Source of the DNA: Methylophaga sp.
GTDB taxonomy: Bacteria; Pseudomonadota; Gammaproteobacteria; Nitrosococcales; Methylophagaceae
DNA: 64,000 bases
Direction of reading: 5' to 3'
Assembly: GCA_002733715.2 (NCBI GenBank)
Contig: NVWQ02000010.1
Coordinates: 1 to 64,000, forward strand
In this document: one piece after another, positions 1-64,000 of the stretch
Position numbering within the stretch: position 1 is the first letter of the stretch
Layout of the letters: every line of letters starts with the position of its first letter
Made by a program: the position numbers and the translations under genes
Notes under the pieces: model-generated
What the model was told of the DNA's origin: nothing
Database searches by the model: none
Seen by the model: only the letters and a program-made list of their open reading frames with translations

Positions 1-34
1 TAAACTCTTGGGTATAACGTTTTCCTTTGCTCAT
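1..34 (-). CDS. IS3-family transposase OrfA, N-terminal 11 residues (partial)
   Basis: Reading leftward from the ATG at 34-32 gives MSKGKRYTQEF, the usual opening of OrfA proteins of IS3-family elements, which are small helix-turn-helix subunits made before the OrfAB frameshift product. An AGAGG-like ribosome binding site lies just upstream. The gene runs off the window, so nothing can be said about its integrity. Confidence 0.65.
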   Translation of the reverse strand, partial: MSKGKRYTQEF

Positions 35-98
35 AAACACCTCTGTTTGAAGTTACATTGTAACTGTTAAAAGTGTCTAGCAAAATCTGGGAAGTCCA
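1..98 (-). mobile_element. IS3-family insertion sequence, terminal part
   Basis: The left edge cuts an insertion sequence, of which only the end upstream of orfA is inside the window. Bases 74-98 read on the minus strand start TGGACTTCCCAGATTTTG, an IS3-like terminal inverted repeat, followed by a short leader and the first codons of an OrfA transposase. The element end at 98 falls inside the tnsB-like gene to its right. The other terminus and the target duplication lie outside the window. Confidence 0.7.
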
Positions 99-253
99 CT
101 ACATCCAGTGAGAACTTTAGCAATGATTCGCTTATTTCTAAGAAACTGTTTTCGTTTAGAAAGTGGGAGTAGATCTATTTCTATATAAGGCCATGACTCA
201 AATGACATTAAGTTTGGTTGAGTTTCAAGACGTTGTTTCCATGTCATTTGCAT
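99..253 (-). pseudogene. tnsB: TnsB-like DDE transposase, N-terminal fragment interrupted by IS3
   Basis: The reading frame opens at ATG 253 inside the end of tnsA (an ATGCAAATGA overlap, typical of translational coupling) and runs about 51 codons until the IS3 end at 98. The peptide contains SWPYIEIDLLPLSKRKQF and then a basic helix. I recognise this as the start of TnsB/TniA-type transposases, before their helix-turn-helix and DDE domains. The assignment rests mainly on position directly after tnsA, since the catalytic part is not visible. The insertion should have inactivated transposition unless an intact copy exists elsewhere. Confidence 0.55.
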
Positions 254-927
254 AGAGATACCTCTGTATCTAGTCCAATTTCACGATCATTAAAATCAAT
301 TTTCAACTTTCCTCTGTGAACTAATCTAAACAGTGAAATTTCCCGAGCTCGTCCATTAATTCTGTTACCGATTGAAATAATGTCACCTATTGTTTTCTTC
401 TGTTCCAGAAGAAACTCTTCCCACAATCCAATTTCTTCTGTTTCGGTATTTTCCAATACAGCGCTAATTAAAGTCCTAATAATATGCAGCCAGTTGAGTG
501 CAATCATTTCATTTTCAAGAATAGATTCATTTGATATAACCTCAAACTTTATGTTGTGGTAATCAAAAAATAATTCCAGAGGAACTTTTAATTCTTCATT
601 AAAATCACCTGAAGGTTTAAGCTCTACGACATACCTCTTACCTGACTTTACGTAATAACAGTCAGGGACATATCTTCTCTTTCCTTTGATAAGCAGAGAT
701 AATGGCTGCGGCGTAAAGCTTGAGACATTTGGATCCGCTTCCAATAAAGATGCATGAAGAAGCTCCGAATAACTATGAAAAATACCTATGTCGGTAAACT
801 TGATAAACCGTTGCTGATAGCAGTCCGCACTGCGTAATATTTTTGAAGCAGATCTGACTTGTTGTACGGGGAGCAAAGTATTCGAAGTAACGCTTTGAAC
901 CCGTTTAATATTTTTTAACTCATACAT
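244..927 (-). CDS. tnsA: TnsA-like endonuclease of a Tn7-like transposon
   Basis: TnsA nicks the 5-prime ends of a Tn7-like element, so that with TnsB the element is excised by cut-and-paste. The 227-residue protein shows the restriction-endonuclease-like core expected of the TnsA N-terminal domain: an acidic helix (SELLHASLLEADP, around residues 54-66), Asp89 in RYVPDCYY, and Glu102-x-Lys104 in VVELKP, matching the family's E...D...ExK order. I chose the ATG at 927 because GGAAAG lies 7 bases upstream; the ATG at 945 has no ribosome binding site. The gene overlaps the truncated tnsB-like gene. No TnsC, TnsD or TniQ is visible because the operon continues off the left edge. Confidence 0.75.
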   Translation of the reverse strand: MYELKNIKRVQSVTSNTLLPVQQVRSASKILRSADCYQQRFIKFTDIGIFHSYSELLHASLLEADPNVSSFTPQPLSLLIKGKRRYVPDCYYVKSGKRYVVELKPSGDFNEELKVPLELFFDYHNIKFEVISNESILENEMIALNWLHIIRTLISAVLENTETEEIGLWEEFLLEQKKTIGDIISIGNRINGRAREISLFRLVHRGKLKIDFNDREIGLDTEVSLCK

Positions 928-1074
928 TTTTAGACTTTCCAACATAGAGATAAATCAAAAGGTTAATGACTACTTAGACTACTTATATACAATCACAGTA
1001 AATAAGGGAATAGATAACATTAAAGTGTGTTGTTTATTACACCTTTTGATATGATTAGGATAAGTGAGGTGATT
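928..1074. promoter_or_regulatory. divergent control region between tnsA and the MerR-like gene
   Basis: This AT-rich spacer separates two divergent genes. It holds a 10-base inverted repeat, ATCAAAAGGT at 954-963 and ACCTTTTGAT at 1041-1050. It also holds two tandem copies of GACTACTTA at 968-985. Such an arrangement suits operator sites for a regulator controlling both directions, or transposase-binding sites at the element end. I cannot separate these possibilities from sequence alone. Confidence 0.45.
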
Positions 1075-1524
1075 ATGAAGACTGAAACAAGAGGTTATAA
1101 ACCCCATCTAGTCAGAGATATACTCGGCTTGAGTAAAGAGCGATTTCGTTATTGGCGAAATAAACTTGATCCCAAACCACATCGCTCGTACTTTACTTAT
1201 TCCGATATTCTTGCTTATAGAATCATGAAAACACTTATTGAAGATAAGCGGGAGCCAGTAGAGTTTCTATCTAGATTTGATTGGTCTGAACTTTTTAAGT
1301 TTCTCACGGTAACAAGCACTCAAGATTTGAGAATAATGGTAGTAGCTCTTCATGTAGAATCGAATAGCATGACTATTCATTCTCTTGAAGATATTGCTAA
1401 CAATAAGAGTAATAAGGTTATCTTTGTATACTTTGAAGAGCTCATTGAAGAACAGTTTAGCGCATTTGTTCAACTAGGCAGTCCGCACAACATCGTTCCA
1501 ATTACTCAAACACTTAAAGCCTGA
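1075..1524 (+). CDS. MerR-like helix-turn-helix regulator, associated with a Tn7-like element
   Basis: A 149-residue protein with an N-terminal winged helix-turn-helix of MerR type: residues 6-50 include GYKPHLVRDILGLSKERFRYW followed by a Tyr/Asp-rich wing (YFTYSDILAYRIMKTLI). The C-terminal part, about 90 residues, has no recognisable effector domain. The start at ATG 1075 is preferred over 1027 because GAGG sits 5 bases upstream and the helix begins right after it. The gene is divergent from tnsA, which suggests it represses the transposon genes or itself. MerR-type regulators are known next to some Tn7-like CRISPR transposons, but no Cas gene is seen here. Confidence 0.5.
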   Translation: MKTETRGYKPHLVRDILGLSKERFRYWRNKLDPKPHRSYFTYSDILAYRIMKTLIEDKREPVEFLSRFDWSELFKFLTVTSTQDLRIMVVALHVESNSMTIHSLEDIANNKSNKVIFVYFEELIEEQFSAFVQLGSPHNIVPITQTLKA

Positions 1525-1690
1525 TCATTCCTTTTTCATTTTATGAATCTACTCAGATTAGCAAGTAATGAACCAAAGAATATAGAGGTTTACATATAGG
1601 TTGGGCTTGATCAATGTAACGGCACTTTATCAATGAACTCGGCAAGTCTGCCAGTATATGTAGTCAACTTTACTTAGCCATTACACAAAT

Positions 1691-1720
1691 AACAATATAT
1701 ATTGTTACAATATATGTTGT
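1691..1720. promoter_or_regulatory. palindromic operator candidate upstream of the Jet-like operon
   Basis: AACAATATATATTGTT at 1691-1706 is a perfect 16-base palindrome. It is followed directly by ACAATATATGTTGT (1707-1720), a near copy of the same motif. It lies 55-85 bases before the first gene of the operon, where a promoter is expected. The likely ligand is the WYL regulator at the end of the operon, since BrxR/CapW-type proteins bind inverted repeats. That link is inference. Confidence 0.5.
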
Positions 1721-1775
1721 TTTGATATATGATATATACTACATTAAAATAAACCATAAACGAATGAGGTGTTTC

Positions 1776-4700
1776 ATGGGGGCCATCAACTCTGGGCTAA
1801 CTAGAATTATACTTATAGATAGCTACCTTCCTGGAAAGCGCTACATTATCGATCTTCATGGTCAAACCAACATTACTGGAGACAATGGGCTAGGAAAAAC
1901 AAGTCTTATTAAGCTTCCTGTCATATTTTATGGTGAGAGGCCAACAAAACTAGGGATTCAACATAATATAGATATGAATCACAAAGGATTTAGTGGGAGA
2001 TATTTACCTAGAGATGGTTCTTATGTGATTTTTGAGTATAAAGCTCAAGGTAATTTAAAGTGTGCTGTTTTTCTCCCTGATAAAAATACAGAAGAAGGAT
2101 TGTGTCGATACTTCATTGACACCAATTACAATGATGAGCTGTTTTTTGATGACGATAATAATACTCCTATATCGCGCGACACATTTATTCAACGGTTAAC
2201 ACAGAAAAACATCCGTAACTACTCACCTCGAACTTATGAGCTTTATCGAAGTGTTCTTCTTGATGGGACCGTTAAGGGCCAGACTCATTTTTCAATGGTG
2301 CCAGCAGGTGCGAGAATGTCACGTTTACATGACTTATTTAGCGGTATGTTGAATCGATCTGCCGACTTCACTGTTTTATGTAAGATAATTGAGGGATGGG
2401 CACACAATGATATTCCTAATGACGCTGCAGAAAGTTTAAAAAACTTCAAGGTCGATAAAGGCCAGTTACAAAGTTGGGTTAAGGAGTATCAAGCACAAAA
2501 CCGACTAAACTCAAGCGTTAAGCCTGAGCTTATAAAGCAAATTAAAGACTCGTATGAAGAGTATAAGTTTAATAGTGGGTTAATCCCCCTTGTTGCAGAA
2601 AAAGCGGCTTCACTTAAAGCTAAAATTAAACAACAAATAATAGATGATCAATCTGAGTATGACGCATCGGTAGCCGAAATTAACACTGGAAAAAAAAGAG
2701 CACAGGAATCAGAGGGAAAATATAGTGCTGAGAAAGAAGTTTTAAAAACTAAACTTAATTCCGTTCAAGCAAAACTAGACACGCTAGAGTCTTGTAAAAA
2801 AGAATATGAAACAACCATTGGCTCTAACTATCAAAGTAGGATAAATAAACTTGGCCAACATAAAAGCTCATTTAAGCTTGCAGAAAATAGCTTAAAGCAA
2901 CTGAATGCTGAATCTGAAAATATAGAATCGTGGCACACCAACAAAAAAAATGAAGTAATCGCACAATTTGAGAGTGAATGGATGAACTATAAAGTGCAGT
3001 TAGCTGAACTTAGTTCTAAGCAGCAATCTGAAATTCACGGTATGCAGCAACAGCACGTTGATCAGCTTTCGATTATGGATAACAATCATCAGCAAGACAT
3101 ATTGCCAATTACCACTAAAATAAGCGATTTAGAACTGGATTCACAGCGTATTACTACTAGGATTGATAATCCAGTTGTACCTAAAGAATTGAGCGATCTT
3201 CAAGATCAAGTGAATGATAGTATAGAAACACTGACCAATAAAAGAAGTGAGTATTTAGAAATAATAGAAGAACAAAATCAAACTGTTGATGTTAATAAAC
3301 AAGACCATCAAAAACAGGATGGCAAATTCGATGATATCGAGCAAAAACGGAATGATGTATTGGATGAATTAGGAGAAATAGATAAAAAATTAAATAGCCA
3401 TCAAAATAGCCTATTAAATTTTCTTAAAACAAATGTGAAAGGTTGGGAGGATACGTTCGGCAAGGTTGTTAAAGAAGAGGTGCTAACCAACTATAAGCTT
3501 GATCCACATATCATCAATGATGATGATAATTTGTTATTCGGAATATCCATTGATACTAGTGCGTTGCCTGAACCATCTACATTCGACATTGTTCTTCTGG
3601 AGTCTGAAAAAGACAAACAAGTGCAAGAACTGGAAAGTATTGAATCATTACTAACAAAACATGAAAATATTCTGAATTCATCCTATACAAAATGGAAGAA
3701 GTCTAAAGATGTTCTTGCCAATACTAATTCGTTATTGCGTAAATTAAAGCCGCAACGAGAAGCGCTGGATAAACAATCTGAATATATTCAAAAAGACATC
3801 GAGAATTGGATAAAAAATGTTAGAAAAGATGGTGATACTGAACTTAAAGAAATAGAAATCAAGATAGAGACTGCGACATTAAACTTAAGTGATGTAGGTG
3901 AAAAACATAGATTAGAACGGCAGTCATTGATAGATGATTACAACTTGACACTAACGAATATTAAATCAAGGAATGAAGAGGCCAAAAGATCTATTCAATC
4001 TGATATGGACACATTAGGTGATAGAAAAGAAAAAGCTATTAATGAACTGCAAGAGATTCGTGATACCAATCTCTCTAAAAAAGGCATAGACCCTGCTAAA
4101 TTAACATTACTCGAACAACGGATTGACTCGCTAAAAAAATCTGTGGAAGATCTAGAGTCGCTTAGTATCACGGTAGCAGCATACAATAAATTCATGAATA
4201 GTGAATATCCAAAAACCAAGGCATTTAAGCGAGATAAGAAGGAGTTGTCTGGTAGATTAACACAATCTAAAGTTGCTTATTCTAATGCGAGGAACGATTT
4301 ATTCAACGCAGATAAAGCCTTATTGAGTTTAGAGAAAGAATTCAATGTTAGAAAAGAAAAAACAAGAAACCAACATTCGATGTTAATTGAGCTACAGCGT
4401 AAAACACAATCTGTTATTTCATTAAATGAAGAAGGAATGGACTACTCTCTGGGGGAAAACATATCACCTGAACAGCTTAGCAGCATTCATCAAGATGCTG
4501 TTGAAAAGCAGGAAATATCATTTTCACAGCTTAGTAGCTTACTTATCCCTTTAAAAAGCATATTTTTAAGTGATGAAAGCAAAGGCACATCCTTGCATAA
4601 TTACTGGATCAACAATTCACGTAATGAAAACAATCTTATAGAAGTGGCCACACTTATTCTTGATTATCTTGAAAATAGCCATGGAAACAGCCCACAAGAT

Positions 4701-5474
4701 AACGATGTCCGTATCTTACGAAATAGTCTTAACGACCTTGATAAGCTGAATAACTATGTAGATTACATCAGTAACTTCAGCAAAAAAATAACCAAGTTTA
4801 GCAAACAGCTAGATACACACATGGAACAAGTGTCTAGCTTTGAATCGTTACAATCTCTTACTGCGGTCGTGTATTTTAGTTTGACAGATACGCAAACCTG
4901 GAAGGATATGAAAAAGCTAAGTGACGCATATTCGTCATGGAAAGAATTCGAGCTAAAGAATTACAAGCTAGAACATAGAAAGCCTCAATTACCGAGTGCT
5001 GAATTGTTTGAGATGATAGAAGATTATGTCGAAAATTCTAATGATGAACAATTGAGCATAAATGATCTGGCAGATCATATTGATTTTAGAATCCGCTTTT
5101 ACGACAAAGGAGTGGAGAGGCGTGTTAAATCTAAAAAACAACTTTCACAGGCATCATCTAATGCTTTGTCTTATTTGATCCTCGTCGTTCTTTTTATTGG
5201 TTTTGTAAATATGGTAAGAAGAAATCATGATGTTCAGTTTGTGTGGGCATTAGATGAGCTTACTGAGATCAGTAAAAAGAATATCGAAATACTATTGTCG
5301 TTGCTGAATGATAACAACATACATTTGATTTCTGCATGTCCCAATGTGGATGAGCATATCTACGAGCTTTTCGACAAAACTTACGAATTGTACGAAACTG
5401 AAAATAAACAAATTGAGTTAGGTGAAATCATCACTGAAGATGATCTTAATTCCGTTTCATTTATGAATAATTAA
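1776..5474 (+). CDS. jetC: SMC-like ATPase of a Wadjet/Mks-type system (JetC/MksB-like)
   Basis: In Wadjet/MksBEFG the SMC subunit is the DNA-loop-extruding motor of a complex that detects and cleaves plasmid DNA. This 1232-residue protein has SMC architecture: an N-terminal ATP-binding lobe with Walker A GDNGLGKT at residues 35-42, about 900 residues of Lys/Glu/Gln-rich coiled coil broken near the middle by a hinge-like stretch (around residues 540-610), and a C-terminal lobe with a signature-like serine-rich helix (SQASSNALSYLI) and Walker B VWALDE near residue 1157. The start at ATG 1776 follows GAGGT by 5 bases; an upstream ATG at 1722 lacks a ribosome binding site. jetB follows 11 bases downstream. 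Placing the SMC gene first differs from the usual jetABCD order. Confidence 0.75.
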   Translation: MGAINSGLTRIILIDSYLPGKRYIIDLHGQTNITGDNGLGKTSLIKLPVIFYGERPTKLGIQHNIDMNHKGFSGRYLPRDGSYVIFEYKAQGNLKCAVFLPDKNTEEGLCRYFIDTNYNDELFFDDDNNTPISRDTFIQRLTQKNIRNYSPRTYELYRSVLLDGTVKGQTHFSMVPAGARMSRLHDLFSGMLNRSADFTVLCKIIEGWAHNDIPNDAAESLKNFKVDKGQLQSWVKEYQAQNRLNSSVKPELIKQIKDSYEEYKFNSGLIPLVAEKAASLKAKIKQQIIDDQSEYDASVAEINTGKKRAQESEGKYSAEKEVLKTKLNSVQAKLDTLESCKKEYETTIGSNYQSRINKLGQHKSSFKLAENSLKQLNAESENIESWHTNKKNEVIAQFESEWMNYKVQLAELSSKQQSEIHGMQQQHVDQLSIMDNNHQQDILPITTKISDLELDSQRITTRIDNPVVPKELSDLQDQVNDSIETLTNKRSEYLEIIEEQNQTVDVNKQDHQKQDGKFDDIEQKRNDVLDELGEIDKKLNSHQNSLLNFLKTNVKGWEDTFGKVVKEEVLTNYKLDPHIINDDDNLLFGISIDTSALPEPSTFDIVLLESEKDKQVQELESIESLLTKHENILNSSYTKWKKSKDVLANTNSLLRKLKPQREALDKQSEYIQKDIENWIKNVRKDGDTELKEIEIKIETATLNLSDVGEKHRLERQSLIDDYNLTLTNIKSRNEEAKRSIQSDMDTLGDRKEKAINELQEIRDTNLSKKGIDPAKLTLLEQRIDSLKKSVEDLESLSITVAAYNKFMNSEYPKTKAFKRDKKELSGRLTQSKVAYSNARNDLFNADKALLSLEKEFNVRKEKTRNQHSMLIELQRKTQSVISLNEEGMDYSLGENISPEQLSSIHQDAVEKQEISFSQLSSLLIPLKSIFLSDESKGTSLHNYWINNSRNENNLIEVATLILDYLENSHGNSPQDNDVRILRNSLNDLDKLNNYVDYISNFSKKITKFSKQLDTHMEQVSSFESLQSLTAVVYFSLTDTQTWKDMKKLSDAYSSWKEFELKNYKLEHRKPQLPSAELFEMIEDYVENSNDEQLSINDLADHIDFRIRFYDKGVERRVKSKKQLSQASSNALSYLILVVLFIGFVNMVRRNHDVQFVWALDELTEISKKNIEILLSLLNDNNIHLISACPNVDEHIYELFDKTYELYETENKQIELGEIITEDDLNSVSFMNN

Positions 5475-5485
5475 CGGACCTTGAA

Positions 5486-6112
5486 ATGAATTACAATAGT
5501 CAAATATCTCAACTTTTACTTAGTGGTGAAGTGATTTGTGCTTATTCACACCCTTCATTTTTTCAACGGTTGGTCCAAAATGACGAGCTGTTGGTACAAA
5601 TTGAAACCACACTATTGTCACTCGAAAGACGCCTGATTCAGTCTGAGAGCGGCAATACCTTTTACGCTGTAAATGCGACTTTAGATGATAAAGAAAAGTC
5701 GGAAGCAAAAATATATTTTAAATATATCGTACACGATGCACGATACATCTTGTCGTGGCTAGATTTTTTTGCAGAAGTTAGTCAACAGGATATATACATT
5801 CAAGCGGGTGATAAGATTAACTTCTCAGATACTGTAAATGCACTCACATATAATCAATCATTGCAAGAAAAGTTAAGAGCAATACTGAAAGTTAGTTCTA
5901 ATATTGATGTGGTGCAATTAGCAGAAAAACTTTTTGATAGGCTACAGAAAAAAGATAAAGTAATGATTTTGGTGGATCGGCATAAAAGACAATATCAATT
6001 CACAGGAAAGTTAGAGCTGATCCAACAATCCCTTCTTTTTATTGTTGAGCAGAACCTCCTCTATCAGGCTGAACCGGCAGAAGTGTCACAAGAGCAAAGA
6101 GGGATGCTCTAA
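5486..6112 (+). CDS. jetB: KITE-like subunit of the Jet/Mks complex (JetB/MksE-like)
   Basis: A 208-residue protein placed directly between the SMC and the kleisin-like gene. Its N-terminus (SQLLLSGEVICAYSHPSFFQRL) resembles MksE/JetB proteins, in which a short helix is followed by an SGExIC-type motif and winged-helix repeats. The length fits the family (about 200-240 residues). KITE subunits dimerise on the kleisin and help regulate SMC loading and DNA binding. The assignment relies as much on gene order and size as on the weak motif. It ends one base before the start of the next gene, so translation is probably coupled. Confidence 0.55.
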   Translation: MNYNSQISQLLLSGEVICAYSHPSFFQRLVQNDELLVQIETTLLSLERRLIQSESGNTFYAVNATLDDKEKSEAKIYFKYIVHDARYILSWLDFFAEVSQQDIYIQAGDKINFSDTVNALTYNQSLQEKLRAILKVSSNIDVVQLAEKLFDRLQKKDKVMILVDRHKRQYQFTGKLELIQQSLLFIVEQNLLYQAEPAEVSQEQRGML

Positions 6113-7396
6113 ATGGAACAGAAGCACCCCGTAGTAGCTTTAATCGAGAGCATGTACAACGCCCGAGATTTAATCGCTGCACTTTATGATAGCGAAGATG
6201 AAGTCATTATTGATGAGAATAAAAAAAGCGTTAGCAGTCAACTAGGACAACTGTTAAATCTACAACTATTAATTCCGGTTAGCGAAAATACATATTATCT
6301 TGATAGTGATTTCAGCAGATTAATAGATAAAGGCTTACGCCAAGATACGATTTCTTATCTAAACTCTGATATTGGGGCTGAAATAAATAAAATACAGCAT
6401 ATATTTGAAGCATACAAGGAGGCGGTCATTAATGTTAAAACTGCTTCCATACCAAGATATAGGAAGGAATTAAATAAACTATTTATTGCTATCACTCAAC
6501 GGTTCAACAATACAGCAGATGAACTGTTTAACCGTGCTCAATTAAGCTACGGAAAACAAGAATATGGTAATGAACGGATATTGGAAAACCAGTATTACCA
6601 AGATGAGTTGGAGCGGCTTAAAAAAAGCTATTATGAGGTGGTACTATTTTTAGAATCCGAACAGTTTCGTGCTGACGCCATGATGTCTGATCTAATCATC
6701 ATTCTAAAAGGCAGAACAATGGGATTCTTTGATAAAGCAACCCGAACCTTAAAACTATTAAAAGAATTTGCATACCGGGTTAGAGAGCAGGAAATAAGAA
6801 CTGAAAAGTTACGAACCCTAAATAGTTATTTAAAATCAAACCCAACAGAACACTTTGATAATACCATGCAGAAAGCATATGAATGTGATTCACTATGTAT
6901 GAGCTCACCGTTAAAAATAACCACAAATATTGACTATGATAATTCAGAGTTTTTTGATGCCTATGCACATATATTAAGTCAACTAAAAGTAAAGCCTAAT
7001 AGTGAAGGGCGGTATCAAAGACAAAGGAGTAGCTGTTCTGACGGTGATTTAGATAAAGTTAAACGTCAAACAGCTTTGTCTGAAAAACTTTTTTTAACAT
7101 TTATTGAACAGACTCTTACTTCTCAAAAAGCACAATTTGCAAGTAATGCTCTAAATCGTTTTTCTGATCCTGGCGAGATTGATCCTCAATTTTGGATATA
7201 CAAGTTATTGAATGCACTTCAAACTAACAGGCGTATAGGTGGAATTAGATTGCGAGCAAAATTCCAGTACAAAATAATAACCAAAAAGGATAAGGACTAC
7301 TCAGGAAACGTCATTATCCAGGATATTATTTTGGCTCCAAAATCAATTGACAGTGAAATGATAAATACTCTTTATCTGGGAGGAGCTAATGCTTAG
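6113..7396 (+). CDS. jetA: kleisin-like subunit of the Jet/Mks complex (JetA/MksF-like)
   Basis: A 427-residue, mainly helical protein. Its N-terminal 70 residues look like a winged helix (VVALIESMYNARDLIAALYD, then a short wing), and it continues with long helices around residues 100-260, as expected for a kleisin that bridges SMC heads. JetA/MksF proteins are usually about 450-500 residues. The ATG abuts the jetB stop. Its own stop lies 8 bases inside jetD, with GGGAGGAG before the jetD start, so the three genes form one translation unit. No enzymatic motif is visible. The identity is inferred from order, size and predicted fold. Confidence 0.5.
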   Translation: MEQKHPVVALIESMYNARDLIAALYDSEDEVIIDENKKSVSSQLGQLLNLQLLIPVSENTYYLDSDFSRLIDKGLRQDTISYLNSDIGAEINKIQHIFEAYKEAVINVKTASIPRYRKELNKLFIAITQRFNNTADELFNRAQLSYGKQEYGNERILENQYYQDELERLKKSYYEVVLFLESEQFRADAMMSDLIIILKGRTMGFFDKATRTLKLLKEFAYRVREQEIRTEKLRTLNSYLKSNPTEHFDNTMQKAYECDSLCMSSPLKITTNIDYDNSEFFDAYAHILSQLKVKPNSEGRYQRQRSSCSDGDLDKVKRQTALSEKLFLTFIEQTLTSQKAQFASNALNRFSDPGEIDPQFWIYKLLNALQTNRRIGGIRLRAKFQYKIITKKDKDYSGNVIIQDIILAPKSIDSEMINTLYLGGANA

Positions 7397-8267
7397 TAAG
7401 CCGGCAATCAAAATAGCAATGGATATTATCCAAAATGGGGTTAGGCAAAAAAACAAGACAGTGGCAGCTAAGTATTTATCGAGTAAATTTGGTATTGGAA
7501 AATATAATCAGGCTCAAAAATGTTATTTATATAATTCCGGGGATGTGGACACTTTAAAAATAATTCTATCTGCGGAGGGTATTGATTACGCTAATATACT
7601 TTCTTTTAGTGGTTCAAGGAATGATGTAGCAATTGACCATGTTGATGAAAAGCACAGCAGAGAAGCTGTATTTGCATCACCCGTATGTATCAAAGTATTA
7701 ACAGAAGGGTGTGAAATTAATAATATAAAGCTCACCCCATTTGGCTTGGGACATATTCAAATTAATATACCAGATGTAAATTTGATTGATGCTGATCACC
7801 TGATTCTTGTTGAAAACTTAGAGACATTTAAAAGGTTAAATGACGTTATATTACCCAGTATGCCCGAAAAAACTTTGTACTTATGGCGTGGTGGACCAAC
7901 ACAAAAAAATGGGGCTAAGCTCTCTATAGCTAACACTGAAAAGCTAGCAAAAAAATGGAAAACACAATTTCAGCTAAAAACAGGTTATTTTGGTGATTAT
8001 GATTTGAAAGGAATTTCAATTGGTGTTGAAGCAAAAAGTGATTTTTTGTTATTACCTGATATTTCAGAGGTACAGAGCAAGAAGATCAAAGGCAATACGA
8101 CACTTTATAACAAACAAATAGAGGAGTTTACTTTGAAGCGTAATCAGATCGTAAAGTATAAATCGTTAGAAGAGCATGTTTGTTTTATAGAAAATATGGA
8201 AGTTGGCTTCACTCAAGAAAGAATGAGCGCCCATCATATTCCCCATTCTTGGATCACATTAAAATGA
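7389..8267 (+). CDS. jetD: Toprim-fold nuclease subunit (JetD/MksG-like)
   Basis: JetD is the nuclease that cuts DNA captured by the Jet SMC complex; it belongs to the topoisomerase VI A-like DUF2220 group. The Toprim acidic residues are visible: Glu in LVENLETF (residues 139-146) and the DxD of YFGDYDLKG (residues 199-207). A YLWRGG strand lies between them, in family order. The protein is 292 residues, shorter than typical JetD (about 380-400), mostly because the N-terminal DUF3322-like arm is reduced. It overlaps jetA by 8 bases, and its stop overlaps the next start (AAAATGATG). Confidence 0.65.
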   Translation: MLSKPAIKIAMDIIQNGVRQKNKTVAAKYLSSKFGIGKYNQAQKCYLYNSGDVDTLKIILSAEGIDYANILSFSGSRNDVAIDHVDEKHSREAVFASPVCIKVLTEGCEINNIKLTPFGLGHIQINIPDVNLIDADHLILVENLETFKRLNDVILPSMPEKTLYLWRGGPTQKNGAKLSIANTEKLAKKWKTQFQLKTGYFGDYDLKGISIGVEAKSDFLLLPDISEVQSKKIKGNTTLYNKQIEEFTLKRNQIVKYKSLEEHVCFIENMEVGFTQERMSAHHIPHSWITLK

Positions 8268-9100
8268 TGATTAAAAAAATAACCCAAAAACAAAGAAGAC
8301 GTTTTGAAATAATTGAAACAGTAGCCTATTGGGAAGGTATTATAAACGCGACTATTTTAGTGAAGTTATTTGGTGTGAGTTGGAGTAATGCTTTAAAAGA
8401 GTTTAATGCATACAAAGAACATTGCCCCGAACAGTTTGAATATAATGCATCACTGAAGCTGTTCATCGTAAAAGATGGGTTCAAGCCACGATATATATCA
8501 ACTGATTGGGATGTATATCATGCTCATATAATAACATTTAGGACAATATACAATGCGGAACTTTGGAATAGCAGTGCTATTGAGATTCTTCCATTGACCT
8601 ATAATTCTGTTAATAATGATGTTATAAGAAAAGTATCAATAGCCATAAAAAATGGTGACAGCTTAACGGTAAAGTATTGCTCGCTAAAACACCCAAGAGG
8701 ACTGACAAGAACGCTTCACCCACATGCAATCGCTTTTAATGGAATCCGTTGGCACTTAAGAGCATTTTCCAAAGAACATGGAGAGTTTAGGGATTTTAAT
8801 CTGTCACGGATTAAAAAGATAGTTATTAAAGGCAAAAGTGACATTAATTTATTAGATGATCATGACTGGCATTCAATTATGAGTTTAGATCTTAGCGCCC
8901 ATCCTAAATTGGATACAAAGCAAAGAAAGTTGGTTTTGAGTGACTATGGATATAGTGAGGATTTCTCTGTAAACCTAAGAGCTTCTATGATTAAATATTT
9001 TGTGAAAATGCATTCTATTGCCACAGATACTCAACAAGATCCTTTTTCACACCCACTATTTTTAAAAAATGCAGAATCATTGGACAATTACATTTTGTAG
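8264..9100 (+). CDS. WYL-domain transcriptional regulator (BrxR/CapW-like)
   Basis: A 278-residue protein with an N-terminal winged helix (residues 1-75), a central WYL domain (about residues 128-190, with the strand SLTVKYCSL and the FRDFNLSRIKKI end) and a C-terminal WCX-like dimerisation tail. This order matches the BrxR/CapW repressors that silence phage-defence operons until infection, sensing a ligand through the WYL domain. I start at ATG 8264, which overlaps the jetD stop; earlier codons in this frame overlap conserved jetD sequence. It is last in the operon, whereas such regulators usually come first. The palindrome at 1691-1720 is its most likely operator. Confidence 0.75.
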   Translation: MMIKKITQKQRRRFEIIETVAYWEGIINATILVKLFGVSWSNALKEFNAYKEHCPEQFEYNASLKLFIVKDGFKPRYISTDWDVYHAHIITFRTIYNAELWNSSAIEILPLTYNSVNNDVIRKVSIAIKNGDSLTVKYCSLKHPRGLTRTLHPHAIAFNGIRWHLRAFSKEHGEFRDFNLSRIKKIVIKGKSDINLLDDHDWHSIMSLDLSAHPKLDTKQRKLVLSDYGYSEDFSVNLRASMIKYFVKMHSIATDTQQDPFSHPLFLKNAESLDNYIL

Positions 9101-9142
9101 TATTTTTATAAATATAGGGCACTTTTAAAATAATAGGAGCTT

Positions 9143-10441
9143 TTGAAATTAAAAATAAGGCCAATTTCCATGTATGTAGAACGACATTTACAATTTGATG
9201 ATTATTCAATCCATGAGGAGGATTTACTATCCATTTCAGATTGTATCGTAGTCCTCGCAGAACCAGGTGCTGGGAAAACGCGGCTTCTTGAAAACCTTGC
9301 AATTAAGCTTGGAACACAAATTTGGCGAGCTGCAGTTTTCCGTCATCAAAATAATTTACCTTCTCAAGCTACATTGATCATCGATGGTATGGATGAAGTA
9401 GCAAGAATTGATTCTTCAGCGATTGAAATTATCCTTAGTAAAATTTCAGGGCTTCAGCCCAAACGGATTATTTTCGCAAGTCGTTCCAGTGAATGGGATG
9501 ATTTACGTAACAAGAGACTTATTCAAGACTTTCTAGGGCAAGAGTCAAAATCTGTTCGTCTTTTGCCTTTTAGTATTTCTGAGCAGCAATCACTTTTTGA
9601 AAATATGCTTCCAAATGAGAGTTTCGATACTTTCCTATCACAAGTAGATGATTTTGATCTTGAACCATTATTAGGAAATCCCCTATTTCTAGAATTGTTT
9701 GCATCTGCCTATATTCAAAACAACAGAGAATTTGAATCCAAACAAGGTATATTTCGTGATGCTATACTAGGGTTAGCGAGAGAGAGTAATGAAAACTTGC
9801 CTAAAAATAGCAGGCCTCCTCTAAATGAAATTATATCTCTTACAGAGGAAGTTTTTGCCAAAATACTTTTGTCTGGAGCCGTTGGCGTCACAACTATGGA
9901 AGCAAGTGAAAACCGAAGCTTTCCTTATCTATATTCTATTAGTTCGGTAGAACAAGATAAATTAAAATTTATCTTGGATACTCAACTGGTTAAATTAGCT
10001 GGGACTTCTTTATTATTTGAGCCTGTACACAGAGTAGTTGCTGAATATTGTGCTGCAAATTATCTGGTTAGAAGAATCAGTGATACTCATGACCAACTTA
10101 CATTGAAACGAAGCTTTTCGATCATCGCTCCTAATGGTGTAATTCGTGATGAACTGCGTGGCTTGTTAGGATGGATGGCATCATTAGGTAATATCGATAT
10201 TGAAGAGATGGCTATTGCAGTAGATCCATATGCAGTTATAGCTAATGGAGATCCGTCCCAGCTTTCAGCTTCATCGAAAAAAAGATTATTATCAGCCCTG
10301 AGTGATCTAGCATCAGATGATCCCTTTTTTAGAAGAAGTGACGAATGGCGTAGCTTTACTATAAAAGGGTTCTTTACTCAAGATACGGTCGATGAAACAA
10401 AAAAATGTTATCGACGACATCTGAAACTAACCACCTACTAG
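9143..10441 (+). CDS. NACHT/STAND NTPase, N-terminal segment of a frameshifted gene
   Basis: This is the first of three reading frames that together encode one protein of about 1343 residues (9143-13172). The NTPase starts near the N-terminus: Walker A AEPGAGKTRLL (residues 39-49), Walker B LIIDGMDEV (about residues 80-88), then an arginine sensor strand (FASRSSEW) and a helical winged region. Bacterial NACHT/STAND proteins act as phage sensors that oligomerise and switch on an attached effector. The frame is lost at an A7 run, 10399-10405; adding one A joins it to the next segment. The start is TTG 9143 (AGGAG only 3 bases before) or ATG 9170. No effector precedes the NTPase. Confidence 0.65.
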   Translation: MKLKIRPISMYVERHLQFDDYSIHEEDLLSISDCIVVLAEPGAGKTRLLENLAIKLGTQIWRAAVFRHQNNLPSQATLIIDGMDEVARIDSSAIEIILSKISGLQPKRIIFASRSSEWDDLRNKRLIQDFLGQESKSVRLLPFSISEQQSLFENMLPNESFDTFLSQVDDFDLEPLLGNPLFLELFASAYIQNNREFESKQGIFRDAILGLARESNENLPKNSRPPLNEIISLTEEVFAKILLSGAVGVTTMEASENRSFPYLYSISSVEQDKLKFILDTQLVKLAGTSLLFEPVHRVVAEYCAANYLVRRISDTHDQLTLKRSFSIIAPNGVIRDELRGLLGWMASLGNIDIEEMAIAVDPYAVIANGDPSQLSASSKKRLLSALSDLASDDPFFRRSDEWRSFTIKGFFTQDTVDETKKCYRRHLKLTTY

Positions 10442-12288
10442 GTTTAATTCTTGAACTTCTCCAAGGTTCCAGTGAAGTTATCAACTTTAAGACAGAATTG
10501 AATGAACTTTTATTAGACAAGGAACAGTATGCTCACATTCGTTTTTTAAGCTACCAAAGTCTTAGTGATATAAGTAGTTGGGACTATAAACAAGCTTTTA
10601 ATCAGCTTCTTTCTCAAAAAGATAAAGTAGCTTTGGAGCTGGCTTCGAGAATGGTCGAGAAACAAGGAGTGACAGCCTTTGATAGAGTAACCATTCAGGC
10701 TCTTTTACAATATCTTAGTAAGCTTTATCCAAATTCAGAAACTGAAAGTAGTTCTCGTTCTAGAGTTATAGGTTCAAAATATTTTATCACCCAACTAATT
10801 ACTTCATTTGGCATGACCGATATTAAGTGGTTTTTAAATAAATTGAGTAAAGATATCAAATGTATTTGTGAACCAGATCGCCATTATCACTGCTACTGTA
10901 AAAATGGTATCAGTAAAATAATAGGGCGATTGTTGGATAGGTTATTTGAATTAGATGAAAATTTCCAAGATGCAGAGCTCATATGGGCGTGGACAAAGGA
11001 TCTAAAGTTTAGTGATACTATATCAAAAGAACAAAGCAATTCTGTAAGAATTCTTCATTATAATGATAGCCTGCGTCAAAAAATACAGTCCATGGCATTT
11101 AATAATGTTAATACACAAAAGGAAATACTAGATTTACGTAGATACTTCTCTGGATATTCTTACGGTCATTCTGGTTTACACCTATCACAAAAAGATATTC
11201 TAAAACTAAGTGATGAGTCTTTTTCTTTAAATAATCAAGCTCTATGGGGAGCATTTTTCCATATGCATGATATATACAATAAGGAAAAGGGAATTGATAA
11301 ACTGAGGTCAAAAATGCGTGTTCAAGCATCTCAGAAACCAGAATTCATGCATGAGTGGGCAATGAAAGAAAGATCTTCAAGAGAACACTTAAAAAGGGAA
11401 CGGAGACCCCGATTTCGTTTTGAGCGTACCCGAAAAAGTAAACAAAAAAAGATTGTTGCAAAGAACCTGGAGCATTTAAAGGAAAATAGATCGCTTATTG
11501 AGAGTGGCCAACACATGGGTTGGTTAAGGTTATTTGCAGATCATTACCTTACAGAACCAAATACAGTACTCGAGCATGTTGATGATATCGACTTGCCTGA
11601 AAGAGCATTAAGGAATTGTGTTCCATTTCTTGAGCCGAGCATACCAACTTTAAGTGAACTTTCTCAGTTAGCATCTCAAAGTAGGCGACCTGAGATTATT
11701 CGCATACTTCATGCAGCATGCTTAGCTATTTTTAGAGAAACAGGAACACTTCGCTCTTTATCTAAAATGATACTTCAAGCACTAAAAACTGATATTAACA
11801 TGCACTATTCTGACATTTCTCAAGAAGAAAGTGATGCCTTTGAATCTGAAGTAAACCGCTATCTTTTCATTACAGAAAAAGATTTAGAAGAGTTTGTGCG
11901 AACTTATATTGAACCACAACTAAATGTAGAAGGGGGGCATTATTCAAACGTGGATTGGCTCCGATATAAACCCGAATTTACACAGCTTAAAAGCCATTTA
12001 CCTATTGAATGGCTGATCAAATTTCCAAATTTGAGAATACATGATGTCAGTACCTTATTTAATCTTTGTGTAGAATTCGGTGACAAACATAAACTAAAAA
12101 AGCTCATAAATAAGCGATGCAATGAAATTTATAAGACACCACCAATTACAGAAGAAGATTTGAAGAAAAAAGAATTTTGGTTTATACGATCATTTTTTTT
12201 ATTAGCGATGGTAATGAATATGTCTGGAAAGAACTTCGACAATGCTCTAACACACTTCTCATTATTGAAAATATTGCAGGTCGATTAA
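10405..12288 (+). CDS. NACHT/STAND protein, middle helical-repeat segment
   Basis: This frame continues the NTPase protein after the A7 slip. About 590 residues are helical and repeat-like, without enzymatic motifs, which is the usual make-up of the sensor region of STAND proteins. A Cys/His cluster (CICEPDRHYHCYCKNG, near residues 152-167) may bind zinc. A basic stretch near 11380-11460 is rich in Arg and Lys. The frame is lost again at a T8 run, 12193-12200, where one added T joins it to the last segment. The upstream ATG at 10405 is a product of the slip, so independent translation is doubtful. Confidence 0.55.
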   Translation: MLSTTSETNHLLGLILELLQGSSEVINFKTELNELLLDKEQYAHIRFLSYQSLSDISSWDYKQAFNQLLSQKDKVALELASRMVEKQGVTAFDRVTIQALLQYLSKLYPNSETESSSRSRVIGSKYFITQLITSFGMTDIKWFLNKLSKDIKCICEPDRHYHCYCKNGISKIIGRLLDRLFELDENFQDAELIWAWTKDLKFSDTISKEQSNSVRILHYNDSLRQKIQSMAFNNVNTQKEILDLRRYFSGYSYGHSGLHLSQKDILKLSDESFSLNNQALWGAFFHMHDIYNKEKGIDKLRSKMRVQASQKPEFMHEWAMKERSSREHLKRERRPRFRFERTRKSKQKKIVAKNLEHLKENRSLIESGQHMGWLRLFADHYLTEPNTVLEHVDDIDLPERALRNCVPFLEPSIPTLSELSQLASQSRRPEIIRILHAACLAIFRETGTLRSLSKMILQALKTDINMHYSDISQEESDAFESEVNRYLFITEKDLEEFVRTYIEPQLNVEGGHYSNVDWLRYKPEFTQLKSHLPIEWLIKFPNLRIHDVSTLFNLCVEFGDKHKLKKLINKRCNEIYKTPPITEEDLKKKEFWFIRSFFLLAMVMNMSGKNFDNALTHFSLLKILQVD

Positions 12289-13172
12289 ACCATAATGACA
12301 TACAAGCATGGCCACAGCTAAAGTCTGAACAAATATTTAAAATTTTAGATGCCTTTATTGAGGTATGGCCAAAAGTAAATTTACCAACATCTTATGGAAC
12401 AGGAGACCCTAAAAGTGAACAAGCTTATAGGTTTTTAACAGATATAGTTTGGAAAATTGATGATGATGATCCTAATTGTAGTATCCCTGTTCTCTCACGC
12501 TTGCTTTGTGACAAACGATTTGTAAACTTTTATAGCTCTTTAAAACACATTCAGTTTGAGGCGTCTCGAAAGAATGCGTTACGAGACTTTATAGCGCCAA
12601 CCCCAGCAGCCATAGTAGATCTGTTTGATAGGAGTAGGGTAGCTTCTGTTGAAGACATGAGAATGTTAATGCTTGAAAAACTGGACGATTTTCAAAAGTG
12701 GGTTAGGGGAATAGAAACCGACCCTTTGGATACATTTTATGTCGATGATAATCATATCGATGAAAATACTGCTCGAAATAGAATAGTAGACCATTTACAG
12801 CCGCGATTGAGCCCTCTAAATGTTAATCTTCCAATTGAACGCTTTATGGCTAATAGCGAGAGATGTGATATAACGGCAGAATCATCAATAGATGGAAACC
12901 ATAATGTTCTTGTCATTGAAGTTAAAGGACAGTGGCACCGTGAACTTTACACTGCGGCAACGAAGCAGCTTTATGATCGCTACTCACACCACCCGAATGC
13001 AGCAGAACAAGGAATATATTTAGTTTTATGGTTTGGACAAGATGTGTCAGTAGCAGGCAAAAAGAGACATGAAATAAAATCTGCATCTGAACTTAAGGAA
13101 AAAATATGCGAATCATTACGCCCCGAACTTCAGGGACTAATAGACGTGTGTGTTTTAGATTTATCGAGGTAA
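12177..13172 (+). CDS. NACHT/STAND protein, C-terminal segment with PD-(D/E)XK nuclease
   Basis: The final segment ends in a restriction-endonuclease-like domain of about 130 residues: Asp in CDITAES, then VLVIEVKGQWH with the Glu-x-Lys pair, then a helix with AATKQLYDRY. This is the D...ExK pattern of Mrr-like PD-(D/E)XK nucleases. It is the likely effector, giving the protein the order NTPase, sensor repeats, nuclease, the reverse of the N-terminal-effector layout common in Avs proteins. True coding here begins after the T8 run at 12193-12200, not at the nominal start. Confidence 0.6.
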   Translation: MVYTIIFFISDGNEYVWKELRQCSNTLLIIENIAGRLNHNDIQAWPQLKSEQIFKILDAFIEVWPKVNLPTSYGTGDPKSEQAYRFLTDIVWKIDDDDPNCSIPVLSRLLCDKRFVNFYSSLKHIQFEASRKNALRDFIAPTPAAIVDLFDRSRVASVEDMRMLMLEKLDDFQKWVRGIETDPLDTFYVDDNHIDENTARNRIVDHLQPRLSPLNVNLPIERFMANSERCDITAESSIDGNHNVLVIEVKGQWHRELYTAATKQLYDRYSHHPNAAEQGIYLVLWFGQDVSVAGKKRHEIKSASELKEKICESLRPELQGLIDVCVLDLSR

Positions 13173-13227
13173 GTGATATTGAATAAAAAGCCTCCACTAT
13201 TACTTATTAATACAGGAGTATAGAATT

Positions 13228-13452
13228 TTGCCAAAACTAGACCGATTTAAAGCAGAGCTGCATATTGATAAACAATTAGTTATGCTAGCCGCGTTATGTA
13301 TAGCCGTAACTATATGGGTTGTTATAAATGCGACCGTCATGAGATGGTCGTTCGTCATTGGCGCAATACTTGTAATTGTAGCAAGCGTATTTTTTATTAT
13401 TAAGAAGAGATGCACTATCCGTAAGTTATTGCAGGAAATTGAAGATTGCTGA
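13228..13452 (+). CDS. small membrane protein with two transmembrane helices
   Basis: A 74-residue protein from TTG 13228, with AGGAG at 13213-13217. Two hydrophobic helices (about residues 17-36 and 40-58) are joined by a turn and flanked by charged tails, so both ends probably face the cytoplasm. It follows the NACHT gene after 55 bases on the same strand and could be an accessory of that system or an unrelated cargo gene. I do not recognise a family. Confidence 0.4.
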   Translation: MPKLDRFKAELHIDKQLVMLAALCIAVTIWVVINATVMRWSFVIGAILVIVASVFFIIKKRCTIRKLLQEIEDC

Positions 13453-13485
13453 TGATAGTCAGGTGTGCTGAAACACAGTCTTTTC

Positions 13486-13690
13486 TTAATAGGATAAGTT
13501 CTTGAGAGCTGATGTAATATCAGATTCTGGTGGCTCCTCATATATTATCGTTGTGGACGGGTTAACGTGACCTGCAATTTTCTGAGCTACTTTTACTGAT
13601 TTTTTTTGCTTATGTATGATGTTAGTAATTAACGATCTTCTACCACTATGTGAACTTGCTTTTTCAATTCCTGTCCACTCACGAAGCATG
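13486..13690 (-). pseudogene. tyrosine recombinase (integrase), C-terminal fragment cut by IS21
   Basis: About 68 native codons remain. They include the second half of the catalytic domain of a phage-type integrase: HSGRR (His and Arg of the HxxR box), AGH, and the Tyr of TTIIYEEP. The first catalytic arginine, the N-terminal arm-binding part and the start codon are missing. The frame runs into the IS21-family end at 13691, and no continuation is found on the far side of that element, so the 5-prime part was deleted or moved. It shows that an integrative element once ended or passed here. Confidence 0.65.
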
Positions 13691-13707
13691 TGCGTATTCT
13701 TACGCAA

Positions 13708-13816
13708 CATGAACACCCAATCTTATCCATCGTGAACACCTAATATTATTGATGGTGAACACTGAATCTTATCCATCGTGAACGATTTTTCGTTTGGATA
13801 AGATTAGGTGTTCACG
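13708..13816. repeat. IS21 left-end multiple transposase-binding repeats
   Basis: The unit (C/G)TGAACAC(C/T), often followed by AATCTTATCCATC, occurs near 13709, 13732, 13755 and 13778. An inverted copy, GGTGTTCACG, lies at 13807-13816. Matching copies occur at the right end (about 16186-16266). The spacing is irregular and there is no leader or cas gene, so this is not a CRISPR array. Confidence 0.65.
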
Positions 13817-13880
13817 ATCAGGTAAGATTCAGACATTGATAACGTCCTGCTAACCTTTCTCGTTTTAAACGAGATGGGTT

Positions 13881-15425
13881 ATGCCAACAAAGAGATTATC
13901 AATGCGACAATTAAGAGAAATATTAAGACTTCGGTTAACCGCTAAATTAAGTTTACGTCAGATCAAAGATAGCCTTAGGCTAAGCCTAGGTTCGGTTCAA
14001 AAAATAACCTGTAAAGCGACTGAATTAGGTTTAGATTGGCCTGCTATTGAGCAGTTAAATGATGTTCAATTAGCACAGGCTATTTACCCTAAAGCCGATA
14101 CGCGGCCATCCTCTAAAATGGAATTGCCCGACTGGCGAGAGGTGTTTAAAGACCTAAAAGGTAAATACGTGACTCAGTATTTATTATGGGAAGAATACGC
14201 TCAGAAATATCCTAATCGCAATTATAGCTACTCACAGTATTCACGGCTGTATCGAACCTGGTTAAAAAAACAAAAACGTTCTATGCGCCAAGTGCATCAT
14301 GCAGGCGACAAGTTATTTGTTGATTACGCGGGTCAAACGATGCCCATTGTTCAAGGCGACACCGGTGAAATCCGCTTTGCTCAAATCTTCGTAGCCGTAC
14401 TCGGTGCGTCTAATTACACCTATGCCGAAGCCACTTGGTCACAAAAACTGTCTGACTGGTTAGCAAGTCATGTCCGTACGTTTGAATTTATCGGCGGCAT
14501 TCCTCAGTTAGTCGTACCCGATAATTTAAAAAGTGGTGTGACTAAAGCGTGTCGTTATGATCCTGATCTTAATCCCAGTTATCAACAACTAGGTGCGCAT
14601 TATGGCGTAGCCATCATGCCAGCACGACCTAGAAAACCTCAAGATAAAGCCAAGGCAGAAGTCGGCGTTCAAATTATAGAGCGTTGGATATTGGCGCGCC
14701 TGCGCCACCATACGTTCTTCTCATTAGCTGAGCTTAACCAATGCATATCCGCCTTGTTAATTGACGTCAATAATCGTCCCTTTAAACAACTTAACGGCAC
14801 GCGACAAGAATGGTTCGACAGTATCGACAAACCAGCCTTATCACCACTGCCCACACATGCCTATGAATATACTGACATAAAGCAGGTTAAGGTAAACGTG
14901 GATTACCATGTGCAATACGATAAGCATCTGTACTCAGTGCCACATCAACTGGTCGGTGAGAAGCTTGAGGTCCATGCTAAAGACAAACTGATTGAGATTT
15001 ACTTCCATCATAAGCGCGTCACCAGCCATGTACGAAAACACCGCCCCGGTATGACCACCGTTCCAGACCATATGCCCACACGCCATGAGAAGCATCATCA
15101 ATGGTCAGCAGGACGATTAATGAACTGGGCGAAAGACTTAGGGGATGATGTTTTAGTGTGGGTGAAAAGCATACTGGCGCAAAAACAGCATGAGCAACAA
15201 GCCTATCGAGTGTGTCTTGGCTTACTTAATCTATCCAGACAATATGATGCTCAACGCTTAAACAATGCCTGCATTATCGCCAATAAAAATAAGCTGTATC
15301 GACTCAAACAGATTAAATCCATTTTACAGAGCAACCAAGATCAATTATTGCCTGAGTCAAAAAAACAGCTGATCTTACTACCACAATCACACGAAAACAT
15401 CCGTGGCCCGAAAAGCTTCCACTAA
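13881..15425 (+). CDS. istA: IS21-family transposase IstA
   Basis: A 514-residue DDE transposase that cuts and joins the element ends. The N-terminal helix-turn-helix spans roughly residues 5-50 (RLSMRQLREILRLR). The catalytic core shows Asp in FVDYAG (about residue 147), Asp in VPDNLK (about residue 213) and Glu in KAKAEVG (about residue 258). The C-terminal region is the basic beta-rich part typical of IstA. Length matches the family (about 500). istB starts 21 bases downstream. The gene looks intact. Confidence 0.9.
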   Translation: MPTKRLSMRQLREILRLRLTAKLSLRQIKDSLRLSLGSVQKITCKATELGLDWPAIEQLNDVQLAQAIYPKADTRPSSKMELPDWREVFKDLKGKYVTQYLLWEEYAQKYPNRNYSYSQYSRLYRTWLKKQKRSMRQVHHAGDKLFVDYAGQTMPIVQGDTGEIRFAQIFVAVLGASNYTYAEATWSQKLSDWLASHVRTFEFIGGIPQLVVPDNLKSGVTKACRYDPDLNPSYQQLGAHYGVAIMPARPRKPQDKAKAEVGVQIIERWILARLRHHTFFSLAELNQCISALLIDVNNRPFKQLNGTRQEWFDSIDKPALSPLPTHAYEYTDIKQVKVNVDYHVQYDKHLYSVPHQLVGEKLEVHAKDKLIEIYFHHKRVTSHVRKHRPGMTTVPDHMPTRHEKHHQWSAGRLMNWAKDLGDDVLVWVKSILAQKQHEQQAYRVCLGLLNLSRQYDAQRLNNACIIANKNKLYRLKQIKSILQSNQDQLLPESKKQLILLPQSHENIRGPKSFH

Positions 15426-15446
15426 ATCAACCCCAAGGAATCCATT

Positions 15447-16181
15447 ATGTTAGACAATACCATTACACAATTACGTCAACTCAAACTGAGCGGCATGGCC
15501 AATGCCTTAGTCACACAACAAGAGCAACCTGGCACTTATGAAGGGTTATCCTTTGCAGAGCGATTGCAGTTACTGGCGGATCATGAGCAAACGGATCGAG
15601 AAACCCGTAAACAACAACGTTTATTAAAAGCCGCGCAATTAAAAATAGCGGCTCATCCACAGGATATTGATTATCAACATCCCAGAGGGTTGCAACAATC
15701 ACAAATGGCCACGTTACTACAGTGTGACTTTGTTAATAAACAGCAAAACCTCTTGCTCACAGGGCCTTGTGGCAGTGGTAAAACCTATTTGGCCTGTGCG
15801 TTGTCTCATGCCGCCTGTATGAAAGGGTATCGAGTGAAATATTATCGTCTATCACGCTTATTGATAGAGCTTGCTCAAACAAAAGCGGATGGCAGTTATA
15901 GCAAAGCATTACAAAACCTAGCAAAGCTGGATGTATTGATATTAGACGACTGGGGATTAGAGCCCCTTGATGGTGCACAGCGTAATGATTTAATGGAAAT
16001 CATGGATGATCGTAACGGCAGCAGCTCAACCATTATCATTAGCCAACTACCAACAGATCAGTGGTATCAATCCATTGGTGATAATACATTAGCCGATGCG
16101 ATTCTAGATCGTCTAATGCATAACGCTCATAGAATCAAGCTAAAAGGAGAATCTATGCGGAAATTACAAGCGATAACTTGA
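15447..16181 (+). CDS. istB: IS21-family helper ATPase IstB
   Basis: A 244-residue AAA+ ATPase of the DnaC/IstB type that helps IstA choose and deform target DNA. Walker A is TGPCGSGKTYLA (about residues 104-115) and Walker B is LDVLILDDWG (about residues 165-174). Size and position after istA are as in other IS21 elements. Nothing suggests inactivation. Confidence 0.9.
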   Translation: MLDNTITQLRQLKLSGMANALVTQQEQPGTYEGLSFAERLQLLADHEQTDRETRKQQRLLKAAQLKIAAHPQDIDYQHPRGLQQSQMATLLQCDFVNKQQNLLLTGPCGSGKTYLACALSHAACMKGYRVKYYRLSRLLIELAQTKADGSYSKALQNLAKLDVLILDDWGLEPLDGAQRNDLMEIMDDRNGSSSTIIISQLPTDQWYQSIGDNTLADAILDRLMHNAHRIKLKGESMRKLQAIT

Positions 16182-16283
16182 CTGATCGTGAACACTTAGT
16201 GTAAAAATACGCCAAGCCCAATGTCTGGTTTGTTAGGTGTTCACGATCATAAGATTGGGTGTTCACGTTCGTAAGAATACGCA

Positions 16284-16684
16284 ACTTCAGGGCAAGAGCT
16301 GATATTTATCGGCAAATCGAATTAATGACTTCGAGAAGGTTTACGTATACGAAAATAATGCTGATATTAGCACCGTTACGCTGATTAATACGTGTTCACA
16401 TACGTAGAAAGTTTCGGGGTTTTCCGAAGTTTTAAAAGGCTAAATCCAAAGTGCTTGGAGTTCTGTCGATAACTATACTTTTTAATATTTGAACAAGTGG
16501 TATTTTGTTTCTGATGATGTTTGGTTAAATAGAAAAAGTTTAAAGAAAAGTAACCACTAAATCAGTGTTATGATTACATTTTATCAAAGTCATAGTGAGC
16601 CAGACCTTAATGGACTTAGATTTTTTATAATAGGCTTAATCGTCATTTATTATTCATAAATGATAGTTTTAGTTAGGATAATGG
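16284..16684. other. non-coding spacer between IS21 and the methyltransferase operon
   Basis: No gene is seen in these 401 bases. Near 16334-16395 there is a run of imperfect palindromes (TACGTATACG, TGCTGATATTAGCA, ACGCTGATTAATACGT). These could be a tyrosine-recombinase crossover region or arm sites of the element that owned the broken integrase. At about 16410-16434 a small hairpin (TTCGG, loop, CCGAA, then TTTT) may be a weak terminator. The last 100 AT-rich bases probably hold the promoter of the operon that starts at 16685. Confidence 0.4.
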
Positions 16685-17833
16685 ATGGAGCTTCAACAAT
16701 ATTATACTCAGAATAGGTATTCTGAGCATATGGTAAACAACTTGGCCATCGAGTCACCAGCTCATGCTTTTGATCTTGGGCTTGGTAACGGAGGATTACT
16801 GCTTGCAACGAAGCGGCGCTGGTCAAAAATTAATTTAATTGGCGTAGACTTAGATCAAGAAAATATCTATAAGGCTAAGTTAAACAGCCAAATTGATGCT
16901 TTTGAATTTGATGGGTTTAGACCTGATTTACCTGAAATAATTAATAAAAAATATGGCAACATTGACCTATTAGTGAGTAATCCTCCTTATTTTTCATGCA
17001 AACTAGACACTGATATTATTTCAATTCTTTCAGAAGTAGGAATGATGGATTGTATTTCAAAGAATTGTCAATCGATACCCGCTGAACTAGTCTTCTTGGC
17101 ACAAAATTTAAGGTTGCTAACAGAAAAGGGTGAACTAGGAATAATTTTGCCTGCCGGATTAATTTCTGGGGAAAGGTGGAAAGGAATCAGAGAATTTTTA
17201 TTTAGTGAATATAATGTTGTCAAAGTTATTCAGCTTCCAACAAGCAGTTTTAAGAGAACTGATGCTCAGGCATTTATTTTGATACTAACACCTAAAAGTA
17301 CCAATTCAGATCTTGTACTTTCACATGTTGACTATAGTGGTGAATTTAAAATTAATTTGAATGATGCTATTCAACGTTCTGACTATATTTATTATCGACA
17401 CTTTAGCGAATGTCGAGTAAATTCTAAGATTATTGATGATTTCTCAATATTTAGAGGCTCACTAACTCACGCTAAACTAAAAAATGATTCTTCACATTAC
17501 ATTCATACTTCGCATTTAGAAAATTACGCTTCAGAATTAAACCTGCCAAAATCTCCTAGTTCTGATGGGGTAAATACAATGCCAGGAGATATTGTTATTG
17601 GAAGAGTTGGACGAAGGTGTCTTGGACGGGTGGCACTAATTAAATCAGGTCATGTGCCTGTCAGTGATTGTATTATCATTGTAAGAGCTAACTCGCCATC
17701 AGTAAGGAAACAAATATGGAACAAATTAAAAGCTGAAAATGCAAAAAATACTTTTTATGATTTATCTCTAGGTGTTGGAGCTAAGTATTTAACTCATAAT
17801 ATTGTTAGGAACTATATCCAATTTGGATCATGA
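16685..17833 (+). CDS. TaqI-like N6-adenine DNA methyltransferase with target-recognition domain
   Basis: A 382-residue gamma-class adenine methyltransferase. The S-adenosylmethionine motif I is FDLGLGNGG (about residues 29-37) and the catalytic motif IV is SNPPYF (residues 98-103). The C-terminal half resembles a single HsdS-type recognition domain, with GDIVIGRVGRR (about residues 301-311) and a final helix region like type I specificity subunits (GVGAKYLTHN). This matches M.TaqI in size and order. AGGA lies 6 bases before ATG 16685. It leads a same-strand operon with a phosphoribosyltransferase-like protein, an ORC-like ATPase and an unknown protein, so it probably protects self DNA or marks it for that system. 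Confidence 0.7.
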   Translation: MELQQYYTQNRYSEHMVNNLAIESPAHAFDLGLGNGGLLLATKRRWSKINLIGVDLDQENIYKAKLNSQIDAFEFDGFRPDLPEIINKKYGNIDLLVSNPPYFSCKLDTDIISILSEVGMMDCISKNCQSIPAELVFLAQNLRLLTEKGELGIILPAGLISGERWKGIREFLFSEYNVVKVIQLPTSSFKRTDAQAFILILTPKSTNSDLVLSHVDYSGEFKINLNDAIQRSDYIYYRHFSECRVNSKIIDDFSIFRGSLTHAKLKNDSSHYIHTSHLENYASELNLPKSPSSDGVNTMPGDIVIGRVGRRCLGRVALIKSGHVPVSDCIIIVRANSPSVRKQIWNKLKAENAKNTFYDLSLGVGAKYLTHNIVRNYIQFGS

Positions 17834-17857
17834 TTAATAAATTTAAGGCTCTACATA

Positions 17858-18853
17858 GTGCAGATTACACAAGGAAAGTCAGATCTTTTATTACATAATG
17901 TTTTTAAAAGGTACCAAACGCTTATTGATTTGAGCATATATCATCCAATGTCAATGACTGATATTAAGGCTTGGGTTAATAACTTTCGCAAACCATTACA
18001 TAGGTTTGTTGCAGGTTATATCTTAGATAGGTTGATATATCGCTCATCTGATATGGCCAGATCATCATATAGAAGCTTTTTGATATCTGTAATGCGTGAT
18101 ATTTATTTTGACTATAAAGATTTTGGCCATATTGATTCAGTAGAAACATGGCAAGAACGTTTGAACTCAGCCGATCCTGCAATACAAATAGATGATTTTT
18201 TTATCGTACCTGTAAGACTTCTTACTGATAGTGGGGCATCTGGAGATACCGTTTGCCGCCTGGTTGATGTTGATTCGTCATATACTAAACATATAACTGG
18301 TGAGGGGTTCGAGCAGCTCAATATTGGTGTGGATAATGAGATACCTACAAATACTGTTATTTTACTTGTTGATGATCTTTTAGGAAGTGGAGATCAGGTT
18401 AAAACGCTTATCAAGGAGAAAAAACTTGAAAAATGGTGCGAAAAAAATAAGGTTATATACGCACCATTAATGGCAACGGAAAAAGGCCTCAAGAAAGTAA
18501 CTAGAAAATTTCCATTTCTAGAAGTTCACCCGATCGAAATTCTTGAAAAAGAGCAACGTATATTTTCTTTTCAACAGAATGAAGAAATTATTATTGATGG
18601 TGAATCTTATCCAGAAAGTGAGATAATCTCTGCCTATAATGAAATGCTTGATTTATTTGGCATGCTTAAGCGAAATGAAAAAGGAAAGATTCAGCGTATT
18701 TGTTATGGACGAGATAAGTTTGCATTACCATTAGCTTTTGAGTGGGGCTGTCCCAATCAAACACTAGCACTGCTTTGGTGGGGAAAAGCTGAAGTAAGTC
18801 GTGATAATGCTCCGTCATTGACGCAACTATTTCGTCGAAGAGGAATGAATTAG
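17858..18853 (+). CDS. phosphoribosyltransferase-fold protein of a putative defence operon
   Basis: A 331-residue protein with a type I phosphoribosyltransferase signature, TVILLVDDLLGSGDQV (about residues 164-179). There the two Asp residues and the small-residue loop would bind the ribose-5-phosphate of PRPP. A helical N-terminal half precedes it. The short C-terminal tail has FRRRGM. No base-recognition motif of a known salvage enzyme is seen. Proteins of this kind have been proposed as conflict-system effectors (PRTase-CE), which I recall but cannot verify here. The start is GTG 17858. The ATPase gene begins 3 bases after its stop, indicating tight coupling. Confidence 0.6.
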   Translation: MQITQGKSDLLLHNVFKRYQTLIDLSIYHPMSMTDIKAWVNNFRKPLHRFVAGYILDRLIYRSSDMARSSYRSFLISVMRDIYFDYKDFGHIDSVETWQERLNSADPAIQIDDFFIVPVRLLTDSGASGDTVCRLVDVDSSYTKHITGEGFEQLNIGVDNEIPTNTVILLVDDLLGSGDQVKTLIKEKKLEKWCEKNKVIYAPLMATEKGLKKVTRKFPFLEVHPIEILEKEQRIFSFQQNEEIIIDGESYPESEIISAYNEMLDLFGMLKRNEKGKIQRICYGRDKFALPLAFEWGCPNQTLALLWWGKAEVSRDNAPSLTQLFRRRGMN

Positions 18854-18855
18854 AT

Positions 18856-20859
18856 ATGAAGCTTACTAAATTATTAAATTCTTTAGGTACCGCACGGACT
18901 GAACAGCAAAATTTTTCATACAGTGTATACCAAAAGTTTGTTGTTCCACCTGCATTGGCTCAATATGATCTAAGAGAAATGGGACATTCCATCATACTGC
19001 AAGGGAGTCGTGGGTGTGGAAAAACAACATTTATTAGGTATTTCTCTCACTGGACTCAGTTTGATAAAAAAAGAAGTTCACTTGAGTCAGATTCCGTCAG
19101 ATCGGTAATTTTATATTGGAAGCCGGACACTGCTTTTTTCCGATCAATAAGCTATGGTTGGCTTCAAGAGGATAAGGCGTTTCAATTTTTTATGGTCATA
19201 GCTGGCTTAGAGATATTTGAAGAGTTAATCTCAGCTATTGATAATATGAGTTATCACTGGCCAGAAATAATTAATGAACTGGATAACTCTACAGATTTTT
19301 GGCCTAGCATTGAATTAATAACAGGCCATAGTAATAGAAATATTTCTTCTCAATTACAGTGGGTGAAAAAGCAACTATATATTACCGAAACTGCAATTCA
19401 GGGGCCTGATACGAGTAAGTTAACAAGTATCTCTCCATCGGCAGTATTAAAATTATTGGTTCCCATTTTACAGAAAGAGTGTAGCCGATTAAATAACGTA
19501 AGGTTTTCAATCTATGTAGATGAGTTTGAAAACCTATCAGAGCAGCAACAAAAAATCATCAATGGTTACCGCAAAGGATCTGATGCAACTTTAACATGGA
19601 ATGTTGCTCATAAACGCTTTGCCAAAATAGTTAATAAAACTGATGGTATTGAACAGATTACTGAAACGGATGATTTCCGAAATTTATATATGGAAGAGAT
19701 TTATGGCGCTGAAAAGAAAAGTGAATCACACGAAGGAATTTATGACTACGATGTAAATTCTAAAGTGTTTACATCTGAAGTATTTTTACATGGTCTGTTG
19801 AGTGAGAAAATTGTATCAGATATTGACGGCCTTTCATGTGAAATGTTAACAGATCTGGCGCATATTGAATATCGACAACAAAAAAAGTACCAAGATCGTA
19901 TTTTAAAATTAATGAGAAATATTTTTCCTGAACCTCAAGTTCCTGAGCTTCTTAAAACTGCTATGCAACAAAAAGGTGTAAAAAACTTAGTTGAAAAACA
20001 ATTATTAAAAAACAAAATTATTCCAACAGAAACCATTAAAGAATTCATTAAGGAAAGGCCAAGCGATGCCTTTGTATCATGGTGTATTAGCCAACAAAAA
20101 ACTTTTAAACCTGAACAGTTGTTAGCTTTTATCAATAATGACGATGCTGCTTTTAAAGAGAGAGTCAGAACTTATAGTATGGCAGCCTTACTTAGCATGA
20201 ATATAAGGTTTGATTATGTTGAAATTCCTATCTATTCTGGATTTGATCGATTCATTATTCTTTCACAATCTAACATACGACATTTTATAGAATTGTGTTA
20301 TCAATCCCTTAGTCAACTTGATGCTGATATTGAGGTAGAGTCTCTGAATAATATTCCTTCAGTTTCATATCAACAAATGTATCAAGGAGCTATTGAAACC
20401 AGCAAAAGTTTTCTTGGAAAAATTAATAGTTTTGAACCCTTAGGGCAGAAGTTGTCTCTCTTAGTGAGTAGGTTAGGAATTTTATTTCAAAGTTATCAAC
20501 GTCAAGATGTTCAATCAGAACCTGAGAAGGTTTCGATTGTAGTTAAAAGCGTTTATGGCGAGTTTCCTTATGAAATTGATGATTTATTGGAATCAGCAAA
20601 GTGTTGGAGGGTTCTAATTCAAGATAATATTACTAGAGACCGTTCTGCGAAGACGGTTGTATCTTCATCCAGCCAATTTGGATTAAGCCCAATTTGTTCG
20701 CCTGGATTGAAAATTTCATATCGAAAAGGTAGAACTATCCAGCTTACTCTTAAGGAATTCACAGATTTATGCTTTGCTGATAACGTGACTTTTCAGAAGT
20801 GGTTAGACGATCACATTAAGTCCGAACGAAAAAGTGTGGACCAGGGGGCTTTATTTTAA
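18856..20859 (+). CDS. ORC/CDC6-like AAA ATPase of a putative defence operon
   Basis: A 667-residue protein with Walker A GSRGCGKT (residues 50-57) and Walker B FSIYVDEFE (about residues 217-225, Asp-Glu). The spacing, together with the short N-terminal extension, is like archaeal ORC/CDC6 and related prokaryotic AAA ATPases. The remaining 400 or so residues are helical and unrecognised. It would sense DNA or a phage product and control the phosphoribosyltransferase-like partner. Its stop overlaps the next start (TAATG at 20857-20861), so the last two genes are translationally coupled. No nuclease or toxin domain is evident in this subunit. Confidence 0.6.
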   Translation: MKLTKLLNSLGTARTEQQNFSYSVYQKFVVPPALAQYDLREMGHSIILQGSRGCGKTTFIRYFSHWTQFDKKRSSLESDSVRSVILYWKPDTAFFRSISYGWLQEDKAFQFFMVIAGLEIFEELISAIDNMSYHWPEIINELDNSTDFWPSIELITGHSNRNISSQLQWVKKQLYITETAIQGPDTSKLTSISPSAVLKLLVPILQKECSRLNNVRFSIYVDEFENLSEQQQKIINGYRKGSDATLTWNVAHKRFAKIVNKTDGIEQITETDDFRNLYMEEIYGAEKKSESHEGIYDYDVNSKVFTSEVFLHGLLSEKIVSDIDGLSCEMLTDLAHIEYRQQKKYQDRILKLMRNIFPEPQVPELLKTAMQQKGVKNLVEKQLLKNKIIPTETIKEFIKERPSDAFVSWCISQQKTFKPEQLLAFINNDDAAFKERVRTYSMAALLSMNIRFDYVEIPIYSGFDRFIILSQSNIRHFIELCYQSLSQLDADIEVESLNNIPSVSYQQMYQGAIETSKSFLGKINSFEPLGQKLSLLVSRLGILFQSYQRQDVQSEPEKVSIVVKSVYGEFPYEIDDLLESAKCWRVLIQDNITRDRSAKTVVSSSSQFGLSPICSPGLKISYRKGRTIQLTLKEFTDLCFADNVTFQKWLDDHIKSERKSVDQGALF

Positions 20860-21797
20860 TGTTGGATTTAGTTCATTATTCTACTTTCTCAAATAAAGAA
20901 AAATTTCTGGATAAAATTGATATAAGTAATCATCTGGCTATATATCGACGTAGCACTAATACGGAGATAGATGATAGAACAAAGTGGGTTAGGCAGGTAC
21001 TATCAAATACTGCAAAAAGTGTTTGGGATATTGATTACGATGTCCGAGAGCAGAGCCTGAAAATTAATGATAAAAGTATTAGCATCAGAGATTTTGTTCA
21101 AGGCACAAAAAAAAAGCCTGCTATTACGGACCGGCCATTAATTGATGCCACCTCTTTAAATTTTCCTGAGTTACAATATTTATTCTATTGGTTTAATAAG
21201 ATAGAGCAGCCTTTTGATCTTATCTATGTTGAGCCGGAATGTTATCCACCTAGCTCACCGGATAAATTCAATTTATCTGAGGATGGTTTAGGCTTAGCAC
21301 AGTTGCCACCTTTCTTAGGTCGAGTTCAAAATAATCTCGTTTATGTAATTTCGATTGGCTTTGAAGGACACAGAATTCAGGGACTCTTGAATAATGATGA
21401 ATATAGCAACCCAGGTTTTCAGGACATTAAGGTTATAATTGGAGTACCGGCATTTAAAGCTGGGTTCGATAGGGATTCATTGAAAGCTAATGCTTTAGCA
21501 CTTGCCCAAATTAAAAAAATGCCATCACGAGAAGTTCACATTGCATCTGCAAATAACCCCTGCGTCATCATAAAGTATCTAAATAAAGTATCTAAATCAC
21601 TAGATAGGAGAGATGAAAGTCGGCAAAAGTTAAGTCTAATTCCTTTTGGCACTAAGCCTACTGCAATAGGAATGGCATGGTTTGCAGTTAAAAACCAAAA
21701 GGATACTATAGTGACTTATGATCATGTAAAAAAAGTACCGGGACGTAGTAAAGGTATAGGTAAGGTGCATTTTGCCCAGTTTGACAATATCGACTAA
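20859..21797 (+). CDS. unrecognised 312-residue protein, last gene of the MTase-PRTase-ATPase operon
   Basis: I do not recognise this protein. It looks like a mixed alpha/beta domain. The first 120 residues are basic and helical. A Rossmann-like series follows: DLIYVEPECYPPSS, NLVYVISIGFEGHRI, IKVIIGVPAFKAG, then a segment with IPFGTKPTAIGMAWFA and a strand DTIVTYDH before a basic tail. The PFGTKP element followed by a helix is reminiscent of sensor or nucleotide-handling domains, but I claim no function. It overlaps the ATPase gene by one base and is clearly part of the same unit. Confidence 0.5.
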   Translation: MLDLVHYSTFSNKEKFLDKIDISNHLAIYRRSTNTEIDDRTKWVRQVLSNTAKSVWDIDYDVREQSLKINDKSISIRDFVQGTKKKPAITDRPLIDATSLNFPELQYLFYWFNKIEQPFDLIYVEPECYPPSSPDKFNLSEDGLGLAQLPPFLGRVQNNLVYVISIGFEGHRIQGLLNNDEYSNPGFQDIKVIIGVPAFKAGFDRDSLKANALALAQIKKMPSREVHIASANNPCVIIKYLNKVSKSLDRRDESRQKLSLIPFGTKPTAIGMAWFAVKNQKDTIVTYDHVKKVPGRSKGIGKVHFAQFDNID

Positions 21798-21980
21798 AAT
21801 AATTAATCTGATCAAGTTATATAAATAACTAATTTTGATTGATTTATTCACATTTAAGTTACTCGGTCTTAATACCGACAGTTGCAGGAGACGGGGCAAC
21901 TATAGGGGCAACTGAAAATATTTAGCTTATTAAATGTAATATTAATGCGCATTACAATAGGTAATTCGATTGACGCCGTC

Positions 21981-22026
21981 CCACCAATACAAAGGCCACC
22001 CAATAGGGTGGCTTTTTTATTGGTGG
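21981..22026. terminator. Rho-independent terminator after the four-gene operon
   Basis: GCCACCC (21995-22001) pairs with GGGTGGC (22006-22012) around an AATA loop and is followed by six T. An outer pair, CCACCAATA (21981-21989) and TATTGGTGG (22018-22026), extends the stem. It is a strong terminator, placed 180 bases beyond the last gene of the operon. Confidence 0.75.
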
Positions 22027-22042
22027 ATGCTGACAGGATGAG

Positions 22043-22139
22043 AACCCGCACTCCGGGTTCACAAAATTGTCAGGAACAATTTTGGTCATCCGATAGGATG
22101 AGCCGTAGGCCGAAGCTCATGGATGAGCTGAGCAATTCC
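22043..22139 (+). repeat. GGA-loop hairpin module, copy A
   Basis: Successive stems are AACCCG/CGGGTT, then a 9-bp stem CAAAATTGT/ACAATTTTG (22062-22084) with loop CAGGA, then CATCC/GGATG, then AGCTCA/TGAGCT (22114-22129) with tetraloop TGGA. The module ends in AATTCCCGCC. Copy B at 22216-22317 keeps the loops and the GGGTTCAC and AATTCCCGCC borders while changing the stem sequences. GGA in a hairpin loop is the binding signal of CsrA/RsmA. It may be a small RNA, a leader, or a structured repeat. Confidence 0.5.
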
Positions 22140-22175
22140 CGCCAACAACCTTGGATATTTAGAACAGCTAAACAT

Positions 22176-22196
22176 CCACCTTCGGGTGGTTTTTTT
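22176..22196 (+). terminator. Rho-independent terminator between the two hairpin modules
   Basis: CCACC (22176-22180) pairs with GGTGG (22185-22189) around a TTCG loop, followed by seven T. UUCG is an unusually stable tetraloop. It could end a transcript containing copy A of the GGA-loop module. Confidence 0.7.
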
Positions 22197-22215
22197 GTTT
22201 GGTGAATACGTCGTA

Positions 22216-22317
22216 GAACCGAAACCGCTGGGTTCACAAAATAGCAGGAGCTATTTTGAACGCCCGCTAGGGCGGCCCGAAGGGGAAAATACATGGATGT
22301 ATTTTATAATTCCCGCC
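22216..22317 (+). repeat. GGA-loop hairpin module, copy B
   Basis: GAACC/GGTTC opens the module. A 9-bp stem CAAAATAGC/GCTATTTTG (22237-22258) with tetraloop AGGA follows, then CGCCC/GGGCG, then an 8-bp stem AAAATACA/TGTATTTT (22286-22305) with tetraloop TGGA. AATTCCCGCC closes it. The second hairpin contains ACATGGATGT, very close to the known CsrA consensus. The rest of the spacer to 22497 has a small CGTAGT/ACTACG hairpin and presumably the hsdM promoter, with no gene. Confidence 0.5.
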
Positions 22318-22497
22318 GTCATTAGACAATACACCCAACTTCACCATTAAAATAATGCAGAGGGTCGTAGTCACACTACGCAAAACGTATTTTATTTAAA
22401 GTGAAGGCCTATTTCCCATACACCCATGGGGAATCACCCTGTTTTTATGATAAAGTTATCGCTTAATTAACGCCTGCAACAGGGACGCTACACCACC

Positions 22498-24033
22498 ATG
22501 TTCGAACAAACCTTCAAAAACATAGATGACATCCTCCACAAAGACGCAGGCTGTTCTAGCGAGCTGGATTACACCGAGCAAACTTCATGGATGTTATTTT
22601 TAAAATATCTGGATGATTTGGAATATAAAAAATCACTGGAAGCAGAATTAGAAGCTACTCCATACCACTATATCATTGACGAGCAACACCGCTGGAGCCA
22701 ATGGGCTGCGCCTAAAGATGCCGATGGCAACTTTGACCATAACAACACTTTAACCGGTGATGACTTAATGAACTATGTGGATGGCGAATTATTCCCCTAC
22801 CTCAAAGGCTTTAAACAACGTGCCGATAACGCCAACACCATTGAATATAAAATTGGTGAAATCTTTGGTGAAATTAAAAACAAAATCCAAAGTGGTTATT
22901 CACTGCGTGATGCCTTAGAAAAGATTGATGAACTCAGCTTTCGTAGCCAAGCAGAAAAGCATGAACTCTCGCATTTATACGAAAGCAAAATAAAAAACAT
23001 GGGCAATGCTGGGCGCAATGGCGGCGAATATTACACCCCGCGACCCTTAATTCGCGCCATGATTGATGTCTTGCAACCACAAATTGGCGAAACGATTTAC
23101 GATGGCGCGGCAGGTTCAGCCGGATTTTTATGCGAAGCCTTTGATTATTTGCGCCAACGCGAAGGCTTATCCACCAGTGATTTAACCACGCTGCAAGAAA
23201 ACACCTTTTACGCCAAAGAGAAAAAGTCACTGGCCTATGTTATCGCGATTATGAATATGATATTACATGGCATAGAAGCGCCCAATGTCCTACACACCAA
23301 CACCTTGGCAGAAAACTTAGCTGATATTCAACCCAGCCAGCAACATGATATTATTCTCGCCAACCCACCGTTTGGCGGCAAAGAACGTAAAGAAGTGCAA
23401 CAAAACTTCGCCATTAAAACAGGGGAGACCGCTTTTCTGTTCTTGCAACACTTTATTAAAATGCTCAAACCCGGTGGCAGAGCCGCCATTGTCATTAAAA
23501 ACACCTTTTTATCCAATACCGATAACGCTGCCATTGCCCTGCGAAAAGAACTACTGGAAAGCTGCAATCTACACACCGTATTAGATTGCCCCGGCGGTAC
23601 ATTCTTAGGTGCAGGGGTGAAAACTGTGGTGCTGTTTTTCACCAAAGGCGAACCCACGCAAAAGATCTGGTATTACCAGCTGGATGTAGGGCGTAATATG
23701 GGTAAAACTAATCCGCTGAATGATGGGGATTTGACAGAGTTTGTGGAATTGCAAAAGACCTTTGCTGATTCTGATAAGTCTTGGGTAGTCCGCCCTTCGG
23801 CAGGCTCAGGGACCGGTTCGGCAGGCTCAGCCACCGCTGGTTCCGTTGGTTCGGTCCCTGAGCTTGCCGAAGGGGTCGAAGCCAAATGGGACAAAGAGTA
23901 TGACCTATCCGTAAAAACCCCCAACACACCCGAAGAAGCACCCTTGCGTGAGCCTTCGGTGATTATTGAAGAGATTATTGCTTTGGATAAAGAAAGTGAA
24001 GCGATTCTTGCAAATATAAGAGAGTTACTTTAA
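22498..24033 (+). CDS. hsdM: type I restriction-modification methyltransferase subunit HsdM
   Basis: HsdM methylates adenine in the site chosen by HsdS and forms the M2S core of the restriction complex. The 511-residue protein has an N-terminal helical domain (residues 1-150), motif I YDGAAGSAGFL (about residues 200-210) and motif IV ILANPPFGG (about residues 286-294). Residues 432-459 are an odd Gly/Ser/Ala-rich insert encoded by a palindromic repeat (see 23793-23874); the family tail resumes with YDLSVKTPN. The insert is in frame, so the enzyme may remain active. The stop overlaps the hsdS start by one base. Confidence 0.9.
   Translation: MFEQTFKNIDDILHKDAGCSSELDYTEQTSWMLFLKYLDDLEYKKSLEAELEATPYHYIIDEQHRWSQWAAPKDADGNFDHNNTLTGDDLMNYVDGELFPYLKGFKQRADNANTIEYKIGEIFGEIKNKIQSGYSLRDALEKIDELSFRSQAEKHELSHLYESKIKNMGNAGRNGGEYYTPRPLIRAMIDVLQPQIGETIYDGAAGSAGFLCEAFDYLRQREGLSTSDLTTLQENTFYAKEKKSLAYVIAIMNMILHGIEAPNVLHTNTLAENLADIQPSQQHDIILANPPFGGKERKEVQQNFAIKTGETAFLFLQHFIKMLKPGGRAAIVIKNTFLSNTDNAAIALRKELLESCNLHTVLDCPGGTFLGAGVKTVVLFFTKGEPTQKIWYYQLDVGRNMGKTNPLNDGDLTEFVELQKTFADSDKSWVVRPSAGSGTGSAGSATAGSVGSVPELAEGVEAKWDKEYDLSVKTPNTPEEAPLREPSVIIEEIIALDKESEAILANIRELL
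23793..23874. repeat. in-frame palindromic repeat inside hsdM
   Basis: The left arm, 23793-23815 (CTTCGGCAGGCTCAGGGACC core), is complementary to the right arm, 23852-23874 (GGTCCCTGAGCTTGCCGAAG core). A second half-copy lies between them. The length preserves the reading frame. The same repeat family flanks the GIY-YIG insert in hsdR. Confidence 0.8.
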
Positions 24034-25298
24034 TGCTTTGGGATGTAGTTAAATTAGGTGATATATCAGAGCTTATTACTAAAGGCACAACCCCAACTTC
24101 TGTAGGATTTAAGTTTCTTGAAGAAGGTGTTAACTTTATAAAAATTGAGTCAATTTCTTTAGATGGACAGTTCCTGAGCCAAAAATTTGCGAAAATTTCA
24201 AGTGACTGTAATGAAGCACTGAAAAGGTCTCAACTCAAAGAAGGAGATATTTTATTTTCAATAGCTGGTGCTCTAGGAAGGACTGCTCTTGTAACGACTG
24301 ATATTCTACCTGCTAATACTAATCAAGCTTTAGCAATTATTCGGTTAAAAAAAGAAATAAAGATATCTAAGGAATATTTGTTATTAGCATTAATGACAGG
24401 AGTTACATTAGAACAAGTAGAAAAGCACCGAGGAGGAGTTGCTCAGCAGAATTTATCTTTGGGGCAAATGAAAGAGTTTAATATCCCTCTCCCGCCCATC
24501 AACGAACAAAAACGCATCGTCGCCATACTCGATCAAGCCTTTGCCGAGATTGAAAAAGCCCGCGCCAATGCCGAGCAAAACCTAAAAAATGCCCGTGAAT
24601 TATTTGAAAGCTACTTACAGCAAGTTTTTAGCCAGCGTGGTGAGGGGTGGGTTGAATATCGCATGGAAGATAATACATTGCTTCAAATGATTGATGGAGA
24701 TAGGGGAAAGAATTACCCCAAAAAATCTGACTTCTCCGATAAAGAGCACTGTTTATTTTTAAGTACTAAAAATGTACGACCAAATGGTTTTAAATTTGAT
24801 GAAATGGTTTTTATAACGAAGGAGCGTGATAATTTACTTCGTAAAGGAAAGCTAGAAAAAAATGATGTGATTATTACTACAAGAGGTACGATTGGAAATT
24901 TAGCTATCTTTGATGAATCGGTTAATTATGAACATATAAGAATCAATTCAGGAATGTTAATTCTTCGGCCTAATATCAAGAAAATATTACCCTCGTATTT
25001 ATTTGAGATAATGCGTTCTGGAATTGTAAAAAAGCAAATACAAGAAAAGACATCGGGAGCAGCTCAACCTCAGCTTCCAATCAATACATTGAATGCGTTT
25101 TGTTTTCCTGTCCCTAATTCATTAACAGAGCAAAATAAAATAGTAGCTGCGTTAAAAAACCTTGAACATCAAACTAACCAGTTAGGTGCAATATATACAA
25201 ACAAATTGAATGCTCTAGACGAACTAAAAAAATCCATCCTACAAAAAGCCTTTACCGGTGAACTGACCCAAAACACAAGCAAAGGAGCAGCTGCATGA
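24033..25298 (+). CDS. hsdS: type I restriction-modification specificity subunit HsdS
   Basis: HsdS reads a bipartite DNA site through two target-recognition domains. The 421-residue protein has TRD1 (about residues 1-150), a central conserved helix region with PLPPINEQKRIVAILDQ, TRD2 (about residues 205-355) and the second conserved region with SLTEQNKIVAALKNL and the tail KKSILQKAFTGEL. Both halves look complete. The DNA of the recognition domains is more AT-rich than the conserved helices, as expected for exchangeable specificity segments. The stop overlaps the rhuM/fic start by 4 bases (ATGA). Confidence 0.9.
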   Translation: MLWDVVKLGDISELITKGTTPTSVGFKFLEEGVNFIKIESISLDGQFLSQKFAKISSDCNEALKRSQLKEGDILFSIAGALGRTALVTTDILPANTNQALAIIRLKKEIKISKEYLLLALMTGVTLEQVEKHRGGVAQQNLSLGQMKEFNIPLPPINEQKRIVAILDQAFAEIEKARANAEQNLKNARELFESYLQQVFSQRGEGWVEYRMEDNTLLQMIDGDRGKNYPKKSDFSDKEHCLFLSTKNVRPNGFKFDEMVFITKERDNLLRKGKLEKNDVIITTRGTIGNLAIFDESVNYEHIRINSGMLILRPNIKKILPSYLFEIMRSGIVKKQIQEKTSGAAQPQLPINTLNAFCFPVPNSLTEQNKIVAALKNLEHQTNQLGAIYTNKLNALDELKKSILQKAFTGELTQNTSKGAAA

Positions 25299-26284
25299 AT
25301 AATGAAATTTTAATTTATCAAACCGAAGATAATGAAGTTGCGGTGCGGTTGGATGGTGAGCGCGATACCTTGTGGTTAAACCAAAAGCAGATGGCAACCT
25401 TGTTTGACAAGGATGTGCGTACCATTAGTGAACATTTAAAAAACATTTACAAGGAGCAGGAGCTTGATGAGAAGGCAACTGTCCAGAAATTCCGGATAGT
25501 TCAACTGGAAGGAAAGCGGGAGGTTAAGCGGGAGATAGAACATTACAGTTTAGATGCAATTATCTCGGTCGGCTATCGTGTGAATTCTAAAAAAGGCACA
25601 CAGTTTCGCATTTGGGCAACCCAGCGTTTACGCGATTATCTGGTGGATGGTTATGCGATTAACCAGCAACGCTTTGATAGCAATGCAGCAGAGTTAAAAC
25701 AAGCGATTGCATTGATTCGTAAAGCGGCACAATCACCTGAACTGACCGCAGAGGCGGGCAGCGGTTTGGTTGAGATTGTTAGCCGTTATACCCAGACTTT
25801 TTTATGGTTGCAGCAATATGATGAGGGTTTGTTAAATGAGCCTTCAGGTGAGGTGGGTGGCAAATTGCCGACTGTAGATAATGCCATGCACAGTTTAAAT
25901 ACGCTTAAAGCCTCATTGATTGAGCGCGGTGAGGCAACCGATTTATTTGCGCGGGTGCGTGAAGAAGGTTTGGATGCTATTTTTGGTAACCTTGAACAAT
26001 CTGTTTTTGGTGAACCTGCTTATCCAACCATTGAAAGCAAGGCGGCGCATCTGCTTTATTTTGTGGTGAAAAACCATCCCTTTAGTGATGGCAATAAACG
26101 TAGCGGTGCCTTTTTGTTTGTTGATTTTTTACATCGCAATGGTCGATTATTCAATGAGCGTGATGAAGCGGTGATTAATGATACCGGCTTGGCAGCATTG
26201 ACTTTACTGATCGCGGGATCAGACCCCAAACAAAAAGAGATGTTAATTCGATTGGTAATGACGATGTTAGCTGAGGAACAATAG
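25295..26284 (+). CDS. RhuM-Fic fusion protein (virulence RhuM family with Fic/DOC domain)
   Basis: The N-terminal part, about 125 residues (IYQTEDNEVAVRLDGERDTLWL onward, in RhuM style), is followed by a helical linker and a C-terminal Fic/DOC domain. The Fic motif is complete: HPFSDGNKRSGAFLF (about residues 264-278), with the catalytic His. Fic enzymes transfer AMP or another nucleotide part to a target protein. RhuM-Fic genes are often lodged inside hsd operons, but their role there is unknown. The gene overlaps hsdS and sits 3 bases before hsdR, so it is co-transcribed. An inhibitory helix of Fic type was not identified. Confidence 0.8.
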   Translation: MNNEILIYQTEDNEVAVRLDGERDTLWLNQKQMATLFDKDVRTISEHLKNIYKEQELDEKATVQKFRIVQLEGKREVKREIEHYSLDAIISVGYRVNSKKGTQFRIWATQRLRDYLVDGYAINQQRFDSNAAELKQAIALIRKAAQSPELTAEAGSGLVEIVSRYTQTFLWLQQYDEGLLNEPSGEVGGKLPTVDNAMHSLNTLKASLIERGEATDLFARVREEGLDAIFGNLEQSVFGEPAYPTIESKAAHLLYFVVKNHPFSDGNKRSGAFLFVDFLHRNGRLFNERDEAVINDTGLAALTLLIAGSDPKQKEMLIRLVMTMLAEEQ

Positions 26285-26286
26285 GC

Positions 26287-29061
26287 ATGGCGCAACGCAA
26301 TGAAGCCGATACGCGTGCGGAGTTAATTGATCCTAAACTCAAAACTGCTGGTTGGGGTGGGGTTGAAGAGAGCTTTATTCGTCGTGAGGTGATTTGCCCG
26401 GGACGGATATTAACGGGCGGAAAACGTGGCGCGCAGGTCGCTAGTGATTATGTGTTGGTCTATAAAGGCCGCAAGTTAGCGGCAGTTGAGGCAAAACGCG
26501 AGAGTTTGAGTGTTACCGAAGGTGTGCGCCAAGCCAAAGATTATGCTGAGCGTTTGCAGTGTCGCATTGCTTATGCCACTAATGGCCATGAAATTTATCA
26601 GATTGATATGGAAACGGGCGTTGAGGCGTTAGTGGATGATTATCTGTCACCCGATGCCTTGTGGGCATTAAGCTTTGAAGGGGCAGAGCCTGATTATGCG
26701 GCGGGCTGGCGACAACGCTTTGCTGAGATTCCCATTGAAACAAAAAGTGGCAGTTGGCAGCCGCGTTATTATCAAGAAAATGCCATTAATAATACCTTAG
26801 AAGCCATTGCTAAAGGTGAGCAGAAAGTATTGCTGACATTGGCGACGGGCACGGGTAAAACAGCCATTGCTTTTCAGTTGGCGTGGAAGCTGTTTCATAG
26901 CCGCTGGAGTTTAAGCGTTCAAAAGTCACCTAGTGAAGCCAAACGTCGCCCGCGTATTTTGTTTTTAGCCGATCGCAATATTTTAGCTAACCAAGCCTTT
27001 AATGATTTTGCGCCGTTTGGTGAAGATGCCATTGTGCGGATTGAACCAAGTGAGATTAAAAAGAAAGGCCGTGTGCCTAAGAATGCCAGTGTGTTTTTTA
27101 CTATATTTCAGACGTTTATGACTTCGACCCCTTCGACGGGCTCAGGGACCGAAGAAGAAGTGGTGGTGGCTGAGCTTGCCGAAGTCGCCGAAGTCGCCGA
27201 AGTCGCCGAAGCCAGCGTGACGGAAGAAGCCAATGGCTATATGTATATATTACAATGTGCGGACAATAGTTTTTATACGGGAAGCACTCGAAATTTAGTT
27301 TATAGGTTGGATCAACATGAAGCAGGAGAAGGTGCTGCTCATACTAAAAAACGATTACCTATTAAGTTGGTTTATTACGAAACATTTGAAAGAATTGATG
27401 AGGCATTTGCAAGAGAAAAGCAGATTCAGGGATGGAGCAGAGCAAAGAAGTTTGCATTGATTGCTGGGAATATTGAGCGGTTGAAAATATTGGCGGCTTC
27501 TTCGACCCCTTCGACCCCTTCGACGAGCTCAGGGACCGAAGGGGTCGAAGTCTTTGGCGAATATCCTACCGACTTCTTCGATTTTATCATCATAGATGAG
27601 TGCCATCGTGGTGGAGCCAATGATGAAAGTAGCTGGCGGTCTGTGCTGGAGTATTTTAGCCCTGCGGTGCAGTTGGGTTTAACGGCTACGCCTAAGCGTA
27701 AGGATAATGTAGATACTTATGCCTATTTTGGTGAGCCGGTGTATAGCTATACGCTGAAAGAGGGCATTAATGATGGCTTTTTAACGCCGTTTAAAGTGTA
27801 TCCCATTGTCGGCACAATGGATGAGTATGTGTATACACCTAATGATGGCATTGTGATTGAAGGCGAGCCAGAACCGGGGCGGGTTTATAAAGAAGGTGAT
27901 TTTAATCGGATCATTACTATTCCATCACGCGAACAAAAGCGGGTGCAGTATTGGATGGACCGGATTAACCCTCAGCATAAAACCATTGTGTTTTGTGCCA
28001 CGCAAGTTCATGCGGGCATGGTGCGAGATTTTATTAATCAGTATGCTGTGCAAAAAGGCTGGACGAGTAATAGCAATTATTGTGTGCGGGTGACGGCGAA
28101 TGATGGCAAGGCGGGCGAGACTGATTTAAAAATATTCCAAGATAATGAGAAAACCATACCGACTATTTTAACCACCTCACGCAAACTTTCTACGGGGGTT
28201 GATGCCAGAAATGTACGCAATATTGTATTGATGCGACCTTGTAATAATATGATTGAGTTTAAGCAGATCATTGGGCGTGGCACGCGGATGTATGAGGGCA
28301 AAGAGTTTTTTACGGTATTTGATTTTGTGAAAGCGCATCATAATTTTGCTGATCCTGAGTGGGATGGTGAGCCTGATCCATTGGGTGACGGGGAGGATTT
28401 ACCTATTGATGCTTCTGGTTTTCCTGAAGTACCAAGTGATCCAACAACCGAGCCGCCAGAAAAGCCAGAGGAACGCCCAGAGAAGATATTGATTACCCTA
28501 AGTGATGGTAAGCAGCGGCAAATTCAACATATTTCATCGGTGATGTATTGGAATTCTGATGGTACGCCCATCACGGCAAAAGAATTTTTAGAACGTATGT
28601 TTGATGACTTACCCCAGTTTTTTGAAAATGAAGATAAGTTACGTGAGATTTGGAGTGACCCTGATACCCGTGAAACTTTATTGCAGAATTTATCAGAAGC
28701 GGGCTATGACAATGAAAAGCTAGACAGTATGAAAGAGCTGATTGATGCACGGGATAGCGATGTGTATGACGTGTTAGCTTATGTAGCCTATGCCAGTGAG
28801 ACTCGCACACGGCAGCAGCGGGTGGACCAATCTAAACCTGCGATTAACCAACACTTTACTGAGTATCACCAACAAGCCTTTATCGAGTTTATTTTAAAAC
28901 GCTATATTGATGATGGCGTGACGGAATTATCGGTGAAGAAAATGAAAAGTTTGGTTGAGCTTAAATACAATTCAATTAATGATGCTGCGGCTGAGTTTGG
29001 TTCAGCAAAAGTGATTCGTGAAGTATTTGTTGGCTTTCAGCAGTATTTGTATAGAGATTAG
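26287..29061 (+). CDS. hsdR: type I restriction endonuclease subunit HsdR with inserted GIY-YIG domain
   Basis: HsdR gives the complex its translocase and nuclease. The N-terminal nuclease shows Asp in ASDYVLVYKG and the pair VEAKR (residues 61-90). The SF2 motor has Walker A LATGTGKTAIAF (about residues 193-204), the box IIDECHRGG (about residues 435-443) and LGLTATPKR. The C-terminal helical region is normal. Residues about 280-421 do not belong to HsdR: they are a GIY-YIG nuclease domain (about residues 317-395) bounded by palindromic repeats, placed in frame between the Ia-like FFTIFQTFM strand and the DECH box. Without it the protein would be about 782 residues, the usual family length. 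Confidence 0.9.
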   Translation: MAQRNEADTRAELIDPKLKTAGWGGVEESFIRREVICPGRILTGGKRGAQVASDYVLVYKGRKLAAVEAKRESLSVTEGVRQAKDYAERLQCRIAYATNGHEIYQIDMETGVEALVDDYLSPDALWALSFEGAEPDYAAGWRQRFAEIPIETKSGSWQPRYYQENAINNTLEAIAKGEQKVLLTLATGTGKTAIAFQLAWKLFHSRWSLSVQKSPSEAKRRPRILFLADRNILANQAFNDFAPFGEDAIVRIEPSEIKKKGRVPKNASVFFTIFQTFMTSTPSTGSGTEEEVVVAELAEVAEVAEVAEASVTEEANGYMYILQCADNSFYTGSTRNLVYRLDQHEAGEGAAHTKKRLPIKLVYYETFERIDEAFAREKQIQGWSRAKKFALIAGNIERLKILAASSTPSTPSTSSGTEGVEVFGEYPTDFFDFIIIDECHRGGANDESSWRSVLEYFSPAVQLGLTATPKRKDNVDTYAYFGEPVYSYTLKEGINDGFLTPFKVYPIVGTMDEYVYTPNDGIVIEGEPEPGRVYKEGDFNRIITIPSREQKRVQYWMDRINPQHKTIVFCATQVHAGMVRDFINQYAVQKGWTSNSNYCVRVTANDGKAGETDLKIFQDNEKTIPTILTTSRKLSTGVDARNVRNIVLMRPCNNMIEFKQIIGRGTRMYEGKEFFTVFDFVKAHHNFADPEWDGEPDPLGDGEDLPIDASGFPEVPSDPTTEPPEKPEERPEKILITLSDGKQRQIQHISSVMYWNSDGTPITAKEFLERMFDDLPQFFENEDKLREIWSDPDTRETLLQNLSEAGYDNEKLDSMKELIDARDSDVYDVLAYVAYASETRTRQQRVDQSKPAINQHFTEYHQQAFIEFILKRYIDDGVTELSVKKMKSLVELKYNSINDAAAEFGSAKVIREVFVGFQQYLYRD
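27123..27550 (+). mobile_element. repeat-flanked GIY-YIG nuclease cassette inside hsdR
   Basis: The left border has CTTCGACGGGCTCAGGGACC (about 27131-27150) with a partial inverted arm TGAGCTTGCCGAAG and three GAAGTCGCC repeats. The right border (27501-27550) has repeated TTCGACCCC and then CGAGCTCAGGGACCG and GGGGTCGAAG. Between them is a UPF0213-like GIY-YIG domain: GYMYILQCADNSFYTGST, then EAGEGAAHTKKRLP, YYETF, EAFAREKQIQGWSR. An internal ATG at 27241 could start the domain alone. The symmetry suggests a small mobile unit that landed in frame. Confidence 0.6.
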
Positions 29062-29169
29062 CTTTCAAGTCGAAATAATACGTAAAATCAATTAATCGTA
29101 TCATGAGAAGGAAAAATAATTTATCCTTTTAATTCAGTTGTATAACAGATAAATGAATAGCTTCGACAG

Positions 29170-29253
29170 AAGATCCTTCGCATTAACTCAGGATGACATA
29201 CAGATATTGTCATTCTGACGACGTTAGGAGGAAGAATCTTAGCAACGAAGCCT
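29170..29253. repeat. imperfect inverted repeat between hsdR and rho
   Basis: AGATCCTTCG at 29171-29180 and CTCAGGATGACA (about 29188-29199) are mirrored by TGTCATTCTGA (29208-29218) and GAAGAATCTT (29231-29240). Together they form one imperfect hairpin of about 28 bases per arm. It resembles dispersed palindromes found in many genomes. The rest of the 413-base spacer contains the rho leader and no gene. Confidence 0.55.
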
Positions 29254-29345
29254 TTAAACTACCCATTTTCCATTCACAGCAGGGTTAAACCCTTATCCAG
29301 AACTGAGGTTAATAAGGAAAAAATGTTTTTATCAAATCTCAAAAA

Positions 29346-29374
29346 CTAGACACCCCTAGAATTAGTTGTTATGA
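29346..29374 (+). promoter_or_regulatory. sigma-70 promoter candidate for rho
   Basis: TAGACA (29346-29351) and TATGAT (29369-29374) are separated by 17 bases, with TG one base before the second box. This leaves an untranslated leader of about 95 bases before rho. Long rho leaders with autogenous control are known in enterobacteria; no attenuator hairpin is obvious here. Confidence 0.5.
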
Positions 29375-29474
29375 TGCAAGCAACTTTCAAAAACACCTCC
29401 CCAAATTAACATATATTCTAAGCGTATCCACGCACACAACAATCTATTATAAAAAATTCCAAACTAGGTAATAC

Positions 29475-30734
29475 ATGCAATTAACTGAACTTAAGAAGCA
29501 GACTGCTGCTCAGCTTATGGAGCTTGCTCTTTCATTAAAACTGGACGGCTTGGCTCGAAACCGAAAACAAGATTTAATTTTTGCCCTTGTCAAACATCAT
29601 GCTAAGCAGGGCGACGAGATTGAAACTACTGGGGTACTAGAATTACTTCAAGATGGATTTGGTTTTTTACGTTCACCAGAAGCATCATATATTTCAGGAC
29701 CTGATGATATTTATGTTTCACCTAGCCAAATACGCCGTTTTAGCCTGCGAACAGGTGATACGATTTCAGGAAAAATTAGAGCGCCGAAAGACAGTGAGCG
29801 TTATTTTGCTTTAATTAAAGTAGAAGAAATTAATTACGAAGCGGCAGAAAAATCTAAAAACAAAGTTCCTTTTGAAAATTTAACGCCGCTTTTTCCTAAT
29901 GAACGTTTTACATTAGAACGTGGTAACGGCAGCACAGAAGATATTACACCGCGAATGATTGATTTGGCTGCGCCGATTGGTAAAGGTCAACGTGCTTTGA
30001 TTGTTGCACCCCCAAAATCGGGTAAAACAATGATTTTGCAAAATATTGCACAGTCTATTGCGATTAATCATCCCGATAGTGATTTAATCGTATTGTTAAT
30101 TGATGAGCGCCCAGAAGAAGTTACAGAAATGCAGCGTTCTGTTAAAGGTGAAGTGGTTTCTAGTACCTTTGATGAGCCCGCAACACGCCATGTACAAGTG
30201 GCTGAAATGGTTATTGAAAAAGCTAAACGCTTGGTTGAACATAAACGTGATGTGGTTATTTTATTAGATTCTATTACGCGTCTTGCACGTGCTTATAATA
30301 CGGTTGCTCCTTCATCAGGTAAGGTGTTGACCGGTGGTGTTGATGCAAATGCATTACAACGTCCTAAACGTTTCTTTGGTGCGGCGCGTAATATTGAAGA
30401 GGGTGGTAGTTTAACGATTATTGCGACAGCTTTGGTTGAAACAGGTTCGCGTATGGATGAAGTTATCTTTGAGGAATTCAAAGGTACCGGTAATATGGAA
30501 TTACAACTTGAGCGTAAGTTGGCTGATCGCCGTATTTATCCTGCTATCAATGTAACGCGTTCAGGTACTCGTAAGGAAGAATTGCTTACCGATGCTGAAG
30601 ATCTTCATAAATTATGGATCTTGCGTAAGTTGCTTGCGCCGATGGATCCTATTGAAGCAATGGAGTTCTTGATGGATCGTATGAAAGCGACTAAAACGAA
30701 TGCTGAGTTCTTCGATATGATGAAGCAAGGCTAA
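29475..30734 (+). CDS. rho: transcription termination factor Rho
   Basis: Rho is the hexameric RNA-dependent ATPase helicase that ends unprotected transcripts. The 419-residue protein has the N-terminal helical domain, the cold-shock RNA-binding domain ([16 protein letters not shown], about residues 53-68) and the RecA-like motor, with Walker [10 protein letters not shown] (about residues 178-186) and [11 protein letters not shown] (about residues 265-275). Length is exactly that of the family. It marks the return to core genome after the accessory region. miaA follows. Confidence 0.97.
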
Positions 30735-30757
30735 TTCTGAGTAGCAAAAACTCAAAT

Positions 30758-31696
30758 TTGCCACCGGCTCTATTTATTATGGGGCCGACGGCGGCAGGAA
30801 AGACGGATCTAGCATTAGCGATTGCCAAGCAATTTCCTGTTGAGATTATTAGCGTTGATTCTGCACTTGTTTATCGTGGTATGGATATTGGCACAGCGAA
30901 ACCTGAGCCTGAAATCCTACAAGATTATCCACATCATTTAATTGATATACTTGATCCGACGGAACGTTATTCAGCAGGTAATTTTCGTAATGATGCACTA
31001 CGTTTGATGGCTGATATTACGAAACGTGGCAAAATTCCATTATTAGTCGGTGGCACAATGCTCTATTTTAAGGCCTTGCAACAAGGTCTTGCTGACTTAC
31101 CTTCTGCTGATCCTCAAATAAGAGCAAAATTAGATGCTGAAATTGAGCAATATGGTTTAGCTCATTTACATGCACGTCTCGAAAAAGTTGATCCTATTTC
31201 AGCTGCCCGCATTCATATCAATGATCCACAACGTATACAACGCGCATTGGAAGTATATGAAATCACCGGGCAAACAATGACCGAGCTTACAAAAGAAACT
31301 GAGCAACCTTTGCCCTATAATGTGATAAAGATAATTATAAGCCCTGAAGATAGAGCAGTATTACATCAACGTATAGCTGATCGCTATAAAATAATGATGT
31401 CTTCTGGTTTTGTTGATGAAGTTAAAAGCTTATTTGAACGACCAGATTGCCATGTTGATTTGCCTGCAATTCGGGCAGTTGGCTATCGACAAGTTTGGGC
31501 TTATCTCCAAGGTGAATACGATAAAGATACCTTGGTTGAGAAAGCTATTATTGCAACAAGGCAAATGGCAAAACGGCAGTTAACGTGGTTACGAGCCCAA
31601 CAAGATGGTGTTTGGTTTGATAGTGGTTCTGGTCTACCTATCGATCAAGTGGTAAGCTATGTGGAGGAGACTCTAAATGACCTAAGTACATTTTAG
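30758..31696 (+). CDS. miaA: tRNA dimethylallyltransferase
   Basis: MiaA adds a dimethylallyl group to A37 of tRNAs that read codons beginning with U. The P-loop [12 protein letters not shown] (about residues 8-19) and [18 protein letters not shown] (substrate Asp-Ser region) are diagnostic. The marked start is TTG 30758, 23 bases after the rho stop; a CTG at 30737 in frame is an alternative, and neither has a strong ribosome binding site. It precedes hfq, as in many gammaproteobacteria. Length (312) is typical. Confidence 0.95.
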
Positions 31697-31760
31697 AAAA
31701 ATTCTAAACAGCGCCTTTTTTCAGATAAAATTCGTTAAAGAGACTAACTATTCTCCTCAT

Positions 31761-31789
31761 TTTATCTAAAAAAATGCACAATTTATAAT
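31761..31789 (+). promoter_or_regulatory. possible hfq promoter
   Basis: TATAAT at 31784-31789 is preceded after 17 bases by a weak TTTATC (31761-31766). A second weak possibility lies nearer the gene, around TAGAAT (31851-31856). The hfq ribosome binding site is the strong AGGAGA just before ATG 31888. Confidence 0.35.
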
Positions 31790-31887
31790 TCCTCTAAAAA
31801 GCACTTAGGCCATTCAGAGGCTCCTTAAGCAAGAACTAGATACAATTGGATAGAATCTCTCAAAAATAATAAAAACAGGAGACAATC

Positions 31888-32121
31888 ATGGCAAAAGCCC
31901 AATCATTACAAGACCCATTTTTAAACGCACTACGACGTGAAAATGTAGAAGTTGCTATTTATCTGATGAATGGTATTAAACTTCAAGGGAAAATAGATTC
32001 CTTTGATCAATTTGTGATTTTACTAAGAAACTCGGTTAATCAAATGGTCTATAAACATGCAATTTCGACTATCGTGCCTGTGCGGAATGTAAACATCAGT
32101 ATTGACGAAACAAAAGAATAA
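31888..32121 (+). CDS. hfq: RNA chaperone Hfq
   Basis: Hfq is a hexameric Sm-like protein that pairs small RNAs with mRNAs. The 77-residue sequence has the Sm1 region ([19 protein letters not shown]) and the Sm2 signature [10 protein letters not shown]. It ends soon after the core, so the acidic C-terminal tail is short. hflX begins 4 bases after its stop, the conserved hfq-hflX arrangement. Confidence 0.97.
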
Positions 32122-32124
32122 TTA

Positions 32125-33273
32125 ATGGAACTGTTTGAACGCCACAATAGTAACGCTGCTTTTGATGAAAACAATAAGAAAGAATCGGTTGTTTTAGTTC
32201 ATCTTAAATTTAATGTTTCTGACTTTGAGGAGTCGGAGCAAGAATTTATCGAGTTAGTGAAATCGACAGGTGCAGACATTGCCACCATTGTTCACGGGAA
32301 GCGTCAACGCCCCGATGCGAAGTTTTTTGCAGGCAAGGGCAAAGTTGATGAAATCAAGCAGCAGGTTGATGCCAATAATGCGGTATTGGTTATATTCAAT
32401 CATGACTTATCACCTAGCCAAGAACGTAATCTAGAGGAAAAATTAGAATGTCGTGTATTGGCTCGAACAGGGCTTATTCTTGATATTTTTGCTCGTAGAG
32501 CACGCTCACATGAAGGTAAGTTGCAAGTTGAGCTTGCGCAGTTAAAGCATATGTCGACACGGTTAATACGTGGGTGGACGCATCTGGAGAGGCAAAAAGG
32601 TGGTATCGGTATGCGTGGTCCGGGTGAAACGCAATTAGAAACCGATCGGCGATTGCTAGGGCAACGCATTAAGTCACTTAAAAAACGTTTAATCAAAGTG
32701 CAATCGCAACGTGAACAAGGTAGACGTTCTCGTCGGCGTGCAGATATTCCAGTGGTGTCTCTGGTGGGCTATACAAATATGGGAAAATCAACCTTATTTA
32801 ATAAGCTGACTTCAGCAGATGTGTATGCGGATAATCGCTTATTTGCGACCTTAGACCCGACTTTGAGACGGATGAAGTTACATGATACACAAGCCTTAGT
32901 GATGGCTGATACGGTAGGGTTTATTAGAAAACTGCCACATGGTTTGATTGAATCCTTTAGCTCAACGTTGGATGAAACACGCGATGCTGCATTGTTGCTT
33001 CATGTGGTTGAAGCTGGCGCAGCTGATCGAGATGATTTACTCAGTCATGTCAATGATGTTTTACATCAAATTGGCGCAGATGAAGTGCCACAATTAATTA
33101 TCTGTAATAAAATTGATCAATTAGACGACCATAAAGCTCGTTTAGATCGTGATGAAAATGGCAAGGTTACTCGTGTGTGGCTATCGGCAGTAACAGGTGA
33201 AGGAATGGATTTGTTACGTATCGCACTACAAGAATATTTCCCGGAACACAACGAAATGGAACTAGTTGAGTGA
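32125..33273 (+). CDS. hflX: ribosome-associated GTPase HflX
   Basis: HflX is a ribosome-splitting GTPase used after heat and other stress. The 382-residue protein has an N-terminal HflX domain (HGKRQRPDAKFFAGKGKVDE) and a G domain with GYTNMGKSTLFN (about residues 213-224), a DTVGFIRKLP switch region and NKID. The length is slightly short of some homologues because the C-terminal tail is small. It lies in the miaA-hfq-hflX-hflK-hflC order typical of gammaproteobacteria. Confidence 0.95.
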   Translation: MELFERHNSNAAFDENNKKESVVLVHLKFNVSDFEESEQEFIELVKSTGADIATIVHGKRQRPDAKFFAGKGKVDEIKQQVDANNAVLVIFNHDLSPSQERNLEEKLECRVLARTGLILDIFARRARSHEGKLQVELAQLKHMSTRLIRGWTHLERQKGGIGMRGPGETQLETDRRLLGQRIKSLKKRLIKVQSQREQGRRSRRRADIPVVSLVGYTNMGKSTLFNKLTSADVYADNRLFATLDPTLRRMKLHDTQALVMADTVGFIRKLPHGLIESFSSTLDETRDAALLLHVVEAGAADRDDLLSHVNDVLHQIGADEVPQLIICNKIDQLDDHKARLDRDENGKVTRVWLSAVTGEGMDLLRIALQEYFPEHNEMELVE

Positions 33274-33348
33274 TTTTTGTTTCATAAAGTGTACGAACTC
33301 CGTAAAATAGGCACGATTGAATTAATAAATCTCATTTTGGAGAGATAA

Positions 33349-34530
33349 ATGGCTTGGAACGAACCCGGCAACAATAAAGATAATAAAGACCCGTGGGGTA
33401 ACCGTGGCAATGATGGCCCACCTGATCTTGATGATATTATCAAAGATATGAAGCGTAAATTGGGTGGCTTATTTGGTGGCAATACATCAAATAATGATAG
33501 TTCATCTGATGGTGGAGGCGGAAGCTCGATTGCATTAGGCTTAATGATATTAGTCGCCTTTATTGTCTGGCTACTTTCAGGTATCTATATCGTGCAACCA
33601 GCAGAACGCGGAGTCGAAATGCGTTTTGGTGCTTACACTGAAACGACCATGCCTGGGCCGCATTGGCATATGCCTTATCCAATTGAACGAGTTGAAAAAG
33701 TGGATGTTTCTCGTGTTAGAACTGTCAATATTGGTTTTGGCCAAACAGGAGGCAGTGTTTCATCAGAAGCACTTATGCTGACTAAAGATGAAAACATCAT
33801 AGAGCTGAAAGTTGAAGTTCAGTTTCATGTTGAAAGTGCAGCAGATTATTTATTTAATGTGGTTAATCCCGATTTAACGCTACGCCAAATGACTGAAAGT
33901 ACGGTACGTGAAATTGTGGGTAAAACGGCAATGGATGAAGTGTTTAAAACAGGTCGAGCAGCAATGGTAAGCAAAGCTGAAGTAACGTTGCAAAAATTGT
34001 TAGCAGATTATGGGACAGGCTTGGTTATAACTAATTTTAATATGCCAGATATTCAACCGCCGCCACAAGTGCAAGAAGCCTTTGCTGATGTAGTAAAAGC
34101 CGATGCAGATAAAGAAAGTCAGATTCTGGAGGCAAGAGCGTATGCAAAAGATATCGTACCGAGAGCACGTGGTAAAGCAACGCGTACCATACAAGAATCT
34201 GAAGCATACCAAAACCAAATTATTGCCAAGGCACGAGGCGAAAGTAGCCGTTTTTCACAAGTATTGACGGAGTATGAAAAAGCACCGGCTATCACTAAAG
34301 AACGTTTATATTTAGATACAATGGAACACGTTTATAGCCGCAGTCAAAAAGTATTAGTTGATGTGTCTAAAGACAGCAACAATGTACTCTATTTACCTTT
34401 GGATAGAATGACAGGTACAGCGTCGAGGCCGCCAACGAGAATTGATTTGGGTACTTTGGCTTATCCACAAACGGGAACAACGTCCACAAATTCAGCATCA
34501 ACAGATGCACGTAGCAGAAGGGGGCGTTAA
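33349..34530 (+). CDS. hflK: FtsH protease modulator HflK
   Basis: HflK and HflC form a large SPFH-domain cage in the inner membrane that surrounds FtsH and limits its access to membrane proteins. The 393-residue protein has a Gly/Asn/Asp-rich cytoplasmic N-terminus, one membrane helix (about residues 64-83), an SPFH domain (EMRFGAYTET onward) and a C-terminal helical region with KARGESSRFSQVLTEY. hflC starts 2 bases after its stop. A GGAG site precedes the ATG. Confidence 0.96.
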   Translation: MAWNEPGNNKDNKDPWGNRGNDGPPDLDDIIKDMKRKLGGLFGGNTSNNDSSSDGGGGSSIALGLMILVAFIVWLLSGIYIVQPAERGVEMRFGAYTETTMPGPHWHMPYPIERVEKVDVSRVRTVNIGFGQTGGSVSSEALMLTKDENIIELKVEVQFHVESAADYLFNVVNPDLTLRQMTESTVREIVGKTAMDEVFKTGRAAMVSKAEVTLQKLLADYGTGLVITNFNMPDIQPPPQVQEAFADVVKADADKESQILEARAYAKDIVPRARGKATRTIQESEAYQNQIIAKARGESSRFSQVLTEYEKAPAITKERLYLDTMEHVYSRSQKVLVDVSKDSNNVLYLPLDRMTGTASRPPTRIDLGTLAYPQTGTTSTNSASTDARSRRGR

Positions 34531-34531
34531 G

Positions 34532-35395
34532 ATGCCATCAGGTATACATAAATTATTCTTTTTAGTCATAATTGCGCTTATTGCATTTAGTTCAACAGTA
34601 TTTTTTGTTGATCAGCGTGAACGTATTTTATTACTTCATTTAGGTGAAATTAAACAAGCTGATTTTAAGCCGGGGATCCATTTCAAAATTCCTTTATTTG
34701 AAGATGTTAAACGCTTTGATGGTCGTATCTTAACGATTGATGCGAAACCTGAAAACTACTTAACACTGAAAAGTAAAAACTTGTTAGTTGACTCTTTCTT
34801 GTTATGGAAAATAGCGGATACAGGAACTTACTATACTGCGGTGAGTGGTGACCAACGGTTAGCAAGTTCACGTTTATTTCATATCGTAAATAATGGTTTG
34901 CGCGATGCATTTGCCAATCGAACCGTGCAACAAGTGGTGGCAGGTGATAGAAGCGCTATGGTTGGCAACATTCTGATCGAAGCTAATAAAAGCGCAAAAG
35001 AGTTGGGCATTGAGATAGTTAATATCCGTATTAAGCGCATTGATTTCCCCGCGGGCATTAATGAAGCCGTATATAAAAGAATGCGATTTGATCGTAAACA
35101 AGAAGCTGATGAAACACGTGCACAAGGTGCTGAAGAGGCTGAAGGAATTCGTTCAAAAGCAGATAAAGATCAGATCACAATCTTAGCTGAGGCAGAGCAA
35201 AAAGCCGAAGAAATCCGCGGTAAAGGTGATGCGCAAGCAACTGATATTTATGCCGAAGCCTATGGGCGAAATGAAGAGTTTTATGCTTTTTATCGTCGTC
35301 TAGACGCGTATAAGAAGGTGTTTAACGGTAATGATATGTTGGTGATTGAACCTAAAGGCAAATTTTTTGAAGGCTTTAGTGGCGAAAATAACTAA
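34532..35395 (+). CDS. hflC: FtsH protease modulator HflC
   Basis: This is the 287-residue partner of HflK, with an N-terminal membrane helix (about residues 6-24), an SPFH domain and the long C-terminal helix containing ETRAQGAEEAEGIRSKAD. I start at ATG 34532, immediately after hflK; an in-frame upstream ATG at 34442 lies inside hflK and would add an unrelated 30 residues. GRNEEFYAFYRRLDAYKK near the end is characteristic. Confidence 0.96.
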   Translation: MPSGIHKLFFLVIIALIAFSSTVFFVDQRERILLLHLGEIKQADFKPGIHFKIPLFEDVKRFDGRILTIDAKPENYLTLKSKNLLVDSFLLWKIADTGTYYTAVSGDQRLASSRLFHIVNNGLRDAFANRTVQQVVAGDRSAMVGNILIEANKSAKELGIEIVNIRIKRIDFPAGINEAVYKRMRFDRKQEADETRAQGAEEAEGIRSKADKDQITILAEAEQKAEEIRGKGDAQATDIYAEAYGRNEEFYAFYRRLDAYKKVFNGNDMLVIEPKGKFFEGFSGENN

Positions 35396-35404
35396 ATAGT
35401 TAAC

Positions 35405-35602
35405 GTGGCAGATAGTCTTTTACATAGCTTATGGCTGGCATCTGCATTGATGCTTGTGATTGAAGGGATCATGCCTTTTTTGAGTCCCGCTGCATTTCGT
35501 CGAGCATTATTACAAATGGCCAATATGCAAGATCATCATATACGAATCATTGGTTTGTTTAGTATGAGCTTGGGGCTATTTTTACTTTATTTGGTAAGTT
35601 GA
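35405..35602 (+). CDS. DUF2065 small membrane protein
   Basis: A 65-residue protein from GTG 35405 with two hydrophobic helices (about residues 6-24 and 45-63) joined by FLSPAAFRRALLQM, the DUF2065 pattern. It is found after hflC in many proteobacteria; its function is unknown. It sits in the hfl operon, 9 bases after hflC and 3 bases before hisZ. Confidence 0.85.
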   Translation: MADSLLHSLWLASALMLVIEGIMPFLSPAAFRRALLQMANMQDHHIRIIGLFSMSLGLFLLYLVS

Positions 35603-35605
35603 AAC

Positions 35606-36718
35606 ATGAGTCTTAAACAACGTTGGATGCTACCCGAAGGCATTGATGAGTTAATGCCAGAACAAGCTACCCAACTTGAAATGTTGCGCCGTAAGCTAAT
35701 TGATAGAATGCAAAGCTGGGGCTATAAATTGGTCTTTCCACCTTTGGTTGAATATCTTGACTCCTTGCTTACAGGCACAGGTAAAGCGCTGGATATCCAA
35801 ACCTTTAAACTGACCGATCAAATGTCGGGTCGATTGATGGGTATTCGTGCTGACATGACACCTCAACTTGCTAGAATCGCCGCTCATAACCTGCGTGATC
35901 ACGATGGTGTTTTACGTCTTTGCTATATCGGTAATGTTTTACATACCCTTCCTAAAGGGCAGGGTATGTCTCGCAATCCTATTCAATTAGGCGCCGAGAT
36001 ATACGGTCATGCCGGACCAGAAAGTGATATGGAAATTGTACAGTTAATGATTGAAATGTTGGCAGCAACCGATCTTGATAATGGTTTATTATTAGATATT
36101 GGCCATGTTGGTATTTATCGAGGCTTAGCGAATGATGCTGGCCTGACAGATGCTCAAGAACAAGAGTTGTTTGCGGCATTACAACGCAAAGATATCTTGC
36201 AAATTCAAACATTATTAGCTGAATATCAGTTATCAGCAGATTCACACACTATGTTATTGGCCTTGGCTGAATTAAATGGTGGTGTAGAGGTATTAGAACA
36301 AGCCAAACAGGTTCTATCGCACGCCTCTGACTCGGTTCAACAAGCACTTAAAACACTGCAGTCGATGGCTGATTTAATGGCTCAGCGCTTGCCGAATATT
36401 TCGATTAATTTTGATTTGGCTGAATTACGCGGTTATCACTATCATACTGGTGTGGTGTTTGCGGCATATCAAGCGGGCAGTGCTCAGGCGATTGCACTGG
36501 GTGGACGTTATGATGATATTGGTGCCGATTTTGGTCATGCTCAACCGGCAACAGGTTTTAGCCTAGATTTAAAAGCGATTGCTCGTCAAATGATGTCTAT
36601 TGACGATGATGAGCAAGATTCTATTACCGTTGAGTGGTCAGATGATGAAGCTCATCAACAAAAAATTGAACAATTACGTAGTCAAGGTCAAATCGTGACT
36701 TACCAACTACCAAAATAA
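35606..36718 (+). CDS. hisZ: ATP phosphoribosyltransferase regulatory subunit HisZ
   Basis: HisZ is a histidyl-tRNA synthetase paralogue without aminoacylation activity that assembles with short HisG to begin histidine synthesis. The 370-residue protein shows class II synthetase remnants: PPLVEYLDSLLTG, FKLTDQMSGRLMGIRADMTPQ (motif 2 region) and ALGGRYDD (motif 3). It implies a short-form HisG elsewhere. The hflC-DUF2065-hisZ-purA order is conserved in gammaproteobacteria with this HisG type. Confidence 0.92.
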   Translation: MSLKQRWMLPEGIDELMPEQATQLEMLRRKLIDRMQSWGYKLVFPPLVEYLDSLLTGTGKALDIQTFKLTDQMSGRLMGIRADMTPQLARIAAHNLRDHDGVLRLCYIGNVLHTLPKGQGMSRNPIQLGAEIYGHAGPESDMEIVQLMIEMLAATDLDNGLLLDIGHVGIYRGLANDAGLTDAQEQELFAALQRKDILQIQTLLAEYQLSADSHTMLLALAELNGGVEVLEQAKQVLSHASDSVQQALKTLQSMADLMAQRLPNISINFDLAELRGYHYHTGVVFAAYQAGSAQAIALGGRYDDIGADFGHAQPATGFSLDLKAIARQMMSIDDDEQDSITVEWSDDEAHQQKIEQLRSQGQIVTYQLPK

Positions 36719-36723
36719 TATAA

Positions 36724-38124
<1,401 letters not shown>

Positions 38125-38128
38125 GTAT

Positions 38129-38992
38129 CTAATGTTCTGGCAGTGAAACACCCGCATAAATAGCTGAATAATCCGTGTCCGCTAAACCTTGTTCTAAGGT
38201 TTTATCTAATAACTGAGCAATGCCTTCAAGTGCACAGGTTTCTAATCCCAATCGTTTTGCCACAGATAAAAACAGTCGTGTATCTTTGGCCAAATGCTTG
38301 GTGGGGAAGTTCGGATTGCTGAAATCTCGTTGCAACATTCGGTCGAGTTTTTTATCAAATGTGGGTGCGTATAATGCGCTAGCTCGAACGATTTTCATAA
38401 ATTGTTCGGTTTTAATTCCTTCTTTTTCAACTAGAGCCAAGCTTAATGAAAAGCTAGAAGTTAATCCTGCAATCAACTGATTCATAGCAAGTTTAACTGT
38501 TGCTCCTTGTCCGATAGTGCCAATATGTTGTGGATCTTTTCCGATTAGATTGAACAGCGGCAATGCCGTTCGATAATCTTCCTCACTACCGCCGGCCATT
38601 AAGATTAAAGTGCCTGTTCTAGCTTCGGGCAAGCTTCCTAAAACAGGACATTCTAAATAACGACCTTGATTGCCAGTTATACGCTTAGCAAGTTCACGAG
38701 ATTCATCAGGTGCAATTGTGCCCATTTGTATAATAAATTTATCTTTAAAAACTGCTGGGTCAATAGTATCAAGTACGATATTAATCGCTTCTGCATCACT
38801 TAACATCAACAAACAAAACTCACTGGTGTTCAAGGCTTGTTGCGCAGAAGTTACAATCGTCGCACCTTTTTGTTTCAATTCAGCCGTTTTATTAGGGCTT
38901 CGATTAAATATGGTAAGTGATTGCTTCTCTGCTAGAAGATGTTCAGATAATGCTTGCCCCATTAAACCTGCACCAATAATCGAGAGATTCAT
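38129..38992 (-). CDS. NAD(P)-dependent oxidoreductase, 3-hydroxyisobutyrate dehydrogenase family
   Basis: A 287-residue beta-hydroxyacid dehydrogenase. The Rossmann start LSIIGAGLMGQALSEHLL binds the dinucleotide. The middle has ECPVLGSLPEARTGTLILMAGG (substrate region), and the catalytic Lys lies in GATVKLAMNQLIAG (about residue 169). The family includes hydroxyisobutyrate, tartronate semialdehyde and succinic semialdehyde reductases; the substrate cannot be set from sequence. It is a lone gene convergent with purA. Confidence 0.8.
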   Translation of the reverse strand: MNLSIIGAGLMGQALSEHLLAEKQSLTIFNRSPNKTAELKQKGATIVTSAQQALNTSEFCLLMLSDAEAINIVLDTIDPAVFKDKFIIQMGTIAPDESRELAKRITGNQGRYLECPVLGSLPEARTGTLILMAGGSEEDYRTALPLFNLIGKDPQHIGTIGQGATVKLAMNQLIAGLTSSFSLSLALVEKEGIKTEQFMKIVRASALYAPTFDKKLDRMLQRDFSNPNFPTKHLAKDTRLFLSVAKRLGLETCALEGIAQLLDKTLEQGLADTDYSAIYAGVSLPEH

Positions 38993-39087
38993 GTAAATTC
39001 CAATATTCTGTTAATAACGTAGTAGAAGCATACTATAGGGTAATGTAGAATAGTCTGAATATTTTAATGCAGGAACAGGGGATCACC

Positions 39088-40341
39088 GTGTACAACAAAA
39101 ACATGACCATTGCTGGATTTGATGATGAAATATTTAAAGCGATTGAAGCTGAGAACCAACGCCAAGAAGATCATATTGAGTTAATTGCATCAGAAAACTA
39201 CTGTAGCCCACGGGTTATGGAAGCTCAAGGCTCTTCATTAACCAATAAATATGCTGAAGGTTATCCTGGTAAACGTTATTACGGTGGTTGTGAATATGTG
39301 GATCAAGCTGAGCAGTTAGCAATGGATCGTGCCAAAGAATTATTTGGTGCTGATTATGCCAATGTGCAACCGCACTCAGGTTCACAAGCAAATGCCGCTG
39401 TTTATTTAGCGCTATTACAACCGGGTGATACTATCCTGGGTATGAGTTTGGCACATGGCGGTCATTTAACACATGGTTCAAAAGTAAGCTCGTCAGGTAA
39501 AATTTATAATTCCGTTTCATATGGTCTAAATCCTGAAACAGGCGAAATTGATTACGACGAAGTTGAGCGTTTAGCGCAAGAGCATAAACCTAAAATGGTT
39601 GTGGCTGGTTTTTCTGCTTATTCGCGCATTGTTGATTGGCAACGTTTCCGTGATATTGCAGATTCAATTGGTGCTTATTTGTTTGTTGATATGGCGCATG
39701 TCGCTGGATTAGTGGCGACGGGTGATTATCCTAACCCAGTACAAATTGCTGATGTGACAACAACTACAACACATAAAACACTGCGTGGTCCGCGTGGTGG
39801 TTTGATTTTAGCTAAAGCGAATGCTGAAATTGAGAAAAAATTAAACTCTGCTGTGTTCCCGGGTTTCCAAGGTGGCCCTTTAATGCATGTGATTGCAGCT
39901 AAAGCGATTGCCTTTAAAGAAGCGATGTTGCCAGAGTTTAAAACGTATCAGCAACAAGTCGTTAAAAATGCACGTGTAATGGCTAAAGTATTTATGGACC
40001 GTGGTTATGATGTGGTTTCTAAAGGTACAGATGATCATTTATTCTTAGTGAGCTTTATTGAAGCGGGTTTAACAGGTAAAGAAGTGGATGCATGGTTAGG
40101 TGATTCAAATATCACAATCAATAAAAACTCAGTGCCAAATGACCCTCAATCACCGTTTGTGACATCAGGTATTCGTGTTGGTACACCCGCTGTGACTACG
40201 CGAGGCTTTAAAGAACAAGAGTGTGAAGATTTAGCTACATGGATGTGTGATGTTATTGATAGCCGTGGTGATTCGAAAGTAATTGCAGAAGTTAAAGCGA
40301 AAGCATTAGCTATTTGTCAAAAGCTCCCTGTCTACTCATAA
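39088..40341 (+). CDS. glyA: serine hydroxymethyltransferase
   Basis: GlyA interconverts serine and glycine and feeds one-carbon units to tetrahydrofolate; it is PLP-dependent. The 417-residue protein has [11 protein letters not shown] (about residues 29-39), [12 protein letters not shown], and the PLP lysine in [14 protein letters not shown] (about residue 229). I prefer GTG 39088 because the family opens at this point ([14 protein letters not shown]) and a GGGGA site lies before it; an ATG at 39067 would add seven residues. nrdR follows 12 bases later. Confidence 0.96.
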
Positions 40342-40353
40342 GCTGAGTTTAAA

Positions 40354-40827
40354 ATGCGTTGTCCATTCTGTGGTGCTGATGATTCAAAAGTAATCGACTC
40401 TCGTCTTTCGACAGAGGGTGATGCGATTCGCAGGCGTCGTAGTTGCGTAGAATGTAAAGAACGTTTTACTACCTATGAAACGGCGGAGTTATCACTGCCA
40501 CGCTTGATTAAAAGTGATAAGTCGCGAGCGGTGTTTGACGAAAATAAATTACGCTCAGGATTTTTAAAAGCGCTAGAAAAACGTCCAGTAAGTATAGATG
40601 CTATCGATACTGCCGTTAAGAGTATTATAAGACAGTTAATCGCCACAGGTGAGCGTGAAGTAGAAAGTCGTTTAGTAGGTGATTGGGTAATGGATGCACT
40701 GCGTGAGCTTGATGAAGTGGCTTATGTGCGTTTTGCTTCTGTTTATCGTAGTTTCCAAGATGTAAATGCGTTTAGAGAAGTAATTGAAGGCATGGAAAAT
40801 CGGAATAAAGATAAGAGAGAGGACTAA
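40354..40827 (+). CDS. nrdR: transcriptional repressor NrdR
   Basis: NrdR senses ATP and dATP and represses ribonucleotide reductase genes. The 157-residue protein has the N-terminal zinc ribbon (MRCPFCG, then [15 protein letters not shown]) and an ATP-cone ([19 protein letters not shown]). Length is typical. It sits between glyA and the riboflavin genes, the usual gammaproteobacterial position. Confidence 0.96.
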
Positions 40828-40828
40828 C

Positions 40829-41047
40829 ATGCTTCGAGTAATTATTTTTTGTGATATTTGTAACCCTCAAGGTGTTCGTTACATCGAACAAAACCGAAGC
40901 GTACAACGAGGTGATAAAGGCGGTCGTCGAATAACTGATGATCGAGCATGGTCTGAAAGCTCATTGGAAGAAGCCTTAAATGAAGGCTGGCATCATAAAG
41001 ATGGGCGACATATCTGTCCACGTTGTCAGGAACGTCACCCTAAATAA
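40829..41047 (+). CDS. small zinc-ribbon-like protein between nrdR and ribD
   Basis: A 72-residue protein from ATG 40829 (GAGGAC shortly before it). Two cysteine pairs, CDIC (residues 8-11) and CPRC (about residues 63-66), with His nearby, suggest one zinc site closing N- and C-terminal ends. The middle is charged. I do not recognise the family. Its position, 2 bases after nrdR and 10 bases before ribD, makes co-transcription with both likely. Confidence 0.6.
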   Translation: MLRVIIFCDICNPQGVRYIEQNRSVQRGDKGGRRITDDRAWSESSLEEALNEGWHHKDGRHICPRCQERHPK

Positions 41048-41056
41048 CGGATAATT

Positions 41057-42157
41057 GTGTCAACTAATCAAACCTATATGACACGTGCGCTCCAATTGGC
41101 TAATCGGGGGTGTTTTACCACCGATCCTAATCCACGAGTGGGCTGTGTTCTTGTAAAAGATAATCAAATTATAGGCGAAGGCTGGCATCAACGTGCAGGT
41201 GAGGCACATGCTGAAATTAATGCACTCAACGATGCTGGAGAACAATCTAAAGGTGCGGATTGTTATGTCACGTTAGAACCTTGTGGTCACTTTGGCCGCA
41301 CACCACCTTGTGCCGATGCTTTAATTCAAGCGGATGTAAAACGTGTCTATATTGCAATGCAAGATCCTAATCCTCAAGTGGCTGGACAAGGTATAGCGAA
41401 GTTAAAAGAGGCAGGCATTGAAGTCGTTGTTGGTATTTTAGAAAATGAAGCCGAGCAATTAAATAAAGGTTTCTGCAAGCGTATGCGAACAGGCCGACCT
41501 TTTGTTCGCAGCAAAATAGCAATGAGTTTGGATGGTCGCACGGCAATGTCTTCTGGTGAAAGCCAATGGATCACTGGCCCAGAAGCGCGGCAAGATGTGC
41601 AAAAATTACGAGCACAAAGTTCAGCCATTATGACGGGAACTGGCACAATCTTAACGGATGATCCCTCATTAACAGTTCGACCAGAAGGTGATTGGTATCC
41701 TGCTGGGAAAGAAGTCAGACAACCACTAAGGATAGTAGTGGGCAAAGATCCAGAAATTCCTGAATATGCCCATTTGTTTGACGATTTGCATGAAGTGTTA
41801 TTTGTGACGACTAAACAAAGGGAGCGTGGCAATGTAGTCGATGTGCTGACTGTTCCTGAAAAAAATGGCAACGTTGATTTAACTACAATGATGACAGCAT
41901 TAGCGAAGCGCGGCATTAACGAAATTATGGTGGAGGCTGGTTCAACATTGAACGGTGCTTTGCTTGAAGCGGGTTTAATTGATGAGCTGATCATCTATAT
42001 GGCGCCCAAATTAATGGGCGATTCAGCAAAAGGCTTATTTCACTTGCCTGAATTGCAAACAATGGCTCAGAATATAGACTTAAACATTACCGATATACGA
42101 GCGGTAGGTAATGATTGGCGTATTACCGCGACGCCTAATTACAAGAAGGTTGGATAA
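41057..42157 (+). CDS. ribD: riboflavin biosynthesis deaminase/reductase RibD
   Basis: RibD deaminates and then reduces the pyrimidine intermediate of riboflavin synthesis. The 366-residue protein has the zinc deaminase site (HAEINAL, then TLEPCGHFGRTPPCADAL, residues about 52-85) and a reductase domain (SKIAMSLDGRTAMSSGESQW, then MVEAGSTLNGALLEAGLIDEL). The start is GTG 41057. ribE begins 2 bases after its stop. No FMN riboswitch is seen in this operon. Confidence 0.95.
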   Translation: MSTNQTYMTRALQLANRGCFTTDPNPRVGCVLVKDNQIIGEGWHQRAGEAHAEINALNDAGEQSKGADCYVTLEPCGHFGRTPPCADALIQADVKRVYIAMQDPNPQVAGQGIAKLKEAGIEVVVGILENEAEQLNKGFCKRMRTGRPFVRSKIAMSLDGRTAMSSGESQWITGPEARQDVQKLRAQSSAIMTGTGTILTDDPSLTVRPEGDWYPAGKEVRQPLRIVVGKDPEIPEYAHLFDDLHEVLFVTTKQRERGNVVDVLTVPEKNGNVDLTTMMTALAKRGINEIMVEAGSTLNGALLEAGLIDELIIYMAPKLMGDSAKGLFHLPELQTMAQNIDLNITDIRAVGNDWRITATPNYKKVG

Positions 42158-42158
42158 G

Positions 42159-42842
42159 ATGTTTACGGGTATTATTGCTGCGATTGGCAAAGTTGAGTCA
42201 CTACAAGCACAAGGTGGTGATATTCGCTTACAAATAGCTACAGGTAATTTAGATTTATCAGATGTTAAACTAGGCGATAGTATCGCTAATAACGGTGTTT
42301 GTTTGACGGTCGTTGCTATGAATAACACTAAACTAAGCTTCGATGTATCACGTGAAAGTCTTGACCGCACTAGTCTTGGCAGTTTAGCTGCTGGATCACA
42401 AGTGAATCTAGAAAAGGCATTGGCTGTAGGCGACCGTTTAGGTGGACACTTTGTTAGCGGCCATGTTGATGGTTTAGGTGTAGTCATTTTAAAACAAGAA
42501 TCAGCACGATCAGTTATATTTCGATTTGAAGTGCCTGCTGGGCTTGAGCGTTATATTGCTGAAAAAGGTTCAATCTGTATTGATGGCACAAGTTTAACTG
42601 TGAATAATGTGGCAGACAAACAAAACCGTCATCCCCGCGAAGGCGGGGATCTAGTCAATTGGTTTGAAGTAAATATTATTCCCCACACTATGCAAGAAAC
42701 GATAATGAGCAATTACAAAGTAGATACGAAAGTAAATCTTGAAGTGGATTTAATTGCTCGTTATCTTGAGCGATTGTTACCACAACAAAAAGAAGGTGAT
42801 ATTAGCCTTCAAACATTACTGGAAAATGGTTTTATTAAATGA
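42159..42842 (+). CDS. ribE: riboflavin synthase alpha chain, with a small in-frame repeat insert
   Basis: RibE makes riboflavin from two lumazine molecules through two similar beta-barrel halves. The 227-residue protein opens with MFTGIIAAIGKVESL and has GVCLTVV, GGHFVSGHVDG and GTSLTVNNV. Around residues 155-167 it carries a stretch (NRHPREGGDLVN) encoded by a palindromic repeat; homologues pass directly from the NNV strand to a WFEVNIIPHT-like strand. The insert falls in a loop of the second barrel, so activity may survive. I start at ATG 42159, not upstream inside ribD. Confidence 0.92.
   Translation: MFTGIIAAIGKVESLQAQGGDIRLQIATGNLDLSDVKLGDSIANNGVCLTVVAMNNTKLSFDVSRESLDRTSLGSLAAGSQVNLEKALAVGDRLGGHFVSGHVDGLGVVILKQESARSVIFRFEVPAGLERYIAEKGSICIDGTSLTVNNVADKQNRHPREGGDLVNWFEVNIIPHTMQETIMSNYKVDTKVNLEVDLIARYLERLLPQQKEGDISLQTLLENGFIK
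42627..42653. repeat. palindromic repeat inside ribE
   Basis: ATCCCCGC (42631-42638) pairs with GCGGGGAT (42643-42650) around GAAG, preceded by CCGTC and followed by CTAG. It is the dispersed repeat whose translation reads HPREGGDL in many genomes. It keeps the ribE frame. Related hairpins lie at 45105 and 52404. Confidence 0.8.
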
Positions 42843-43948
42843 ATTTGAATACCACAGCTGAAATTATAGATGATCTAAAGCAAGGCAAAATGGTCATCAT
42901 TATGGATGATGAAGATCGTGAAAATGAAGGTGATCTGGTGATGGCTGCAGAAGCAGTGACTGCGCAAGCCATTAACTTTATGGCACGTTATGCCCGAGGT
43001 TTAATTTGCTTAACGTTAACAGAAGAGCGTTGCCGTCAACTACGTCTACCGTTGATGGTATTAGATAATCAAGCAAGCTACGAAACCAATTTTACAGTTT
43101 CTATTGAGGCTGCACGTGGTGTCACAACAGGCATTTCAGCCTCTGATCGTTCAAAAACAATTAAAGCCGCCGTTAAGGCCGATGCTAAGCCAGAAGATAT
43201 TGTTCAACCAGGCCATATATTTCCTGTTAAGGCACTACCAGGTGGAGTGTTAACACGAGCAGGGCACACTGAAGCAGGCTGTGATTTAGCGCAATTGGCA
43301 GGTAAAGATCCATCTGCAGTGATCGTTGAGATCCTTAATGAAGATGGCAGCATGGCGCGCCGACCTGATCTAGAAGTATTTGCAAAAGAGCATGATTTAA
43401 AAATTGGCACCATTGCTGATTTGATTAGTTATCGTTTAGAAAATGAAATGACAGTGCAACGTTTATCGCAGTGTCACCTACCCACACAACAAGGTGATTT
43501 TGAACTGTATAGCTTTGAAGATACGGTCAGTAATCAAGTGCATTTAGCATTAGTCGTTGGTGACATCACGGGTGATAAAGAAACCTTAGTGCGTGTTCAT
43601 ATGGCCGATCCCTTATCGGATTTATTAGGTACAACACGTGATGCCAGTCATCATCCACTGTATAAAGTAAAACAACAGATTCAGGATGCAGGTAAAGGTG
43701 TTTTGGTCGTGTTGCGGCAGCCAAACCAAAATAAGCAATTAGCGGCTAAAGTAGAGCGTTATCAGCAGCAAGATCAAGGTGAAGCTGTTGCTGCTGCATC
43801 GAATAGCTGGGATTTGAGAACGTTTGGTGTGGGTGCACAAATTTTAGCTGATTTAGGTGTTAAAAAAATGCGGGTATTGGGAACGCCGACAAAATTGACT
43901 GGATTATCAGGATTCGGCTTAGAACTTGTTGGCTATGCCGACGAATAA
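42839..43948 (+). CDS. ribBA: 3,4-dihydroxy-2-butanone 4-phosphate synthase with degenerate GTP cyclohydrolase II domain
   Basis: The N-terminal half (residues 1-200) is an intact DHBP synthase: MDDEDRENEGDLV (metal and substrate acids) and GHTEAGCDLAQLAG. The C-terminal half aligns with GTP cyclohydrolase II, but where the zinc cysteines are expected (a SxCxTGDxxGSxRCDCG-like stretch) it reads HMADPLSDLLGTTRDAS, with no cysteine. It therefore resembles RibBX proteins, in which only the synthase is active, and a separate RibA should exist elsewhere. It overlaps ribE by 4 bases and lpxB by 14. Confidence 0.9.
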   Translation: MNLNTTAEIIDDLKQGKMVIIMDDEDRENEGDLVMAAEAVTAQAINFMARYARGLICLTLTEERCRQLRLPLMVLDNQASYETNFTVSIEAARGVTTGISASDRSKTIKAAVKADAKPEDIVQPGHIFPVKALPGGVLTRAGHTEAGCDLAQLAGKDPSAVIVEILNEDGSMARRPDLEVFAKEHDLKIGTIADLISYRLENEMTVQRLSQCHLPTQQGDFELYSFEDTVSNQVHLALVVGDITGDKETLVRVHMADPLSDLLGTTRDASHHPLYKVKQQIQDAGKGVLVVLRQPNQNKQLAAKVERYQQQDQGEAVAAASNSWDLRTFGVGAQILADLGVKKMRVLGTPTKLTGLSGFGLELVGYADE

Positions 43949-45083
43949 GTTAATTTATGTAATTGCAGGTGAAGCCTCTGGCGATGCCCATGCTGCAAGA
44001 ATGCTCACAGAACTAAAGCTATTAGCGCCAAACTATATTGTAAAAGGCATTGGTGGCGATAAAATGCGTGCTGCGGGTGCTGAGACCTTTGTTGATTTTT
44101 CAGAATTAGCAGTAATGCGTTTGATTGAAGTAATCAAACGTTATCGATCGCTTAAGAAAATCTTTAATCAAACCGTTGATTTACTCAAAGAAGAACGACC
44201 AGATTTATTAATCTTAGTTGATTACCCAGGATTCAACTTAAAACTGGCTAAAGAAGCGAAAGCACTAGGCATTAAAGTTTTATATTACATCAGTCCCAAA
44301 ATATGGGCATGGCGAGCAGGCAGGATTAAAACAATCAAACAAAACGTCGATCATATGGCGGTATTATTTCCATTTGAAGTGCCCATTTATCAAGATGCCG
44401 GTGTGCCTGTTAGCTGTGTTGGTCATCCACTGGTTGATGCGGTTAAAAAAGAGCTAACGACCGAGCAAGCTAAAACAAAATTAGGTATTAATAATGATCA
44501 ACAAGTATTAGGTCTGTTTCCAGGTAGTCGTCGCAGTGAGGTTGAAGTTTTATTGCCGATAATGATTGAGTCAGCAGAACGAATTAGTCAGGAAATAAAT
44601 AATCTAAACGTGGTTGTGCCTTTAGCAACAGGTTTAGATAAATCTGTGCTTGAACCCATCATTGCCAATAGCTCACTCACTATTAAATTAGTTGATGATG
44701 ACTTTTATCAACTCACTGCCGCCTGCGATGCCATTGTTGCTGCATCAGGTACAGTGACATTAGAAATCGCCCTATTAGGCGTGCCACATTTTATTAGCTA
44801 CCGAGTTTCACCGCTTTCATATGCAATATTAAGCCGGTTTGTGAAAATCCCATACGTTGGTTTATGTAATATCGTCACAGGTGAAAATGTTGTTTTGGAG
44901 TTATTACAAAATGAAGTGACAGCAGAACGATTTGAAAAAGAACTAATACCATTGTTTACGGATAGTGCTAATAAAGACCATGCTGAGAAAATCCGTCAAC
45001 AAATTTTATCAGCATTAGGCCCTTCTGGTGGAGCTAATAATATGGCTGAACTAGTCGTATCATTATTAGATGAAAATGGGTAA
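43935..45083 (+). CDS. lpxB: lipid-A-disaccharide synthase
   Basis: LpxB joins UDP-2,3-diacylglucosamine and lipid X in lipid A synthesis at the inner membrane. The 382-residue protein has IAGEASGDAHAARM (residues 8-21), LVDYPGFNLKLA, YYISPKIWAWRAGR, and LGLFPGSRRSEVE. I start at ATG 43935; the upstream TTG only adds three residues. The gene occupies the place after ribBA where ribH and nusB are common in relatives, so the riboflavin cluster is incomplete here. Confidence 0.95.
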   Translation: MPTNKLIYVIAGEASGDAHAARMLTELKLLAPNYIVKGIGGDKMRAAGAETFVDFSELAVMRLIEVIKRYRSLKKIFNQTVDLLKEERPDLLILVDYPGFNLKLAKEAKALGIKVLYYISPKIWAWRAGRIKTIKQNVDHMAVLFPFEVPIYQDAGVPVSCVGHPLVDAVKKELTTEQAKTKLGINNDQQVLGLFPGSRRSEVEVLLPIMIESAERISQEINNLNVVVPLATGLDKSVLEPIIANSSLTIKLVDDDFYQLTAACDAIVAASGTVTLEIALLGVPHFISYRVSPLSYAILSRFVKIPYVGLCNIVTGENVVLELLQNEVTAERFEKELIPLFTDSANKDHAEKIRQQILSALGPSGGANNMAELVVSLLDENG

Positions 45084-45104
45084 AAACGGGTTTATATAAA
45101 AACA

Positions 45105-45135
45105 CGTCATTCCCGCATGTTTTTAGCGGGAATCC
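45105..45135. repeat. palindromic repeat between lpxB and rnhB
   Basis: ATTCCCGC (45109-45116) pairs with GCGGGAAT (45126-45133) around ATGTTTTTA, preceded by CGTC. It belongs to the same family as the hairpins at 52404-52488 and, with a different loop, the one in ribE. It may also act as a terminator for lpxB, though no T run follows. Confidence 0.75.
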
Positions 45136-45227
45136 AACGATAGTTACTATTTCAACTGCCCATGGCTGCCCACTTTCATGGAAATAAAGTAACCGAAGGA
45201 GCAATGACGAACTTACTTGGAGAAATA

Positions 45228-45800
45228 ATGGCTGAGAAACAATACATTGCCGGCGTAGATGAAGTAGGGCGAGGCCCACTAGCTGGCCCGGTGGTTACAG
45301 CCGCCGTGATTCTTGATCCTACTAAGCCGATTGAAGGCTTAAATGACTCAAAAAAACTTTCTGAAAAACGCCGAGAACAATTAGAACCTATCATTAAAGC
45401 CAATGCCTTAGCGTGGTCACTAGGTCGTTGTGAAGCAGAAGAGATAGACGAGATCAATATTCTACAAGCCACATTATTAGCAATGAAACGTGCTGTAGAA
45501 GGATTGGATATTAAACCAAGTCACGCATTGGTTGATGGTAATAAAGCCCCTGATTTAGCCTGCTCGGTAACAACAATCATCAAAGGCGATCAAAAAGAAC
45601 AATGTATTGCCGCCGCATCAATTTTGGCAAAAGTGGCGAGAGATAGAGAAATGGTTGAAATGGATAAACTTTATCCCGGTTATGGTTTGGCTAAACATAA
45701 GGGTTACCCAACCAAACAACATCAAGAAGCTTTGCTGGAATTAGGTGTAACTGAAATTCATCGAAGATCATTCAAACCTGTACAAAGAGCATTGCTATAA
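45228..45800 (+). CDS. rnhB: ribonuclease HII
   Basis: RNase HII removes single ribonucleotides and RNA primers from DNA. The 190-residue protein from ATG 45228 starts [20 protein letters not shown] (catalytic Asp-Glu) and keeps [13 protein letters not shown] and [15 protein letters not shown] lies 5 bases before this ATG. An upstream ATG at 45204 has AAGGAG too close, and would extend the protein toward the palindromic repeat, so I prefer the shorter form. It follows lpxB as in many gammaproteobacteria. Confidence 0.93.
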
Positions 45801-45878
45801 AGAGTTAAGTTTCTGTGACTATATCCGATATAGATGAGTGTAGCTAAATCTCATCGTTAAAAGGATACTCAGAGTAGT

Positions 45879-48800
45879 ATGAGCAAGGATAAAAATACAA
45901 ATCCGATTCTTTCTAAACAAGTGCAGATCTTGTATGAAGGGCTCAAATCAACCTTAATTGGCTCCGTATTGCTTGCAGGATTGGTGAATTTTATGCTGCT
46001 TATGGAATATGGTGAATATGAAGCCGTATTCTTTTGGGTGCTCCCTATCTGGGTTGTTGCATTTATCCGTGCAGTCGATGCGATTAGTTTTTTCAGTAAA
46101 AAACCAGAAAATATAAATGATAAATTTTATCTTTATCGTTTCCTAATAGGAGTGGCACTACAAGCACTTTCATGGGGCTTGTTTTATTATATGGTTTTCC
46201 CTTTTATATCCGTGGGCTATCAAATGTTAATGTTGCTAGCCTTAACGGGTGTTGCTGCGACAGGCACTTCGACACTTTCATTTTACCTACCCGCAATTTT
46301 ATTGTTTTTAGTGATAGTGTTCATTCCTGCTGAAATACGAATGTTATCAATGGGCTCAGCATTTTATTATTCTTTATCGTTGATAATACCGTTATTTTTA
46401 TTGGGTCAAATAGCTGGTGCTAAGAGGTTTAATAAGGCTTATATTGATAATGTTCGATTAAACCTAGAATTTGAAGAGAAAGAAAGACAATATATAGATC
46501 TTCAGCATGCTGTCGATCAGCATAATATTGTCAGTATCACTAATATTAAAGGCGATATTATTTATGCTAACGAGAAAATGGAAGAAATCACCCAATATAC
46601 ACAAGATGAGTTAATTGGAGAAAATCATAGACTTGTACGATCTGGCCGATATTCTAATGCTTATTGGAAAGATATGTGGCGGATAATTTCTAGTGGTCGC
46701 GTATGGCAGGATCAAATTGAAAATATAGCTAAAGACGGCTCAGCTTATTGGGTGGATACTACAGTAGTACCTTTTTTAAATGATAAAGGTAGACCCTATC
46801 AATATATTTCAATTCGTACTGATATTACCAAAGCGAAGACGATAGAACAGAAAACAATTAATGATAAAAATGATGCACTTATCAGAGCGCAGGTATCACA
46901 TATTTTACAAGGTGGAAAGTCGCTTAAAAAACGCATTGCTAAAGCATTGGAAGCGATATCCCAAGCAAAAGGAATAGGAATACAAAATAAATTGGGTGTG
47001 TTTTTATTACCGGAAGGTGCTCACTCCCTTGAATTATTTGTTACGCATGGCGAATATACAGGTGAATTTATGCATAAAGAAAAATGTGTAAAACTAGGTA
47101 GCTGCTTATGTGGTAAGGCGGCTATTTCAGGTGAAATGATTATTTCTGATGATTGTTTCGAAGATCCTGATCATGATCACACTTTTGAAGGAATGACTGC
47201 ACATGGACATTATATTGTACCTCTTTGGCATAACGACAAAGTAATAGGTATTGTATTTATTTATACAGCTCCTTATCCTTCTAGAGAACAGTCAAGACTA
47301 GACACGCTCAATTTCATTGGCGATTTAATTGCCCTAGCGATTGCCGATGACCAGATCAAAAAAGAATTAAAACAAGCTAAAAAAGAAGCAGAAGAAATGG
47401 CACAGTCTAAGGCTGATTTTCTTGCCAATATGAGTCATGAAATCCGTACACCAATGAATGGTGTGTTAGGAATGTTAGATTTGCTTAATAATCTAAAATT
47501 AGATGAGGCAGCAAAAGGGTACGTTGACGTTGCTTATGGCTCAGCGGGTATGTTATTGAATGTGATTAACGATATTTTGGACTTTTCAAAAATTGAATCA
47601 GGTAAATTATTGATTGAGAAGATTGAATTTGATTTACGTAAGTCGCTTGAGGATACAGCAGAGATTTTATCCAAAATCGCATATAAAAAAGGCTTGGAGC
47701 TATCACTGTTTATTCCACCTGAAATTAAAGGTTCACTGGTCGGTGATGTATTACGGTTACAACAAGTTCTGAATAATCTGATCAATAATGCGGTCAAATT
47801 TACACGCGAGGGTGATGTTTCAGTTAATGTTGTGATAGTGAAAGAATCCAAAAATAGAATCAGACTGCGTTTTGAAGTAAAAGATACGGGAATAGGCATT
47901 CCCCAAGAGAAGCAGACTTCATTATTTCAAGCATTCACTCAAGCAGACACATCAACTAGTCGAGAGTTTGGTGGTACGGGATTAGGCTTGACCATATCAA
48001 AAAGTTTAGTTGAAATGATGTCAGGAGAGATAGGATTCAGCAGTATTGAAGGTGAGGGTTCTACTTTTTGGTTTGAGCTCCCTTTCAATATTATAAGGCA
48101 AAGTGAAAACTTACCAGAGATGATGACAAATCTTAAAGTATTGACGGTTGATGATAATGCAACAAACTGCTTTATTCTTAAGCAATATGTTGAAAATTGG
48201 GGAGCAGAAAATACCATTGAAATGGATGCTGAAAATGCCTTAAATATTTTGCACTCCGCGCATGAAAAAGGGCAAGGTTTCGATATTTTATTATTAGATA
48301 TGCAAATGCCCACTATTACGGGTTCAGATCTGGCTGCAGAAATTCGCCAGGATTCCGCCTTTGCGGACTTAAAGATTATTTTACTTAGTTCGATAGATTT
48401 AGACCAGGAGCAGAATGCAAAAGGCTATTTCGACTTAATGCTGAATAAACCGATAAGGCAATCTCTTCTTTATGATGCTATTGCAACCGTGCAAGGTCGC
48501 CAAGCCAATAAAATAATTGAAGAAGTTAACAACAAGCTATCCATGCTAGCAGGAAAAGTATTACTAGTTGATGATAACGTAATTAATCAGCATGTTGGTA
48601 TGGAAATGCTTGCAAAACTCGGGCTAGAGTGTGACAAAGCATCCAATGGCTTAGAGGCATTAGAAGCTAGGAAGGCAGGAGATTTTGATGTGATATTGAT
48701 GGATTGTCAAATGCCGGTGATGGATGGTTTTGAGGCAACGCGCCAAATTAGAATATTTGAAGATGAGGCATCAAAATCCCAAACAACTATTGTTGCGTTA

Positions 48801-49343
48801 ACGGCAAATGCAATGGCGGGAGATCGTGAAATATGTTTAGCTGCAGGCATGGATGACTACCTTTCTAAACCTTATACCATCCAAGATCTTTTTAATGTTC
48901 TATCAAAGACCTTGGCTATAACATCAGCCTCAAATAACAAAGTAATTGTGACCAATGAAGAACGGCCGAATGATGCTCAAGCATTGCTTTCGTATGCCGA
49001 TATAATTGATATAAGTAAATTTGAAGAAACAAAAACTCTGATGGGTGAAAGTTTTAATCAAATTATAGAAGCCTTTATAGAATCGGGGATGAACAATATT
49101 TCAGAGATGAATAGCTATCTTTTAGCTAAAGATTATGAGGGGGTTCGAAGTTCAGCGCATGCCTTGAAAGGAAGCAGTGCCATGTTAGGTATTCAAGCAC
49201 TTTCAGAAGCATGTGGTGAGGCAGAAGAGCAATGTCGGCTTGATGATATAGCAAACATTAATAAGAGAGTTGATGAGATTGGAATTTTATTTGAAAAAAG
49301 TCAACTATGCGTGAATGATTTAATTGGGAAAGATGTTGCATGA
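45879..49343 (+). CDS. membrane hybrid sensor histidine kinase (PAS-GAF-HisKA-HATPase-REC-REC-Hpt)
   Basis: A 1154-residue kinase. The first 180 residues hold about six membrane helices resembling a MASE sensor. A PAS domain (about 205-320) and a GAF-like domain with Cys/His residues (about 340-500) follow. The kinase core has [10 protein letters not shown] with His520, [11 protein letters not shown] and [10 protein letters not shown]. Two receiver domains come next (LLLDMQMP and [11 protein letters not shown]) and a C-terminal Hpt domain ([11 protein letters not shown]). Its stop overlaps the start of the GGDEF-EAL gene by 4 bases, so the relay probably feeds that c-di-GMP protein. The signal is unknown. 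Confidence 0.88.
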
Positions 49344-51454
49344 ATGAGATAGCTACCTCTAGAAAAACCCCATTGTTACTCGTCGTTGATGATGAACTGG
49401 TAGGTCGGATTTATATTGAAAAAGCCTTGCAGAGTGAAGGTTATGATGTGATTACTGCTGAAAATGGTCAACAAGCCTATGAGATGGCCAAGCAGCATTT
49501 ACCTAATATGATTATCATGGATGTGATGATGCCGGTGATGGACGGCTATCAATCCTGCGTTGCTATTCGTGCTGAAGAACAGCAACTCAAAGTTCCTATT
49601 TTGATGTTAACAGGGCTTGACGATATTGAGTCTGTTGAAAAATCATTTGATAGTGGAGCGACTGATTTTATTGTTAAGCCTGTTAATTTAGCTATTTTTA
49701 AACAGCGTGTTAGGCATGGCTTAAATATGCGGCAAGCAGATCTAGAAATTTATCAACAGCACATTCGGCAAACTCATGCCTACAAAATTGCAAAAATGGG
49801 TTATTGGGAATGGGAAATGGAAGCTAATCAATTATATTTTTCAGATGAAGTTTATGAGATGTTGGCAATTTCTCGAGAAGAGATCAATGACACACGAGAT
49901 GCGCTTCGAGCAAGAATGAGTATCGATGACTTCCAGAGAATAAAATCAGCTAGTGAGGCTACCATAAAACAGGGTATTCCTTATAGTGTTGAGCATCATG
50001 TCATCCGCCCTGATAATCAAACTCAGATTGTTCATCATCATGCAGAATTGATAAAAAATGAACAAGGTCAGGTTGTTAGGATGTTTGGTATTATTCAAGA
50101 TATTACGGCTCGCTATCTTGCGGATGAACAAATACGCCATCAATTATATTATGACAGTCTGACCGACTTGCCTAATAGAACCTTGTTTCATGAACATCTA
50201 GATAAAGCACTTAAAACACCGAGTCGGATCACTGATGGCTTAGCAATATTACATATTAATCTTGATAGATTTAAAAATATCAATGATTCTTATGGGCCTG
50301 AAATAGGCGATAAATTTCTCATTTTGATCGCGAACAAATTGAATCAAGTAACCCGTTCGACAGATCTATTAGCACGGGTAGGGGCAGATGAGTTTTCTTT
50401 TGTTTTTGAGGGCATAAGATCTAATGACGGTGCTGAAAAGGTTGCTAATAAGCTCCTTAAAATTTTCGAAGACACACACTGCATTGGTAACTATGAATTA
50501 ATTATTACTGCCAGTATAGGTATTACGCTATCCTCACCTAATAATTGCGATAAAGAAACACTGTTACAGCAGGCTGATCTGGCTATGCAGCATGTAAAAG
50601 AGGTGGGTGGGAATCAGTTTTGTTTTTATAGTGAGCAAATGGTTTCAGGTGCGTATCAGGCATTAATCATTGAAAAGGAACTAAGGCGGGCGCTTGAAAG
50701 AGATGAATTAGTACTGTTTTATCAACCTAAAGTTTGCGTTAATACGGGTATAGTCAAAGGTATGGAAGCACTTATTCGTTGGCAGCATCCTGACAAAGGA
50801 TTGGTCAGCCCGTTTAATTTTATCCCAATTGCTGAAGAAACTGGGCTCATAATTCAAATAGGAAAATGGGTATTTGAGGAAGCCTGCCGGCAAACCAGAT
50901 TGTGGCATAAACAAGGCTATGATAATTTAACAGTCAGTATTAATGTTTCTGCAAAGCAATTTCATCATCAAGATTTTGAGGCTGATATTCTGAATGCGAT
51001 AGAAATTACAGGAATAGATCCACATTGTATTGATTTGGAAGTAACCGAAAGTTGTACAATGAATAATATTGAAAAGGCAATAAGTATCCTAAAGAGATTT
51101 AGAGATATGGGGATTCAAATATCACTAGATGATTTTGGGACTGGCTTTTCTTCGCTTAGCCTACTCAATCAATTGCCACTGGACACGCTGAAAGTTGATA
51201 TTGCTTTTATTAGAGATATTAATGAAAAAGGCGAAAACGGTGAATTGGCTAAACTCATTATTTTGATGGCTAAAACGCTTGGACTTAAAACCGTTTCTGA
51301 AGGTGTGGAGTTACAGCATCATATTGATTTTGTTAAAGATAATGGTGGTGATGAATACCAAGGGTTTTTGTTTAGTAAACCTGTGCCTGCCGCGGATTTC
51401 GAGTTGGTACTAGCTAGGAATAGTCAACAAATTGAGGCAGTAAAAGCTTCCTGA
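49340..51454 (+). CDS. response regulator with REC, PAS, degenerate GGDEF and EAL domains
   Basis: A 704-residue protein. The receiver (residues 8-125) has [10 protein letters not shown] with the phospho-acceptor Asp. A PAS/PAC unit (about 140-260) follows, then a GGDEF domain whose active-site loop reads VGADEF (second Gly replaced by Ala, about residues 347-352). An EAL domain has [27 protein letters not shown] and [10 protein letters not shown] intact. Cyclase activity is doubtful; phosphodiesterase activity, lowering c-di-GMP, is likely. It is coupled to the upstream hybrid kinase by an ATGA overlap, forming a two-gene signalling unit. Confidence 0.88.
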
Positions 51455-51491
51455 ATCTACTAAAATATTATTCGAGTTAGATATGGCCAAA

Positions 51492-52331
51492 TCAATTAAA
51501 CCGCATAGAAAGGTCAATAGATTGTAAATCTTTAGTCAAAGCGCCAATTGAAATACGATCTACACCTGTTTCTGCAATACCGCGTAGGTTTTTTAAAGTA
51601 ATTCCACCAGAAGCTTCTAGTAATGCTTTGCTTTGAGTGATTGCTACTGCTTTTTCTAAGGCAGGAATATCAAAGTTATCTAATAAAATAATATCTGCTT
51701 GGGCGGCTAGGGCTTGTTCGAGTTCACCAAACGTTTCGACTTCAACTTCTATGGCAATGCCATTGGCGATTTTTTTTGCTGCATCTATGGACGCTTTAAT
51801 TGAGCCGGCCGCTAGAATATGATTTTCTTTAATTAAAATACCGTCATATAGCCCAAAGCGATGGTTGTAACAGCCGCCGCAAACGACTGCATATTTTTGT
51901 GCCATGCGAAGACCCGGCAAGGTTTTACGGGTATCTAATATTTTCACATCAATGCCTTCAACAGCATCAGCGTATTTTTGAGCTATTGTTGCTGTGCCTG
52001 AGAGGGTTTGCATAAAATTAAGCGCAGCACGTTCGCCGATTAGTAATTGACGGGCAGGGCCTGTTAACTTACACAACACATCATTTTCATTGACACGGTC
52101 GCCATCATTGAACTGCCATTCTATTTTGATAGCTGAACTTACTTGAGAAAACACTTCATTAACCCATAAAACACCACTTAAGGTAGCTTGTTCGCGACTG
52201 ATAATCGTTGCTGATACTCTATCTTCAGGGATAAGGCTGGCGGTAAGGTCACCCGTACCGATATCTTCTTGCAATGCACGAACTACATCGGCGGCAATAT
52301 GTTTATGATTAATATCAGTTTTGAAGCTCAT
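51492..52331 (-). CDS. nadC: nicotinate-nucleotide pyrophosphorylase (carboxylating)
   Basis: NadC turns quinolinate and PRPP into nicotinate mononucleotide in NAD synthesis. The 279-residue protein has [17 protein letters not shown] (residues 16-32), [11 protein letters not shown] (PRPP and quinolinate binding) and a LLDNFD region. I start at ATG 52331, where GAGG lies 6-9 bases upstream, rather than at 52343. It is commonly adjacent to ampD, which here is divergent. Confidence 0.95.
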
Positions 52332-52403
52332 GTTTTTCCTCATTATATGTTTGCAGGGAGTATTATATACTCGTGATCATTTAATCTGTGCATTTTCGCT
52401 ACT

Positions 52404-52488
52404 CCGTCACTCCGGTGTGTTTTTAGCCGGAGTCTTGCTTGTTGCGGAGATCCCGGCTAAAAGCATACCGGGATGACGAGGTTTTTTT
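52404..52488. repeat. pair of palindromic repeats between nadC and ampD
   Basis: ACTCCGG/CCGGAGT (52409-52433) with loop TGTGTTTTTAG comes first. ATCCCGG/CCGGGAT (52450-52474) with loop CTAAAAGCATA follows, then GACGAGG and a run of eight T (52482-52489). The second is the first in opposite orientation. Stems differ from the copy at 45105 while the loop and the CGTCA border are kept. Confidence 0.75.
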
Positions 52489-52538
52489 TGCAAATTGAAT
52501 GATTACGGGTATATACCGATAATCATTGGAGTTTTTTA

Positions 52539-53087
52539 GTGCATATCAAGCCAGATGCTATATTTACAGGAATTGAATATCATCCATCACCTAATCAAGA
52601 TCAACGACCTGATGCAAAAAATATATGTGGAATAGTCATTCACAATATCAGCTTGCCTCCGGGTGAGTTTGGCGGCGGTTGGATTGATGATTTGTTTTTA
52701 AATAAGCTTGATCCAACTGCACATCCTTATTTTGAGAAAATTACTGATTTACGTGTTTCTGCCCACTTATTGATTCGGCGTGACGGCGAGATCATTCAAT
52801 ATGTACCTTTTTATCAACGTGCTTGGCATGCGGGTGTATCACAATGGGATGATCGAGAATGTTGTAATGACTTCACCATTGGTATTGAGATGGAAGGCTG
52901 CGATGAACAGAATTTTGAATCTATCCAATATGATCAATTAGCAACAATTATTCTTTCTTTGTGTGATTACTATCCACAATTATCAACAGATCGAATAAAA
53001 GGACATCAAAATATTGCCCCAGGGCGGAAAACAGATCCAGGACCCTACTTTGATTGGGAACTACTGACAAATTTACTTAAGCGGTAA
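52539..53087 (+). CDS. ampD: 1,6-anhydro-N-acetylmuramyl-L-alanine amidase AmpD
   Basis: AmpD is a cytoplasmic zinc amidase that recycles peptidoglycan and keeps beta-lactamase induction off. The 182-residue protein has the zinc ligands His in IVIHNISLPPGEFGG (about residue 33), His in KGHQNIAPGRKTDPGP and the following Asp. The start is GTG 52539 with GGAG 8 bases upstream. Length is typical. Confidence 0.95.
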   Translation: MHIKPDAIFTGIEYHPSPNQDQRPDAKNICGIVIHNISLPPGEFGGGWIDDLFLNKLDPTAHPYFEKITDLRVSAHLLIRRDGEIIQYVPFYQRAWHAGVSQWDDRECCNDFTIGIEMEGCDEQNFESIQYDQLATIILSLCDYYPQLSTDRIKGHQNIAPGRKTDPGPYFDWELLTNLLKR

Positions 53088-53091
53088 TGAT

Positions 53092-53616
53092 ATGAAAAAC
53101 TTACTAATCATTGTCTTAGTTCTAGGCGCAATAAATTGGATTTTCACTTATAAATCTTCAACAGCAACGATCGTAAACAATATGACAGTTGATGAGAATA
53201 TTACGTTTAAAGGTGTTGAATTTAAGTCGGATTGGGATGATGATGTTACAGAAATCACTAATTATTTACGTCAAAAAGACCGACATTATGATAAAGGTAT
53301 GCCCATTGTCACATACAACTTAATTCTTACATCAGGTGAATATAATGACCCAGAAATTGTAAGCATAGAGAATAAAGGTGGTGGTAATTATTATTGGCGC
53401 GCGAATAAGCAGCCACAGGGTAGCATTATGTTCTACCATCTCATTCCATCATCAGCAGAAATACAAACTAAACTAGATGAACTTGAAGTCGGTAAGTTAG
53501 TCACCTTGCGCGGTAAAATCTCAGAGAACAATAAAATTGTAAGCAGTGATAATTATTATGTGTCATTGAATCACGGCAATCATAAATACATTTTAATAGC
53601 GGATGTTGTTCAATAA
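53092..53616 (+). CDS. membrane-anchored or exported protein of unknown function
   Basis: A 174-residue protein whose first 20 residues form a hydrophobic anchor or uncleaved signal (LLIIVLVLGAINWIFTY). The rest appears beta-rich and soluble, with VGKLVTLRGKISENNK and a C-terminal YILIADVV strand, suggesting an OB-like or beta-barrel domain facing the periplasm. I do not recognise the family. It follows ampD by 4 bases and is probably co-transcribed with it. Confidence 0.6.
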   Translation: MKNLLIIVLVLGAINWIFTYKSSTATIVNNMTVDENITFKGVEFKSDWDDDVTEITNYLRQKDRHYDKGMPIVTYNLILTSGEYNDPEIVSIENKGGGNYYWRANKQPQGSIMFYHLIPSSAEIQTKLDELEVGKLVTLRGKISENNKIVSSDNYYVSLNHGNHKYILIADVVQ

Positions 53617-53670
53617 CAAATTAAAGGTATGGTAAGGATTTTACGAGAAGCGTGGTATCATGTGCGCCAT

Positions 53671-55038
53671 ATGATTTCATTGAAAAAAATCTTTTCTGTA
53701 GTAAAGAAAAAAAAGAAAGATCAAGCAAAGGACACTGCCCAGAGAAGCGATCCGATTGTTATACCTAGATCACAACATAGCATTTCCCGTAAACAAATTG
53801 ATCCCCATGCCTTAAAGATCTTATATAGCCTAAAAGATGCAGGCTTTGATGCCTATCTTGTTGGTGGTTGTGTACGTGATTTATTGCTTGGCCATGAGCC
53901 TAAAGACTTTGATGTAACAACCAACGCTTCACCAGAACAAATACACAAATTATTTAGAAAAAGTCGCTTAATTGGTCGCCGATTTAAATTAGTGCATGTT
54001 GGTTTTGGGCGCAACGTGATTGAGGTTGCTACATTCAGAGCGCCACCCGAAGAAGATCAGCATGTGGATGGTCGTATAATGCGCGACAATGTGTTTGGTA
54101 CATTAGAGCAAGATGCATGGCGCCGAGATTTTACGATTAATGCCTTATATTACGATATTAGTGACTTTTCGATTATTGATTACACCGGGGGTATTGCCGA
54201 TTTAGAAGCAGGAAAGATTCGATTAATTGGTGATGTGGAAACACGTTATCGTGAAGATCCTGTTCGTATGTTGCGAGCCATTCGTTTTGTTGGAAAATTG
54301 GGACTGCTTTTAGATGATGAAACCGAACGTTTTATTCCTCAATTAGCTAATTTACTAGCTGATATTCCCGCAGCACGTTTATTTGATGAGTCACTGAAAT
54401 TATATTTAGCAGGCAATGCTGCAGTAACACATGAATTATTATGCCATTATGGCTTATTTGAGGTGTTGTTTCCGCAAACGGCTGCATTGCTCCATACCGA
54501 GCAAGATAATTACCCTCGAACCTTGATTACCAAGGCATTAGAAAATACTGATATTCGTATTGATGAAGGCAAACCCGTCACACCGGCATTTTTATTTGCT
54601 GCCTTAATGTGGGAGCCGGTAAGACAGCGCTGGCAAGAGCATAAAGATCGTAAAATACCGCCTATTCCGGCCTTGCAAAGAGCTGCGACCGAGGTGATCT
54701 CTGAGCAGGTTCGCCGTGTTGCTGTGCCTAAGCGATTCACCTTGATGACACGCGATATTTGGACATTGCAAATTCGTTTAGAACAACGGTTTGGTAAAAA
54801 AGCGTATAGAACATTAACCCATCCAAAATTTAGAGCGGGTTATGACTTTTTGTTACTACGAGTGCAAGCAGGTGAACCTTTATCTGAACTGGCTGATTGG
54901 TGGACGGTGTTTCAAGAAGCTGAAGAAGCCGAGCAGCAGAAAATGGTCAATAGCTTGTCATCTACAGATGCTGGTGGACCGCGTAAACGTCGTCGCCGTA
55001 AACGTAAAAAACCAGCTGCAAAAAGTAGTAGTGAATAA
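53671..55038 (+). CDS. pcnB: poly(A) polymerase I
   Basis: PcnB adds poly(A) tails that speed RNA decay. The 455-residue protein has the nucleotidyltransferase core LVGGCVRDLLLG, KDFDVTTNA (catalytic Asp pair), RRFKLVHV and the tRNA-nucleotidyltransferase-like helical body, then a basic Lys/Arg-rich tail (RKRRRRKRKKPAAK). That tail and the IPRSQHSISRKQID segment separate PcnB from CCA-adding enzymes. I prefer ATG 53671 because length before IPRxQH then matches E. coli; an in-frame ATG at 53629 is possible. folK overlaps its stop by one base. Confidence 0.92.
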   Translation: MISLKKIFSVVKKKKKDQAKDTAQRSDPIVIPRSQHSISRKQIDPHALKILYSLKDAGFDAYLVGGCVRDLLLGHEPKDFDVTTNASPEQIHKLFRKSRLIGRRFKLVHVGFGRNVIEVATFRAPPEEDQHVDGRIMRDNVFGTLEQDAWRRDFTINALYYDISDFSIIDYTGGIADLEAGKIRLIGDVETRYREDPVRMLRAIRFVGKLGLLLDDETERFIPQLANLLADIPAARLFDESLKLYLAGNAAVTHELLCHYGLFEVLFPQTAALLHTEQDNYPRTLITKALENTDIRIDEGKPVTPAFLFAALMWEPVRQRWQEHKDRKIPPIPALQRAATEVISEQVRRVAVPKRFTLMTRDIWTLQIRLEQRFGKKAYRTLTHPKFRAGYDFLLLRVQAGEPLSELADWWTVFQEAEEAEQQKMVNSLSSTDAGGPRKRRRRKRKKPAAKSSSE

Positions 55039-55529
55039 TGAACGGTGTGTTTATTGGACTTGGAAGCAACTTGGCTGATCCAATTGAGCAAGTAATCACT
55101 GCTATAGAGGCATTGCAATCTATACCTGAAACAAAGTTGGTTGCACAATCGTCGCTATATGCCAGCCCACCAATGGGGCCGCAAGATCAACCTGACTATA
55201 TCAATGCTGTTGTTGAATTGAGCACTGAATTATCAGCACATAAATTATTAGACCAATTGCAAGTGATAGAACAGCAACAGGGACGAGTTCGTTTGCGTCA
55301 TTGGGGGGAACGTACACTTGATTTAGATATAATCGTGTATGGCGAGCAAGTAATAGATGATGAGCGATTACATATTCCTCATAAAGGTTTAGCTGACCGA
55401 TCCTTTGTGCTTTATCCTTTAGCAGAAATAGCGACTAACTTAACTATTCCAAAATTTGGAAATATAGCGGACTTAGTTCAAAATTGCTCTCGAGCAGGAT
55501 TAAACAAAATAAACTTAGATTTAATATAA
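55038..55529 (+). CDS. folK: 2-amino-4-hydroxy-6-hydroxymethyldihydropteridine diphosphokinase
   Basis: FolK pyrophosphorylates the pterin precursor of folate. The 163-residue protein has VFIGLGSNLADP (residues 4-15), GPQDQPDYINAVVE, WGERTLDLDIIVYG and IPHKGLADRSFVL, all family hallmarks. It is coupled to pcnB and followed 3 bases later by the deoxynucleoside kinase gene, then panBC, an order seen in other gammaproteobacteria. Confidence 0.95.
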   Translation: MNGVFIGLGSNLADPIEQVITAIEALQSIPETKLVAQSSLYASPPMGPQDQPDYINAVVELSTELSAHKLLDQLQVIEQQQGRVRLRHWGERTLDLDIIVYGEQVIDDERLHIPHKGLADRSFVLYPLAEIATNLTIPKFGNIADLVQNCSRAGLNKINLDLI

Positions 55530-55532
55530 ATT

Positions 55533-56192
55533 ATGAGTAATTTAGACATATCACATCGTTATATTGCAGTTGAAGGCCCCATTGGCGTGGGTAAAACGCA
55601 TTTAGTTAAGCGACTTGCGGAAAGTTTTTCTGGCACTGTCGTATTGGAGCAGCCAGAGAATAACCCTTTTTTAGAAAAATTTTATATTCATCCTAAACAA
55701 TCGGCATTGCCCACGCAATTAAGTTTTTTAATGCAACGAGTGCGTTTGAGTAAAGAATTGCAACAAGATGATCTATTTTCCAGTCTAAAAATAACAGACT
55801 TTATGGTCGAAAAAGACCGTATCTTTGCTCAAATTACTTTAGATGATGATGAACTCGCTTTATATAATATGGTCTATGACAACCTAACCATGCAACATCG
55901 AATTCCTGATTTAGTGATTTATTTACAAGCACCGATGACTGTATTAAAAGCGCGGGTCAATCAACGCGGCATTGGCTATGAACAGCATATTGAAGATGGC
56001 TATTTACAGCGATTAGCCGATAGTTATGCTGACTTTTTTCATTATTATGATGCTTCACCATTATTAATTGTGAATGCTGAGCAAATTGATCTAGTTAATA
56101 GTGAGCAAGATTACCAGAATTTATTAGAACAAATAAGCACATTGAAGAGTGGCCGCCATTATTACAATCCACTTGCCAATAGAGAAAAATAG
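55533..56192 (+). CDS. deoxynucleoside kinase
   Basis: A 219-residue kinase of the deoxyadenosine/deoxyguanosine kinase family, which salvages deoxynucleosides. P-loop EGPIGVGKTHLVKRL (residues 14-28), the EQPENNPFLEKFY substrate strand, and KDRIFAQITL (the DRS-like position reads DRI). The lid region with an Arg pair is near residues 145-150. It lies in the folK-dnk-panB arrangement. Substrate preference cannot be fixed from sequence. Confidence 0.85.
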   Translation: MSNLDISHRYIAVEGPIGVGKTHLVKRLAESFSGTVVLEQPENNPFLEKFYIHPKQSALPTQLSFLMQRVRLSKELQQDDLFSSLKITDFMVEKDRIFAQITLDDDELALYNMVYDNLTMQHRIPDLVIYLQAPMTVLKARVNQRGIGYEQHIEDGYLQRLADSYADFFHYYDASPLLIVNAEQIDLVNSEQDYQNLLEQISTLKSGRHYYNPLANREK

Positions 56193-56194
56193 TT

Positions 56195-56995
56195 ATGAGT
56201 CGATTGAATTTAACCAGTTTGCAAAAGATGAAAGCAGAGCAAAATAAAATTGCGATGTTGACATCGTATGATGCTAGCTTTAGTAAAATTTTAGATACAG
56301 TAGGTGTCGATATAATATTGGTGGGTGATTCGCTTGGTACAGTAGTACAGGGGCATGAGAGTACGGTGCCGGTAACTGTTGACGATATGATCTATCATTG
56401 TCGACATGTGTTACGAGGTAGCCAGCGAGCCTTTGTTATTATTGATATGCCCTTTATGAGTTATGCAACACCACAACAAGCAGCCCAAAATGCTGCACGG
56501 TTGATGACTAGTGGTGGTGCACAAATGGTTAAGTTAGAAGGGGGCGGGACCGTTATGGAAGACACGGTGCGTGAACTTACAGAAAGAGGGATCCCCGTGT
56601 GTGGACATCTCGGTCTGTTACCACAATCGGAACATCATTTGAGCGGTTACCAATCACAAAAGTGGAATGAGAAGGCTGTTCAAAAATTACTTAAAGATGC
56701 TAAAGGCTTACAACAAGCGGGAGCTGAAATGGTGGTGCTTGCTTGTGTGCCAGCTACAGTAGGCGCACAGATAACAGCTGAACTCACAATTCCTGTAATT
56801 GGTTTTGGGGCTGGACGATCTTGTGATGGCCAAGTTTTGATCTTATACGATATGCTAGGTATTTCAGCAGGTAAAACACAATCTTTCAATCATGATTTTT
56901 TAGTAGAAACAGGCAATATTGCTGATGCGATTGAGAAATATGTACGTGATGTGAAAAGTGGTGATTTTCCTCAGCCACAGCATGAGTACGAATGA
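56195..56995 (+). CDS. panB: 3-methyl-2-oxobutanoate hydroxymethyltransferase
   Basis: PanB makes ketopantoate from 2-oxoisovalerate and methylene-tetrahydrofolate, the first pantothenate step. The 266-residue protein has AMLTSYDASFSK (residues 19-30), VGDSLGTVVQGHEST, VKLEGG and HLGLLPQS. The start is 2 bases after the kinase stop. It overlaps panC by 4 bases. Confidence 0.96.
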   Translation: MSRLNLTSLQKMKAEQNKIAMLTSYDASFSKILDTVGVDIILVGDSLGTVVQGHESTVPVTVDDMIYHCRHVLRGSQRAFVIIDMPFMSYATPQQAAQNAARLMTSGGAQMVKLEGGGTVMEDTVRELTERGIPVCGHLGLLPQSEHHLSGYQSQKWNEKAVQKLLKDAKGLQQAGAEMVVLACVPATVGAQITAELTIPVIGFGAGRSCDGQVLILYDMLGISAGKTQSFNHDFLVETGNIADAIEKYVRDVKSGDFPQPQHEYE

Positions 56996-57843
56996 AAAAA
57001 ATCACTACTGTTGTTGAACTTCGACAGCTAGTTACTGATTGGAAACTAGCCGGAAGGCGAATTGCTTTTGTTCCCACCATGGGTAACTTGCATCAAGGAC
57101 ATTTATCGTTAGTCAGTAAAGCAAAAGAACGGGCAGACAAGGTGATTGTCAGCATATTTGTGAATCCTTTACAGTTTGATGATAATGCGGATCTATCCGC
57201 TTACCCTCGTACGATTGAGACAGATATCCAACAGTTAATATCGGTTGAATGTGATGCTGTATTTATGCCAACAGCAGAAATAATGTATCCCGAAGGTATG
57301 GATGGGCAAACAGTAATCACTGTACCCGGCATGGAAGACAAATTATGTGGTCAAGCACGTCCAGGTCATTTTGATGGTGTGGCTACGGTTGTTGCTAAAC
57401 TATTCAATATGGTGCAACCAGACGTGGCGGTGTTTGGTGAAAAAGATTACCAACAGCTATTGTTAGTCAAAAAAATGGTAGCAGACTTAAATTTACCTCT
57501 TGAAATAATTGGTTTGCCCACCTACCGTGAGGCAAGTGGCCTAGCGATGAGCTCTCGGAATCAATATTTAACGGAGCAACAGCGAAAAAAAGCATCATCA
57601 ATTTATCGAATATTGAATGAGGTTAAGGCCAAGCTTGAGAAAGGGGATTCTGATTTTGGGGCATTAGAACAAAATTCCATAAAAGAATTACAACAGCTAG
57701 GCTTTGTTCCAGACTACGTTGACATCAGGCAAGCAGGGAACTTAGAGCCAGCAAAAACGTCAGATAAAACACTAAGAATCCTGTTAGCCGCACGCATAGG
57801 AAAAGCAAGACTGATTGATAATATTGCCTGTAATCTTGATTGA
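56992..57843 (+). CDS. panC: pantothenate synthetase
   Basis: PanC joins pantoate and beta-alanine using ATP. The 283-residue protein has VPTMGNLHQGHLSLV (residues 24-38, the HxGH-like motif), FVNPLQFDD, GEKDYQQLLLVKKM and SSRNQYL (KMSKS-like loop region). It is translationally coupled to panB by an ATGA overlap. Confidence 0.96.
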   Translation: MKKITTVVELRQLVTDWKLAGRRIAFVPTMGNLHQGHLSLVSKAKERADKVIVSIFVNPLQFDDNADLSAYPRTIETDIQQLISVECDAVFMPTAEIMYPEGMDGQTVITVPGMEDKLCGQARPGHFDGVATVVAKLFNMVQPDVAVFGEKDYQQLLLVKKMVADLNLPLEIIGLPTYREASGLAMSSRNQYLTEQQRKKASSIYRILNEVKAKLEKGDSDFGALEQNSIKELQQLGFVPDYVDIRQAGNLEPAKTSDKTLRILLAARIGKARLIDNIACNLD

Positions 57844-57894
57844 TTCATTCCAAAAATGCGATAATGTACAACAAATCAACTACGAAATAGTCAT

Positions 57895-58275
57895 ATGCAA
57901 CTGACCTTACTTAAAACAAAGTTACATCGAGCTTGTGTCACGCACTCAGAACTTGAGTACGAAGGCTCGTGCGCGATTGATAGTAATTTATTGGATGCGG
58001 CCGGCATTCATGAATATGAACAAATCCATATTTACAATGTAACTAATGGCGAGCGTTTTACTACCTATGCGATTCGAGCTGAAAAAGGCTCTAATATTAT
58101 TTCTGTTAATGGTGCAGCAGCACATAAAGCCTCACCGGGTGATCGCATTATCATTTGTGCTTACACGACACTAGATGAAAAAGAAATCGCCAAATTTAAG
58201 CCGACACTGGTTTATTTAGATGAGAATAATGACATAACACATATGCGTCATTCTATTCCTGTGCAAGCAGCTTAA
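57895..58275 (+). CDS. panD: aspartate 1-decarboxylase PanD
   Basis: PanD makes beta-alanine for pantothenate and matures by self-cleavage to a pyruvoyl enzyme. The 126-residue protein has the cleavage site YEGSCAID (Gly24-Ser25), [14 protein letters not shown] and [20 protein letters not shown]. It lies 51 bases after panC and completes the pathway genes. Confidence 0.96.
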
Positions 58276-58286
58276 ATAGAACAATT

Positions 58287-58801
58287 ATGAACTCGGTAGA
58301 AAGAATATTTGAAAGCTTATTGTGGAATAGCAGATTTGTTGTAGTGATTGCTGTAGTTTCTAGTCTGATAACAGCCTTGCTATGTTTTTCATGGCAACAG
58401 TAGATGCTTATTATTTAGTCACCCATTTAGGTGACTATTTATCTGCGGATCTATCGGAACAAGCCCGTAAAGCCTTTAGAGTTACCACCATAACCCATGT
58501 GGTGGAAGTGATTGATGGTTATCTGTTGGCGACTGTATTGTTTATGTTTTCGCTGGGTTTATACGAATTATTTGTCAGTAAAATAGAACAAGCAGAATCT
58601 TCAGAAACCCCGTCAGTGCTGGCAATACACAGTCTTGATGAGCTTAAATCTCGCTTAGGGCGCGTTATCATCATGATTTTGATTGTTAACTTCTTTGAGC
58701 AAGCCATTAAGATGAAAATTGATGTGCCTTTAGATTTATTGGCGCTAGCTGCGGGCATAGCATTAATTGGTCTTACGCTTTATCTTACTGAGAAGCATTG
58801 A
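58287..58801 (+). pseudogene. UPF0114/YqhA family membrane protein, one frameshift
   Basis: The first 38 codons (MNSVERIFESLLWNSRFVVV..., one membrane helix) end at a TAG. The family continues one frame away from 58382 with FFMATVDAYYLVTHLGDYL and two more helices. Adding one T to the T5 run at 58385-58389 joins them without a gap, giving a protein of about 171 residues of normal UPF0114 length. The change could be a real mutation or a homopolymer error. UPF0114 proteins are inner-membrane proteins of unknown function. Confidence 0.7.
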
Positions 58802-58817
58802 GTTAAATTTCAAAGGT

Positions 58818-60173
58818 TTAGTCACTAGCATTTTTCGTTTGTTGAAGGGCATTTGCTAACTCTTTTTCAACCGTCTTATCAATATGTAAGTTTTGACTGT
58901 TCATCGCGCCAGTATGCGGATCATTATAAACAGCCAAATCCATTTTGCCTTCACTTTTAGCAACAATGCTAGAAACCACCGCATCGCCTGATACATTCAC
59001 TGCCGTTCTAATCATATCCATTAAACGATCAACGCCCAGTATCAAACCAATACCTTCAATAGGTAAGCCAACTTGAGTGAATACCATCAATAACATGATC
59101 AAACCCACTCCAGGCACGCCAGCAGTACCAATTGACGCTAATACTGACATAATAATAACGGTTAAATAACCAGTAATACCTAAATCAACGGCATAAACAT
59201 TGGCAATAAATACCGTGGCTACGCCTTGCATAATTGCCGTGCCATCCATATTAATAGTGGCACCGAAGGGAACGGTGAATGATGCGACTGAATTATTGAC
59301 TCCCATGCGTTCCGTCACTGTTCTCATGGTGACAGGAATAGTGGCATTGGAACTGGCAGTACTGAATGCAAATATTTGAGCATTTCTGATTTTTCTGAGA
59401 AACATCGCTGGGCTTAAGCCAGAGAAAACTTTCAGTACAATCATTAATGTGATGAATAAGTGAATCATTAAACTGCCCACTAATACTGCAACATAGCCAG
59501 CTAATGAGGCCAATAAATCTAAACCAAGTTCCGCTATAGATTTAGCGATTAGAGCAAATACAGCATATGGTGCGACTGACATAACAATGGTCACCATCTT
59601 CATCATTATTTCATTGGCTACTTCTGCGCCTTCTACAAAGCCTTTAGCTTTCCTGCCTACTAATAGTATGCTTATGCCAAGCAGTATGGAAAAGAAAATA
59701 AGTGGCAACATATCGCCATTAGCCATAGCATGGATAGGGTTTTTAGGGATGATATCAATCAAAACTTGGGTCAATGGCGGTGATTCTTTGCCGGAAAATA
59801 TGACGTTTGTAGATTGCTCCATGCCTTTTCCGATACCAAATGATGCAGCAATAAAAATAGCGGTTGCAATCGCAATAGCGGTGGTCATCATATAAAGTGC
59901 AAATGATTTTCCGCCTACGCGGCCTAGCATCTTGATATCACCAATACCGCACACACCGCAAATAAGTGAGAAAAATACCAAAGGGACAACCAGCATTTTT
60001 AATGCGTTAATGAACATCTTACCAACAACGTGAAACAGTCCATTTACGATATTGTCATTTATAAATGAACCCGGTGCATTCAGTCCTGCGAGATTAATAA
60101 TTAAACCGACGATAATACCTAAGGCCATACCGAGAAGGACTTTGACTGTTAGGCTCATTTTGTTATTTCCCAT
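58818..60173 (-). CDS. dicarboxylate/amino acid:cation symporter (DAACS family)
   Basis: A 451-residue inner-membrane carrier of the GltP/DctA family that takes up glutamate, aspartate or C4-dicarboxylates with Na+ or H+. The hairpin motif FSTASSNATIPVTM (about residues 294-307), FGATINMDGTA, the AGVPGVG hairpin and GVDRLMDMIRTAVNVSGD are present, with about eight helices. The internal Thr/Ser pattern is GltP-like, but the substrate is uncertain. It may start 15 bases later (MSLTVKV). No partner gene lies nearby. Confidence 0.88.
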   Translation of the reverse strand: MGNNKMSLTVKVLLGMALGIIVGLIINLAGLNAPGSFINDNIVNGLFHVVGKMFINALKMLVVPLVFFSLICGVCGIGDIKMLGRVGGKSFALYMMTTAIAIATAIFIAASFGIGKGMEQSTNVIFSGKESPPLTQVLIDIIPKNPIHAMANGDMLPLIFFSILLGISILLVGRKAKGFVEGAEVANEIMMKMVTIVMSVAPYAVFALIAKSIAELGLDLLASLAGYVAVLVGSLMIHLFITLMIVLKVFSGLSPAMFLRKIRNAQIFAFSTASSNATIPVTMRTVTERMGVNNSVASFTVPFGATINMDGTAIMQGVATVFIANVYAVDLGITGYLTVIIMSVLASIGTAGVPGVGLIMLLMVFTQVGLPIEGIGLILGVDRLMDMIRTAVNVSGDAVVSSIVAKSEGKMDLAVYNDPHTGAMNSQNLHIDKTVEKELANALQQTKNASD

Positions 60174-60485
60174 TAGCGTTCTCAGGTGATTTGTGTGAAT
60201 ATTAATTGAAACAGAATTGTAACCTAGCTGTTATATATTTGTAACATCATCTGACTATTCTATAGCAATATTTTAGGGGTTAAATGGTGAATATTGAAAA
60301 AGCGTTCGATCTCCATGTCGTTCAGCGACTGACACAAGAAATTATGGTTTATTCTTGGTGCAAAATTCTAGTGATTTAGGTTTAAGATGATAATCGCTAT
60401 AGAACGCGCTTGTTCTATGTCGATTTTCTAAGCAACCTGAAAGTAATGCTTTGTTTTGAGTTTAAATTGAGTTAAAAATTTGGCG
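60174..60485. other. spacer between symporter and Sel1 gene
   Basis: These 312 bases hold no convincing gene. A 31-codon frame from ATG 60284 has no family features. The part next to 60173 should carry the symporter promoter on the minus strand, and the part next to 60485 the end of the Sel1 transcript; no clear terminator with a T run was found. Confidence 0.5.
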
Positions 60486-60983
60486 TTAGTGTTTAACGTT
60501 CCATTGTTGTGCTGATTGTTTAGCGTTCTTTATTTGAAGTGCTGTCATTTTCTTGATAAGTTCGTTCTTATTATGTTGAATATCTTTTGCTCCACCTTCT
60601 TCAGCAAGTAGCCACCACATATAGGCCACTTCATAATCTTGCATAACCGCTAGACCTTGATAATACATATTGCCAAGGCTATTTTGAGCATTTATATTTC
60701 CTTGATTAGCAGCTGCCTGCATCCATTTTATAGATTCTGTATGGTTTTGTTCCACGCCTTGACCAAGCTTATACATAACAGCAAGATTGTATTGTGCTGC
60801 ACCGTAGCCACTATCAGCGGCACGTTTAAACCATGTTGCGGCTTCAGAATAATTCTTTTCTATTCCTTGGCCATTAAGATATAAGTAGCCGAGTGTATTC
60901 TGAGCAACGAGATTGCCTGTTGATGCAGCATTTTTACATTTTTTTACATATTCTTGTTGAGATATTTGATCTTTTTTACTCAC
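60486..60983 (-). CDS. Sel1-repeat protein
   Basis: A 165-residue protein with three or four Sel1/TPR-like repeats of about 36 residues: AQNTLGYLYLNGQGIEKNY, AAQYNLAVMYKLGQGVEQN and AQNSLGNMYYQG. There is no signal peptide, so it is likely cytoplasmic. Such proteins scaffold protein contacts; the partner is unknown. It stands alone between the symporter and ycgL on the same strand. Confidence 0.8.
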   Translation of the reverse strand: MSKKDQISQQEYVKKCKNAASTGNLVAQNTLGYLYLNGQGIEKNYSEAATWFKRAADSGYGAAQYNLAVMYKLGQGVEQNHTESIKWMQAAANQGNINAQNSLGNMYYQGLAVMQDYEVAYMWWLLAEEGGAKDIQHNKNELIKKMTALQIKNAKQSAQQWNVKH

Positions 60984-61032
60984 GACTGTCCTATTATTTT
61001 ATTCGACTAAAGAGGGGGTGTTCAGGCTCTCT

Positions 61033-61311
61033 TCAACTAACGTATTTCGCTGGTTCTTTAAAGCTTGTAATATTTAATGCTGGAGGAGGGATTTGCAGAT
61101 GAAACCCTTTTTCGGCCAAATTCTTCATTACAGTTTCTACATTTTCACGGGCTAGTTTCCGGTCGGGACTAAGCTTTACCTCCATTACAAAAACAGGTTC
61201 TTTTCCCATTGAGTCGTAAAGTGCTTGCGGCACATCTGAGAAATCATCTTTTTTTGCGATATAAAGATAGAGTTCGTCTTTGCGACGGCTTTTGTAGATG
61301 TATGCGATCAT
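61033..61311 (-). CDS. ycgL: YcgL domain protein
   Basis: A 92-residue protein opening MIAYIYKSRRKDELYLYIAK and containing FSDVPQALYDSMG and VFVMEVKLSPDRKLAR, the YcgL pattern. Family function is not established. Length and start match gammaproteobacterial members. It is separated from the Sel1 gene by 49 bases on the same strand. Confidence 0.88.
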   Translation of the reverse strand: MIAYIYKSRRKDELYLYIAKKDDFSDVPQALYDSMGKEPVFVMEVKLSPDRKLARENVETVMKNLAEKGFHLQIPPPALNITSFKEPAKYVS

Positions 61312-61406
61312 GCTAATTAGAATCCTAATAAATAATTATTGTCACCAATTGTGGTAGTGGAGGTGAGCAGTATTAAGCTACCAGTATGACATGCCGTATT
61401 TTAACT

Positions 61407-63065
61407 CTATTCATAGTGTTCACCAAATACGTGGTGACAACATTTTTGCCATATTTCTTCACCAAACTGGCGCTGTATAACTAGAGGCAGGGCAATCGAA
61501 CCAGAAGCTAATAAACGGTCGTGAAATTGTTTTAATTCAGTTTTATTTTCCGGACTAACGATATCTCGCAATGCATTAATCAGTGCCCAGCCCACAGCAT
61601 AGCTCATAGGAGTAGTTGGAGATTGGCTATACCAATTCAGTTCCCCTAATGCTTGCTCTTTACTAAAACCTAGCGCATCGACCATTTTTTGTGCAGCATC
61701 TTCTAAGCTGAGACCTTGTGTGTGAATTTCAACATCGATAATAGTGCGTAGGGCGCGCCATAAGCGATCACGTAGCATAATGATATGTTGGCCTGGATAA
61801 CGCTTAAAGCCTTGCTCAAGCATCATTTGCTCGCAATATAGAGCCCAACCCTTATAAAGTGTTGCGCTGGGGTTTAAACGATGGAGTAGGCTGTTGCCTT
61901 CAGAAGATTGATTGGCCGTAACAAATTGCAAATGGTGGCCGGGCCATGCTTCATGCACACTCGTTTGGCTTATTGCGGCATCATTATGTTCTTTCAGTTC
62001 ATCATCGCTTGAAGTGGGTGTGACGTAGTAATAACCCGTTTGGCTTAAATCAGCAATACTTGGATCTAGGTATGCAGCAAAAGGAATTTGATGTTGTAAA
62101 AATTTGGGTGTAGCTACAACATGAAGTGTTTGCTGAGTGGGCAGTGTAATTAAGTCATGTTCTTTTAAAAATGATTCTGCCGCCTGCATTTCTTGCTGAT
62201 AGTGTTGTAATAATGACTCAGATGTAGGGTGCTGTTGCTGAATATCATCTAGTGATAGCTCGCTTTCGGCTATTGCGGTATTGAGTTGTTGTTGAGTGGT
62301 TTCAAATAATTGCTGGCCAAAGGCTAATAAGCTGTGAGCATTGATCGGTAAGAAATGTTGTTGATGCAATAAACGTTCAAAATGTTCACGGCCACTTGCA
62401 AAATCACCTTCACATTTTGTTGCTAGCCGACGTAATGTTTGAGCAAAGTGTTCTAATGACTTAGCAGCATCTGCTGTTGCTTGCTCTATGCGATCATTTT
62501 GTTGAAATGCAGCATCAACCATGGGCTGTTGGTGTAGATGATGACAATATTCAATGCCAGCCTCTGTCTCGGCGAGTGCCATATCTAACCAAGTCTTGGG
62601 AATAACTTCAGGTACAGCAGTTAAATAATTTTTTGCTTCACGTAAGTGGTTTGGAATAGCCGCTAAGCGAGATTTAAGTGCCTTTTTAAAGTGGTTTACA
62701 GGCCTAATGGTAAGTTGATGTAATGCATTAATTGGCAAAAACTGCGTGGGATCACGATGCCGCCAATCATGGTCCATTAATGAATGATGAGCAATTGTTA
62801 CTCGACCCTGTAATATTTGGTATCGAATTTTACGCGCTGGATCGAGTTGTGATAGCTCAACCTCATCTAATGCAGTGAGGCACTTTTCATTAAGCACAAT
62901 TTGAATGCCTATAGTTTCATCTTCAAAGGGTCGTAACTTATCGGCATAATCATCAATACCCGCTTCTAAAGCTGCTTCGGGATTAAATCTACACCATGTG
63001 TTTAAATAGCTGTGCTCAATTCGATCAAATGTTTGTTGTGCGGTATTTAGTTCATTAGTCGACAT
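61407..63065 (-). CDS. DUF885 family metallopeptidase-like protein
   Basis: A 552-residue protein of the DUF885 family, which shares the M2/M3-like gluzincin fold. The zinc motif VHEAWPGHHLQF (about residues 366-377) has the family's HExxxGH pattern, and GWALYCEQMMLEQG downstream supplies the third ligand Glu. There is no signal peptide, so it is probably cytoplasmic. I start at ATG 63065 (MSTNELNTA), which overlaps the OsmC-like stop by 11 bases; upstream in-frame ATGs lie deeper inside that gene. Substrate unknown. Confidence 0.8.
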   Translation of the reverse strand: MSTNELNTAQQTFDRIEHSYLNTWCRFNPEAALEAGIDDYADKLRPFEDETIGIQIVLNEKCLTALDEVELSQLDPARKIRYQILQGRVTIAHHSLMDHDWRHRDPTQFLPINALHQLTIRPVNHFKKALKSRLAAIPNHLREAKNYLTAVPEVIPKTWLDMALAETEAGIEYCHHLHQQPMVDAAFQQNDRIEQATADAAKSLEHFAQTLRRLATKCEGDFASGREHFERLLHQQHFLPINAHSLLAFGQQLFETTQQQLNTAIAESELSLDDIQQQHPTSESLLQHYQQEMQAAESFLKEHDLITLPTQQTLHVVATPKFLQHQIPFAAYLDPSIADLSQTGYYYVTPTSSDDELKEHNDAAISQTSVHEAWPGHHLQFVTANQSSEGNSLLHRLNPSATLYKGWALYCEQMMLEQGFKRYPGQHIIMLRDRLWRALRTIIDVEIHTQGLSLEDAAQKMVDALGFSKEQALGELNWYSQSPTTPMSYAVGWALINALRDIVSPENKTELKQFHDRLLASGSIALPLVIQRQFGEEIWQKCCHHVFGEHYE

Positions 63066-63474
63066 TAATGATCTCATAATCGTGGGTGATTTCGGCTGTT
63101 GCACCTAACATAATTGAAGCGCTGCAATATTTTTCTGTTGACAGCTCAATGGCGCGTTTTACTTGTGATTCTTTAATATTTTTGCCAGTGATTTTGTAGT
63201 GAACGCGGATCTTGGTGAATACTTTAGGAACTTCATTACTACGCTCACTTTCAATTTCAACTACACAGTCACGAATATCTTGGCGGGCTTTAGTCAGCAT
63301 TTGAATCATATCGAATGAAGTACAACCGCCCATTCCGAGCAATAACATTTCCATTGGTCTAATGCCTGTGTCGTGTCCGCCTAGTTCTTTAGGGCCATCC
63401 ATAACCACGGTATGCCCTGAACCGGACTCCCCTAAAAACACTAAATCTTCGACCCACTTCACTCTTGCTTTCAT
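63055..63474 (-). CDS. OsmC family protein
   Basis: A 139-residue protein with the OsmC peroxiredoxin fold: the Cys pair of MGGCTSFDMIQML (about residue 51) and DCVVEIESER (about residue 69) sit where the family has its redox cysteines, and EKYCSASIMLG near the end adds a third. It matches the YhfA-like branch. I start at the second ATG (63474), where AGGA lies 9 bases before; the ATG at 63483 has it too close. It is co-transcribed with the DUF885 gene. Confidence 0.88.
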   Translation of the reverse strand: MKARVKWVEDLVFLGESGSGHTVVMDGPKELGGHDTGIRPMEMLLLGMGGCTSFDMIQMLTKARQDIRDCVVEIESERSNEVPKVFTKIRVHYKITGKNIKESQVKRAIELSTEKYCSASIMLGATAEITHDYEIINVD

Positions 63475-63570
63475 CGATAGCATATCCTAATATAAAAAAA
63501 TGTGAACAATCTTGCCATATTAGGTATTATAACTGCAATCACATGATTAAATGATAATAAGGGATTCAGG

Positions 63571-64000
63571 ATGGACTATTTGAAGCATAAAGCGATTGAA
63601 GAAGATTTAGCTGATTTTTTTCACCATTGCCATACTAAGCAATATCCAGCAAAATCAATCATTGTTCGACCTGGCGATGAGGCTGATACACTTTATTATA
63701 TTCGTGAAGGATCAGTTTCTATTAGCATGGAAAATGAAGATGGAGATGAACTTATAATTGCCTATATGAATCAAGGTGATTTTTTGGGCGAAATAGGTTT
63801 GTTTTCAGATATTTCAGACCGTGCGGTAACGATTAAAGCACGAACAGCATGTAAGACAGAAGAGATTACTTACCAGCAAGTAAAAGCACTAGCGAGTACT
63901 GATCTTGCAAAATGTTATCCTAAGTTATTAGAGCTTTTAGCAGAACATATGGCTAAACGACTGCTATCAGTAACGCGAAAAGCAACTGATCTTGCCTTCC
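63571..64000 (+). CDS. CRP/Vfr-like cyclic-nucleotide-dependent regulator, N-terminal 143 residues (partial)
   Basis: The gene starts at ATG 63571 and runs off the right edge. The visible part is a cAMP-binding domain: GDEADTLYYIREGSVSI, GDFLGEIGLF (the phosphate-binding Glu) and the dimer helix MAKRLLSVTRKATDLAF, which closely matches Vfr and E. coli CRP. In CRP the next cassette reads RSA; here it reads DRAVT, so the Arg is kept and the Ser is replaced by Ala. The DNA-binding domain is outside the window. It is divergent from the OsmC-like gene. Confidence 0.85.
   Translation, partial: MDYLKHKAIEEDLADFFHHCHTKQYPAKSIIVRPGDEADTLYYIREGSVSISMENEDGDELIIAYMNQGDFLGEIGLFSDISDRAVTIKARTACKTEEITYQQVKALASTDLAKCYPKLLELLAEHMAKRLLSVTRKATDLAF

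Follow-up and report, generated by a model that had tools for sequence, protein, structure and literature searches.

A GIY-YIG nuclease domain between REP-like palindromes within the type I restriction subunit HsdR, with signs of movement as a unit

Introduction

The Y, Y-x-G, R and E residues of GIY-YIG nucleases have catalytic roles, and the restriction-modification (R-M) genes among which some of these domains occur are frequent movers. Within this family, Ssn proteins are reportedly site-specific single-strand nucleases with a cognate repeated sequence, the NTS of Neisseria. The UPF0213 members with solved chains (PDB 1zg2 and 1ywl) are free-standing proteins titled hypothetical. A GIY-YIG insertion in HsdR has been described in MCA0838 of Methylococcus capsulatus, for which a recent insertion was suggested and the idea of a molecular parasite was raised (Dunin-Horkawicz et al. 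2006, PMC1564403); in the part of that paper used here, it is a single case at position about 800, with no mention of repeats. As described in extracts of a survey published in 2013 (PMC3733652), repetitive extragenic palindromes (REPs) form REPtrons with RAYT, a tyrosine transposase of the IS200/IS605 type, whose gene is flanked by tagged hairpins that recur genome-wide, form inverted dimers and are sometimes intragenic. The same extracts include Rickettsia palindromic elements and intragenic CGTC/GTAG REPs, which lie within genes and encode residues, with no nuclease described.

Here, the window refers to a stretch of 64,000 nucleotides from Methylophaga sp. (contig NVWQ02000010.1, assembly GCA_002733715.2), in which hsdR carries an in-frame GIY-YIG insertion between palindromes. 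Compared by description with MCA0838, the window insertion occupies residues 279-422 and its type is represented by ten cases from four named phyla, all at one site, with border repeats and signs of exchange. The pairing of a small GIY-YIG protein with a genome-dispersed repeat, with which it is statistically associated, recalls Ssn as reported, whereas the predicted TTCGAC-N2/3-GCTCA specificity and the residence inside HsdR are not known to be features of Ssn. The repeat resembles REP elements in being a short hairpin with compensating substitutions in its stem, and the whole arrangement resembles REP/RAYT in that hairpins flank a nuclease gene and recur across the genome, with inverted dimers and some intragenic copies; however, the nuclease is of the GIY-YIG rather than the HUH tyrosine type, and the commonest repeat tail is ACCG, neither GTAG nor CGTC as in the extracts cited (PMC3733652). 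UPF0213 proteins stand free, while the window domain sits inside HsdR.

Anatomy of the insertion

The host gene encodes a 924-residue protein that belongs to the EcoAI/FtnUII family by the NCBIfam equivalog model NF046051, where it scores 782.8 bits (cut-off 550). Its motor is interrupted between FFTIFQTFM and the FGxYP...DECH region, the insert starting right after the ATG of FQTFM and ending right before FGEYP. The original prediction, made from the letters alone, had placed an in-frame GIY-YIG cassette at 27123-27550, and homologue comparison, which it had proposed for defining the borders, put them within 2 nt of those positions (Table 1). As also anticipated, removal of the insert leaves an HsdR of normal length (780 residues, against 768 in the NCBIfam profile).

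Table 1. Coordinates of the hsdR insertion and its R-M operon in the window
Feature	Position	Strand	Basis
hsdM, shared operon with hsdR	22498..24033	+	open frame, Pfam
Second in-frame REP insertion, nuclease-less, in hsdM	23793..23874	+	two + cores, one - core
hsdS	24033..25298	+	open frame, Pfam
RhuM/Fic-domain gene between hsdS and hsdR	25295..26284	+	open frame, Pfam, NCBIfam
hsdR, EcoAI/FtnUII-family type I restriction subunit, 924 aa, bears the insert	26287..29061	+	open frame, NCBIfam, Pfam
Left outer arm of perfect 16-bp terminal inverted repeat	27120..27135	+	
Entire in-frame insert, 432 nt, in place of native loop between FQTFM and FGxYP	27121..27552	+	homologue comparison
Left 33-bp repeat, in direct orientation to its copy at 27509-27541; REP-like core (+) at 27132-27145	27122..27154	+	
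Inverted REP-like core, left of nuclease	27170..27183	-	
GIY-YIG (UPF0213-like) nuclease domain	27232..27495	+	Pfam, PDB sequence match, alignment, model, fold search
Right 33-bp repeat, direct, 97% identical; core (+) at 27519-27532	27509..27541	+	
Right outer arm of 16-bp terminal inverted repeat	27537..27552	-	

The palindromic borders that had been predicted take the form of 16-bp inverted and 33-bp direct repeats; there are three palindrome cores (27132 and 27519 on the plus strand, 27170 on the minus strand), and the direct repeats are spaced by 387 bp, or 129 codons. When folded as single-stranded DNA, the right border (27500-27550) forms a strong hairpin that beats 200 of 200 shuffles (z -4.9). 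A strong hairpin at the left border was rejected by the same procedure (z -0.9, with 36 of 200 shuffles equally good). The repeats read through in frame as Ser/Thr/Gly-rich linkers, so production of HsdR presumably continues. At the protein level, the insert is in frame and has no stop, and no intein domain occurs among the Pfam matches of HsdR.

The inserted nuclease domain

GIY-YIG is the only domain that Pfam finds in the insert, with no DNA-binding module beside the catalytic domain; the insert alone matches PF01541 with an E value of 1.7e-17 over profile positions 2-76 of 78, which places it in the superfamily. The nearest solved chains by sequence are those of UPF0213, 1zg2 (E 5e-13) and 1ywl (E 1e-9), the former also being matched in the fold search. 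In the predicted structure the domain is confidently modelled (pLDDT blocks of 91-98) and the linkers are of low confidence. Residues of the catalytic type (Y171, Y181, G183, R191, H195 and E228, numbered by the first row of the alignment) are invariant in 35 aligned domains. Omega of the domain is 0.067 between the window and carrier L042 and 0.18 between L052 and L073, the latter above the values for HsdR (0.09 and 0.07). On these codon comparisons, the inserted domain is under purifying selection. A second nuclease for HsdR, which the original prediction had raised, would be a candidate role of the domain. An origin from the GIY-YIG genes of the same genome was ruled out, the best of them being only 37% identical to the insert.

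A repeat family associated with GIY-YIG genes

The repeat follows the pattern TTCGAC-N2/3-GCTCA, most commonly with an ACCG tail. In its 20-base form (at most two mismatches), five copies occur in the genome, all in the R-M locus, and the reversed control yields none. Confinement to this locus is false for the looser core, of which there are 15 copies, six of them in the operon and nine at other places in the genome, with no match to the reversed control. At two variable stem positions, 247 and 263 of 284 units are paired against 130 and 134 expected, counts in which the units are not mutually independent. In many units, pairing also extends into the start of the ACCG-like tail, the two positions that follow being paired in 192 and 174 of the 284 units.

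Of 72 loci with free-standing relatives of the inserted nuclease, 53 have repeats no more than 400 bp away, compared with 14 of 259 control windows, and genome counts have medians of 17 against 3. Under a harsher control, limited to exact cores with a two-base spacer within 200 bp, the proportions are 16 of 71 for GIY-YIG genes and 18 of 253 for other genes of the same loci (p 6e-4). In the phylum of genome G748, at least 15 cores are held by 21 of the 176 genomes without a nuclease match at E 1e-18, and fewer than 15 by 10 of the 22 genomes with a match. The correlation between nuclease and repeat across genomes is thus real but loose. On this association, the two are probably a nuclease/repeat pair of the Ssn kind, with the corresponding activity predicted for the domain.

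As a separate observation, the window genome has four other small GIY-YIG genes, and three of them have CGTC repeats within about 100 bp.

Filled and empty sites in HsdR homologues

Among 369 genomes of the window's class, HsdR was found in 41, of which 30 were read at the site (the window and 29 others). All 29 of the others lack the insert and have a loop of 8-30 residues, exactly 12 in 18 of them. Two of these unfused loops (L017 and L026) weakly resemble the fused linker, which is suggestive of remnants only. A search for relatives in other hosts, as the original prediction had recommended, took in 80 of 336 relatives and yielded at least eight of the fused genes; in total, nine HsdRs from elsewhere, from four named phyla, are filled at exactly the site of the window and also have repeats. 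The distribution is therefore not that of close homologues all carrying the domain without repeats, which had been named as the mark of an old fusion.

Repeat units bound the cassette, in frame, in nine of nine carriers with readable borders under a slightly relaxed unit pattern (L073, with its left border masked, being excluded from this count). Counted from the left edge, the first unit begins at 2-16 nt; the last begins 16-37 nt before the right edge. The outer units are inverted in seven of the nine, the window and L042 being the two with direct ones. The HsdR frames of L042 and L058 are broken, so either the insert is not tolerated everywhere or the assemblies contain errors. One site, filled in ten carriers and empty in 29 homologues, is a pattern of the homing type, and no second HsdR site with the cassette was found among the loci read. 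Inspection revealed no target-site duplication. None of 51 other loci collected has an HsdR motif, and a long-frame motif search, the motif of which was too strict, gave nothing in six of seven loci.

Cassette history versus HsdR history

The nine inserted domains present in the domain tree form one clade (99/94) among 105 rows, which points to one source; this tree has few columns and unsettled bootstrap values, and lacks L153. An upstream linker common to the inserted domains is visible by eye, most clearly outside the window/L042 pair. Conversely, a single clade of carriers' HsdR bodies is rejected (AU p=6.2e-5). Starred branches of the HsdR tree, from which L153 was left out and in which long rows were kept, force five changes; trees of the N and C parts, from which L038, L039 and L041 (long or outlying) and rows less than 40% filled were dropped, force four and five, respectively. 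When the ten carriers are compared, the HsdR tree is compatible with the domain tree (AU 0.22), which leaves room for co-inheritance with loss; identities of domain and HsdR are correlated in nine carriers (r 0.70), as co-inheritance predicts.

Silent sites distinguish cassette from host gene in three carriers. In pairs among L052, L068 and L073, silent divergence is 0.083 in the cassette versus 0.417 in HsdR, 0.198 versus 0.544 and 0.175 versus 0.517, i.e., 2.7-5 times lower in the cassette (p <1e-8), and the low-divergence stretch coincides with the cassette and is not a longer hsdR tract. Between the window and L042, silent divergence is as high in the cassette as in the host. Furthermore, GC3 of the domain is below that of its own HsdR at p<0.05 in eight of ten carriers, the contrast being not significant in L042 and L153. 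Together, low silent divergence and foreign composition suggest movement as a unit.

Several candidate routes were rejected. A co-conversion tract found no support in the protein flanking the cassette, which has no extra identity among carriers. A recent phage vehicle was rejected since viral contigs contained no relative (22 pattern matches, none confirmed), and a recent plasmid vehicle since none of 72,556 records covers 80% of the filled site, with 66 matching a part. No close free-standing copy was found in the nine carrier genomes searched (all but G750), other matches being at most 43% identical.

Interpretation and alternative explanations

The presence of a related cassette at the same site in otherwise different HsdRs of distant bacteria points to an ability to move as one unit. 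On balance, we favour a cassette of nuclease and cognate repeats that is lodged in a permissive HsdR loop and exchanged between hsdR alleles. The insert would be a single-domain GIY-YIG nuclease between REP-like palindromes typical of the free-standing members of its clade, and one cassette lineage would have lodged in the motor loop of EcoAI-family HsdRs, between FFTIFQTFM and the DECH box, spreading among hsdR alleles of several phyla and partly riding with R-M genes. In at least one group (L052, L068 and L073), the cassette may have replaced or entered the loop as a repeat-bounded unit. Mechanistically, the domain may bind its repeat hairpins as single strands and nick them, as is said of Ssn, and repair of the nicks from a cassette-bearing copy or via the repeats would result in exchange. 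A stronger form, in which a splicing-free mobile element of nuclease and hairpin repeats is translated within its host protein, enters a single permissive motor loop in frame and moves between alleles and phyla, bounded by its repeats and driven by the nuclease's recognition of them, is a tentative proposal that we would not expect to hold. The minimal mobile unit of the original prediction thus stands in part: silent-site and compositional discordance and the non-monophyly of HsdR suggest that it has moved in one piece, while the single site, the single clade and the AU value make its self-sufficiency conjectural. Given these same three observations, much of the spread may reflect co-inheritance, loss or ordinary hsdR recombination.

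The invariant catalytic-type residues, the purifying selection, the single domain clade with its common linker, the fit of the domain tree to the HsdR tree and the two linker-like unfused loops, which could be remnants, would all accord with a nuclease that joined HsdR once, was kept as a second restriction nuclease and was often lost, its border repeats being passengers. With a fused ancestor, however, the HsdR tree would require some 13 losses where five changes otherwise suffice (our own count), and in the unfused lineages these losses would have to give back loops alike in length and wording. Further points against it are the cassette of L052, L068 and L073, which has diverged much less than the host gene and is foreign in composition, and the repeat units at every readable border; we regard such a history as unlikely, though it is the strongest of the alternatives. 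A little less probable still is that repeats in the loop trapped a nuclease gene that plays no part, and that ordinary hsdR recombination after transfer of R-M operons produced the patchy distribution. The nuclease-less repeat insertion in hsdM of the same operon, the occurrence of intragenic REPs in the survey extracts (PMC3733652) and the generally frequent movement of R-M genes agree with this, but the low-divergence stretch coincides with the cassette and the domain has purifying selection of its own. Cleavage of the cassette-free hsdR loop by the domain, which would then be copied in by double-strand-break repair as a splicing-free homing nuclease, would explain the fixed site adjoining the most conserved of four HsdR segments compared, the related domains in unrelated HsdR bodies and the cassette exchange among the three carriers; this appears improbable in view of flanking protein without extra identity, free-standing relatives that accompany the repeat, and no DNA-binding module found by Pfam. 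Neither extreme reading, pure mobility or pure old fusion, fits alone.

For REPs that have no tyrosine transposase as partner, we know of no agreed mobiliser. CGTC repeats, for example, were apparently without a dedicated transposase in the extracts of the 2013 survey (PMC3733652). In the present case, a different type of repeat goes with one GIY-YIG clade, and GIY-YIG nucleases could be the missing REP partner, an idea that, if true, is directly testable. With empty and filled alleles at a fixed in-frame site, HsdR makes gain, loss and dependence on the nuclease measurable.

A second insertion in the operon

The hsdM insertion is missing from hsdM of L042. It is of the plain kind represented by Rickettsia palindromic elements and intragenic REPs, unlike the insertion in hsdR, and its arms are 23 bp long and 96% complementary.

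The Inserted Domain and Its Repeat Units

The insert interrupts hsdR between FFTIFQTFM and FGEYPTDFFDFIIIDECHRGG (432 nt) and encodes a GIY-YIG domain that, among solved structures, is closest in sequence to UPF0213 proteins. An AlphaFold model of HsdR residues 150-560, built with 35 aligned sequences, predicted a separate, confident domain (pLDDT blocks of 91-98) flanked by low-confidence linkers, with only moderate confidence for the HsdR motor part (mean 69.8, pTM 0.50). In a fold search, the HsdR fragment 3h1t ranked first and UPF0213 protein 1zg2 sixth, and helicases were also retrieved.

Coordinates of the R-M operon, its insertions, and features of related loci
Feature	Sequence	Position	Remark
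hsdM	window	22498-24033	R-M operon
REP dimer	window	23793-23874	in frame in hsdM
hsdS	window	24033-25298	R-M operon
RhuM/Fic gene	window	25295-26284	between hsdS and hsdR
hsdR	window	26287-29061	EcoAI/FtnUII family
hsdR insert	window	27121-27552	
GIY-YIG domain	window	27232-27495	encoded by hsdR insert
CGTC-type REP	window	45105-45134	
Cys-rich CxxC-repeat stretch	L042	5156-5365	C part of HsdR
GIY-YIG frame into PF01420	L082	3989-5707	HsdS-type specificity domain
GIY-YIG frame into PF02581	L063	3989-5044	thiamine-phosphate synthase domain

A perfect 16-bp inverted repeat is present at both edges of the insert, and the nuclease is bracketed by a 33-bp direct repeat with copies 387 bp apart. The repeat unit is a hairpin consisting of a variable paired stem, the core TTCG[AG]C-N2/3-GCTCA, and a tail, most commonly ACCG. 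Among 284 units, two stem positions remained paired in 247 and 263, compared with 130 and 134 expected. Both the right border and the repeat in hsdM folded better than 200 of 200 shuffles; folding of the left border was not better than all 200. With a slightly relaxed unit pattern, repeat units were detected at both insert edges in all nine readable carriers, including the window. The outer two units are inverted in seven of these and direct in the window and in L042, another Methylophaga locus.

Filled and Empty Sites

A survey of 369 genomes from the window's class detected HsdR in 41, and the insert was absent from all 29 HsdR loci read there besides the window's own. The empty site is a loop of 8-30 residues (12 residues in 18 of the 29 loci), and the nearest HsdR body to the window, L031, shares 86% identity over HsdR residues 422-701. 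Across 398 genomes of the window's phylum, no other filled hsdR was found with matches at E 1e-18. By searching 84,980 species, one genome each, with the domain as query, at least eight HsdRs filled at the same site were identified among 80 of 336 relatives: L042 (Methylophaga), L044 (Saccharicrinis), L058 (Bacteroidetes), L068 (Hydrogenophilales), L052 and L073 (Betaproteobacteria), L080 (Scalindua), and L112 (Nitrospira). A ninth beyond the window, L153, was obtained from 198 genomes of L044's phylum. Nine carrier genomes were searched, and none contained another close copy of the domain.

One stretch in the C part of HsdR is Cys-rich, with CxxC repeats, in L042 and L031; the corresponding stretch of the window is Pro/Glu-rich. 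In the L042 gene, a stop codon follows 4766, and the frame changes further on.

One Domain Source, Several HsdR Bodies

Nine inserted domains formed a single clade among 105 domains (99/94), in a tree with few columns and bootstrap values that have not settled. By eye, they also have a common linker, less clear in the window and L042. A single clade of carrier HsdR bodies was rejected by the AU test (p 6.2e-5; 9 fused and 29 unfused, long rows present), and the corresponding tree required five forced changes of fused state. Quick trees without outlying rows agreed, requiring four (N part), five (C part), and six (whole) forced changes, although the fused label was only loosely clustered in them: counts this low arose in 27-32, 88-92, and 38-39 of 500 shuffles, respectively. 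The domain tree was rejected by HsdR data (AU 5e-6). The carriers' HsdR tree was not rejected by domain data (AU 0.22; 112 columns with little power), and this compatibility counts against simple jumping.

Among L052, L068, and L073, silent divergence was 0.083-0.198 in the cassette versus 0.417-0.544 in the host gene, and the low-divergence stretch coincides with the cassette. GC3 was likewise 0.34-0.41 versus 0.72-0.75. Free-standing domains can reach high GC3 (0.61-0.89 in 22 of 24 phylum loci); however, because free-standing genes of the same clade frequently have low GC3 as well where the surroundings are GC-rich (six of seven loci; e.g., L115, 0.41 vs 0.68), the GC3 contrast alone is no proof. 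Window and L042 showed no such discordance in silent divergence. For this pair, omega was 0.067 in the domain, 0.162 in the N part, and 0.065 in the readable C part of HsdR, and higher in the linkers (0.29 and 0.54). Between L052 and L073, it was 0.18 in the domain, based on few changes, versus 0.09 and 0.07 in HsdR parts.

Association of the Repeats with the Nuclease

A repeat unit lay within 400 bp of 53 of 72 free-standing relatives, compared with 14 of 259 control windows, and repeat density near these genes was 17.9-fold that beyond 1 kb. A harsher gene-flank test also favored the nuclease (16/71 vs 18/253). The reversed control was almost absent, with none for two- and three-base spacers and few for other spacers. 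Among 198 genomes from G748's phylum, the median number of cores was 17 with the domain and 3 without it (p 4e-5), with exceptions in both directions. Seven of the first eight carrier genomes contained 3-14 cores and one contained 52; the reversed control gave 0-2 matches in seven of these genomes and 5 matches in G754, a genome with only 3 cores. Of the 15 cores in the window's genome, six lie in the R-M operon; a plain REP dimer inserted in frame in hsdM, with no nuclease and no counterpart in the L042 homologue, accounts for three of these.

A repeat version with a four-base spacer was observed in L092, L104, and L109, all labeled Fastidiosibacteraceae, as if the repeat changed with nuclease lineage. 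In six Flavobacteriaceae loci (L056, L075, L084, L085, L088, and L108), the GIY-YIG frame continues stop-free into sequence resembling a GHMP-type kinase by eye; Pfam named no kinase at 0.001 in the three tested (L056, L075, and L084). The frame also runs stop-free into an HsdS-type specificity domain in L082, a second contact between this nuclease and type I R-M genes, and extends into a thiamine-phosphate synthase domain in L063.

Proposed Mechanism and Relation to Known Systems

The insert is probably a cassette of nuclease and cognate repeats residing in a permissive HsdR loop. Since the repeat units are read through in frame, it is presumably tolerated by HsdR, and, given its conservation, the domain is probably active. 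Repeat hairpins exposed as single strands would be cut by the nuclease, and repair from another copy could amplify or swap cassettes. With its direct repeats spaced 387 bp apart, the cassette would be expected to be lost precisely and in frame.

Ssn nucleases come with cognate repeats. In 2006, a GIY-YIG insert was reported at position ~800 of an HsdR, together with a homologue without it (PMC1564403). REPs inside genes and CGTC repeats without a partner were described in 2013 (PMC3733652), and RepRanger is presented in PMC12306157. Beyond the 2006 paper, the literature searched (titles and abstracts, with few subscription papers) yielded no GIY-YIG with these repeats or inside HsdR. The nuclease/repeat pairing as such is thus probably already known. 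No description was found in this literature of the fixed in-frame HsdR site common to four phyla, with its cassette/host discordance.

The window's genome also contains resident small GIY-YIG genes that differ from the insert (≤37% identity). Three of the four (L005 on contig C31, L002 on C56, and L003 on C59) have CGTC-type repeats, a separate repeat class, within ~100 bp; this class numbers 88 in the genome versus 1 in the control. In L003 and L005, such REPs occur on both sides of the gene in inverted orientation. One CGTC-type repeat adjoins the GIY-YIG domain of uvrC (C69:22239), and another lies in the window itself.
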